DNA of 36,367 nt from Geovibrio ferrireducens (lineage in GTDB: Bacteria > Chrysiogenota > Deferribacteres > Deferribacterales > Geovibrionaceae), in assembly GCF_026226615.1 (NCBI RefSeq), contig NZ_JAJAPB010000017.1, positions 1 through 36,367 on the forward strand, given 5' to 3'. Of the stretch, positions 1-36,367 are shown in pieces. Each line of letters opens with the position of its first letter. The first letter of the stretch is position 1. Position numbers and translations under genes: made by a program. The notes below the pieces were generated by a model. It did not search any database. It was not told where the DNA came from and saw nothing but the letters and a program-made list of their open reading frames with translations.

Positions 1-334
1 TAACAAATAAATAAATTCTCGCCTCGAATTAAATAACATATACAACTGCGAGGAGCGACGCGACGCGGCAGTCTCTGAATATACATAGAGATTGCTTCAC
101 CTTTTCAGGGTTCGCAATGACGCAAAAAGTTTCGTGTAAGGAACTGCACCGTGCGTAGAGTGACATATTTTCCCTCAATCAAGTCTACAGTTAATCTGTC
201 TATTGATGACACCTGATATTTGTTAAGCCAATGATAGTGATAATTATTAATCAGTCATGTCTTGCAATTTGCCCCTTTGCAGGTATATCCTAGTATATAT
301 GTATGAACAGCACACAAATCACTAGGAGGTAATT
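1..334. other. Leading intergenic region
   Basis: No gene is visible in these 334 bases. The left part holds a palindromic repeat element (45-120), annotated separately. The rest is AT-rich leader for the Tat-exported dehydrogenase subunit. A possible sigma-70-type promoter is TTGCAA at 262-267 and TATATC at 284-289 with a 16-bp spacer; this is weak. A strong Shine-Dalgarno, AGGAGG at 323-328, precedes the ATG at 335. Confidence 0.5.
45..120. repeat. Palindromic intergenic repeat (GCGA-rich element)
   Basis: The element runs between an outer TGCGA-type end at about 46-51 and its inverted partner TTCGCAATGA at 111-120. Inside it, GCAGTCTCT (68-76) and AGAGATTGC (87-95) form a 9-bp stem with one G-T pair and a 10-base loop. 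Read on the minus strand it has the form TCATTGCGAA...GCAATCTCT...GCGTCGC...CTCGCAGT. This resembles the TCATTGCGA(GG)...GCAATCTC intergenic repeats I know from many deltaproteobacterial and related genomes. No coding potential is seen. Confidence 0.65.
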
Positions 335-1075
335 ATGTCAAAAAAGGCTGACATGACACGCAGAAATTTTTTGAAGGCAACGGGCGTTGCAGCAGGCGTT
401 GCGGCTCTGAGCGGGAGCATACTGAGTGTTACAACTGCTGAAACCCATGCTGCTGAAATGAAGCATTCGGCTCAACTACCCTCCGAAAACACAAGAATTT
501 CGCCGAAGGGCAAGATGTTTTTCACAAATGAACTGGAATTTGCCACTCTGTCCGAAGCTTCCGAAAGGATTTTTCCAAAAGATGATAACGGACCCGGAGC
601 CAAGGAACTGGGCGTTCCGTTTTTCATTGATAACCAACTTGCAGGAGCCTACGGATACAATACCAGGGAATACATGTCGGGACCCTTCTTTAAAGGGGCT
701 CCAACACAGGGATACCAGACACCTCTTCTTAAACGTGATATTTTTTCCAAGGGGCTGGGTGCTCTTAACAGCTATTCGCAGATGACGTTCCAAAAGAATT
801 TCCCCGAACTTAAGGATGCTGACAAGGACGTGATTCTCAAAATGTGCGAATCCGGCGCTATTCCTACGGATGGCTTTAATTCAGCGTACTTTTTTTCTCT
901 CCTGCGCGGGGCAGTGCTGGCTGGCGTGTATGCCGATCCTATCTACGGCGGTAACAGCAATATGAACGGATGGCGAATGAAGCAGTATCCGGGAGCTCAG
1001 ATGAGTTATTTTGACATCATAAAAAGCAGGAATTTTGAGAAGATTGAACCCGTTTCCCTTGCGGATATGTATTAA
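335..1075 (+). CDS. Tat-exported small (gamma) subunit of a GMC-type dehydrogenase (gluconate 2-dehydrogenase subunit 3 family)
   Basis: The N-terminus carries a twin-arginine signal (TRRNFLK at residues 8-14), followed by an Ala/Gly-rich hydrophobic segment and a probable AHA cleavage site near residue 39. The mature part resembles the gluconate 2-dehydrogenase subunit 3 family, with ELEFATLSEASERIFPKDD and later FFSLLRGAVLAGVYADPIYGGN. In known enzymes this small subunit is the Tat 'hitchhiker' that carries the signal-less flavoprotein to the periplasm and assists its maturation. The flavoprotein gene starts 18 bases downstream, so the two form an operon. AGGAGG seven bases upstream supports the ATG. 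The substrate (sugar, sugar acid or other alcohol) cannot be told from sequence. Confidence 0.85.
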   Translation: MSKKADMTRRNFLKATGVAAGVAALSGSILSVTTAETHAAEMKHSAQLPSENTRISPKGKMFFTNELEFATLSEASERIFPKDDNGPGAKELGVPFFIDNQLAGAYGYNTREYMSGPFFKGAPTQGYQTPLLKRDIFSKGLGALNSYSQMTFQKNFPELKDADKDVILKMCESGAIPTDGFNSAYFFSLLRGAVLAGVYADPIYGGNSNMNGWRMKQYPGAQMSYFDIIKSRNFEKIEPVSLADMY

Positions 1076-1093
1076 GAGCGGGAGGATATTGAT

Positions 1094-2803
1094 ATGGCAA
1101 CAGAACTTAAAAAAGTGAATGTGGTTACTGTCGGCGTCGGCTTTACAGGCGGCATAGTCGCTTCCGAATGCGCTAAAGCGGGCTTAAGCGTTGTCGGGCT
1201 TGAAAGGGGCGGCTACAGGACGGTTGAAGACTTCATGGAAATACATGACGAATGGCGTTATGCGGTTAATTACGGCTTGATGCAGGATCTCTCAAAAGAA
1301 ACAATAACCTTCAGAAATGATCGTAATATGAAAGCTCTGCCAATGAGAAAACTTGGCTCCTTCCTTCTGGGCGATGGTCTTGGCGGCTCCGGTGTGCATT
1401 GGAATGGGATGAATTTCAGGTTTTTTCCGTATGACTTCAAAATCAAAACCATGACGAAGGAACGCTACGGCAGCAAACTGTCCGGAGACTATCTTATTCA
1501 GGACTGGGGGCTGAGCTATGAGCAGCTTGAACCGTATTACACTAAATTTGAGAACATCATAGGTGTTTCAGGCGAATCAGTCAGTCCCTTTGACGGAAAA
1601 AGATCCTCACCCTATCCGCTGCCGCCTCTTGTGAAGACTTCTGTCATGGAGATCTTTGAAAACGGCGCAAAAAAATCCGGCTGTCACCCTTATGTGCTTC
1701 CGGCGGGTATAGCCTCGCAGACTTATACAAACCCTGACGGTGCTGAGCTTGACCCCTGCGAATACTGCGGTCACTGTGAAAGGTTCGGCTGCGAGTACAA
1801 CGCCAAGGCAAGCCCCATAAACACAGTGATCCCCGTTGCCCAGAAGACAGGTAATTTTGAGCTGCGCTGCAACGCTAATGTTGTGGAAGTGCTGAAAAAA
1901 GGGAACATGGTCACAGGTGTGCGATACATTAATACTCTTACTCTGGAAGAATTTATACAGCCTGCGGATGTGGTTGTTCTCGGCAGCTATGTAATGAACA
2001 ACGCCAAGCTTCTCATGGTTTCCGGAATCGGTGAAATGTATGATCCCATGACGGGCAAAGGCACTCTCGGCAAAAACTATTGTTACCAAATTACTCCGGG
2101 TGCAACCGGATTTTTTGATGAACAGATGAATCTGTTCGCCGGAGCAGGGGCACTGGCCATAGGTGTGGATGATTTCAACGGAGACAACTTCGATCACTCA
2201 GAGCTTAATTTCATTCACGGGGGGCTCATATCGATGCTCCAGAGCGGTAAGCGTCCCATAGAAACAAATGCTGTCCCTGCCGGCACTCCTTCATGGGGCG
2301 CAGCGTTCAAAAAAGCTTCTATCAGCAGTTTTACACGCTCACTGGGTGTGGGCGCTCAGGGTGCTTCAATACCCCATAGGGAAAATTATCTTTCACTTGA
2401 TGATACTTATAAGGATGCTTACGGCCTGCCGCTGCTCAGGATGACATACAACTTCACAGAGCAGGACAGGGCTATGTTTGATTTCCTTACAGGGAAGATT
2501 GATATGATAGTGAAAAATATGGGCGCCAAATCAGTCGGTCTGAAGTCCAACAGCAAGGATTACAACATTGTGCCCTACCAGACTACTCACAACACAGGCG
2601 GCACAATCATGGGCAGTGACTCCAAGGAAAGCGTAGTGAACACATATCTCCAGCATTGGGATGCTGAAAATCTGTTTGTCGTGGGCGCGGGTAACTTCCC
2701 TCACAACGGCGGCTGCAACCCGACGGGAACAGTTGGCGCACTCGCCTACAGATGCGCCGACGGTGTGCTTAAGTATTCCAAAAAGAGCGGTTCGCTGGTT
2801 TAA
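1094..2803 (+). CDS. GMC-family FAD-dependent dehydrogenase, large subunit
   Basis: An FAD-binding Rossmann motif GVGFTG sits at residues 14-19, with the expected acidic residue in GLERG about 20 residues later. The C-terminal GMC signature is present: THNTGGTIMGS, then NLFVVGAGNFPHNGGCNPTGT and ALAYRCAD. This matches the large subunit of gluconate, 2-ketogluconate, sorbitol and glucose dehydrogenases. A cysteine cluster, C222, C225, C228 and C233 (CEYCGHC...GC), lies where FAD-glucose dehydrogenase and fructose dehydrogenase bind a 3Fe-4S cluster, so an Fe-S centre is likely. The protein has no signal of its own and is probably co-exported with the preceding Tat subunit. The usual third subunit, a multiheme cytochrome c, is not encoded next to it: the gene is followed by a terminator. 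GGAGG precedes the start. Confidence 0.88.
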   Translation: MATELKKVNVVTVGVGFTGGIVASECAKAGLSVVGLERGGYRTVEDFMEIHDEWRYAVNYGLMQDLSKETITFRNDRNMKALPMRKLGSFLLGDGLGGSGVHWNGMNFRFFPYDFKIKTMTKERYGSKLSGDYLIQDWGLSYEQLEPYYTKFENIIGVSGESVSPFDGKRSSPYPLPPLVKTSVMEIFENGAKKSGCHPYVLPAGIASQTYTNPDGAELDPCEYCGHCERFGCEYNAKASPINTVIPVAQKTGNFELRCNANVVEVLKKGNMVTGVRYINTLTLEEFIQPADVVVLGSYVMNNAKLLMVSGIGEMYDPMTGKGTLGKNYCYQITPGATGFFDEQMNLFAGAGALAIGVDDFNGDNFDHSELNFIHGGLISMLQSGKRPIETNAVPAGTPSWGAAFKKASISSFTRSLGVGAQGASIPHRENYLSLDDTYKDAYGLPLLRMTYNFTEQDRAMFDFLTGKIDMIVKNMGAKSVGLKSNSKDYNIVPYQTTHNTGGTIMGSDSKESVVNTYLQHWDAENLFVVGAGNFPHNGGCNPTGTVGALAYRCADGVLKYSKKSGSLV

Positions 2804-2825
2804 GATAAAAACGGTATTGATGAAA

Positions 2826-2865
2826 AGAGCCCCGGAATTCTCCGGGGTTCTTTGTTGCTTTTGTG
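2826..2865 (+). terminator. Rho-independent terminator after the dehydrogenase operon
   Basis: CCCCGGA (2830-2836) and TCCGGGG (2841-2847) form a 7-bp GC-rich stem with loop ATTC, followed by a T-rich tract (TTCTTTGTTGCTTTT). It lies 27 bases after the stop codon. Confidence 0.8.
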
Positions 2866-2910
2866 TGCAACTTCACTTTTCGGCCCGCACGTTATCTGAT
2901 AAATTGAAAT

Positions 2911-3384
2911 ATGGAAACAAAATCATCATTTGCCGAAGGGGCAGAAGCTTTTACCAGTTACGATAAGAGCAAAAGAAATCCTTATCACAAAAGTGATATG
3001 AATGCTTACGACTGGAACCTTGGATATTCCGCAGCTAAAAAGGCTTACAAGGAGGGGATTGCTGCGCATTATGATGGTAAAAAGGGGGATGTTAATCCGT
3101 ATTCATATAATCACCCGTGCAAATATGCATGGTCTAGAGGTTACTGGTCAGTTGCTCCTAAAGAACAATCTTCCAGTGAAGATGATATAAAGTTACCTAT
3201 AATTTTTGTTCCATTTGTTGTGATTTGGAGAATTCTGGCTTTTCTCTGGTTCCTGATTGATGCATTTGCGCTCCTTGGAAATGCTATTATTGTCATGATT
3301 CTGGGCTTATTGGTTATGGCACTCATTATCTTTGTAGGGGGCTATTTTATTTACGGATTATTTACTACAGTTTTCTTCCCTTAA
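2911..3384 (+). CDS. Membrane protein with two tandem RMF-like motifs
   Basis: The soluble N-terminal half contains the same pattern twice: residues 7-44 (FAEGAEAF...NPY...DWNLGYSAA) and 47-80 (YKEGIAAH...NPY...AWSRGYWSV). The pattern G-x2-A...NPY...W-x2-GY/GW resembles ribosome modulation factor (RMF, the small hibernation protein that dimerises 70S ribosomes), where it reads GYQAGIAG...CPY...WLGGW. The second half has two hydrophobic segments at about 95-121 and 123-152, so the RMF-like part would be tethered to the inner membrane. No clear Shine-Dalgarno is seen before the ATG, so the start is uncertain. It appears monocistronic. The motif likeness is visible; a ribosome-related role is inference. 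Confidence 0.6.
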   Translation: METKSSFAEGAEAFTSYDKSKRNPYHKSDMNAYDWNLGYSAAKKAYKEGIAAHYDGKKGDVNPYSYNHPCKYAWSRGYWSVAPKEQSSSEDDIKLPIIFVPFVVIWRILAFLWFLIDAFALLGNAIIVMILGLLVMALIIFVGGYFIYGLFTTVFFP

Positions 3385-3619
3385 GTTATGGCAATCAGGC
3401 GTTTCCTCTCTCTGCTATTACCCAGTGTCCTGAATCATCATGACAACACATGTTCAACCGAAATTTTCTGACTGTTCCCTGAATCCTCTGTTTATCCTTT
3501 CATTTTAAATAAATTGAATTTTTTAAAAGAATATGACATCCGCCTGACAGCGATAGGATAAAAATCAGTATCATTAACAAATGATTCAGTACCTATCCGC
3601 TTAATCTGGAGGAGAGTTT

Positions 3620-4585
3620 ATGAAAAATTTTATGACAAAAATAGTGATGTTTGCTGCTCTGCTGCTTATGTCTTTCTCTGCTGCTGTGGCAGATGACTGC
3701 CCCAGAGGGCAGCTGGACAAGAAGTTCTGTGATCGTAATGGTGATATGGTGGCTGATGCTCCGGCAGATAAAAAGGAATGGGTTGATCCTTCCGTAATCA
3801 TTTTCAGCTATACACCCGTTGAGGATCCTGAGGTTTACAGGGGTGTGTGGGACGATTTTCTTAAACACATGGAAAAAGTTACAGGTAAAAAAGTACAGTT
3901 TTTTCCTGTTCAGTCAAACGCAGCTCAGCTTGAGGCTATGCGCTCAGGCAGACTCCATGTTGCAGGCTTCAACACAGGCTCCAACCCCATAGCTGTAAAC
4001 TGCGCAGGATTTGTTCCTTTTGCAATGATGGCCTCAGCGGAAGGTGCTTTCGGCTATGAGATGGAGATAATCACACATACTGATTCAAGCATCAAAAAAG
4101 TTGAAGACCTGAAAGGCAGAACCCTGGCATTTACCTCACCCACTTCAAACTCCGGTTTTAAGGCTCCTTCCGCACTCCTTAAGAGCGAGTTCGGGCTTGA
4201 GGCGGACAAAGACTTCAAAACTGCATTCAGCGGCAAGCATGATAACTCTGTTCTCGGAGTTTATAACAAAGACTATGAAGCGGCGGCAATAGCGAACGAA
4301 GTCATGAAGCGGATGATAGAGCGCAAGGTTATTGACGGCAGCAAAATACGCACCATATATCAGTCTCAGACTTTCCCCACTACAGGCTACGGACACGTTT
4401 ACAATCTTAAACCTGAGCTTGCAGAGAAAATCAAAAAGGCTTTTCTCTCCTATGACTGGACAAATACACCCCTGAAAGCTGAGTTCAAATCAGAAGACAG
4501 ATTCATACCCATAACCTACAAAAAGGAATGGGAAGTTGTCAGAAAAATAGACGCAGCAATGGGCGTAACATACGACTGCAAATAA
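3620..4585 (+). CDS. phnD: PhnD-type phosphonate/phosphite/phosphate substrate-binding protein
   Basis: Residues 1-24 form a Sec signal peptide ending AAVA, and the mature protein is periplasmic. The body matches the PhnD/PtxB/HtxB family: FSYTPVEDPEVYRGVWDDF, then QSNAAQLEAMRSGRLHVAGFNTG, and a binding-site-like TSPTSNSGF. The ATPase and two permeases follow downstream, completing an ABC importer. The mature N-terminus carries an unusual acidic loop, D38-x-N40-G-D42-x3-D46, of the kind that binds calcium, flanked by C27 and C37. The ligand could be phosphonate, phosphite, hypophosphite or phosphate; no C-P lyase or phosphite dehydrogenase gene is present in the window to decide. GGAGGAG precedes the ATG. 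Confidence 0.88.
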   Translation: MKNFMTKIVMFAALLLMSFSAAVADDCPRGQLDKKFCDRNGDMVADAPADKKEWVDPSVIIFSYTPVEDPEVYRGVWDDFLKHMEKVTGKKVQFFPVQSNAAQLEAMRSGRLHVAGFNTGSNPIAVNCAGFVPFAMMASAEGAFGYEMEIITHTDSSIKKVEDLKGRTLAFTSPTSNSGFKAPSALLKSEFGLEADKDFKTAFSGKHDNSVLGVYNKDYEAAAIANEVMKRMIERKVIDGSKIRTIYQSQTFPTTGYGHVYNLKPELAEKIKKAFLSYDWTNTPLKAEFKSEDRFIPITYKKEWEVVRKIDAAMGVTYDCK

Positions 4586-4603
4586 CACCGACAGGGATAA
4601 AAA

Positions 4604-4640
4604 ACGGCGGTTGGGTTTTCCGGCCGCCGTATTTTAATTT
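4604..4640 (+). terminator. Intra-operon hairpin between phnD and phnC (partial terminator)
   Basis: ACGGCGG (4604-4610) pairs with CCGCCGT (4624-4630), followed by ATTTTAATTTTT. It stands between the binding-protein gene and the ATPase gene, whose start is 24 bases further on. I read it as a leaky terminator or mRNA-stabilising stem that lets phnD be made in excess over phnC and phnE, as is common in ABC importer operons. Confidence 0.7.
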
Positions 4641-4653
4641 TTAAGAGAGAATA

Positions 4654-5481
4654 ATGCTTAAACTCGAAAACCTTATAAAAAAATACGGAACAGGCGATCT
4701 GGCCTTGAACGGAGTTAATCTGGAGCTTGGGCGCGGAGAGATAATAGCGCTCATTGGCCCTTCGGGAGCCGGGAAAAGCACTCTGATACGCTGTGTCAAC
4801 CGCCTTGTGGAGCCTACATCCGGCCGGATACTTGTTGGCGGCGGTGATATAGCCTCACTCAGGGGAGCCTCCCTGCGCAGGGCAAGACGGAAGATAGGCA
4901 TGATATTTCAGGAGTACGCCCTTGTGGAACGTCTGACTGTTATGGAGAATGTGCTTTCCGGCAGGCTGGGCTATATCGGTTTCTGGAAAAGCTGGTTCAG
5001 AAAGTTTTCTGCCGAGGATGTTTCAAAGGCTCTCAACCTGCTGGAGCGTGTGGGGCTTTCGGAACATTTTGACAAAAGGGCTGATGCTCTCTCCGGCGGA
5101 CAGCGCCAGAGGGTGGGTATTGCCCGTGCGCTTCTTCAGGAGCCTGATCTTCTCCTTGTGGATGAACCGACGGCAAGCCTCGACCCCAAGACAGCAAGGC
5201 AGATAATGCGCCTTATCAAAGAGCTCTGCCGTGAGAGAGAACTGCTTGCGGTGATCAACCTCCATGATGTGGGGCTTGCGAAAATGTTTGCAGACAGAAT
5301 AATAGGCCTCCGCAAGGGGAGTATAGTGTTTGACGGCAAGCCTGAAATGCTCACGGACGGTATATTGACTGAGATATACGGCGAAGAGGACTGGAGCGGA
5401 GGAGCAGACAGGAACAAGGCTCCGGGGCCTGAACATCAGAATTCATGCGGAAGCATGGAATATGCTCTGGCGAATGATTAG
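4654..5481 (+). CDS. phnC: PhnC-type ABC transporter ATP-binding protein
   Basis: The ATPase domain is complete: Walker [10 protein letters not shown] at residues 35-43, a Q-loop (MIFQEYAL), the signature [15 protein letters not shown], Walker [13 protein letters not shown], and a switch histidine in INLHDV. The C-terminal extension of about 30 residues is typical of PhnC. It would power uptake of the phosphonate or phosphite-type ligand bound by PhnD. It is followed after 3 bases by the first permease gene, indicating translational coupling. Confidence 0.9.
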
Positions 5482-5484
5482 CCT

Positions 5485-6294
5485 ATGCCGCTTATACATG
5501 CCTCAGACGGAGTAAACTGGAAGAAGAAGCACCTGATTGCAAATCCGTATATACGGATAGGGCTTGCTTTTACTGCTGTTGTATACCTCGCACTTGCCCT
5601 GTCCTCTGTTGAAGTGAACTGGGTGAGGGTTCAGGAAGGGCTCGGCAGAGGGGCTGCGTTTGTTGGCTCCTTTCTGCACCCTGATTTTACTTCAAGATGG
5701 AACGAGATATTTGAAGGTATACTGGAAAGCCTCACTATGACAATTGTTTCCACAGCTTTAGGTATACTTCTTTCCATTCCGGTGGGTATAGGCGCTGCCG
5801 GGAATATAGCCCCTTTTCCGGTTTATTTCCTTTGCCGGAGCATAATAGCAGTCTCCAGAACATTCCCGGAAGTGATAATAGCGATATTCTTTGTGGCCAT
5901 GTTCGGTTTCGGAGCACTGGCGGGGATGCTGACCCTGACTTTTGCCACCATAGGTTTCATGGCGAAACTTCTGGCAGAGGATATTGAAGATATAGACCCC
6001 GTTCAGACAGAGGCGATACGCTCAACAGGAGCAGGCTTTTTTCAGATGCTGACATGGAGTGTGCAGCCGCAGGTTATGCCGAGGCTCATCGGCCTGTCCG
6101 TTTACAGACTGGACATAAATTTCCGTGAATCTGCGGTAATAGGCATAGTGGGCGCGGGCGGCATAGGTGCAACCCTGAACACATCCATCGACAGATACGA
6201 GTATGACACAACTGCGGCCATACTTATTGTTATAATAGTAATTGTTATGTGCGCCGAATATGTTTCGGGAATAATAAGGAAGAGGCTCCAGTAA
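5485..6294 (+). CDS. phnE: PhnE-type ABC permease, first copy
   Basis: A 269-residue inner-membrane protein with about six hydrophobic segments. The family's EAA-like cytoplasmic loop is present (EDIEDIDPVQTEAIRSTGAGFFQML), and FRESAVIGIVGAGGIGATL near the C-terminus is a hallmark of PhnE. It would pair with the second permease (starting one base after this stop) as a heterodimeric channel. The ATG immediately follows the phnC stop. Confidence 0.88.
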   Translation: MPLIHASDGVNWKKKHLIANPYIRIGLAFTAVVYLALALSSVEVNWVRVQEGLGRGAAFVGSFLHPDFTSRWNEIFEGILESLTMTIVSTALGILLSIPVGIGAAGNIAPFPVYFLCRSIIAVSRTFPEVIIAIFFVAMFGFGALAGMLTLTFATIGFMAKLLAEDIEDIDPVQTEAIRSTGAGFFQMLTWSVQPQVMPRLIGLSVYRLDINFRESAVIGIVGAGGIGATLNTSIDRYEYDTTAAILIVIIVIVMCAEYVSGIIRKRLQ

Positions 6295-6295
6295 T

Positions 6296-7111
6296 ATGCC
6301 GCTGATAAAAAAGAACGGGGCAGTTTTCTGGACTCCTAAGGACTCAAAGAAACAGCTTATGGTGTGGTTTGGCTGGTTTATAGGTCTGATGCTGATCTTT
6401 TTAAGCTGGCGCAGCATATCCGCAAATACCATATGGGTTTTTGCTGCGGATGCTCCTGAGCAGTTACGGCTTATGATTATGAGGATGTTTCCGCCGAAGT
6501 TCGAATACCTGAACAAGCTCTGGAAACCTCTGTGGGATACGCTTAATATAGCCACTCTGGGTACTTTGCTCGGTATAGTTATAGCTGTGCCTGTGGCGTT
6601 TCTGGCAGCCTCAAACACAACTCCGAGCAGAAAGCTTGTCCGCCCGTTTGCAATGCTTATCCTTGTCTCAAGCAGGTCGGTAAATTCGCTTATCTGGGCT
6701 TTGCTGCTGGTAACTATAGTCGGTCCGGGGATATTTGCCGGTATAATCGCCATTGCTCTGCGCTCCGTTGGGTTTGTCGGCAAGCTGCTTTATGAAGCCA
6801 TTGAGGAGATAGACCGGACTCAGGTGGAGGCTGTCACAGCGACAGGCGCTGCGCCTTCACAAGTGTTTTCATACGGCATAGTGCCGCAGATAATGCCGGC
6901 ATTCGCAGGAATAAGCCTTTACCGATGGGATATAAACATAAGGGAATCCACAATTCTGGGTTATGTCGGGGCAGGGGGGATAGGGCTTAACCTGAGCGCA
7001 TCCTTAAGCATTCTGGCATGGTCTCAGGTGTCTGTGATTCTGATCTCGGTGCTGGGAACGGTTATTGCCAGTGAATGGATTTCCGCGAGGATAAGGAAGA
7101 TGCTTATTTAG
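6296..7111 (+). CDS. phnE: PhnE-type ABC permease, second copy
   Basis: A 271-residue paralogue of the preceding permease. It shares the EAA-like loop (EAIEEIDRTQVEAVTATGAAPSQVF) and the C-terminal INIRESTILGYVGAGGIGLNL motif. Together with the first copy it gives the PhnCDEE arrangement seen in several phosphonate and phosphite uptake operons. The last 8 bases overlap the tail of the convergent QueG-like gene, and no terminator separates the two. Confidence 0.88.
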   Translation: MPLIKKNGAVFWTPKDSKKQLMVWFGWFIGLMLIFLSWRSISANTIWVFAADAPEQLRLMIMRMFPPKFEYLNKLWKPLWDTLNIATLGTLLGIVIAVPVAFLAASNTTPSRKLVRPFAMLILVSSRSVNSLIWALLLVTIVGPGIFAGIIAIALRSVGFVGKLLYEAIEEIDRTQVEAVTATGAAPSQVFSYGIVPQIMPAFAGISLYRWDINIRESTILGYVGAGGIGLNLSASLSILAWSQVSVILISVLGTVIASEWISARIRKMLI

Positions 7112-7961
7112 GCTTCATGGGGTTGCGTCTTTCGCATGGAACCCCTGCCTGACAGAGGCCGCAGGCATTGACCTTAAAGCCTGTCATCTTCTCTGTGTAT
7201 TTCACCGTTATATCGCGGATATATTTCATGCAGGCTTCCTTGTTGTGGCCTTCGTCAGTTATGGCTCCCGCCGGGCAGCGCTTCATGCATGCCCTGCATT
7301 TGCCTGTGGCGTGGAAAAGGCAGTTGCCGAGATGGTGCTCATAAGTCCGTTTGTCAGGTTCAATATCCGCCTGAACAATCACGGAGCCTATGCGGACGGC
7401 TATGCCTGCCTCGGTTATAAAACCGTCGGAAAGACTGAATGTGCCGAGCCCCGCTGCGTATGCTGCGTGCCGTTCTGACCAGTTGGAGCATATCCCCGCC
7501 GTATCGGACTGTCTGTAGCCCCATCCTTCCGCAATAGAGGGGGCGATTGCTTTAAGCCCCTGATCCCTGAGAAATTTCTGAAAATCATTCCTTAGCTGAT
7601 TATTGAAGTTTTCACCGTGCAGTCTGGAAAATATCCATCTTCTGGAAGGAAGAAGCGTGGCTTTCCTCTGTTCGGCTATGGTTTCATCTGTCTGCGGCAG
7701 AACCCAGCAGATGACAGTGAGTTCCGTCCGGTCAAAGTCGGCATCGGGGTAGGCGAGTTTCATGGCGTCTGCCGGGGTCCAGTAGAAGTCGCCAATCATT
7801 TCGCGGTATTTATCAAAGAGGGGATCAGAACCGGACGCAAAGCCCACAAGGGGCTGTGCCCACGCTTTTTCATTTATGGCGTGAAGGTGATTTTCACCCG
7901 AAGTGGCAGTGTATTTATCTATGAATTTAATAATGCTGCTTTTAAGATCCGCTTTATCCAT
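7104..7961 (-). CDS. QueG-related 4Fe-4S protein (epoxyqueuosine reductase-like)
   Basis: The C-terminal half has a ferredoxin-like cysteine set: C222, C225, C229 followed by P (KCRACMKRCP), C244, and a second group C267, C270, C276 (ACGLCQAGVPC). Upstream is the segment WSERHAAYAAGLGTFSLSDGF, typical of the COG1600 group to which epoxyqueuosine reductase QueG belongs. At 285 residues it is shorter than genuine QueG (about 350-380), so I would not call it QueG; a paralogue of unknown substrate is more likely. It lies 62 bases downstream of the CheB/CheR-kinase gene on the same strand and converges on phnE with an 8-bp overlap. AGGCGG before the ATG is a plausible ribosome site. Confidence 0.75.
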   Translation of the reverse strand: MDKADLKSSIIKFIDKYTATSGENHLHAINEKAWAQPLVGFASGSDPLFDKYREMIGDFYWTPADAMKLAYPDADFDRTELTVICWVLPQTDETIAEQRKATLLPSRRWIFSRLHGENFNNQLRNDFQKFLRDQGLKAIAPSIAEGWGYRQSDTAGICSNWSERHAAYAAGLGTFSLSDGFITEAGIAVRIGSVIVQADIEPDKRTYEHHLGNCLFHATGKCRACMKRCPAGAITDEGHNKEACMKYIRDITVKYTEKMTGFKVNACGLCQAGVPCERRNPMKPK

Positions 7962-8023
7962 TGTATAGCCCGCCTGCGGATATACTAATACAGCTGTTTG
8001 TGTATGTCAAACCGTGTGAGCAC

Positions 8024-11000
8024 CTAGAATTTAGTGAGTTCCACAATAAATTTTGCCCCCTGCTTTTTACTGCCTACGGATATTCTGCCGAAAAATTTGT
8101 TTTCCAGTATCAGCCTGCATATATAAAGACCTATTCCTGTGCCTTCGTCCTTTTTGGTGGTGAAGTAGGGGTTAAAGAGCTTCGGCTTTATCTCCTCAGG
8201 TATTCCCGTCCCGTTGTCTTCAACCTGAATCTCGAAAAACTCCCGGCGGTTTATGACGCTGATGCTTATCCTTCCCGCTTTGAAGTCCTTGTCCTGCCGT
8301 TTCTTTTCCGCCACTGCATCAATGGCGTTGCTGATCAGGTTCATCACCACCTGCTGAAAGTCGTTCATGGAGCCTGTGGTGTAGAAATCGGCTATCTTAT
8401 TAAGGTTTTTAGCGCTTCCGTTCGTAACCTTGGTATATGCTTTGGATTCCGCTGTTTTGTATTTAAAGGTCACCTCCACGAAGTTATTGGAAATTTTCGC
8501 ATCCAGAATATGGAGAGTTTGTTTCACTGCCTCAAGTATGCTGAAACTTGAGATGGATGATTTGAGCTTGAAGAAATTCTTGAATGTGTTGATGGTGTCA
8601 TCCATGAAGGAGATTATGCTTCTGCTTTCCCCGGTGACTTCGCGGATAGATTTCACGGCCTCATCCGGTTTTTCTGTGTTCAGTACATTGTCAATGTACT
8701 GGAATATCTGGTACAGAGAGTTTAACGGCTGTTTCCACTGGTGGTTTATGGAGGCCACCATTTCGCCGATTGCGGCCAGCTTGCTCTGCTGAATGAGCAG
8801 ATACTCGCGCTGCTTCTGTTCCTCTTCAATACGCTTGATATTTGTAATGTCCGTCACGGAGGTTATTTTATACAGCTTTCCGCCAAGCTCCACCCTGCTT
8901 GCAGTGGAGATTATTTTCAGGGTTCTGCCGCTTTTGCTCACAACAGCCCACTCGGCGGGGATTTCTGACAGCTTGCCGCTGATGAATTCATTATGCATAT
9001 GCATGGCGGTTTCACGGAAATTTTCGGGCACAACTATAGTAAAGGGGCTTCCCAGAAGCTCATTTTCAGCATAACCGTAAATCTGCATGTATGCCTTGTT
9101 GACCTTAACAAAGCAGCCTTTGCTGTCAGTGAGGCAGATTCCCACCTCGGCGGTTTCAAAAATTTTGGTGATGAAAAGCTCGCTCTGGAGCCTCTGCGCA
9201 ACCTCTTTCTCAACCCTTGCCTCAAGGTTTTTGTTGAGGGCTTTCAGCATATTCTCTGATTCTGTCAGGAGCGTGGTTTTTTCAATAAGCAGTTTTTCCC
9301 TGTGCTCCCTTTCCTCGTAGAGGGCTTTCAGCTCATTGTAGGCGATGTTCAGCTCCTCGTTGGTTGCCTGAAGTTCCTCATTGGTGGTTTCAAGCTCTTC
9401 GTTGGATGACTGAAGCTCCTCATTGGAGGAATGCAGTTCCTCGTTCAGTGACTGAAGCTCTTCGTTGGATGTTTCAAGCTCTTCTATAACTGTCTGGAGA
9501 TCCTGCTTGGTGTTGGCGAGTTCCATCTGTATCTCCATGATGCGCATGTCACAGCTGTCATCAAGGTATGACACTCCCGGAAGTTCCTTCTCCGGTATGT
9601 TTTCAAAGTAAAGCAGTATGAATCCTGTGTCGTGCCCCTCATCTGTCATTTTACGCAGATTGCAGCGCACGAAGAACCCGTCTGATTTTCTGAACGGTGA
9701 AATTGCGTGCGATGCACCGTTTTTGATTTTCTGGATCATCACACGGACATCGGAGCGGAACATTTTGCATATCATAGTGCTGAGGTTCATTTTCGGCTTG
9801 CCGGTGGGAAGCTGAATATATTCGGCAATTTTTCCGTGCAGATAGAAGATGTTCATCTGAATATCCGTCACTGCGAAAGCATCGAAAAATTCTTCCAGCC
9901 TGCTTTTTCTGATGTATGAGTCGAAATCATTTTCCGACTGGGCTTCCACTGTTTCGTGGTATCTGGACACTGAAATTTTCGGAAAGGATGGTTTTGACAC
10001 TTTTTTTCTGTGCATAGGCAGACGGTAGATTTTGTTTTTTTTGTCCACCGTTTCAAAATGTGTGTCCAGATTCCCTGTGGATTCAGATTTGCCGAGCATA
10101 AGTATTCCGCCCGGATTAAGGGAATAGTAGAAAGAGTGAAAAACCTTTTTCTGGAGGTCTGAATTAAAATAGATAAGAAGATTACGGCAGCTTATGAAGT
10201 CAATCCGGATAAAAGGCGGATCAGAGGCGATGTCATGACGGGAGAAGATCACCATCTCCCTCAGAGCTTTGATAACTTCGTAAGTGCTTCCGTGCTTGAT
10301 GAAATATTTTTTTACAAGCGCAGGATCAATTTCGGCAATGGCTGATTCCGGGTAAAACCCTTTGCGGGCTATATTGAGCGCTGCCGTGTCTATATCCGTG
10401 GCGAATATCTGTATATCCGCTCCGGGAAACTTATCACCCAGAATTTCCGCTATAAGTATTGTGACGGAATAAACCTCTTCCCCGGTGCTGCATCCCACTA
10501 TCCAGAACCTCAGTGAATCCTGAAACCTCTCTGAGCCGATGTATTTTGACAGCTCATTTTTAAGCTCCGTAAAGGCTTCCTGATCCCTGAAAAAAGCTGT
10601 GACATTTATCAGTATATCAAAGAAAAGGTGCTCTATCTCATCTGCATTGTTTTTCAGAAACTCAATGTAATCTGTTACTTTGATAAATTTTCTTGCGGCC
10701 ATCCTCCGCTGTATGCGGCGCTTGATGGTGTTTTCCTTGTAATCCCTGAAATCAGTGCCCTTTTTGCGCTTGATGAGGGTCAGAATAGTCTTGAAATAAT
10801 CTTCCGATTCTTTCTGCTCAGGGATTGTGACCTCCGGTATGGCGCTGTTGAGAAAAATTTCAGCTATTTCCGGAGCAATTTTTTCAGGGGTGAGGGTTAT
10901 ATCCACATTGCCTGTTTCTATTGCGGAATGGGGCATGCCGTCATATTTGGCGGATTCCGTCTCCTGAGCTATGGTGATGCCGCCTGCGGCCTTAATTGCG

Positions 11001-11416
11001 CGTATGCCTGTGGAGCCGTCAGAGCCTGTGCCGGAAAGAATGACACCGCAGGGGGATATGGTCTCATCCTCCGACATGGATATAAAAAACTGATCGACAG
11101 ATGGTTTCGGCCCAACAAAATCCTGCGGACGGGTGAGGCGGAGCACTCCGTTTTTTACTCTGACATTGAAATTCGGCGGTGTGATGTAAACAAGGTCGGG
11201 CTTAAGCGGGGTGTTGTCTTTTATTTCTGCTATTTCCAGCTTGCAGTCTTTTGAAAGAAGGGAGGTGAGCATGCTTTTGTGTGACGGGCTCAGGTGCTGG
11301 ACAACCACATAGGCTATCCTTCCGTTCGGCTCGATGTTCGGTATAAAAAGCTTAAGCGCCTCAAGCCCGCCGGCGCTTGCTCCTATCCCCACAAGAATAA
11401 GTTTTTCATTTTTCAT
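8024..11416 (-). CDS. CheB-CheR-PAS-histidine kinase fusion protein
   Basis: This 1130-residue protein is built in order of: a CheB methylesterase domain (about 1-190) with its triad S14 (GASAGG), H41 (VVQHLSPSH) and D133 (GTGSDGSTG), and no receiver domain in front; a CheR methyltransferase domain (about 205-470) with SAM-site GCSTGEEVYS; a coiled coil at about 655-715 made of repeated (S/T)NEELQ units; a PAS domain (about 755-880); and a histidine kinase with H892 in INHQWKQP, N-box NLISNAID, DNGTGIP and GTGIGL. CheB/CheR-PAS-HK hybrids are a known class, but what they sense and methylate is largely unknown. No chemoreceptor or response regulator gene is adjacent. No clear Shine-Dalgarno precedes the ATG. 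Confidence 0.9.
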   Translation of the reverse strand: MKNEKLILVGIGASAGGLEALKLFIPNIEPNGRIAYVVVQHLSPSHKSMLTSLLSKDCKLEIAEIKDNTPLKPDLVYITPPNFNVRVKNGVLRLTRPQDFVGPKPSVDQFFISMSEDETISPCGVILSGTGSDGSTGIRAIKAAGGITIAQETESAKYDGMPHSAIETGNVDITLTPEKIAPEIAEIFLNSAIPEVTIPEQKESEDYFKTILTLIKRKKGTDFRDYKENTIKRRIQRRMAARKFIKVTDYIEFLKNNADEIEHLFFDILINVTAFFRDQEAFTELKNELSKYIGSERFQDSLRFWIVGCSTGEEVYSVTILIAEILGDKFPGADIQIFATDIDTAALNIARKGFYPESAIAEIDPALVKKYFIKHGSTYEVIKALREMVIFSRHDIASDPPFIRIDFISCRNLLIYFNSDLQKKVFHSFYYSLNPGGILMLGKSESTGNLDTHFETVDKKNKIYRLPMHRKKVSKPSFPKISVSRYHETVEAQSENDFDSYIRKSRLEEFFDAFAVTDIQMNIFYLHGKIAEYIQLPTGKPKMNLSTMICKMFRSDVRVMIQKIKNGASHAISPFRKSDGFFVRCNLRKMTDEGHDTGFILLYFENIPEKELPGVSYLDDSCDMRIMEIQMELANTKQDLQTVIEELETSNEELQSLNEELHSSNEELQSSNEELETTNEELQATNEELNIAYNELKALYEEREHREKLLIEKTTLLTESENMLKALNKNLEARVEKEVAQRLQSELFITKIFETAEVGICLTDSKGCFVKVNKAYMQIYGYAENELLGSPFTIVVPENFRETAMHMHNEFISGKLSEIPAEWAVVSKSGRTLKIISTASRVELGGKLYKITSVTDITNIKRIEEEQKQREYLLIQQSKLAAIGEMVASINHQWKQPLNSLYQIFQYIDNVLNTEKPDEAVKSIREVTGESRSIISFMDDTINTFKNFFKLKSSISSFSILEAVKQTLHILDAKISNNFVEVTFKYKTAESKAYTKVTNGSAKNLNKIADFYTTGSMNDFQQVVMNLISNAIDAVAEKKRQDKDFKAGRISISVINRREFFEIQVEDNGTGIPEEIKPKLFNPYFTTKKDEGTGIGLYICRLILENKFFGRISVGSKKQGAKFIVELTKF

Positions 11417-11585
11417 ATAGTAATCAGCCCGTTGTAATTTTACAGTTTCATGTATTATAACATTTCCGAGCAGAAAAATTCATGGCAATTTGAAATTAAA
11501 AGAAAAATAATATTAACTCGGTAAAGCAGAGGTAATACTTTTAATGATATGGCGTTCAAATTTCAGTGACAATGAATAAACGCAA

Positions 11586-11625
11586 AAAAAAGCCGCCCCC
11601 TTTCGGGAGCGGCTTTTCGGGATTT
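11586..11625. terminator. Terminator downstream of the peroxidase gene, probably bidirectional
   Basis: AGCCGC (11591-11596) and GCGGCT (11609-11614) form the outer stem, extended by CCC/GGG around a TTTC loop, with one internal mismatch. A run of A stands on the left and T on the right, so it can act on both strands. It lies about 30 bases past the peroxidase stop codon. Confidence 0.8.
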
Positions 11626-11644
11626 GTTTTTCTTCAGTCAGGTT

Positions 11645-12685
11645 TTATTTCCATTCAGGTTTCGGGGTGGCATCCGTTGAAGGAGGAAGCACGGGGTACG
11701 CCACTTTGGGCTGAACACCTGTAAGGGTTTTAAGGAAAGCCGTTATAAACTTAGTATCGGAATCCGTAAGTGATATGCCGAGCTGAGCCGAGCTCATTAC
11801 GGCCACTGCTTCCTGAAGTCCCCATACCTTGCCGGAGTGGAAGTAGGGTGCAGTGTATTCTATGTTTCTGAGGCTGGGTGATTTGAAAACATATTCATCA
11901 GCCGCAGTGTTTGTTACTGTAAATCTGCCTTTGTCGCCGGAAACTATTTTTGCATCGGGTTTTTCAACAACGCCGAATGTGTAGTAGTCCTCGCCGCCCA
12001 TGTTAACACCGGCGTGGCAGTCAGCGCAGCCTTTGCTTATAAAAAGTTCAAGCCCTTTCTTCTCGTCTTTGCTGAGGGCGTTAAGATCGCCTTTCAGGTA
12101 AAGGTCAAATCTGGAATCAGGGGTAAGGAGCGTAGCTTCGAAAGCTTCTATTGCTTTTGCCATGTTGTCGAAGCTGACGGGGTCTTTATCGCCGGGGAAT
12201 GCTTTTTTGAACAGGGCAACATATTCGGGCATGCTTTTCAGAACAACCACAACTCTGTCGGGTGTGCTGTTCATTTCAACAGAAGCCTGAACGGGGCCTT
12301 TAGCCTGCTCTTTAAGGTCAGCCGCTCTGCCGTCCCAGAACTGTGCGAGGTTGAAAACAGAGTTAAGAACTGTGGGTGCATTTCTGGGGCCTTTCTGCCA
12401 GCCGTGACCGATGGAAGTTTCCTGATAGTCGTCACCGCCGAAGCTGAGGTTATGACAGGTGTTACAGCTCAGAAGGCTGCTTTTTGAAAGTCTGGGCTCG
12501 AAGAAAAGCATTTTGCCCAGTTCCACCTTGTCCAGAGTCATGGGATTGTCTTTAAGCGCAGGGGGTGCGTAGGGAATAGGTTTAAAAAGTTTGTTGGCAT
12601 CAGCCTGAAGTTTTTCAGCGAATGCAGGACCTGATACCACGAGTGCCGCCATTAACACAAGCATTGACAATAGTTTTGTTCTCAT
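11645..12685 (-). CDS. Diheme cytochrome c peroxidase (CcpA/MauG family)
   Basis: The protein of 346 residues begins with a Sec signal peptide ending GPAFA at residue 23. Two CXXCH heme c sites are present: CNTCH at 74-78 and CADCH at 220-224. Conserved family segments include LGKMLFFEPRLSKS near the first heme, NAPTVLNSVF, FWDGRA, and KSPSLRNIEYTAPYFHSG. The enzyme reduces hydrogen peroxide in the periplasm using electrons from small c-type cytochromes. An in-frame ATG lies 42 bases further upstream, but the ATG at 12685 has GGAGG nine bases before it and directly starts a good signal peptide, so I prefer it. The gene stands alone between a terminator and a promoter with a PerR/Fur-like box. 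Confidence 0.9.
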   Translation of the reverse strand: MRTKLLSMLVLMAALVVSGPAFAEKLQADANKLFKPIPYAPPALKDNPMTLDKVELGKMLFFEPRLSKSSLLSCNTCHNLSFGGDDYQETSIGHGWQKGPRNAPTVLNSVFNLAQFWDGRAADLKEQAKGPVQASVEMNSTPDRVVVVLKSMPEYVALFKKAFPGDKDPVSFDNMAKAIEAFEATLLTPDSRFDLYLKGDLNALSKDEKKGLELFISKGCADCHAGVNMGGEDYYTFGVVEKPDAKIVSGDKGRFTVTNTAADEYVFKSPSLRNIEYTAPYFHSGKVWGLQEAVAVMSSAQLGISLTDSDTKFITAFLKTLTGVQPKVAYPVLPPSTDATPKPEWK

Positions 12686-12694
12686 AAGAATAAA

Positions 12695-12699
12695 CCTCC
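12695..12699 (-). promoter_or_regulatory. Ribosome binding site fixing the peroxidase start
   Basis: GGAGG on the minus strand, nine bases before the ATG at 12685. It rules in favour of this start over the in-frame ATG at 12727, whose extra residues would precede the signal peptide. Confidence 0.8.
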
Positions 12700-12733
12700 A
12701 TAGTTGATAATGCGGACTATAACACAAAATTTT

Positions 12734-12752
12734 TTAAATGATAATAATTATT
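12734..12752. promoter_or_regulatory. PerR/Fur-like operator in the peroxidase promoter
   Basis: The 19-mer TTAAATGATAATAATTATT matches the Fur consensus (GATAATGATAATCATTATC) at 14 of 19 positions. The overlapping 15-mer at 12739-12753 matches the PerR consensus (TTATAATNATTATAA) at 11 of 14 fixed positions. It lies 12 bases upstream of the -10-like TATAGT of the peroxidase gene, so a bound repressor would cover the -35 region. Regulation of a peroxide-detoxifying enzyme by PerR would make sense. AT-rich sequence raises the chance of a random match. Confidence 0.45.
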
Positions 12753-13013
12753 TTACAGTAAAAAATTTCGACTAAAATTGTGTTAATTTTAATTGTTAAT
12801 AATGAAGAAAGATCCTTTTAAAAAAATTTTAACATTTTTTGTAACGATTAATGCATATATTTTCAGAAAAACTTAACCTGAACTGATTTTCCCTTTCTCT
12901 TTCAGAATCTTAAGATAAAAAAATATTTTTTAAGATTAACGTGGTTATATAACAGATCAGGCTGTATATTGATCAGTCTGTGGTTTGGACAGTGTGTGTC
13001 CGGAGGTCAGTTG

Positions 13014-14063
13014 ATGTTCTCAGTGTGTTTCCCTTATGCCGCTTTGCGCAGGCTCCTGCTTGCTGTCTGCCTGATGCTTGCCTTTACCGGCTGCGGGGAG
13101 ATGAAAAAGCTGTACAGCGGCAATATTCCCATAGCCCATGAAAGATTTAGTTTCAAAATCGGCAGCGCAGAGGTTGTGTTGCCTTATGAAGGTGATCTCG
13201 GCGCTGAAAATGTCAGCACACTGCTGATTATGATACACGATGACACCCTCAATCCTGTCTCCTACATGAGTAAGGGCATTTTTGCCGCAGATGTGGCGGG
13301 AAGAGGCAAAACCTCCGTTATAGCTCCGCAGTTTCTCGAAAGACGTGTGGCAGAAAGGGAGAAGGGGATGCTCTTCTGGGACAGAAGGTGGCGCGGCGGC
13401 GGCTATTCCCTCAGCAGCGGGCTGAACAAAGGCTACCCCTCCGTAAGTTCGTTTACTGTGCTTGAGCGGATGATTGGAGAGGTGTACCACAGAAACAAGG
13501 ATACACTCAGAAAAGTGGTAATAGCCGGGCACGGCGGCGGGGCACAGTTTGCCATTCAGTTTGCCGCTATGAACTCCACAGAGAACAGGCTCGCTTCAAA
13601 AGGAGTTAAGTTCACCTATGTGGCTGCGAACCCTTCGACTTACCTTTATCTGAGCAATGAACGCTTCCGGGATGAGAACGGGCGGATAATCCCTCTGGGA
13701 CGGTCTCAGATAACGGGCTGTTTCTCATATAACTCATACAAATACGGGTTGGACAGCATTTACGGCTACGGCAGCAATATGCAGACGCAGGACATCAGGA
13801 ACAACCTTCTGAAAAGACATATGGTTTTTGTGGTGGGCAAACAGAATCTCGGACGCTCGCTGTCGCTTGACAACTCATGCGGTGCTGATATTCAGGGGAA
13901 AAACAGGGTGGAGAGAGCAGCACTTTTCAGACACCACCTTGAAAAGCTCAACGGCGGTTCATGCCCCAGCCACACATGGATCATGCTGGACAGAGTGGGG
14001 CATAACCCTGACGCGGTTTTCTCAAACCATGATGTGATTCAGGCTATGTTTGCGGATAATTAG
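13014..14063 (+). CDS. Alpha/beta-hydrolase-fold lipoprotein with substituted nucleophile
   Basis: The predicted protein has 349 residues. A lipobox (LAFTGC, Cys27) marks it as a lipoprotein. The body follows a family of alpha/beta hydrolases recognisable by the central VVIAGHxGGxQF turn, then YVAANPSTYLYL, YKYGLDSIYGY, LDNSCGADIQGKNR, and a C-terminal catalytic-type VGHNPDAVF. In the nucleophile elbow, however, the residue after His173 is Gly174 (GHGGGAQ), where catalytic members have Ser (GHSAGGQ). The protein is therefore probably not a classical serine hydrolase. The start is set by GGAGG at 13002-13006; an upstream in-frame TTG at 12969 would put extra residues before the signal peptide. 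It ends in a 4-bp convergent overlap with pabC. Confidence 0.65.
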   Translation: MFSVCFPYAALRRLLLAVCLMLAFTGCGEMKKLYSGNIPIAHERFSFKIGSAEVVLPYEGDLGAENVSTLLIMIHDDTLNPVSYMSKGIFAADVAGRGKTSVIAPQFLERRVAEREKGMLFWDRRWRGGGYSLSSGLNKGYPSVSSFTVLERMIGEVYHRNKDTLRKVVIAGHGGGAQFAIQFAAMNSTENRLASKGVKFTYVAANPSTYLYLSNERFRDENGRIIPLGRSQITGCFSYNSYKYGLDSIYGYGSNMQTQDIRNNLLKRHMVFVVGKQNLGRSLSLDNSCGADIQGKNRVERAALFRHHLEKLNGGSCPSHTWIMLDRVGHNPDAVFSNHDVIQAMFADN

Positions 14064-14818
14064 CCGCATACCGCCCCGGTTATCTTCTGTGCTGTTTCGT
14101 GATCCGGCTCAAATGTGAACACCGATATGCATGAAACAGGCTTAGCGCCTATCATGGAATTGAGGAACCAGCAGTTTTCAAACTCCTCCAGATCCCACAG
14201 ATGGATCTCCCGCTCCTCAACAGGGAAGACTTCCCCCGCTATCTCAAGGCTTAAGCTCGGCAGGCGGTTTGCGGCGGGAGTTGTGACAAACCTGTCCCCC
14301 TGCCTGAACAGAACCGCGCCTGAGGCGGCTTCAAATATCTCATTATCCTCACCGACCAGAAGCGAGTTGTCATAGCCGCCTTTTATTGCTCTTCTCAGTG
14401 CGAGGAACTGATGCGCCCAGTTCATGGATTTATGCCTGTTCAGATGGGAAACCTGATGGCGGTCATGTATATTCAGCCTGTATTCACTTATATTTGTTGT
14501 GTATTCATAGGCGCTTATATCTGTCTGAGTGCTTCCGTCAGGTTCTGTTTCAAATGCATAGATGTTGATTTTTGCCCTTTTACCCGTGAGGGAGTTGGCC
14601 TCTATCACTTCCGTCATGTGCTTTGCGTAATCCATCCGGTTAAAAACACAGCCGTATTCTTCAAGGGAGTTTCGGAGCCTGCGTAAATGTTTGTCAAGGT
14701 GGCATATCTTGCTGCCGTTGTACAATATGGATTCAAAAAAGCCGAAGCCGTATCTGAAGGCGGGCAGCCCGAACCTTTCATCAGCATTTGTAAGCACACC
14801 GTTTTTCCAGATTATCAT
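14060..14818 (-). CDS. pabC: Aminodeoxychorismate lyase-like class IV aminotransferase
   Basis: A 252-residue PLP enzyme of fold type IV. The N-terminus reads GLPAFRYGFGFFESILYNG, the usual GDGVFET-like segment, followed by the L-x-K-H-L-x-R-L motif. The PLP-binding lysine is probably K130 (LNRHKSMNW), with the conserved glutamate in EIFEAASGAV. In this position, behind pabB and pabA, it most likely converts 4-amino-4-deoxychorismate to p-aminobenzoate and pyruvate for folate synthesis. Its start overlaps the pabB stop by 4 bases. Divergence from E. coli PabC is considerable, so a D-amino acid or branched-chain aminotransferase activity is not excluded. Confidence 0.75.
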   Translation of the reverse strand: MIIWKNGVLTNADERFGLPAFRYGFGFFESILYNGSKICHLDKHLRRLRNSLEEYGCVFNRMDYAKHMTEVIEANSLTGKRAKINIYAFETEPDGSTQTDISAYEYTTNISEYRLNIHDRHQVSHLNRHKSMNWAHQFLALRRAIKGGYDNSLLVGEDNEIFEAASGAVLFRQGDRFVTTPAANRLPSLSLEIAGEVFPVEEREIHLWDLEEFENCWFLNSMIGAKPVSCISVFTFEPDHETAQKITGAVCG

Positions 14819-15990
14819 CCGAAAACCTCCATGAATTTTTCCGCCTTGCTCATGGTTTCATGATACTCCGCAAGCGGATCGGAATCTGTCACTATACCGC
14901 TGCCGGAATAAAAAGTGAATGTTTTTTCACCCGTATCATACACTCCGGTTCTTATGCAGATTGAGGAGTCCATGCTGTTTTTTCCGTTTATCCTGAATAT
15001 GCTTCCGCAGTATATTCCCCGCATGAACGGCTCAAGGGTGTCGATTATCTCCATGCTCCGCTTCTTCGGGCAGCCCGTTACGGAACCGCCGGGGAAGGCA
15101 TCCAGCAGAAGGTCAATAACATCCGCGTCCTCCCTCAGCTCTGCCGTAACATTGCCGTACATCTGGAGCAGGCTGTTGATGCGGAAGACGGATTTAAAAC
15201 CGCTCACATTAGCCGAGCCTGAGCGTGAGTTTATACCCACGTCATTGCGTATCATGTCTATGATCATGGCGAGTTCAGCGGATTCCTTCGGGCTCTCCGT
15301 GAGCCTGTGAGCGTCTGTCAGTCCGTCCTTGTCCGTGCGGAGTGTGCCTTTGATCGGCTGGCTGAGGATCAGCCCGTTATCCGCTTTTATGAACCGCTCC
15401 GGCGAACTGCTGAGTATCTTGTATCTTCCGGCATCAAAGTAAGCGGCAAACGCCGCGGGGGAGTCGCCCGTCAGCCGGAAGAACTCATTCAGCGGCTCAA
15501 AGTGCGGATCACGGAAAGAATGGGCTACGGCATAATTAAGCTGATATGTGTTGCCGCTGCGTATCTCTTCCAGTGTGCGTGTGCAGCCTTTTATGTATTC
15601 ATCCCTTCCTGCGGATGAGGAAATCCTGTTCCCCCTGCTTATATGCTGAGGTTCCGGCACAGGGGGCAGGTCTTTCAGCAGGTGTACGTCCCCTTCCTCG
15701 CCGTTTTGGGTGAAGGTTATTTTGGCGGAGTATTTTTTCAGCATTCCCAAAGGGAAGAAGCGTTTCTTGGATGTTTGTACTCCTCGCAGGAGCATGCCGA
15801 AGTCATATGAGAAAAAGCCCGCAGTCTCACTGGAGAAGGCGAAGCTCTTTATCTCGTTTATGTCTGTGCCTTCGGTTATTTCAAACACTGCGCAGGGCTC
15901 AATGAAGCATGTGCATTCATCACCGGAGCAGATTATATCCGTTCTGTATTTTGCCGCCAGACGGCGTATAAGCTCACTTTCCCAGCGCAT
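14815..15990 (-). CDS. pabB: Aminodeoxychorismate synthase component I
   Basis: A 391-residue chorismate-binding enzyme. The decisive motif is QPIKGTLRT: PIKGT with lysine is the PabB form, whereas anthranilate synthase TrpE has PIAGT. Other family marks are YQLNYAVAHSF, SSSPERFI, IDMIRNDVG and FPGGSVTGCPKKRSMEII. It is shorter than E. coli PabB because the N-terminal domain is reduced. With the PabA glutaminase it would aminate chorismate to 4-amino-4-deoxychorismate. It overlaps pabA by 17 bases and pabC by 4, a tightly coupled cluster. Confidence 0.88.
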   Translation of the reverse strand: MRWESELIRRLAAKYRTDIICSGDECTCFIEPCAVFEITEGTDINEIKSFAFSSETAGFFSYDFGMLLRGVQTSKKRFFPLGMLKKYSAKITFTQNGEEGDVHLLKDLPPVPEPQHISRGNRISSSAGRDEYIKGCTRTLEEIRSGNTYQLNYAVAHSFRDPHFEPLNEFFRLTGDSPAAFAAYFDAGRYKILSSSPERFIKADNGLILSQPIKGTLRTDKDGLTDAHRLTESPKESAELAMIIDMIRNDVGINSRSGSANVSGFKSVFRINSLLQMYGNVTAELREDADVIDLLLDAFPGGSVTGCPKKRSMEIIDTLEPFMRGIYCGSIFRINGKNSMDSSICIRTGVYDTGEKTFTFYSGSGIVTDSDPLAEYHETMSKAEKFMEVFG

Positions 15991-16498
15991 AGGCTATGAA
16001 CTCCTCCCCTTTTTCCGTAAGGAATGATTCGGGGTGAAACTGAAACCCCGTGAAGGGTTTTTCCTTATGGCGTATTATCATCGGCAGCCCGCCAGCGTTG
16101 GCGGATTCTGCGGCAAAGCAGTCCGCCACCCTGCCGCAGTACAGCGAGTGGTATCTGGCAACGCGGTATGAGCCGCCCCGCCATTTTATGACATCCGTCT
16201 TGCCGTGAACAGGCACAGGGGCGCGCAGGGTTGAGCCGCCGTGGACTTCGTTCAGTATCTGCATTCCGAGACATATACCCGTAACGGGGAGCGAAATGTT
16301 TTTTATGAACGAATAAAGCGGGTATTCCGCAGGGCAGCCGGGACCGGGGGAGATGAACAGATGATCCGCATCCGAGGCCTTTCCGGGTGTAAGCTCCGTC
16401 CAGTGCATAACGGCAGGTCTGAAGCCCGAAACCCGGAACACCAGATGGGCAAGATTATGTGTAAAGCTGTCGCTGTTGTCGGATATTATTATTCTCAT
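15974..16498 (-). CDS. pabA: Aminodeoxychorismate synthase glutamine amidotransferase subunit
   Basis: A class I glutamine amidotransferase of 174 residues. The catalytic triad is visible as C76 (GICLGMQ), H155 and E157 (FQFHPES). The N-terminus IISDNSDSFTHNL and the oxyanion strand ISPGPG are typical of PabA/TrpG. It would release ammonia from glutamine for PabB. No Shine-Dalgarno is visible before the ATG, which is unusual for the first gene of an operon. Confidence 0.88.
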   Translation of the reverse strand: MRIIISDNSDSFTHNLAHLVFRVSGFRPAVMHWTELTPGKASDADHLFISPGPGCPAEYPLYSFIKNISLPVTGICLGMQILNEVHGGSTLRAPVPVHGKTDVIKWRGGSYRVARYHSLYCGRVADCFAAESANAGGLPMIIRHKEKPFTGFQFHPESFLTEKGEEFIAYALGK

Positions 16499-16563
16499 TG
16501 CTGAAATAAATGAACGATATTACCGCAAAAATCAATATTTTCCGCACATCGCAGGTTTGTTCT

Positions 16564-16591
16564 TGATATTTTCCGCCCCCGCTGTAAAATT
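16564..16591 (+). promoter_or_regulatory. Sigma-70-type promoter of the TrpXYZ-like transporter
   Basis: TTGATA (16564-16569), a 16-bp spacer and TAAAAT (16586-16591). It lies 36 bases upstream of the ATG at 16628, which has GAGGG as ribosome site. No riboswitch or T-box-like leader can fit in such a short 5' region. Confidence 0.5.
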
Positions 16592-16627
16592 TCAGTTTCC
16601 GGCACAATTCATATTGAGGGTTTTAAA

Positions 16628-17590
16628 ATGAAAAAGATGCTCGTCACACTCCTTGCCGTAATCTGCGCGGCTTCCGCTTATGCGGCTCCCGTTAAGGTGG
16701 GTATTTCCCAGATAGTGGAACACCCCGCACTTGACGCAACAAGAAAAGGTATAATAGATGCTGTAACCGCATGCGGCTACGCTGAGGGCAAAGACATTAT
16801 TTACGATGTTCAGATAGCTCAGGGCAATGTAGCAACAGCCAACCAGATCGCAAAAAAGTTTGTGGGCGATAAAAACAACCTCGTAATCGGCATAGCCACA
16901 CCCAACTCTCAGTCGCTGAAACAGGTTGTGGAGAAATCAGGGCTCAACATACCCGTTATCTTCTCCGCAGTGACAGACCCCGTGGGCGCCAAGCTTGTTA
17001 AATCAATAGAAAAACCCGGCGGGAACATCACCGGCGTTTCCGACCTCACTCCCGTTAAGGCTCAGCTTGAGGTTTTCAAGGAGTTCGGGCTCAAGGTTAA
17101 AAATGTCGGCATCCTCTATAACCCCGGCGAACAGAACAGCCGCGCTCTTGTTGACCTCGCAAAGGCGGCTTCCAAAGAGCTCGGCATAAACATAATTGAT
17201 GCCACAGTGACCAACTCCGGCGGTGTCTACATGGCTGCCAAGTCTCTCGTGGGCAGGGCTGACGCTATGTATGTCCCCACTGACAATACTGTTGTTTCCG
17301 CGCTGGAATCAGCGGTTCAGGTCGCATATGAGGCGAACATTCCGCTCATCATGGGCGATACCGACTCAGTGGTAAGGGGAGCACTCGCCGCGAAAGGTTT
17401 CAACTACTACAAGCACGGCGTTCAGACAGGCAAAATTGTCTGCCGTGTGCTTAAAGGCGAAAAGGCGGAAAATATCCCCGTTCAGTTCCAGAACGAGCTT
17501 GAGTTCTATGTGAACCTCAAAGCGGCTAAGGAAATGGGCGTCAATGTCCCCGAAGCAGTAATAAAATCAGCAGACAAGGTTATCGAATGA
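16628..17590 (+). CDS. ABC transporter substrate-binding protein (TrpX-like, PF04392 family)
   Basis: A 320-residue periplasmic protein with a signal peptide ending ASAYA. The mature part (VKVGISQIVEHPALDATRKGIIDAV...GIATPNSQSLKQ...VIFSAVTDPVGAKLV...GVSDLTPV...MYVPTDNTVVSALESAV) is typical of the ABC_sub_bind family. Streptococcal TrpX, a tryptophan binder, belongs to this family; most other members have no proven ligand. The permease and ATPase follow with 4-base overlaps, so the three genes are one transport operon. Its position beside the pab genes does not by itself show an aromatic substrate. Confidence 0.85.
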   Translation: MKKMLVTLLAVICAASAYAAPVKVGISQIVEHPALDATRKGIIDAVTACGYAEGKDIIYDVQIAQGNVATANQIAKKFVGDKNNLVIGIATPNSQSLKQVVEKSGLNIPVIFSAVTDPVGAKLVKSIEKPGGNITGVSDLTPVKAQLEVFKEFGLKVKNVGILYNPGEQNSRALVDLAKAASKELGINIIDATVTNSGGVYMAAKSLVGRADAMYVPTDNTVVSALESAVQVAYEANIPLIMGDTDSVVRGALAAKGFNYYKHGVQTGKIVCRVLKGEKAENIPVQFQNELEFYVNLKAAKEMGVNVPEAVIKSADKVIE

Positions 17591-18480
17591 GTTTATACGC
17601 GTTTTTCGGCGCGGTTGAACAGGGACTTCTGTTCTCTATAATGGCTCTGGGGGTGTTCATCACCTTCAGAGCCCTTGACTTTCCGGATCTCTCCGTGGAC
17701 GGCACGTTCCCCATGGGGGCGGCAATTTCCGCGATCCTGATTTTCAACGGCGTTAACCCATGGATTACAATAGCAATAGCAGTAGCGGGCGGTATGGCGG
17801 CGGGGGCAGTCACCGCCATACTCAACACACGGCTTAAGATACTCAATCTCCTTGCGGGGATTCTCACTATGATTGCCCTGTATTCGGTTAACCTGCGCAT
17901 TATGGGTATGCCGAACGTTCCCCTTCTGGGGTTTGACACTGTGTTCACCTCTCTGGAGAACACAGGTATTCCCGCTTATATGGCAAATGTCATTATTCTG
18001 GGTACTGTGGCTGTTCTCACTGGCGCATTTCTCATATGGTTTTTCCATACCGAGGTAGGGCTTGCTCTCCGAGCCACAGGGGACAACATGAAGATGGTGA
18101 AGGCTCAGGGAGCCAGCACAAACAGGATGATACTCATAGGTGTTGCCCTCTCAAACGGCCTTGTTGCCCTTGCTGGCGCTCTCGCCGCGCAGGTGCAGGG
18201 TTTTGCCGATGTCAGCATGGGGATCGGAACCATAGTGGCGGGGCTTGCATCTGTTATTCTCGGTGAGGCGCTCATAAGTTCTTTGGGTGTTTTCCGCGCT
18301 GTTATCGGTGTTATAATCGGCTCCATAGCCTACAGACTGGCGATCGCCGTTGCCCTTACCGTGAATATAGGCGGCGTGAGCCTTTCTCCCAGTGATCTCA
18401 ACCTCATTACCGCAGTCCTCGTTGTCGTGGCTCTGATGTTCCCCGGACTCAGAAGCAAGATAGGGGCGGTGGGCAAATGA
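17587..18480 (+). CDS. ABC transporter permease (TrpY-like)
   Basis: A 297-residue inner-membrane protein with eight or nine hydrophobic segments. The segment FRALDFPDLSVDGTFPMGAA near the N-terminus, NTRLKILNLLAGILTMIALYSVNLRIMG, and the cytoplasmic loop GLALRATGDNMKMVKAQGAS are characteristic of the permeases that partner PF04392 binding proteins, distantly related to LivH/LivM. ATGA overlaps join it to both neighbours. Confidence 0.85.
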   Translation: MSLYAFFGAVEQGLLFSIMALGVFITFRALDFPDLSVDGTFPMGAAISAILIFNGVNPWITIAIAVAGGMAAGAVTAILNTRLKILNLLAGILTMIALYSVNLRIMGMPNVPLLGFDTVFTSLENTGIPAYMANVIILGTVAVLTGAFLIWFFHTEVGLALRATGDNMKMVKAQGASTNRMILIGVALSNGLVALAGALAAQVQGFADVSMGIGTIVAGLASVILGEALISSLGVFRAVIGVIIGSIAYRLAIAVALTVNIGGVSLSPSDLNLITAVLVVVALMFPGLRSKIGAVGK

Positions 18481-19265
18481 TAAAGATAGATAATGTAAAA
18501 AAGGTCTTCAACAGAGGCACGGTTAACGAAAACTGGGCTGTGAAGGGCGTTTCGGTTGATATAAAACAGGGAAGCTTCGTCACAGTAATCGGCGGAAACG
18601 GTTCCGGCAAATCCACTCTGCTTAACCTTGTTGCGGGCTACCTCAAACCTGATGAAGGCAGAATACTCATTGACGATGAAGACGTTTCAAACGTCACGGA
18701 CTATAAAAGAGCATCATACATCGGCATAGTTTTTCAGGATCCCCTCAGCGGCACAGCCAAATCGCTGAGCATTGAGGAGAACCTTGCCATAGCCATGAAG
18801 CGCGGACAGAAACGTATGTTCGGAATGGGCGTGAAGAACCGTGACAGGGAGTTTTACCGTGAACAGCTCCGCATGCTTGACTTGGGTCTGGAAAACAGGC
18901 TTAAGGATAAGGCAGGGCTGCTCTCCGGCGGTCAGCGTCAGGCGCTTACGCTGCTTATGGCTACCCTTGTGAAGCCGAAGATCCTTCTTCTGGATGAACA
19001 CACGGCGGCGCTTGACCCTAAAACCGCGGATAAAATACTCAAACTCACTGTTAAGCTGGTGAGCGAGAACAACCTCACCGCCATGATGGTTACGCACAAC
19101 ATGAAGCAGGCTCTCAGCCTCGGTGAGCGTACTGTTATGATGCAGCTTGGGAAAAAGGTGCTTGATGTGGACGGGGAGGAGAGAAGTAAGCTTACCGTTA
19201 CCGATCTTCTCGAACTCTTCAGCCGCGAACTGGGCGACGAAGCCTACGACGCTGGAATGCTTTAA
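18477..19265 (+). CDS. ABC transporter ATP-binding protein (TrpZ-like)
   Basis: A 262-residue ATPase with Walker A GGNGSGKST, Q-loop VFQDPLSGTAKSLSIEENL, signature LSGGQRQALTLLMA, Walker B ILLLDEHTAALDP (DEH in place of the more usual DEP) and switch histidine in MMVTHNM. The GTAKSLSIEENLAIA stretch is typical for the TrpZ-like subgroup. It completes the transporter begun by the two preceding genes. Confidence 0.87.
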   Translation: MIKIDNVKKVFNRGTVNENWAVKGVSVDIKQGSFVTVIGGNGSGKSTLLNLVAGYLKPDEGRILIDDEDVSNVTDYKRASYIGIVFQDPLSGTAKSLSIEENLAIAMKRGQKRMFGMGVKNRDREFYREQLRMLDLGLENRLKDKAGLLSGGQRQALTLLMATLVKPKILLLDEHTAALDPKTADKILKLTVKLVSENNLTAMMVTHNMKQALSLGERTVMMQLGKKVLDVDGEERSKLTVTDLLELFSRELGDEAYDAGML

Positions 19266-19280
19266 GGATATAAACTGACA

Positions 19281-19300
19281 GGCTCCCAAGGATGGGAGCC
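19281..19300 (+). terminator. Hairpin after the TrpXYZ-like operon
   Basis: GGCTCCC (19281-19287) and GGGAGCC (19294-19300) form a perfect 7-bp stem with a 6-base loop, 15 bases after the stop codon. No U-tract follows, so termination would be weak or Rho-assisted. The right arm also begins the first copy of the 96-bp repeat. Confidence 0.4.
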
Positions 19301-19535
19301 CGCCGCGCGGAGCGAAGCCTTGCTCTGCAAGGCGCGAGCGTGTGTCCAAAATTTCCATGGACGGCAAATTTTGGATAGTAAAGACAGACAGGAGCCCGCC
19401 GTGCGCAGCGAAGCCTTGCTTTGCAAGGCGCGAGCGTGTATCCAAAATTTCCATGGACGGCAAATTTTGGATAGTAAAGACAGACAGGAGCGCGCCGCGC
19501 GGAGCGAAGCCTTGCTTTGCAAGGCGCGAGCGTGT
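19295..19535. repeat. 96-bp tandem repeat, two full copies plus a partial third
   Basis: Copies start at 19295, 19391 and 19487, an exact 96-bp period. Each unit holds a GC-rich half with the stem GCCTTGC/GCAAGGC and an AT-rich half with the perfect inverted repeat CCAAAATTT/AAATTTTGG. The copies differ at only a few positions (for example GCTCTGC versus GCTTTGC, GCGCGG versus GTGCGC). The third copy stops after CGAGCGTGT and lacks the AT-rich half. No gene is credible here: frames open through it only because the period is a multiple of three. Confidence 0.9.
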
Positions 19536-19567
19536 ACATCAATCCGGCAGGATGTGCGGATTGATGT
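19536..19567. terminator. 10-bp perfect stem-loop between the repeats and the ECF operon end
   Basis: ACATCAATCC (19536-19545) and GGATTGATGT (19558-19567) are perfectly complementary around a 12-base loop. It lies about 50 bases beyond the stop of the minus-strand Gly-rich gene. Without a clear T-run on the minus strand it may serve as a 3' stabilising stem or a Rho-assisted terminator. The rest of 19266-19617 (352 bp) has no gene. Confidence 0.45.
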
Positions 19568-19617
19568 TATCAGGTCAGACGCGGGCGGTTTCTGTGCAGG
19601 GCTTAAACAACCCTCTC

Positions 19618-20436
19618 TCAATGCCGGCCTTTTCCGCCGCCTGACCCTCCGTCATGTCCCCCTCCGCCTGAGCCGCCGCTTCCTGAACTTCCGCCTGACC
19701 CTGCGTCATGTCCTCCGCCGGAACTGCCGCTTCCACCTGTGCTTGCGCTTCCATGCGAACCGCTCCCGCTCATCTCATATCCCATGCTTTCCGCCAGCGA
19801 TTCCGCGTCAGCGTGTCCGGCCTGTTCCATGAAATTCTTTCTGTATCTGTATATTGCTCCGCTTTCCATTGATTTCGCTGATTTTTCGGCAATTTCCGAT
19901 GCTCTGGGATCAGAGACTCCGTAACGCACCAGCTCTCTGTAAAGCATTATTGACGCTTTTGCCGCCTCGTCTTTGTCTGTTTTTCTGCCTGATGCCGCCG
20001 CTGCAGTTTTCATTAATCCCTGCTCGCTCGCTCCTGCGGTCATAGCGTCTGCTGCGGCATCGGTGACGCTTTCTTCCGCACTGCGTGAGACTCCGGCTTT
20101 GACCGCAACACGTTCTGCTGCTTCATACCGCGAGCGTATCTGCTCTACTGCCCTTATTACCGCTTTTTCGGGCGCTTTCTTGGCGATTCCTTCCAGAACC
20201 TTCTCAGCATATTTCTCCGGAGCGCCGTATTTCCCTGCTGAAATAGCTTCCGCAAGTATTTTTACCGATTCTTCCGAATAGCCGTTTTTTCTTGTTTCCG
20301 CGGCGAGTTTTTCAGATAAGCCTTTCTCCACGCGCATACCCAGTGCCGCCTGGGTCAGCGTATCGTAAATATCCGAAGCCAGGGCGGATGAAAACCCGCA
20401 GAGAACAACCACTGTGAAGAATATAAGCTTTTTCAT
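19618..20436 (-). CDS. Secreted Ala-rich protein with Gly/Ser/His-rich tail, last gene of the ECF operon
   Basis: Not a family I recognise. Residues 1-20 are a signal peptide (ending SSALA). Residues about 22-220 are Ala/Glu/Lys-rich and predicted helical, with a loosely repeated pattern G-(L/Y/V)-S-(E/D)... about every 35-60 residues. The last 50 residues are Gly/Ser-rich with GGGHDAGSGG and GGGGHDGGSGG units and end in KGRH, a possible metal-binding tail. The ATG at 20436 overlaps the stop of the lipoprotein gene and has AGAGGA just upstream; an earlier in-frame ATG at 20457 would precede the signal peptide and is unlikely. Its place in the operon suggests it is an output of the sigma factor, working in the envelope or outside the cell. 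Confidence 0.7.
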   Translation of the reverse strand: MKKLIFFTVVVLCGFSSALASDIYDTLTQAALGMRVEKGLSEKLAAETRKNGYSEESVKILAEAISAGKYGAPEKYAEKVLEGIAKKAPEKAVIRAVEQIRSRYEAAERVAVKAGVSRSAEESVTDAAADAMTAGASEQGLMKTAAAASGRKTDKDEAAKASIMLYRELVRYGVSDPRASEIAEKSAKSMESGAIYRYRKNFMEQAGHADAESLAESMGYEMSGSGSHGSASTGGSGSSGGGHDAGSGGSSGSGGSGGGGHDGGSGGGKGRH

Positions 20437-20747
20437 TGTTTCCTCTCGTAAATACATATCTCTCCGCCGAAATCATCCTGCTGTTTCATACCGCAGTCCG
20501 GCAGAAAAACTTTGCCGTCAACAGTGAGGAAGTAGGTGAAGTGCTCCTCCTGTTTTACAGAAGCTCTCCATTTTCCGTCACTGAGTTCGGTTTTATTTTC
20601 CGCAAAACCGTCAGATGAGTGATAAAAGCTGACCTGTCCGGCATCTTTCACTTTAAATTCAGCCAGAAGCATTCCGCCCTTAGGGCTGAAACTGTGCTGT
20701 GAGCATCCGGCGCAAATAATAAGCATAAGCATGACGGCTTTTTTCAA
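20433..20747 (-). CDS. Small lipoprotein with early-set (AMPK-beta/isoamylase-like) domain
   Basis: A 104-residue protein with lipobox ICAGC (Cys15). The remaining 85 residues look like a reduced version of the domain at the C-terminus of the anti-sigma factor: FKVKDAGQVSFYHSSDGF, a Trp at 60 in DGKWRASV, FTYFLTVDGK, and the closing QQDDFGGEICIYE, parallel to QADDFGGENSVISI in the anti-sigma protein. Early-set domains of this group bind alpha-glucans in AMPK-beta and branching enzymes. Glucan binding here is unproven, since most aromatic contact residues are not evident. Both ends overlap neighbours by 4 bases. Confidence 0.65.
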   Translation of the reverse strand: MKKAVMLMLIICAGCSQHSFSPKGGMLLAEFKVKDAGQVSFYHSSDGFAENKTELSDGKWRASVKQEEHFTYFLTVDGKVFLPDCGMKQQDDFGGEICIYERKQ

Positions 20748-21313
20748 ATTCTGTCTCCAATGCTGATCACTGAGTTTTCCCCGCCGAAGTCATCAGCCTG
20801 CCTCGCCTTCACCGTCGGGTCTGTGATGCGCTCACTTCCGTTTATTATGAATGAGTAAGCGTATTCGCCCTGATTCAGCGGAAGGGAAACCTGCCAGTAT
20901 CCGGAGGAGCCTGTCTTATTCATCTCTATGGTTTTCCAGCTGCTGAAGCTGCCCGCGAGCTCCACCTTCTCAGCCTCCGGCATGTGAAGCACGAACCTGT
21001 GTTGCGCCTGAGCCGGAGCAGGTTCGGGAAGCGGTGAGGAGAGCCTGAAAAACAGCAGGAAAAGAGCCGCTGCCGCCGCGAAGGATGATATTCCGAAGGG
21101 GATAAGGAAGCTCCTTCGTTTTTCGCTGAAGACAGGGACAGGCGGGGTCTTGAACTCTTCGGTTCTCAGCATCTTTTCAGTTTCCAGAAGCTCTATCGCC
21201 TCATCCGAAAATGCTCTGTCTGTTCTTATTTCATGCACGAAGGTTATTTTCTCGTCCAGATTCAGCTCATCGTCAATGAACTGGCTTATCAGAACCTCTT
21301 TTTCTCCGTTCAT
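20744..21313 (-). CDS. Anti-sigma factor with periplasmic early-set domain
   Basis: The 189 residues show three parts. Residues 1-60 form a short acidic helical region (SQFIDDELNLDEKITFVHEI) like the sigma-binding domain of anti-sigma factors, but lacking the zinc HxxxCxxC motif. A single membrane segment covers 69-90, with KRR at 65-67 on its cytoplasmic side. Residues about 105-187 form an AMPK-beta/isoamylase-N-like early-set domain: VELAGSFSSWKTIEM (W126), GYWQVSLPLNQGEYAYSFIINGS (W140) and ADDFGGENSVI. The layout predicts a cytoplasmic sigma-holding part and an extracytoplasmic sensor fold. It overlaps the ECF sigma gene by 4 bases, the usual sigma/anti-sigma arrangement. Confidence 0.75.
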   Translation of the reverse strand: MNGEKEVLISQFIDDELNLDEKITFVHEIRTDRAFSDEAIELLETEKMLRTEEFKTPPVPVFSEKRRSFLIPFGISSFAAAAALFLLFFRLSSPLPEPAPAQAQHRFVLHMPEAEKVELAGSFSSWKTIEMNKTGSSGYWQVSLPLNQGEYAYSFIINGSERITDPTVKARQADDFGGENSVISIGDRI

Positions 21314-21792
21314 TTTCTGTTCTCCGAGATTATTTCTTTCAGCTTCTTCCTTGCCCTGTGTATTTTAACTTTAATATTCGCTTCGCTCAATCCGGTTATT
21401 GATGAGATTTCCGCATACTTCATTCCGCCTGATGAGCAGAGGGATATCAGCTCTCTTTCATCTTCGTCCAGCATTGACAGAGCCCGTGTCAGTATGTTGT
21501 TTTCCTCTTTTCCGCTGTAAATCTCCTCAGGGCTTTCAGCATGTTTTTCCGTGCATTCGGTAAGCTCGTCATGCACTCTGCTTTTTCTTTTGAGATCAAT
21601 AAAGAGGCTTTTTGCCACAGTGTAAAGCAGGGGCAGGGAGTGATTGTCCGGATAATTTTGGGCATATTTAAGAAAGCATTCCTGATAAAGATCTTCCGCA
21701 TCCTCTCTGCATCCGGAAAGCTTCATCAGATAGCCGAAAAGCCTGCCTGAGTTTTCTTCAAAAAAGCTGCGCAGAGATCTGTTTGAGTTCAT
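21310..21792 (-). CDS. ECF-type RNA polymerase sigma factor
   Basis: A 160-residue group IV sigma factor. Region 2 is at about 17-50 (LFGYLMKLSGCREDAEDLYQECFLKYAQN) and region 4 at about 101-155 (LTRALSMLDEDERELISLCSSGGMKYAEISSITGLSEANIKVKIHRARKKL), the latter with the helix-turn-helix for the -35 element. Regions 1.1 and 3 are absent, as expected. It is coupled to the downstream anti-sigma gene and preceded by a stem-loop. A promoter of ECF type lies upstream of the first gene of the operon, so autoregulation is likely. Confidence 0.88.
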   Translation of the reverse strand: MNSNRSLRSFFEENSGRLFGYLMKLSGCREDAEDLYQECFLKYAQNYPDNHSLPLLYTVAKSLFIDLKRKSRVHDELTECTEKHAESPEEIYSGKEENNILTRALSMLDEDERELISLCSSGGMKYAEISSITGLSEANIKVKIHRARKKLKEIISENRK

Positions 21793-21813
21793 TTTCTTCC
21801 CGGTTTTTCAGCA

Positions 21814-21835
21814 GGGCGGAAACTTTTTTCCGCCC
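21814..21835 (-). terminator. Stem-loop between the Gly-rich gene and the ECF sigma gene
   Basis: A perfect 9-bp stem (plus strand GGGCGGAAA 21814-21822, TTTCCGCCC 21827-21835) with a 4-base loop in the 60-base gap. It has no U-run on the minus strand, so it is more likely an mRNA-stabilising or attenuating element that favours the first gene over sigma than a full terminator. Confidence 0.55.
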
Positions 21836-21852
21836 CGTGCTGTGCGAAAGTG

Positions 21853-22239
21853 TTATTCAGTGACGGGCTGAGGTGCAGGAACCGTGTCTTCTTCAGCTCC
21901 GAATCCTGTTCCGTCTCCGGGCATGGGGTGTGTTCCGTCACCGGGGCCGAACCCTGTTCCGTCACCGCGGCTTTTTCCGCTTTCGCTGCTGCTGCCGTCA
22001 TGGTCTCCTGAGTCCTTTCCTGAACCTGATTCATGGGAAGAGCCGCCATTGCCCCCGGACGAACCTGAATCATTCGATGACCCGCCGTCGGACGAACCGC
22101 CTTTTCCGCTGCCGCCTGATGAACCTGATTCGTGGGATGAACCGCCTTTCCCGCTTCCGCCGCCCATTTTTGCGTAGCTCACGCCTGCCGCCGAAAACAC
22201 CAGCATAACCGCAGCCATTAGTGAAACAATTTTTTTCAT
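21853..22239 (-). CDS. Secreted Gly/Ser-rich low-complexity protein, first gene of the ECF operon
   Basis: A 128-residue protein whose signal peptide ends VSYA at about residue 23. Everything after is low-complexity: repeated GGSGKGGSSHESGSS-type units at about 26-75 and two GDGTGFG units near the C-terminus, ending in an acidic tail. Cysteine is absent. The composition recalls the tail of the last gene of the same operon. A very strong ribosome site (AAGGAGG, five bases before ATG) and the ECF-type promoter just upstream suggest high, sigma-dependent expression. The function is unknown; a structural or matrix role is a guess from composition. Confidence 0.7.
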   Translation of the reverse strand: MKKIVSLMAAVMLVFSAAGVSYAKMGGGSGKGGSSHESGSSGGSGKGGSSDGGSSNDSGSSGGNGGSSHESGSGKDSGDHDGSSSESGKSRGDGTGFGPGDGTHPMPGDGTGFGAEEDTVPAPQPVTE

Positions 22240-22267
22240 GTCCGCCTCCTTGTTCTTCTGTCTCCAT

Positions 22268-22293
22268 AACGGGAGGGGAAAAGAAAGGTTACA
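22268..22293 (-). promoter_or_regulatory. ECF-type promoter of the Gly-rich/sigma operon
   Basis: On the minus strand TGTAAC (22293-22288), exactly 16 bases, then CGTT (22271-22268). The AAC core at -35 and CGT at -10 with 16-17 bp between them is the common pattern of ECF sigma promoters. Transcription would begin near 22261, leaving a short leader that contains AAGGAGG. The -35 element overlaps the stop codon of the upstream diguanylate cyclase gene. Confidence 0.55.
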
Positions 22294-23839
22294 GACTGCT
22301 GAAAGAAAATAAGCAGTTTTTCTTTTTCTTGGCCTCGTAAAGCGCTTTGTCAGCTTCCAGAAGCAGTTTTTCCTTTGTGTCTCCGTTTTCTGGAATCATT
22401 GAGCAAAGACCAATGCTCACAGTGAGAATCTTATCCCTGAAAGCTGCCGCGTGTGGTACAGCAGCGTTCCGAACCGCATTCAGAATATCTTCGGCTATCT
22501 TGCCTGAACCTGTCAAATCTGTATCGGGGAGAAGGATTATGAACTCCTCTCCGCCGTATCTGGCTATTATGTCAGTATTTCTTTTAAGGGCGGATTTTAT
22601 TATCTCTGCCATACGGGCTATGCATTTGTCCCCGGCGCTGTAGCCGTAGTCATCGTTGTATAGCTTGAAGTCGTCAAGATCGACGATCAAAAGACCGAGG
22701 GGGCGTTTAATCCTCTTGGCCAGATTCCACTCGTAAAGGAATATTTCGTCAAAGAACCTTCTGTTGGCTATGCCTGTGAGCTTGTCAGTCTTTGAAATTT
22801 CCGTGAGGTTCTTCTCCATTGAGTCATTCTTTTCAGCTATTTTTCTTAAAGAGGAGTCTGTGATGCGGAGCTCCGCAGGCATATAAAATGACTTTTCCTT
22901 TATAATATTTTTGCCTTCGGCCGCTTTTGAGGAGAATACAGCCAGCCTTTCCGCCGGTTTTATCACCAGCCTCTTCATGGCGTATATGGCGGCAATGAAC
23001 AGGATAAGGGATATGGCTCCGTAAGCGGCAGCGGAAATCAGCATAATGCGGTTAATGTCTGTATTAACTGTTCTTTTTACATGGAAAAACAGGCTCAGCA
23101 GCGGTTTTCCGCTGAGTTCCTTGAGGGTGAGGCTTATTTTTGCGGTGCTCGGCGAAAGCAGTTCGACAGAGCTTATGCTGTTTATGCCTTCTTTAACATA
23201 CACTGATGATGAGGTGATATTAACTCTGGATGTTCCGCTCTCAAACCCGTAGCCCGAATAAAGCTCTGTGAGAAACTCCTTATCCAGCACATGCCCCATG
23301 AATACGAAACCCACTGCCGGCTGCTCCGGGCTGGCTGTTTTTACCGGACTCACGCTCAGCATAACGGGTCTGCCCGCTGAGGGCATGCTGAGTATCATGA
23401 ATTTTCTGTTGCTGAATGCCAGTTTTTCTATCTCGCTTTTATTTTTGCGGATAACTCGTACAAGCTCCTCTGCGTACTCCCCGCAGTCCTCTGTGTATGA
23501 TGAATGGTATTCCGAGTAGTCCCTGAGCAGGAAGATGATGAACTGGGTTCCGATCTGGCTGAACACAGAATCCGAAAATCCGGTGTTTACGAACAGCGGG
23601 TTTCTGTCTGTGAGAAACTCATAGGTCTCCTCCCTGCTGCCCCAGTCTGCGGTGAAGGAGTTATAGTAGCTGCCTTTCTGCTCTATTATCCCTGCCAGAA
23701 GGCCTGCTGTGTCGGCGTAGCTTCTCAGTTCGGAATCAGCGGAAACCGAGTGAACAAGCCGGAACGGAATAAAAAGAAAAAAAACCGGTAAAACCGTAAC
23801 AAAAACAAGCACTGCCGTAATAATGCTTTTCAGACGCAT
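22289..23839 (-). CDS. Membrane-bound diguanylate cyclase (GGDEF) with periplasmic sensor
   Basis: A protein of 516 residues. A membrane segment at about 5-28 precedes a periplasmic sensor of some 230 residues (about 30-260) of CHASE4-like appearance (SYYNSFTADWGSREETYEFL...NTGFSDSVFSQIG). A second membrane segment and a HAMP-like linker (AMKRLVIKPAERLAVFSSKA) lead to a GGDEF domain. The active site GGEEF (429-433) is intact, and an RxxD inhibitory site (RNTD, 420-423) stands five residues before it, so it should make c-di-GMP under product inhibition. The ATG at 23839 has GGAGA upstream and is preferred to one 24 bases earlier. It lies 49 bases before the Gly-rich gene on the same strand. 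Confidence 0.87.
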   Translation of the reverse strand: MRLKSIITAVLVFVTVLPVFFLFIPFRLVHSVSADSELRSYADTAGLLAGIIEQKGSYYNSFTADWGSREETYEFLTDRNPLFVNTGFSDSVFSQIGTQFIIFLLRDYSEYHSSYTEDCGEYAEELVRVIRKNKSEIEKLAFSNRKFMILSMPSAGRPVMLSVSPVKTASPEQPAVGFVFMGHVLDKEFLTELYSGYGFESGTSRVNITSSSVYVKEGINSISSVELLSPSTAKISLTLKELSGKPLLSLFFHVKRTVNTDINRIMLISAAAYGAISLILFIAAIYAMKRLVIKPAERLAVFSSKAAEGKNIIKEKSFYMPAELRITDSSLRKIAEKNDSMEKNLTEISKTDKLTGIANRRFFDEIFLYEWNLAKRIKRPLGLLIVDLDDFKLYNDDYGYSAGDKCIARMAEIIKSALKRNTDIIARYGGEEFIILLPDTDLTGSGKIAEDILNAVRNAAVPHAAAFRDKILTVSIGLCSMIPENGDTKEKLLLEADKALYEAKKKKNCLFSFSSL

Positions 23840-24016
23840 TGTGTATCTCCGAATTACAGACATACTACATGAAAAAAAACGGTTTTTAAATTCAATTTAC
23901 GGAATGGGGGAGAAAGAAAACTTTGAAGTTTTTATTCATAAATATTATTCTGAGCAGTTGCCCGCTTCGGACAGTTCCGCGGCAGGCGTTATTTTCTCTT
24001 AAGAGGGCGTATTTTC

Positions 24017-25309
24017 TTGAAAGGCACTTTCCGTTCACTTCGTGTTTTTAATTATAAAGTCTGGGCATACGGTGCGCTTGTGTCCAATATCGGCACATGG
24101 ATGCAGCGCGTGGGGCAGGACTGGCTGGTGCTTACCGAACTTACTGACAATAACGCTACTGCTGTGGGCATTGTTATGGCGCTCCAGTTCGGCCCTCAGC
24201 TTCTCCTGCTGCCTGTCAACGGATTTGCAGTTGACCATTTCGACAGGCGCAGGCTGCTTATTGCCACTCAGGCGGCCATGGCTGCTCTGGCGCTGGGGCT
24301 TGGGATTCTTGTGGTAACTGATCTGGTCAGGCTTTGGCATGTTTACATATTCGCGTTTCTTCTCGGCTGCGTGACAGCCTTTGACACTCCGGCGCGGCAG
24401 ACCTTTGTCTCCGAACTGGTGTCAGAGGAGGATCTTTCAAATGCCGTTGCCCTTAACTCCACCTCTTTTAACGCAGCAAGGATGATAGGCCCCGCCGTGG
24501 CGGGTTTTCTTATCGCCTCAATAGGCTCCGGATGGGTATTTCTTATGAATGCAGCCACATTCTGCGCTGTGCTCTTCTCTTTGAGCATAATCAGGAAAAG
24601 TGAGCTCAGGGAAAGCGTCAGGGCGGATTATGTTAAGGGCAGCCTTCTGGGCGGCATATCATACATACGCAACAGGCCTGATCTCAAAACCCTTATGCTG
24701 ATGTTTTTTCTCATAGGTACATTCGGGCTTAACTTTCCCATCTTCATTTCCTCTATGGCGGTGATGGTGTTCCATTCCGATGCGCATGAATACGGCATAC
24801 TCACATCCATGATGGCTGTCGGGTCTGTGGCGGGAGCTCTGCTTTCCGCACGGCGGGAGCGGCCTAGGATAAGTTTTCTGATGGCCGGAAGCTTTGTTTT
24901 TGGTCTGGGGTTTGTTGTTGCCGCCGTGATGCCGCATTTCCTGCTTTTCGGCGTAGCTCTGGGACTCATAGGCATAGCGGCGCAGACGTTTACCACCACG
25001 GCAAACAGCACCGTGCAGCTTACCACCGAGCCAGCCATGCGGGGAAGGGTGATGGCAATAGTTTTTGCCCTTGCCTGGGGCGGAACACCCCTCGGCGCAC
25101 CTCTGGTGGGGTGGATTGCAGATAATTTCGGCCCCCGTGCGGCTATGTCGGTGGGTGCGTTTTCCGGTTTTTCAGCCACTGCTGTCTGCCTGTATTACCT
25201 TATCAGACACAGAGGCCTCCGTTTCAGTCTTGAATCCGGCAGGTTCGCTTATATTATAAACAAGCCGGAGTATTCGCCTGAGAAAGCTGCCCGGAAAGGG
25301 GAAAGCTGA
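24017..25309 (+). CDS. MFS transporter (MFS_3/EntS-like exporter family)
   Basis: A 430-residue protein with about 12 hydrophobic segments. The opening FRSLRVFNYKVWAYGALVSNIGTWMQRVGQDWLVLTELT is characteristic of the MFS_3 family (enterobactin exporter EntS and relatives). The loop motif DHFDRRRLL between segments 2 and 3 and the segment DTPARQTFVSELV fit as well. It is probably a proton-driven exporter; the substrate is unknown. The start is TTG, with AAGAGGG ten bases upstream; no in-frame ATG precedes the family's usual N-terminus. It is divergent from the diguanylate cyclase. Confidence 0.85.
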   Translation: MKGTFRSLRVFNYKVWAYGALVSNIGTWMQRVGQDWLVLTELTDNNATAVGIVMALQFGPQLLLLPVNGFAVDHFDRRRLLIATQAAMAALALGLGILVVTDLVRLWHVYIFAFLLGCVTAFDTPARQTFVSELVSEEDLSNAVALNSTSFNAARMIGPAVAGFLIASIGSGWVFLMNAATFCAVLFSLSIIRKSELRESVRADYVKGSLLGGISYIRNRPDLKTLMLMFFLIGTFGLNFPIFISSMAVMVFHSDAHEYGILTSMMAVGSVAGALLSARRERPRISFLMAGSFVFGLGFVVAAVMPHFLLFGVALGLIGIAAQTFTTTANSTVQLTTEPAMRGRVMAIVFALAWGGTPLGAPLVGWIADNFGPRAAMSVGAFSGFSATAVCLYYLIRHRGLRFSLESGRFAYIINKPEYSPEKAARKGES

Positions 25310-25445
25310 AGAGGAAGTCACTGAACCCTGCGGGTTGCGGTGTTCTATTTTCTGCCGGGATTAAATTTTCTGTTGTACAGGTAAACTGAATTTGGTAAAA
25401 CTGGACTGAATTTATTGGGTTACCCCCTTTCACAGGAGATTTATA

Positions 25446-27098
25446 ATGTCAACTTTCGAGATGATCACCAAAACATTCGGAGATTTTCTTAATGAAAAAG
25501 CCCGTACTCAGCCGGAACATGAGGCTGTTATTTATCCCCTCCGCGGCATAAGGCTAACCTATAAACAGCTGGACGACAAAACTGATCTCCTTGCGAAAGG
25601 CCTGATGGCCATGGGCGTGAAAAAGGGTGATCACATTGCCGTATGGTCCACCAACATACCTGAGTGGATAGACATGCTCTTTGCATGCACGAAGATAGGC
25701 GCAGTGCTTGTCACCGTTAACACTCTTTACCGTACCAGCGAGCTTGAATATGTGCTTAAACAGTCAGACTCCACACACCTTTTCGTGATGGAGGGCTTCA
25801 AAAATATCAACTATACCGAAACAGTTTACGAGATAATGCCCGGTCTGAAAGACTGCAATCCTGATAATGAGTTCATGTTTGATAACCTTCCGTTTCTCAA
25901 AAGGGTTGTCTACATAGGGGAGGACAGCCGTCAGGGTATGCTGCCGTATGAAAAAATATATGAACTCGGCGCGGGAGTGAGCTTTGAGGCTCTTGAGGCG
26001 GTCAAGAAGACGCTGGATATACATGATGTAATCAACATGCAGTATACCTCCGGGACAACAGGCTTCCCCAAGGGCGTGATGCTCTCACATTTCAACATAC
26101 TCAATAACGCATACGCCATAGGGCAGGGGATGAACTTCTCCAACGCTGACAGGCTCTGCATTCCTGTTCCTTTCTTCCACTGCTTCGGCGTGGTTCTCGG
26201 CATAATGGTCTGTATAAGCCACGGGGCGGCGATGATTCCTGTGGAAACTTTCAACCCTGTCACAGTTCTTGAGTCCATAGAAAAGGAAAGATGCACCGCC
26301 GTGCACGGTGTGCCTACTATGTTTATATCCATGCTTCAGCTTCTTGAGGAACAGAAGTTTGATGTGAGCACTCTCCGTACCGGAATAATGGCCGGATCTC
26401 CATGCCCGGTGGAGGTGATGCGTCAGGTTATAGACCGAATGAACATGACGGACATCACAATTGTTTACGGACAGACCGAAGCCTCCCCCGGAATGACGCA
26501 GACTATGTACTCAGACAATGTGGACAAACGCTGTGAAACAGTAGGCAAGGAGCTCCCCGGTGCTGAGGTGATGGTTGTTGACCCTGAAACAGGGCTTGAA
26601 TGCCCTGCAAATGTTCAGGGAGAGATATGGGGCAGGGGCTACAACGTTATGAAGGGCTACTACAAGATGGAGGAAGCCACCAGAAACGCCTACAGCCATG
26701 ACGGATGGCTGAAAACCGGGGATCTCGGCGTGAAGACCGGGGACGGGTACTTCAAAATAACCGGAAGAATAAAGGATATGATAATCAGAGGCGGGGAGAA
26801 CATTTACCCCAGAGAGATAGAGGAGTTCCTCTACCTTCACCCGGAGGTTGAGGATGTTCAGGTTGTGGGTGTGCCCGACAGGAAGTACGGTGAGGAGACC
26901 ATGGCGTTCATACGGCCGAAAACTCCCGGCATGCGTCTTTCAAGGGATGAGATTCATGCCTTCTGCAAGGGGCGCATAGCAGACTATAAAATTCCCCGCT
27001 ATGTGGAGATGGTAACCGACTACCCCATGACGGCCAGCGGAAAGATACAGAAATACAAGCTCCGTGAGCTTGCTGTGGAAAAACTGAAACTGGGATAA
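25446..27098 (+). CDS. AMP-forming acyl-CoA synthetase
   Basis: A 550-residue adenylate-forming enzyme. The phosphate-binding loop YTSGTTGFPKG sits at 200-210. The adenine-site motif YGQTEASPG, the ribose-binding KTGDLG, the hinge region GRIKDMIIRGGENIYPREIEE, and the catalytic lysine K533 (ASGKIQKYKLRE) are all present. It would activate a carboxylic acid, most likely a medium- or long-chain fatty acid, to its CoA thioester. AGGAG precedes the ATG. The gene stands alone, with no beta-oxidation genes beside it, so chain-length preference cannot be inferred. Confidence 0.9.
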   Translation: MSTFEMITKTFGDFLNEKARTQPEHEAVIYPLRGIRLTYKQLDDKTDLLAKGLMAMGVKKGDHIAVWSTNIPEWIDMLFACTKIGAVLVTVNTLYRTSELEYVLKQSDSTHLFVMEGFKNINYTETVYEIMPGLKDCNPDNEFMFDNLPFLKRVVYIGEDSRQGMLPYEKIYELGAGVSFEALEAVKKTLDIHDVINMQYTSGTTGFPKGVMLSHFNILNNAYAIGQGMNFSNADRLCIPVPFFHCFGVVLGIMVCISHGAAMIPVETFNPVTVLESIEKERCTAVHGVPTMFISMLQLLEEQKFDVSTLRTGIMAGSPCPVEVMRQVIDRMNMTDITIVYGQTEASPGMTQTMYSDNVDKRCETVGKELPGAEVMVVDPETGLECPANVQGEIWGRGYNVMKGYYKMEEATRNAYSHDGWLKTGDLGVKTGDGYFKITGRIKDMIIRGGENIYPREIEEFLYLHPEVEDVQVVGVPDRKYGEETMAFIRPKTPGMRLSRDEIHAFCKGRIADYKIPRYVEMVTDYPMTASGKIQKYKLRELAVEKLKLG

Positions 27099-27102
27099 AA
27101 TG

Positions 27103-27196
27103 AAATCCTCCTCCTGTCCCCCTTTGTCAAAGGGGGAAGTTGTTGCAGGCGAAACTAAAACACCCTCCTTTTGTAAAGGAGGGCTGGGGAGGATTT
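27103..27196. repeat. MITE-like palindromic element
   Basis: A 94-bp element with perfect 9-bp terminal inverted repeats AAATCCTCC (27103-27111) and GGAGGATTT (27188-27196). Inside are two further perfect 9-bp stems: CCCCCTTTG/CAAAGGGGG (27118-27136) and CCCTCCTTT/AAAGGAGGG (27163-27183). This matches the CCTCCTTT-type intergenic repeats I know from many bacterial genomes. It starts five bases after the acyl-CoA synthetase stop and could also end its transcript. It encodes nothing. Confidence 0.8.
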
Positions 27197-27261
27197 ATGC
27201 AAATACAGACTTTTTACTTTTGAAATGACTTTATCAGCACGCTGAGCCGCCTCCGGGCGGC

Positions 27262-28383
27262 TTATTTTATCTCTATCAGCACGCTGACAGGCTCCTTTAC
27301 CCCGACAGATCTGCCGTAGTTGCTCAGGCGGTATATGCTTGCTTCGCTGAGCACCTGCCCTTTCTTGATAAGGAGGATGCGGTCTGTGGTTTCTATATCC
27401 TCCATAACCACCATGCCTTCCCTGAGATCCCGTATGAACAGCGAACGCTGTACGAAGTTGTCCTTCGGTGAGACAACCTTTTCGAGTATCTCTATAAGTT
27501 TGATGTCATAGAGTGCGGGCTTCTCCTTGAGCAGGCGTATTGCCTCGTAGATGTCCGTGCCCCCCTTGGAGAGTATGTCAAAATCGTTTATAATGCGGAT
27601 TATTCTTGCGCCTATGGGGATCTTGCTTCTCTCCGCTTCGGTAAATGACTGCTTTTCTATAAGCTCCGCAACAACCTCCATTCTGGGAATGTTTTTAATA
27701 AGCTGAGCGCCTACTTTGGGCACTTCGGAGTAGGCAGCCTCCTCCGCGGGAGTAAGCTGCTTGCCGGAATAAACCTTTTCCATCGTTTCAGCGGGGATTG
27801 CTGCGCAGCCTAGTTTGGAGAGCATTGCCCCCACCTCTATCTGCCATTTGTTTTCTATGTTGAGGTTTCTGAGCATGAGATGAACCACGCGCTTGATACG
27901 CTCGCTCTGACCGAATGCCACAGGGTTTGTGATTGAGAGAACATCCGTAAGAACCTTTATGCTTCCTTGCAGAGTGCCGCGCAGAAGCTCCTTCTCCGCT
28001 ACAATCAGCTGATGGTGCTCAAGGCAGGCATCTATATTTTTGGACAGCACGTCAGGCGGGCAGGGTTTGGTGAGGAAACGGAACACATTTCCGTCATTCA
28101 CCGCGGAGATTGCCGTCTCAACATCGGCATAGCCTGTAATCAGCATTCTCACTGTGTTTTTACTGAGCTCATAAGCTTTGGCAAGAAACTGCACACCGTT
28201 CATCTCCGGCATTTTGAAGTCAGAAATTATTACCGCAAAAGGTTTTGAAGCATTTCCCTTAATCATCTGGAGCGCCTCCGCCGGGGAGGAGGCAGTATGA
28301 ACATCATATTTCAGGCGGAAGGAGCGCTTGTATGAAGACAGAATATTCAGATCATCATCCACAAAGAGAATCCTGTTATTCAC
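27262..28383 (-). CDS. Response regulator with degenerate HD-GYP-like output domain
   Basis: The receiver domain (about 1-120) is intact: D9-D11 (VDDD), phosphorylatable D55 (ISDFKMPEMNG), T83 and K106. The rest (about 130-300) follows the RpfG-type HD-GYP plan, but the metal ligands are missing: AMLSKLGCAAIP stands where active proteins have LLHDIGKIGIP, and no HHE-x-DG motif follows. It should therefore not hydrolyse c-di-GMP and may act as a binding or scaffold protein. A GTG start at 28383 is chosen because GGAGG ends six bases before it; the ATG at 28422 lies inside the upstream gene and lacks such a site. It overlaps the REC-HDOD stop by 8 bases. Confidence 0.82.
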   Translation of the reverse strand: MNNRILFVDDDLNILSSYKRSFRLKYDVHTASSPAEALQMIKGNASKPFAVIISDFKMPEMNGVQFLAKAYELSKNTVRMLITGYADVETAISAVNDGNVFRFLTKPCPPDVLSKNIDACLEHHQLIVAEKELLRGTLQGSIKVLTDVLSITNPVAFGQSERIKRVVHLMLRNLNIENKWQIEVGAMLSKLGCAAIPAETMEKVYSGKQLTPAEEAAYSEVPKVGAQLIKNIPRMEVVAELIEKQSFTEAERSKIPIGARIIRIINDFDILSKGGTDIYEAIRLLKEKPALYDIKLIEILEKVVSPKDNFVQRSLFIRDLREGMVVMEDIETTDRILLIKKGQVLSEASIYRLSNYGRSVGVKEPVSVLIEIK

Positions 28384-29593
28384 CGTAAACCTCCGCGCAT
28401 ATCTTTTTACAGGTTTTTTCAAGTTCCGCCATTTTGTCAGTGAGGTTCATTCTGTGTACGTATATATCGTCAATAAGGCGCACCGCATAGTTCTCGTTCA
28501 GCTTCACCAGTCTGTGCTCAAAAACATTGCCCAGATAAACAGATGTGAGCACGCTGGAGGATTCGTCAATGGAGAGGTTCGGACAGTGGTGCAGGTGAAC
28601 CGCCTGGATGACTTCCTCGTCAAATCCCCAGAGACTGAGGAGATAAGCTCCCACTTCGGCGTGGGATGTACCGATAATCTCCTTCTCCATCTCCCAGATT
28701 GATTTGTTCTGCTCTCTGGCTTCGTCCACAACTACTTTGTATGTCTTGTTAAAGTTAGTAATAAGAACAACCTTGCCTATGTCATGGAGCAGACCTGCGA
28801 TTGATGACATCTCCGTATACTGCTTGCTTTGGCCTATCTGCTTTGAAATGGTCTTTGAAAGTCTGGCAACAAGAAGGGTGTGGTTGCGCAGAAGATCGAG
28901 GTTAAAGTATTTTATCTGCCCTGTTTTTATTTCGGTGAATATATGTTCGTTAACTATAAAGCTCCGTATGGTGTCCGCACCGAGAAGTGCTATGGCTTTC
29001 TCAGGGCTGGTTATTCTGTTTATCAGTCCGAAGAAGGAAGAGTTCACCAGCTTGAGGATGTTGGCGCTCATTGAACTGTCCTCCGCAACTATGCGTGCTA
29101 TGGCTGCCACGGAGTAATCAGGGTTTGACATCTCTTCGCTTATTCTCTGGAAGGTGACGGGCATGGTGGGGAGCATAGAAATGCGCGATACGATTCTTTT
29201 TGCTTCCTCATTGTGCAGAATCTGGCGGAACTTGAGAGCCTGTTCGATTGTTTCCACAACCATGTCCGCATTGCAGGGCTTGGTGAGGAACTGGTGCGCC
29301 AGTTTCGCCGCTTCCACCAGCATAGTATGCTCCGAGTGCCCGGAAAGAACGACTCTGAAAACCTTCGGGTAGGTGCTGCAAACTTCTTTCAGCAGTTCAA
29401 GTCCGTTCATACCGGGCATAAGCATATCTGTGATGATAACCTGAATCCTGCTTTTTTCCAGTATTTCAAGAGCCTCTTTTCCGCTTGATGCGAAATGCAT
29501 GTCCCATTGATCCTTCATTTTAAAGAGCATGCGTTTCAGTCCCTGAAGAACATTCGGCTCATCATCCACAAAAAGCAGCCTGTATTTTTCCAT
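28376..29593 (-). CDS. Response regulator with HDOD output domain
   Basis: A 405-residue protein. The receiver domain has D10/D11, the phospho-acceptor D56 (ITDMLMPGMNG), S84 and K105. An HDOD domain follows from about 133 to 330, with MLPTMPVTFQRISEEMSNPDYSVAAIARIVAEDSSMSANILKLVNS and the HD signature IAGLLHDIGKVVL. HDOD proteins act in signalling but usually lack proven phosphodiesterase activity. It lies 4 bases after the kinase stop and overlaps the next regulator, so both regulators are probably targets of the kinase encoded first. Confidence 0.88.
   Translation of the reverse strand: MEKYRLLFVDDEPNVLQGLKRMLFKMKDQWDMHFASSGKEALEILEKSRIQVIITDMLMPGMNGLELLKEVCSTYPKVFRVVLSGHSEHTMLVEAAKLAHQFLTKPCNADMVVETIEQALKFRQILHNEEAKRIVSRISMLPTMPVTFQRISEEMSNPDYSVAAIARIVAEDSSMSANILKLVNSSFFGLINRITSPEKAIALLGADTIRSFIVNEHIFTEIKTGQIKYFNLDLLRNHTLLVARLSKTISKQIGQSKQYTEMSSIAGLLHDIGKVVLITNFNKTYKVVVDEAREQNKSIWEMEKEIIGTSHAEVGAYLLSLWGFDEEVIQAVHLHHCPNLSIDESSSVLTSVYLGNVFEHRLVKLNENYAVRLIDDIYVHRMNLTDKMAELEKTCKKICAEVYGE
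28390..28394 (-). promoter_or_regulatory. Ribosome binding site fixing a GTG start
   Basis: GGAGG on the minus strand, six bases ahead of GTG at 28383. It lies inside the last codons of the REC-HDOD gene and decides the start of the downstream regulator. Confidence 0.75.
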
Positions 29594-29597
29594 TAAC

Positions 29598-32090
29598 CTA
29601 TGCCTCTGTAGCTTTTATTTTAATATAGAAGGTTGTTCCTTCCCCCACCACTGACTCGAAATAGATCTGTCCGCCGTGCTTTTCCGTGATTATGGTGTGG
29701 CATATGGACAGTCCCTGCCCTGTGCCCTTGCCGACCTCTTTTGTGGTGAAGAAGGGGTCAAATACCTTATCTGCTATGGAAGGGGGTATGCCGCAGCCTG
29801 TATCTCTGACTTTGATTACGGCAAGCCCGTTTTCTATGACGGTTGTAATGGTGACTGTTCCTTTCCTGTTCAGCCCCGCATTTGCTTCTTTAATGGCATG
29901 GGCGGCGTTGACAAGCAGGTTAAGGAGAACCTGATTAAAGTCAACAGGGTTTCCGAGAATTTTAGGGTTATCGGGGGATAGCTCCAGCACCACTTCCGCA
30001 TGGTATTTCCATTCGTTTCTGGCGACTGTCACCGTGTTCTGAACTGAGTTGTTTATATCAATTATAGACTGCTCCTCAGCGCCGGGGTGAGAGAACATCT
30101 TCATCGCCCGCACAATGGAGGAAACCCTTTCAATGCCCTCCAGAGTCTGCTCAAGGGCAAGGGGAACCTCCTCTTTGATAAAGTCTATTTCAAGCATCGG
30201 CTTGAGTATGTCAAATTTTTGTCTGGTTGCCGGATCTGTCTCTTCCAGAGTCTTTTCAAAGGCGTTATAAAATTTCAGGAAGCTTTCCATGACATCCTTG
30301 ATGAAGTGGGTATTATCGCCAATGTACTGAATCGGTGTGTTTATTTCGTGTGCTATGCCCGCTGCGAGCTGACCGATGGACTCCATTTTCTGGGCTATGG
30401 CAAGCTGGCGCTCCAGCATTTTTTTCTCGGTGAGATCAAAGAATATAATTGCGTGATGAAGGTTGCCCTGCCACTTAACCTGAAGCACTGACTTGCTGAC
30501 TGGTATGAAGGTATTGTCATCGAGTGTGATGATGTAGTCCGTATGTGTGTCCGGAGTGTCTCTTGTGCTGCATATGAACTGCTCGCAGTTTTTGCCCATG
30601 AGCGGGCCTGTGCCTTTTTTAAGCAGCTTATCCGCTGTGGCGTTGGAGTAAACTATCGTCTGCGTGTCGGGGTCAACAAGCACAATCGCCGCCTGAATAC
30701 CGGTAAGTATCGAGTCAAGGAAAAGCCTGTTCTCCTCAAGCTCAAGGACTGCCAGTGTGCGGTCGGTTATATCCTGAATAATGCCGTTCAGCTCTGTGAA
30801 CTTCCCGTTGAGGAGCACAGGTTCAGCGGATATATTTACATACTTTACCGTACCGTTTACCACGAGCCGGACATCTATGGAGTAGGGCTGGAAGTCTTCC
30901 CTGATCTTGTTTCTTTTGCTGAGAAGTTTAGCCCTGTCATCCTTGTGGATTATCTCAAAAAGGTTTTGAAGGCTGATTGAGTTGCTGGGTGCTCCGGTGA
31001 TGTTCATGGCCTCAGCAGACATGTGATAAGTATCTGTGTCTATTTTGTGCACCCAGCTTCCGACTTTTGCAATGTTCTGTGATTTGGTGAGAAGCCTCTC
31101 ACTTTCCTCAAGCTTTATCTGCATTTTTTTATTCGAGAGAGTGATGCCGATGCTTACGCTGATTCGCTCAAAAAACCGGATGATTTCTTCTGTAAAGGTT
31201 CCTTTATCCCTTGAGCAGATCTGCATAGCACCTATGACTTTGTCCTGTGCCGAAAGCGGAATGAGCGCCAGGGAGCGGTACTTGCTGTTGAGGTCGATGT
31301 GCACCAGCCCCAGGCTCTCCAGAACATCACGGTACTTATTCACTGTTTCCGGAAGGTCGTTGCTCCAGAAGCTGCCGCCGTAGGTCATGAACGGGTAGTC
31401 TTTGAGTTCCTGCCTCTTGTTAAGCACAATCTCGCATATGCATGATGAGCAGCGGCTGTCCGGCGGAGTGCCGTTTTCGTTCTCGCATGCAACTTCGCAC
31501 CTGCTGCTCAGGGTATCCTCAGGGTTTACCGACTCAAAAAATGAGAACCCTTCATCATCCAGAACCCTGATGGCAACTTCGTCATACCCTGTGTATTCCT
31601 TTACGATAAAGAGTATGTCACTGGTAATATTTTTGAATGATTCCTGCTGGTTCAGAAGTTCAAGGATCTGTATGGCTAGCTGGAGCTTATTTTTGTGGCT
31701 CTCATGTACTTTCTCCCTGTTTATGGAGCTCAGAGCGAGGCTGAGGTGAACTTTGATCACATCCGCAGCCATAGGGAGACGTATATAGTAGTTGGGGTTA
31801 AACTCAATCTCATCAGGTTCCGGATATTTTCCGCTGCTGTCTGCGACTATTACCGGCAGGGAGCGGTGCTCGCAAAAGCTGAGAAGTTCGCTGAGATCTT
31901 CCCATGAACAGTTTGGGGTAAAGTGATAAATAATGACAAAGGGGGATGTTTTTCTGTAAGCTTTTTCTAGCTCATAAACGGATGAGAAAATTCTTTCAGG
32001 CTCATACCCGGCCTGAACCACAAGAGAAGTAAAATCATTTTTTTCTGCCGCATCTTTATTAAATACGACCAGTCTGTATTCATTGACCAC
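29598..32090 (-). CDS. Cytoplasmic sensor histidine kinase (pseudo-receiver, GAF, PAS domains)
   Basis: An 830-residue protein without membrane segments. Residues about 1-125 resemble a receiver domain, but the strand that should carry the phospho-acceptor reads VIIYHFTPN, without Asp. A GAF domain follows (about 130-340), containing a cysteine group C-x2-C-x-C (RCSSCIC) plus two more Cys nearby, then two PAS segments (about 350-550). The kinase core has H581 in GIAHEINTPIQYIGDN, N-box LLNLLVNAAHAI, DTGCGIP and GTGQGLS. It is the first gene of a three-gene signalling operon. The Cys-rich GAF might sense redox state or bind a metal; that is speculation. Confidence 0.85.
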   Translation of the reverse strand: MVNEYRLVVFNKDAAEKNDFTSLVVQAGYEPERIFSSVYELEKAYRKTSPFVIIYHFTPNCSWEDLSELLSFCEHRSLPVIVADSSGKYPEPDEIEFNPNYYIRLPMAADVIKVHLSLALSSINREKVHESHKNKLQLAIQILELLNQQESFKNITSDILFIVKEYTGYDEVAIRVLDDEGFSFFESVNPEDTLSSRCEVACENENGTPPDSRCSSCICEIVLNKRQELKDYPFMTYGGSFWSNDLPETVNKYRDVLESLGLVHIDLNSKYRSLALIPLSAQDKVIGAMQICSRDKGTFTEEIIRFFERISVSIGITLSNKKMQIKLEESERLLTKSQNIAKVGSWVHKIDTDTYHMSAEAMNITGAPSNSISLQNLFEIIHKDDRAKLLSKRNKIREDFQPYSIDVRLVVNGTVKYVNISAEPVLLNGKFTELNGIIQDITDRTLAVLELEENRLFLDSILTGIQAAIVLVDPDTQTIVYSNATADKLLKKGTGPLMGKNCEQFICSTRDTPDTHTDYIITLDDNTFIPVSKSVLQVKWQGNLHHAIIFFDLTEKKMLERQLAIAQKMESIGQLAAGIAHEINTPIQYIGDNTHFIKDVMESFLKFYNAFEKTLEETDPATRQKFDILKPMLEIDFIKEEVPLALEQTLEGIERVSSIVRAMKMFSHPGAEEQSIIDINNSVQNTVTVARNEWKYHAEVVLELSPDNPKILGNPVDFNQVLLNLLVNAAHAIKEANAGLNRKGTVTITTVIENGLAVIKVRDTGCGIPPSIADKVFDPFFTTKEVGKGTGQGLSICHTIITEKHGGQIYFESVVGEGTTFYIKIKATEA

Positions 32091-32320
32091 TGCGCACCGC
32101 CTGAAAACGGCAGTCAGCCTTCAGGCTGCTTCTGCATTTGTGTTTTTGGATGTGAATATTCATATTCTACTGAAATACATGGAATTTTCAAGGCGAAATC
32201 GGCACGTTGCGTAAACTGTTAAGTTTGTTGTCAGGTGCAAGTTCATGCCTGACAGTAGTTTGGTCGGCTGAACCTTTTTTCGGAACTGTTAATTGAACGC
32301 TTGATTACTGAGAGTGCATT
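32091..32320. other. Gap between kinase operon and exporter, with inverted repeat
   Basis: A 230-bp region without a gene, leading the kinase operon on the minus strand. It contains the perfect 7-bp inverted repeat TGTCAGG (32229-32235)/CCTGACA (32248-32254) with a 12-base spacer, a candidate operator. A small stem CAGCCT/AGGCTG (32115-32128) lies in the kinase leader. No convincing promoter was found. Confidence 0.4.
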
Positions 32321-33322
32321 TTATCCTGTTATATTTATTATAACCATGTTGATAAGATAGCCGCCCGCAGTCAGCCATATAAACATTGCAGCCGCGCAGA
32401 CAAGAGGCGCAGCGCCTACGTTTTTAATTTTATCCGCTCTTGTTTCTATGCCCAGTGCTGCCATGGCTGCTGCCAGCATGAAGGTATCTGCTGTGTTGAC
32501 AGCGCTGAGCACAGCCTGCGGCAGATCAATGAAGGTATTGAACGCTGCTGCCGCGACAAACATCAGCGCAAACCAGGGAATCTGTATTCTGGCGACTTTA
32601 TTTTCCCTATTCACCATTGCGCTGAGGATCAGGAGAAACGGCGCAAGGAGCATTACCCTGCCAAGCTTTGCTATCACAGCGGTTTCAGGCGCATGAACCG
32701 CTTCCCCCGCTACCACGGCCTGAGCAGCTTCATGTATGGTTGAGCCTATGTATATGCCGAATTCGTTTGCCGTCATGCCGGAAAAACTGAAAAAAACAGG
32801 ATAAAGAAACATGGCAAGAGTCCCGAACAGCACAACTGTTCCCACTGCTGCGGCTGTTTTATGCGGTTCGGGTTTGATCACTGCCTCTGCCGCCATGACT
32901 GCTGCCGCTCCGCATATGGAGCTTCCCGCGGCACAGAGAATTGCGGTGTCTCTGTCCATTTTAAGGAGCCGGGCAATCAGCAGGCCGACGGCAAATGTTG
33001 ATATAAGCATTGCCGCATCCGCCGTGATGCCCGCTGCGCCTATTTCTGCTATCTGCGTGAATGTTATGCGGAAACCGAACAGAATAACGGCAAGTCTCAG
33101 TATTCTTTTCTGACAGAATGCAAATCCGCTGTTCCATGATGAAGGGATAAATCTGCCCCCTGCGTTCCCCGCCGCCATCCCTATGATTATGGCGATAACC
33201 ACAGGGGAGAGCCCTGCCTCTTTTATGAACCGGACACCTGCCGCCAGATATGCCGCAGCGCTGAGAAGTGCAATAAATCCCACTCCTTTTATCCATCCGC
33301 TGTTTATGCGTGTTTCTGCCAT
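32321..33322 (-). CDS. yeiH: YeiH-family (UPF0324) putative sulfate/sulfite exporter
   Basis: A 333-residue inner-membrane protein with about ten hydrophobic segments. Family marks include LSPVVIAIIIGMAAGN near the N-terminus, RLAVILFGFRITFTQI, the central AAGSSICGAAAVMA, and GIYIGSTIHEAAQAVVAG. Members are annotated as putative sulfate exporters. In enterobacteria yeiH stands divergent from yeiE, exactly as here, which supports the assignment and a role in sulfite or sulfur stress. GAGG precedes the ATG. Confidence 0.88.
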   Translation of the reverse strand: MAETRINSGWIKGVGFIALLSAAAYLAAGVRFIKEAGLSPVVIAIIIGMAAGNAGGRFIPSSWNSGFAFCQKRILRLAVILFGFRITFTQIAEIGAAGITADAAMLISTFAVGLLIARLLKMDRDTAILCAAGSSICGAAAVMAAEAVIKPEPHKTAAAVGTVVLFGTLAMFLYPVFFSFSGMTANEFGIYIGSTIHEAAQAVVAGEAVHAPETAVIAKLGRVMLLAPFLLILSAMVNRENKVARIQIPWFALMFVAAAAFNTFIDLPQAVLSAVNTADTFMLAAAMAALGIETRADKIKNVGAAPLVCAAAMFIWLTAGGYLINMVIINITG

Positions 33323-33417
33323 TGCTCTGCCTCGTTATTAAGATTATGCTTGAAATATAGGCAAAAACTAATATAAGTAAAATATAATGATTTGATTATT
33401 TTAATAAGGAAAAGAGA
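33323..33417. promoter_or_regulatory. Divergent yeiH/LysR promoter region
   Basis: A 95-bp AT-rich intergenic region. On the plus strand TATAAT (33383-33388) is a perfect -10 for the LysR gene, without a good -35. On the minus strand TTTACT-N16-TATATT is a possible promoter for yeiH. LysR proteins normally bind such shared regions; I could not single out one T-N11-A operator with confidence. Confidence 0.5.
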
Positions 33418-34305
33418 ATGAATATTACACTAAGGCAAATTGAAGTGTTTCTTGCTGTTGCGAATTTCTCTCATGTGGGCAGAGCGGCAGAAGCGCTGAA
33501 TATTTCACAGTCAGCGGTGAGTATGGCGCTCAGCCAGTTTGAAGATACTGTCAGCGAGAAGCTGTTTGACAGGTCTTCCAGAAAAATTTTTCTTAATGAT
33601 GCAGGGAAAAAGCTTCTTCCGTTTGCCAGAAAAGCCTTTGAGGCGGCAGCAGAGGTGGAGAATTTCAGGAGCGACGGGAAGATAAAGGGCAGGCTGAAAA
33701 TCGGAGCCAGCACCACCATCGGAAATTATCTTATGCCCTTTGTCATAGGCGGCTTTGCAGAAAAATTTCCCGATACCGAAGTTGTGATGGAAGTGGCTAA
33801 CACCGCAGTTATTGCCCGCGGGGTGCTGGAACATGAGCTTGACCTGGGCTTTACCGAGGGTCCTGTAGATGAAGATGAAATTACAGAGTTTTTTTGGCGG
33901 AAGGACAGGCTTACTGTTTTTTCTCCGAAAAGTTTTATTGAAGAAAGTTATAAACCCGACAGACCCGTCTGGATAATCCGCGAGAAAGGGTCGGGAACCA
34001 GGGAGGTTTTTGAAGCTGCAATGTCAAAAGCCGGAATTGGATTTAAGATCAAGATGGAGCTGGGGCATACCGAAGCTATTAAGAAGGCCGTGGAGGCCGG
34101 GCTGGGTATAGGCTGCCTGTCGGAACTCGCTGTAAGCGGGGAGATAAGCCGAGGGGTTTTCCGGCGGCTCTATTTTAAGAATGCGGATTTTTCAAGGAAC
34201 CTTAATATCATCATAAGAAAAGATAAGCACCTTACAGCCTCAATGAAGGCATTCATAGATTACTGTTTAAAAGAGGACATAAAAACAGCCGGGTACCCCG
34301 ATTAA
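33418..34305 (+). CDS. LysR-family regulator, YeiE-like
   Basis: The 295 residues comprise an N-terminal winged helix-turn-helix (about 1-60: LRQIEVFLAVANFSHVGRAAEALNISQSAVSMALSQFE) and a co-inducer-binding domain starting at RLKIGASTTIGNYLMP. The sequence TTIGNYLMP and the DLGFTEGPV segment match the YeiE/CbbR/CysB-related subgroup. Divergence from yeiH supports YeiE: the enterobacterial protein is a sulfite-responsive activator of its neighbour. AAGGA precedes the ATG. The last codons and stop lie within a terminator hairpin. Confidence 0.8.
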   Translation: MNITLRQIEVFLAVANFSHVGRAAEALNISQSAVSMALSQFEDTVSEKLFDRSSRKIFLNDAGKKLLPFARKAFEAAAEVENFRSDGKIKGRLKIGASTTIGNYLMPFVIGGFAEKFPDTEVVMEVANTAVIARGVLEHELDLGFTEGPVDEDEITEFFWRKDRLTVFSPKSFIEESYKPDRPVWIIREKGSGTREVFEAAMSKAGIGFKIKMELGHTEAIKKAVEAGLGIGCLSELAVSGEISRGVFRRLYFKNADFSRNLNIIIRKDKHLTASMKAFIDYCLKEDIKTAGYPD

Positions 34306-34320
34306 GTGCCCGGCTGTTTT
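34282..34320 (+). terminator. Strong terminator embedded in the end of the LysR gene
   Basis: A 15-bp stem (34282-34296 with 34306-34320, one G-T pair) has arms AAAACAGCCGGG and CCCGGCTGTTTT. The 9-base loop contains the LysR stop codon, so the left arm is coding sequence. The A/T flanks allow function on either strand. Confidence 0.85.
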
Positions 34321-34435
34321 GTATGTAAGGGGAGAGAGAACAAGTTGCTAAAGCTTGTCCTTTCTATGTTGATGTTTTTATAATATTTTAGTTCGGATAT
34401 TTTTTCAATTTTTTTATGTAAAAATGTCCGGAGTA

Positions 34436-34441
34436 TATAAT
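34436..34441 (+). promoter_or_regulatory. -10 element of the PAS-LuxR gene
   Basis: A perfect TATAAT; the hexamer 17 bases upstream (TTTATG, 34413-34418) is a poor -35, as in activator-dependent promoters. Transcription from here would start near 34448, after the alternative TTG codon at 34447, which argues for the ATG at 34504. Confidence 0.45.
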
Positions 34442-34503
34442 GCCTGTTGACACAAAAGGGTTCCGGGACGTTTTTAGTAAACAGGCGGAGTGAAGCGTTT
34501 AAT

Positions 34504-36174
34504 ATGGAATTCAACTTAAAAGATTTTATCATAAGCAAATCAGAAATAGTAATGGCGAGGCTTGAAAAATCATTTTTTGAAGCGGGCTATTCTGAGATTG
34601 CGTCCGGAAAGCTGTCAGAGCGTCTTAGATATATAAACGAGCTTCTTAGTTATTTTGACTCCCCCGCAGCACCAGAAAATGTGCTTATGGCGGGCAGTTC
34701 CTACAGTTCCCCTGTGTTCGAGGGAGTTCTGGGTATTTCTTCATCACTGCGCTCCTCCGGTATGTCTCTGAGCGCCTTCCTCGGTGTACTTAAAATAACT
34801 TTTGCATGTTTTGAGTCCGTAGTGGAAGAATCATCTGCGGAATTTAATCAGCATTATGCGGAGCTGATGAGATTTTTCAGGAAAAAGGCGGATGTTCTGG
34901 AGCATGCCGTTGTCAGTGAATGGGTGAACGCTGGAAGCAGAAGCACAAACACAGCGCTCATGGAGGCGAACAGAAAGCTCACTGTGGCGCAGAGCAGATA
35001 TGAAAAAATCATGGAGGCAGACGGCAGCATTATAATATTTTTTGCTGAGAACGGTGTAATAACCGACTCCAATTTCAGGGCTAAGTACGCCTTCGGGGAA
35101 GACCCGGCAGGGCACAATATTATGGAGTTTCTGGGTATAAACGAAAATAACCTCCAGTCATTTATAAAGAAATACGGCGAAGCCCGGCACGAGATCCTCA
35201 TGGACAGCCAGTATTTCTCCGTCCGCCTGATTCCGCTGGGGAGCGTTAATACAGGTGTTATAGAATATATGTTTATATTCCATAATATTACCGGAATGGT
35301 GGACGAAAGGAACTATCTTGAGGAAGAGGTAATGAAAAGGATGGAAGAACTGGAAGGCTCCAGAAAGTTTTTCGAATCTGTTTTTTCATCTGCCGGAGAC
35401 GGCATAATTATCTTCGATTCAGAGAATAATTTAGTGAAAGTTAATAAAAAAGCCTGCGGAATGTTCGGTGTGAAGGACGGTCAAAGCTGTATAACCAGCA
35501 TGAATGAGCTCTTCCTTACCGGAAACCAGAAGCTTCTTTTCAGTATAACCCGCCAGCTTAAGGAATCCGAAACTTGGGACGGAGAAATGGAGATGACCGG
35601 AATGAGCGGCAGATTTTCAGCGTTTGTGACGCTCAACAGGTTTGATGTGGATGAAAACGTCTACTACTCGCTGATAGTCCGAGATATATCGTTTCTCAAG
35701 GATATGGAGCGTGAGCTGGTTGACGAGAAAAAGCATGTTGAGGAAAAGAATATTGCTCTCAGGAATATTATCCAAAGCATAAGAGGACAGGATGATGATC
35801 TCCGCTCTGAAATGCTTTTTAAAATGGGAAGCCATATACTTCCTCTTATGGAGCGCCTCCGCAGGGAGAAGGATGACAACGAAAAGGGGCTTCTCTACTC
35901 TGACATATGTGAAAGCATATTCGGTCTGCTTGATAAGGACAGCACCAAAAACCATGCAGGGGAGGTCTTTGCCAAGCTTTCCCGTACGGAAGAGCGCATA
36001 TGCAGGATGATTGTCACCGGCTACTCCACAAAACAGATAGCCGATGAGCTTTTTGTTACTCACGATACTGTTCAGACACACCGTAAAAATATCAGAAAGA
36101 AGCTTGGTATAAACAATAAGGATGTCAACCTCTACACTTACCTTAAGAATCTGTCCATCTCAACGGAGCAATAG
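34504..36174 (+). CDS. PAS-PAS-LuxR-type transcriptional regulator
   Basis: A 556-residue protein with no membrane segment and no receiver domain. Residues 1 to about 155 form a helical N-terminal domain I do not recognise (FIISKSEIVMARLEKSFFEAGY...LSAFLGVLKITFACF). Two PAS-like domains follow (about 163-270 and 290-400), each followed by a short coiled coil. The last 65 residues (from 492) are a LuxR helix-turn-helix: LSRTEERICRMIVTGYSTKQIADELFVTHDTVQTHRKNIRKKL. It probably senses a signal directly through the PAS or N-terminal domain. The ATG at 34504 is favoured, although its nearest GGAG is 13 bases away. Confidence 0.8.
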   Translation: MEFNLKDFIISKSEIVMARLEKSFFEAGYSEIASGKLSERLRYINELLSYFDSPAAPENVLMAGSSYSSPVFEGVLGISSSLRSSGMSLSAFLGVLKITFACFESVVEESSAEFNQHYAELMRFFRKKADVLEHAVVSEWVNAGSRSTNTALMEANRKLTVAQSRYEKIMEADGSIIIFFAENGVITDSNFRAKYAFGEDPAGHNIMEFLGINENNLQSFIKKYGEARHEILMDSQYFSVRLIPLGSVNTGVIEYMFIFHNITGMVDERNYLEEEVMKRMEELEGSRKFFESVFSSAGDGIIIFDSENNLVKVNKKACGMFGVKDGQSCITSMNELFLTGNQKLLFSITRQLKESETWDGEMEMTGMSGRFSAFVTLNRFDVDENVYYSLIVRDISFLKDMERELVDEKKHVEEKNIALRNIIQSIRGQDDDLRSEMLFKMGSHILPLMERLRREKDDNEKGLLYSDICESIFGLLDKDSTKNHAGEVFAKLSRTEERICRMIVTGYSTKQIADELFVTHDTVQTHRKNIRKKLGINNKDVNLYTYLKNLSISTEQ

Positions 36175-36189
36175 TCATTATTAATCACC

Positions 36190-36232
36190 AGTATCGGATA
36201 GAGCCTACCCGATCCCTACCCGATCCCTACCC
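36190..36232. repeat. 11-bp direct repeats with an inverted half, possible operator
   Basis: CCTACCCGATC occurs at 36204-36214 and 36215-36225, with a partial third copy (CCTACCC) at 36226-36232. An imperfect inverted copy, ATCGGATAG, stands just before and could fold onto the first repeat. Regularly spaced 11-bp repeats place sites on one face of the helix, as in operator arrays. The T-run at 36235-36239 leaves open a role as terminator of the PAS-LuxR gene. Confidence 0.5.
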
Positions 36233-36323
36233 GGTTTTTAACGGTGTTCATAAGCGCCAATAACCTCTATAGTATATTTAACATGCACTTGCGGGTGTTT
36301 AGTTTATTACACAAGGAGGAAGT

Positions 36324-36367
36324 ATGCGCTACCTGTCGGTTAGTTGTATGCTTGCGTGTCTTCTGCT
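36324..36367 (+). CDS. Start of a secreted protein, truncated by the window end
   Basis: Fourteen codons are present, reading MRYLSVSCMLACLL, which looks like the start of a signal peptide or lipoprotein signal. A very strong ribosome site, AAGGAGGA (36313-36320), precedes the ATG. The product cannot be identified. Confidence 0.6.
   Translation, partial: MRYLSVSCMLACLL

Follow-up and report, generated by a model that had tools for sequence, protein, structure and literature searches.

What does a regulatory pair sense when its anti-sigma factor carries a domain of the glycogen-binding type on the predicted outer side of the membrane, and which genes answer to it? The question is raised by a locus of Geovibrio ferrireducens lying in a window of 36,367 nucleotides, the whole stretch of DNA analyzed here. 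The open reading frames of the window place five minus-strand genes at 19618-22293 in the order gly, sigma, anti-sigma, lipoprotein and sec, just as an earlier sequence-only reading had described them. That reading had also held the last four to be joined by 4-base overlaps, which can be read directly from the DNA as ATGA, TTGA and ATGA, the third (lipoprotein/sec) holding only with the sec start at 20436, a downstream ATG that gives a protein of 272 aa. Neighborhood comparison shows that the arrangement is kept across the Deferribacterales, in one more distant member of the phylum and in the Desulfobacterota; hence, it is not a product of chance, and the genes do co-occur in relatives. The last four genes are also found together in about 70 loci, mostly of Desulfobacterota. 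The sigma gene adjoins the anti-sigma gene in all 80 loci compared, with the lipoprotein present in at least 74 and sec homologs in at least 69 of them. Two loci (L067 and L095) have neither lipoprotein nor sec, which are thus dispensable for the regulatory pair in some species; in L064 and L065, too, no sec gene accompanies the pair. All 12 genomes of the family Deferribacteraceae carry the operon, and nine relatives are without it. An Rfam scan of the whole window returned no match. The suggestion that no system of this composition has been described stands for the literature searched: neither a description nor a characterized homologous operon was found there.

The sigma gene (21310..21792, minus strand) specifies a protein of 160 aa matching Sigma70_r2 (E 3.8e-9) and Sigma70_r4_2 (E 2.8e-15) in Pfam and sigma70-ECF TIGR02937 in NCBIfam, all above cut-off; it has regions 2 and 4 with no region 3, as expected of an ECF sigma factor. 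The adjacent gene (20744..21313, minus strand), linked to it by an ATGA overlap, codes for a 189-aa protein which, by Pfam, AlphaFold2 and Foldseek, comprises N-terminal helices (2-51), a membrane helix (78-91) and an early-set domain (103-186). Such adjacency to sigma is typical of class I anti-sigma factors (ASDI), whose N-terminal helical bundle binds sigma and in which the zinc motif is optional (PMC7406223). The N-terminus of the protein contains no Hx3Cx2C motif and matches no Pfam anti-sigma model; in the AlphaFold2 model it forms three helices, followed by the single helix 78-91 where the membrane segment was expected. The proposed ECF sigma/anti-sigma pair and its single membrane segment are both supported.

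The region beyond this helix (20756..21007, minus strand) is an early-set domain of the AMPK-beta/CBM48 type. It scores above cut-off against two Pfam families, AMPK1_CBM (E 8e-10) and CBM_48 (E 1.9e-8), the PF16561 match (40.8 bits) being the only one in the genome. The model shows a beta sandwich at 103-185 (pLDDT about 96), which Foldseek places closest, among PDB structures, to the glycogen-binding domains of AMPK-beta (E 2.5e-8 to 7e-8; rmsd of about 1.7 Å), with TM by target of 0.86-0.88 for 1z0m/1z0n. The HMM search and the structural model thus agree with the fold recognized earlier, and the domain is predicted to lie on the far, periplasmic side of the membrane helix. It had further been taken for a sensor of a glucan or envelope polymer. 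The sugar contacts of AMPK-beta1 are Trp100, Lys126, Trp133 and Asn150. In 47 aligned sequences, the equivalents of Trp100 and Asn150 (W126 and N180 of the anti-sigma factor) are invariant, and those of Lys126 (now mostly Ser, Thr or Ala) and Trp133 are lost throughout, leaving two of the four. GH13 is detected by Pfam in one of the 12 family genomes, all bearing the operon and the source genome being among the 11 without a match, as against 13 of 14 control genomes; around the operon, no family of carbohydrate enzymes is encountered repeatedly. Because the Lys126 and Trp133 contacts are lost and GH13 is not found in 11 of the 12 genomes, these sequence comparisons do not support glucan sensing by the early-set domain, which may bind another polymer or a protein partner instead. 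The earlier reading as a whole, with the domain recognizing an envelope polymer, a glucan or some other, and so freeing sigma for the synthesis of more secreted protein, can appeal to the shared fold, to the invariant W126 and N180 and to the precedent of the surface CBMs of C. thermocellum RsgI (PMC4711584), but we regard it as unlikely in the face of the lost contacts, the rarity of GH13 and the composition of the neighborhood.

The lipoprotein (20433..20747, minus strand, 104 aa, TTG start), recognized by its lipobox Cys, was thought to contain a second, reduced copy of the domain. Although Pfam misses it, a profile-profile comparison of the lipoprotein with the anti-sigma domain using hhalign gives a probability of 98.7 and an E of 1.9e-16 over 83 columns, and the proposal is therefore right. 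Cys15, Cys85 and Cys98 are invariant in all 36 lipoprotein sequences. The latter two raise the prospect of a redox or metal switch, in which they would sense oxidation or a metal and alter the contact of the lipoprotein with the anti-sigma domain, the Gly-rich proteins being protective or metal-binding. Genes for ferritin-like DUF2202 and di-heme cytochrome c peroxidase-like proteins, found repeatedly in the vicinity of certain Desulfobacterota operons and in some cases preceded by the promoter motif discussed below, point the same way. However, a structural disulfide accounts equally well for the Cys pair, L067 and L095 have no lipoprotein, and DUF2202 was not found in the source genome, for which organism it was rejected as a core component; such a switch seems improbable to us.

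Two of the five genes specify secreted proteins. The sec gene (19618..20436, minus strand), whose ATG overlaps the lipoprotein stop, encodes an all-helical domain followed by a Gly/Ser/His tail. Its 46 family members show no consistent Pfam or NCBIfam family, and neither its sequence nor the fold of its AlphaFold2 model (pLDDT 94.6, pTM 0.85) found anything significant in the PDB; the family thus represents a confidently modeled fold without a significant counterpart among solved structures. The gly gene (21853..22239, minus strand) encodes a Gly/Ser-rich protein of 128 aa with a C-terminal motif of the GDGTHPMPGDGTGFG type, and a counterpart with a signal peptide occupies the same position in most Deferribacterales loci. 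A match of gly to NCBIfam ExtJ (E 0.007) was rejected, as it covers the signal peptide only, and the DGTG proteins gave no match to this family. In the Desulfobacterota, DGTG-type proteins lie behind the same promoter as the operon, and the divergent genes and other genes with the motif mostly code for Gly-rich, DGTG-type proteins with signal peptides. Between gly and sigma lies a GC-rich stem-loop (21809..21842, minus strand, -21 kcal/mol; fold z -3.7 for the enclosing 66 nt). In 11 of the 12 Deferribacterales loci, this gap contains a hairpin, of unrelated sequence; among random windows, 5% attain -13.9 kcal/mol, with a control length grid coarser than that of the hairpin search and missing two of the hairpins. 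We view the stem-loop as a candidate partial terminator or element for mRNA processing or stabilization.

The promoter would provide the link between sensor and output. An ECF-type element, TGTAACC-N15-CGTTAT (22266..22293, minus strand), was delineated by its footprint in same-genus loci and across the order; the sigma factor encoded in the operon is predicted to act on it. At its 5' end, the element shares bases with the stop codon region of the GGDEF gene that lies upstream. ECF sigma factors recognize AAC-type -35 and CGT-type -10 elements at their own promoters; before this operon, a GTAAC-N16-CGTT core is conserved. Each of the 12 family genomes has the strict pattern at the operon, none of the nine operon-less relatives has it, and in 11 of the 12 Deferribacteraceae genomes it occurs nowhere else. 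The same motif, nearly always at one spacing, recurs in the Desulfobacterota-type loci before sigma (51 of 72; not found in 17-21), before sec (30 of 62) and before divergent genes (17 of 73), with other spacings and the reversed motif giving counts of 0-3. Where sec and the lipoprotein have been relocated away from the operon (L113, L114 and L119), they bear their own motif. The regulon in the source genome was sought by pattern search only; the one other match there, in C5 (GTAACTGGC..CGTTTT), is probably due to chance, as no T run follows its AAC box, and the off-operon strict matches in three relatives (G003, G012 and G027) likewise look like chance, having no recognizable output gene downstream. 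Since this conserved promoter stands before their genes, the secreted proteins are probable targets of the operon's sigma factor, in line with the outputs first proposed. The motif could instead be read by a different ECF sigma factor present in these cells, with the operon merely its target, as the operon's sigma is tied to it by position and co-occurrence only. This we hold to be very unlikely: the motif follows the presence of the operon across all of these genomes and is often its sole genomic site, and autoregulation is usual among ECF sigma factors.

Gene content, folds, conservation in two phyla, the promoter motif and the genes that it precedes are the computed basis for the reading that we consider likely, a dedicated, self-regulating (self-amplifying) envelope switch for secreted Gly-rich proteins. 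From here, we infer sigma binding, topology, proteolytic release and recognition of the motif by the operon's sigma factor. The N-terminal helices of the anti-sigma factor would tether the ECF sigma at the membrane, and the periplasmic early-set domain, possibly together with the second copy in the lipoprotein, would sense the state of the envelope. Upon a signal, the anti-sigma factor would be inactivated, most likely by regulated proteolysis, and the freed sigma would transcribe its own operon along with the gly/DGTG and sec genes from TGTAAC-N16-CGTT promoters. Such release is permitted by the presence of the site-2 protease family, itself nearly universal, in all 13 genomes searched. We think that the ligand is more likely a protein, namely the lipoprotein or the state of the exported Gly-rich proteins, than an alpha-glucan. 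In a rival account, possible but short of probable in our estimation, the two early-set domains would bind the gly and sec products or each other, and sigma would be freed when secreted product runs low or becomes stuck in the periplasm. As the operon is the sole strict-motif site in 11 of 12 genomes, sensor and output make up a closed loop, and they also travel together across phyla; against this, the Gly-rich outputs are highly variable, unlike the well-conserved sensor domain, and four loci have no sec beside the pair. Slightly more tentative is the idea that the duplicated AMPK-like domain, in a sigma system so far undescribed and shared by Deferribacterota and Desulfobacterota, gauges the state of export or assembly of an extracellular structure of Gly-rich DGTG proteins and the new helical family, tuning its own supply. 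The shared promoter is the new element of the present analysis: it defines a predicted regulon common to two phyla of widespread anaerobes, whose members are secreted low-complexity proteins without a Pfam or NCBIfam family, and offers a direct handle for finding more of them. An anti-sigma factor that bears an early-set domain on its outer side represents, in turn, a sensor architecture without description in the literature searched.

In Escherichia coli, Sigma-E is controlled by RseA, a membrane anti-sigma factor without a zinc motif, and a separate periplasmic partner, RseB, and is released by proteolysis. The present system resembles it in having such an anti-sigma factor and a separate partner, and our release model is borrowed from it by analogy; however, the partner here is a lipoprotein that has the sensor domain's fold and does not match RseB in Pfam, and the predicted targets are secreted Gly-rich proteins rather than outer-membrane repair genes. 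With the AMPK-beta glycogen-binding domain (PDB 1z0m, 1z0n), the sensor shares fold, sequence profile and the Trp100 and Asn150 equivalents, but it lacks those of Lys126 and Trp133 and sits on an anti-sigma factor, predicted outside the cytoplasm. Streptomyces BldN/RsbN also pairs an ECF sigma factor with an adjacent anti-sigma factor, secreted surface proteins (chaplins and rodlins) being the main BldN targets (PMC4255298, citing Bibb et al. 2012); the sigma factor here is not a member of the BldN family (62.4 bits against a TIGR02952 cut-off of 206), and there is no relationship in phyla, in sensor domain or in outputs. In the SigI/RsgI systems of C. thermocellum (PMC4711584, PMC12203970), region 4 is missing from SigI, which carries a C-terminal domain of its own, unlike the two-domain ECF sigma described here; the N-terminal family of RsgI has no Pfam or NCBIfam match in our anti-sigma factor, whose outer domain is of the AMPK-beta/CBM48 type with lost sugar contacts and a second copy in the lipoprotein, and the outputs are not glycoside hydrolases. 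What the two have in common is an anti-sigma factor with a cytoplasmic N-terminus, one membrane segment and an outer C-terminal domain of a carbohydrate-binding type, together with secreted-protein outputs and autoregulation, with topology, outputs and autoregulation all being predictions for the operon studied here.

The five minus-strand genes at 19618-22293 belong to a real and conserved system. All were found where the sequence-only reading had placed them, in the order secreted Gly/Ser-rich protein (gly), ECF sigma factor, anti-sigma factor, lipoprotein and helical secreted protein with a Gly/Ser/His tail (sec). The 4-base overlaps are likewise present, as ATGA, TTGA and ATGA, the one into sec presupposing that sec starts at the ATG at 20436. 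Profile searches detect both ECF regions 2 and 4 in the sigma factor. The early-set domain proposed for the anti-sigma factor is borne out by matches to AMPK1_CBM (E 8e-10) and CBM_48 (E 1.9e-8), both passing the Pfam cut-offs, and by an AlphaFold2 model with three N-terminal helices, a further helix (78-91) and a beta sandwich (103-185; pLDDT ~96), for which the top Foldseek matches are AMPK-beta glycogen-binding domains (~1.7 Å). No other protein of the genome matches AMPK1_CBM. A Pfam search assigns the lipoprotein to no family; profile-profile alignment recovers in it the suspected second copy of the anti-sigma domain (probability 98.7, E 1.9e-16). The sec model is a confident all-helical domain (pLDDT 94.6, pTM 0.85), for which Pfam and NCBIfam searches gave no consistent family and a fold search against the PDB nothing significant.

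A homologous anti-sigma factor occurs in 25 of 60 genomes searched, the window's own included, and in all 12 of the Deferribacteraceae. The five-gene order is retained in most Deferribacterales loci read; gly was not seen at its usual place in three genomes (G013, G018 and G020), and the last four genes also occur in G049, a more distant genome of the same phylum. Scanning bacterial and archaeal genomes left 80 loci, by their titles mostly from Desulfobacterota. Sigma is adjacent in 80/80; at least 74 have the lipoprotein and at least 69 have sec. Among the rest, several loci are cut by a contig edge, and a few genes were missed through ORF-length artefacts of the script. Co-occurrence in relatives holds, also beyond the order. 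Two loci, L067 and L095, have neither lipoprotein nor sec downstream, which leaves the sigma/anti-sigma pair and a divergent secreted gene as the minimal unit.

The strongest new evidence is a promoter motif. TGTAACC...CGTTATG, conserved upstream of gly in an alignment of three same-genus loci, recurs across the order, and the strict form TGTAACC-N15/16-CGTTAT stands at the operon in 12/12 family genomes. Only one of these (G003) has a second match, the reversed pattern has none in the twelve, and the strict pattern was not found in any of nine searched relatives lacking the operon. Over 73 loci outside Deferribacterales, the motif precedes sigma in 51/72, sec in 30/62 and a divergent-strand gene in 17/73, at a GTAAC-to-CGT spacing of exactly 16 bases; any other spacing, like the reversed motif, scored 0-3. 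The base 3' of CGT is T in 98/98 sites, though outside the search pattern, and where the lipoprotein and sec have been relocated (L113, L114, L119) they have a motif of their own. We predict that the operon's own sigma factor recognises this motif, and the secreted outputs, formerly a guess, become a prediction common to two phyla. Computational support is good for the circuit and for its targets alike. Directly upstream lies a CHASE4-GGDEF diguanylate cyclase gene (22289-23863), whose stop codon region overlaps the promoter; the three same-genus loci also have this gene upstream.

The motif-driven genes mostly encode low-complexity proteins with a signal peptide, carrying GYGPGDGTGN..GP.DGTGYGPG or DRDGSC repeats or Q/H-rich tails. 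The C-terminus of the window's gly, GDGTHPMPGDGTGFG, has a motif of the same kind as these Gly-rich Desulfobacterota (DGTG-type) outputs, homology being unprovable for sequence of such low complexity. Q/H/Y-rich tails replace the DGTG repeats at the gly position in L036 (G008) and L037 (G005), and similar Q/H-rich tails follow the same promoter in Desulfobacterota (L098, L101). Many DGTG-type proteins (L058-L121) have, immediately N-terminal to the Gly-rich part, a hydrophobic-LA(K/R)GGxG stretch that may mark a processing site. Across 20 whole genomes 23 strict-motif sites were listed, and the reversed control gave 11; many of the sites away from the locus are therefore chance. Two off-locus sites do stand before fitting genes, one for another protein of the DGTG type (L153) and one for a ferritin-like protein with DUF2202 (L170). 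DUF2202 lies near the operon in 6/80 loci and in G049, and was not found in the window's own genome; its occurrences near the operon or behind the motif outside Deferribacteraceae are L081, L091, L098, L103, L105, L115, L047 and L170. Genes for MauG-like di-heme cytochrome c peroxidases also occur near some Desulfobacterota operons (L061, L091, L094, L100, L125, L127), preceded in L061, L125 and L127 by a GTAACC-CGTT-like site.

Between gly and sigma lies a stem-loop (21809-21842; -21 kcal/mol). A hairpin occupies this position in 11/12 Deferribacterales loci, with unrelated sequences and energies of -14 to -21.5 kcal/mol, when 5% of random windows reach -13.9 kcal/mol. Because a T run is mostly missing, we interpret the element as a processing site or partial terminator, which would hold gly above sigma in abundance. 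Just downstream of the operon (19295-19582), a 96-nt unit occurs in three tandem copies, the second 96% and the third 64% identical to the first.

The suggestion that the anti-sigma factor senses a glucan fares less well. Of the residues we take to be the AMPK-beta1 sugar contacts (Trp100, Lys126, Trp133 and Asn150), the first and last are invariant in 47 aligned sequences, as W126 and N180, the Lys126 equivalent is mostly Ser, Thr or Ala and that of Trp133 is gone. The GH13 alpha-amylase family, to which the branching and debranching enzymes of glycogen belong, was detected in 1/12 family genomes, though the operon is in 12/12, as against 13/14 control genomes, and no carbohydrate-enzyme family recurs in the surveyed neighbourhoods. 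Together these make a starch- or glycogen-type ligand unlikely; other polymers are possible. In the lipoprotein an aromatic residue still occupies the Trp position, and a pair of Cys residues is invariant, which would allow a redox reading of that protein.

A search confined to open-access literature gave no description of such a gene composition, in line with the initial impression; the system is apparently undescribed, and its sigma factor may already carry an ECF group number. The operon shares a CBM-type anti-sigma factor with SigI/RsgI (PMC4711584) and resembles BldN/RsbN (PMC4255298) in its predicted control of secreted surface proteins; membership tests place it in neither. The anti-sigma arrangement is of the class I type; the zinc motif, which members of that class need not have (PMC7406223), is missing.
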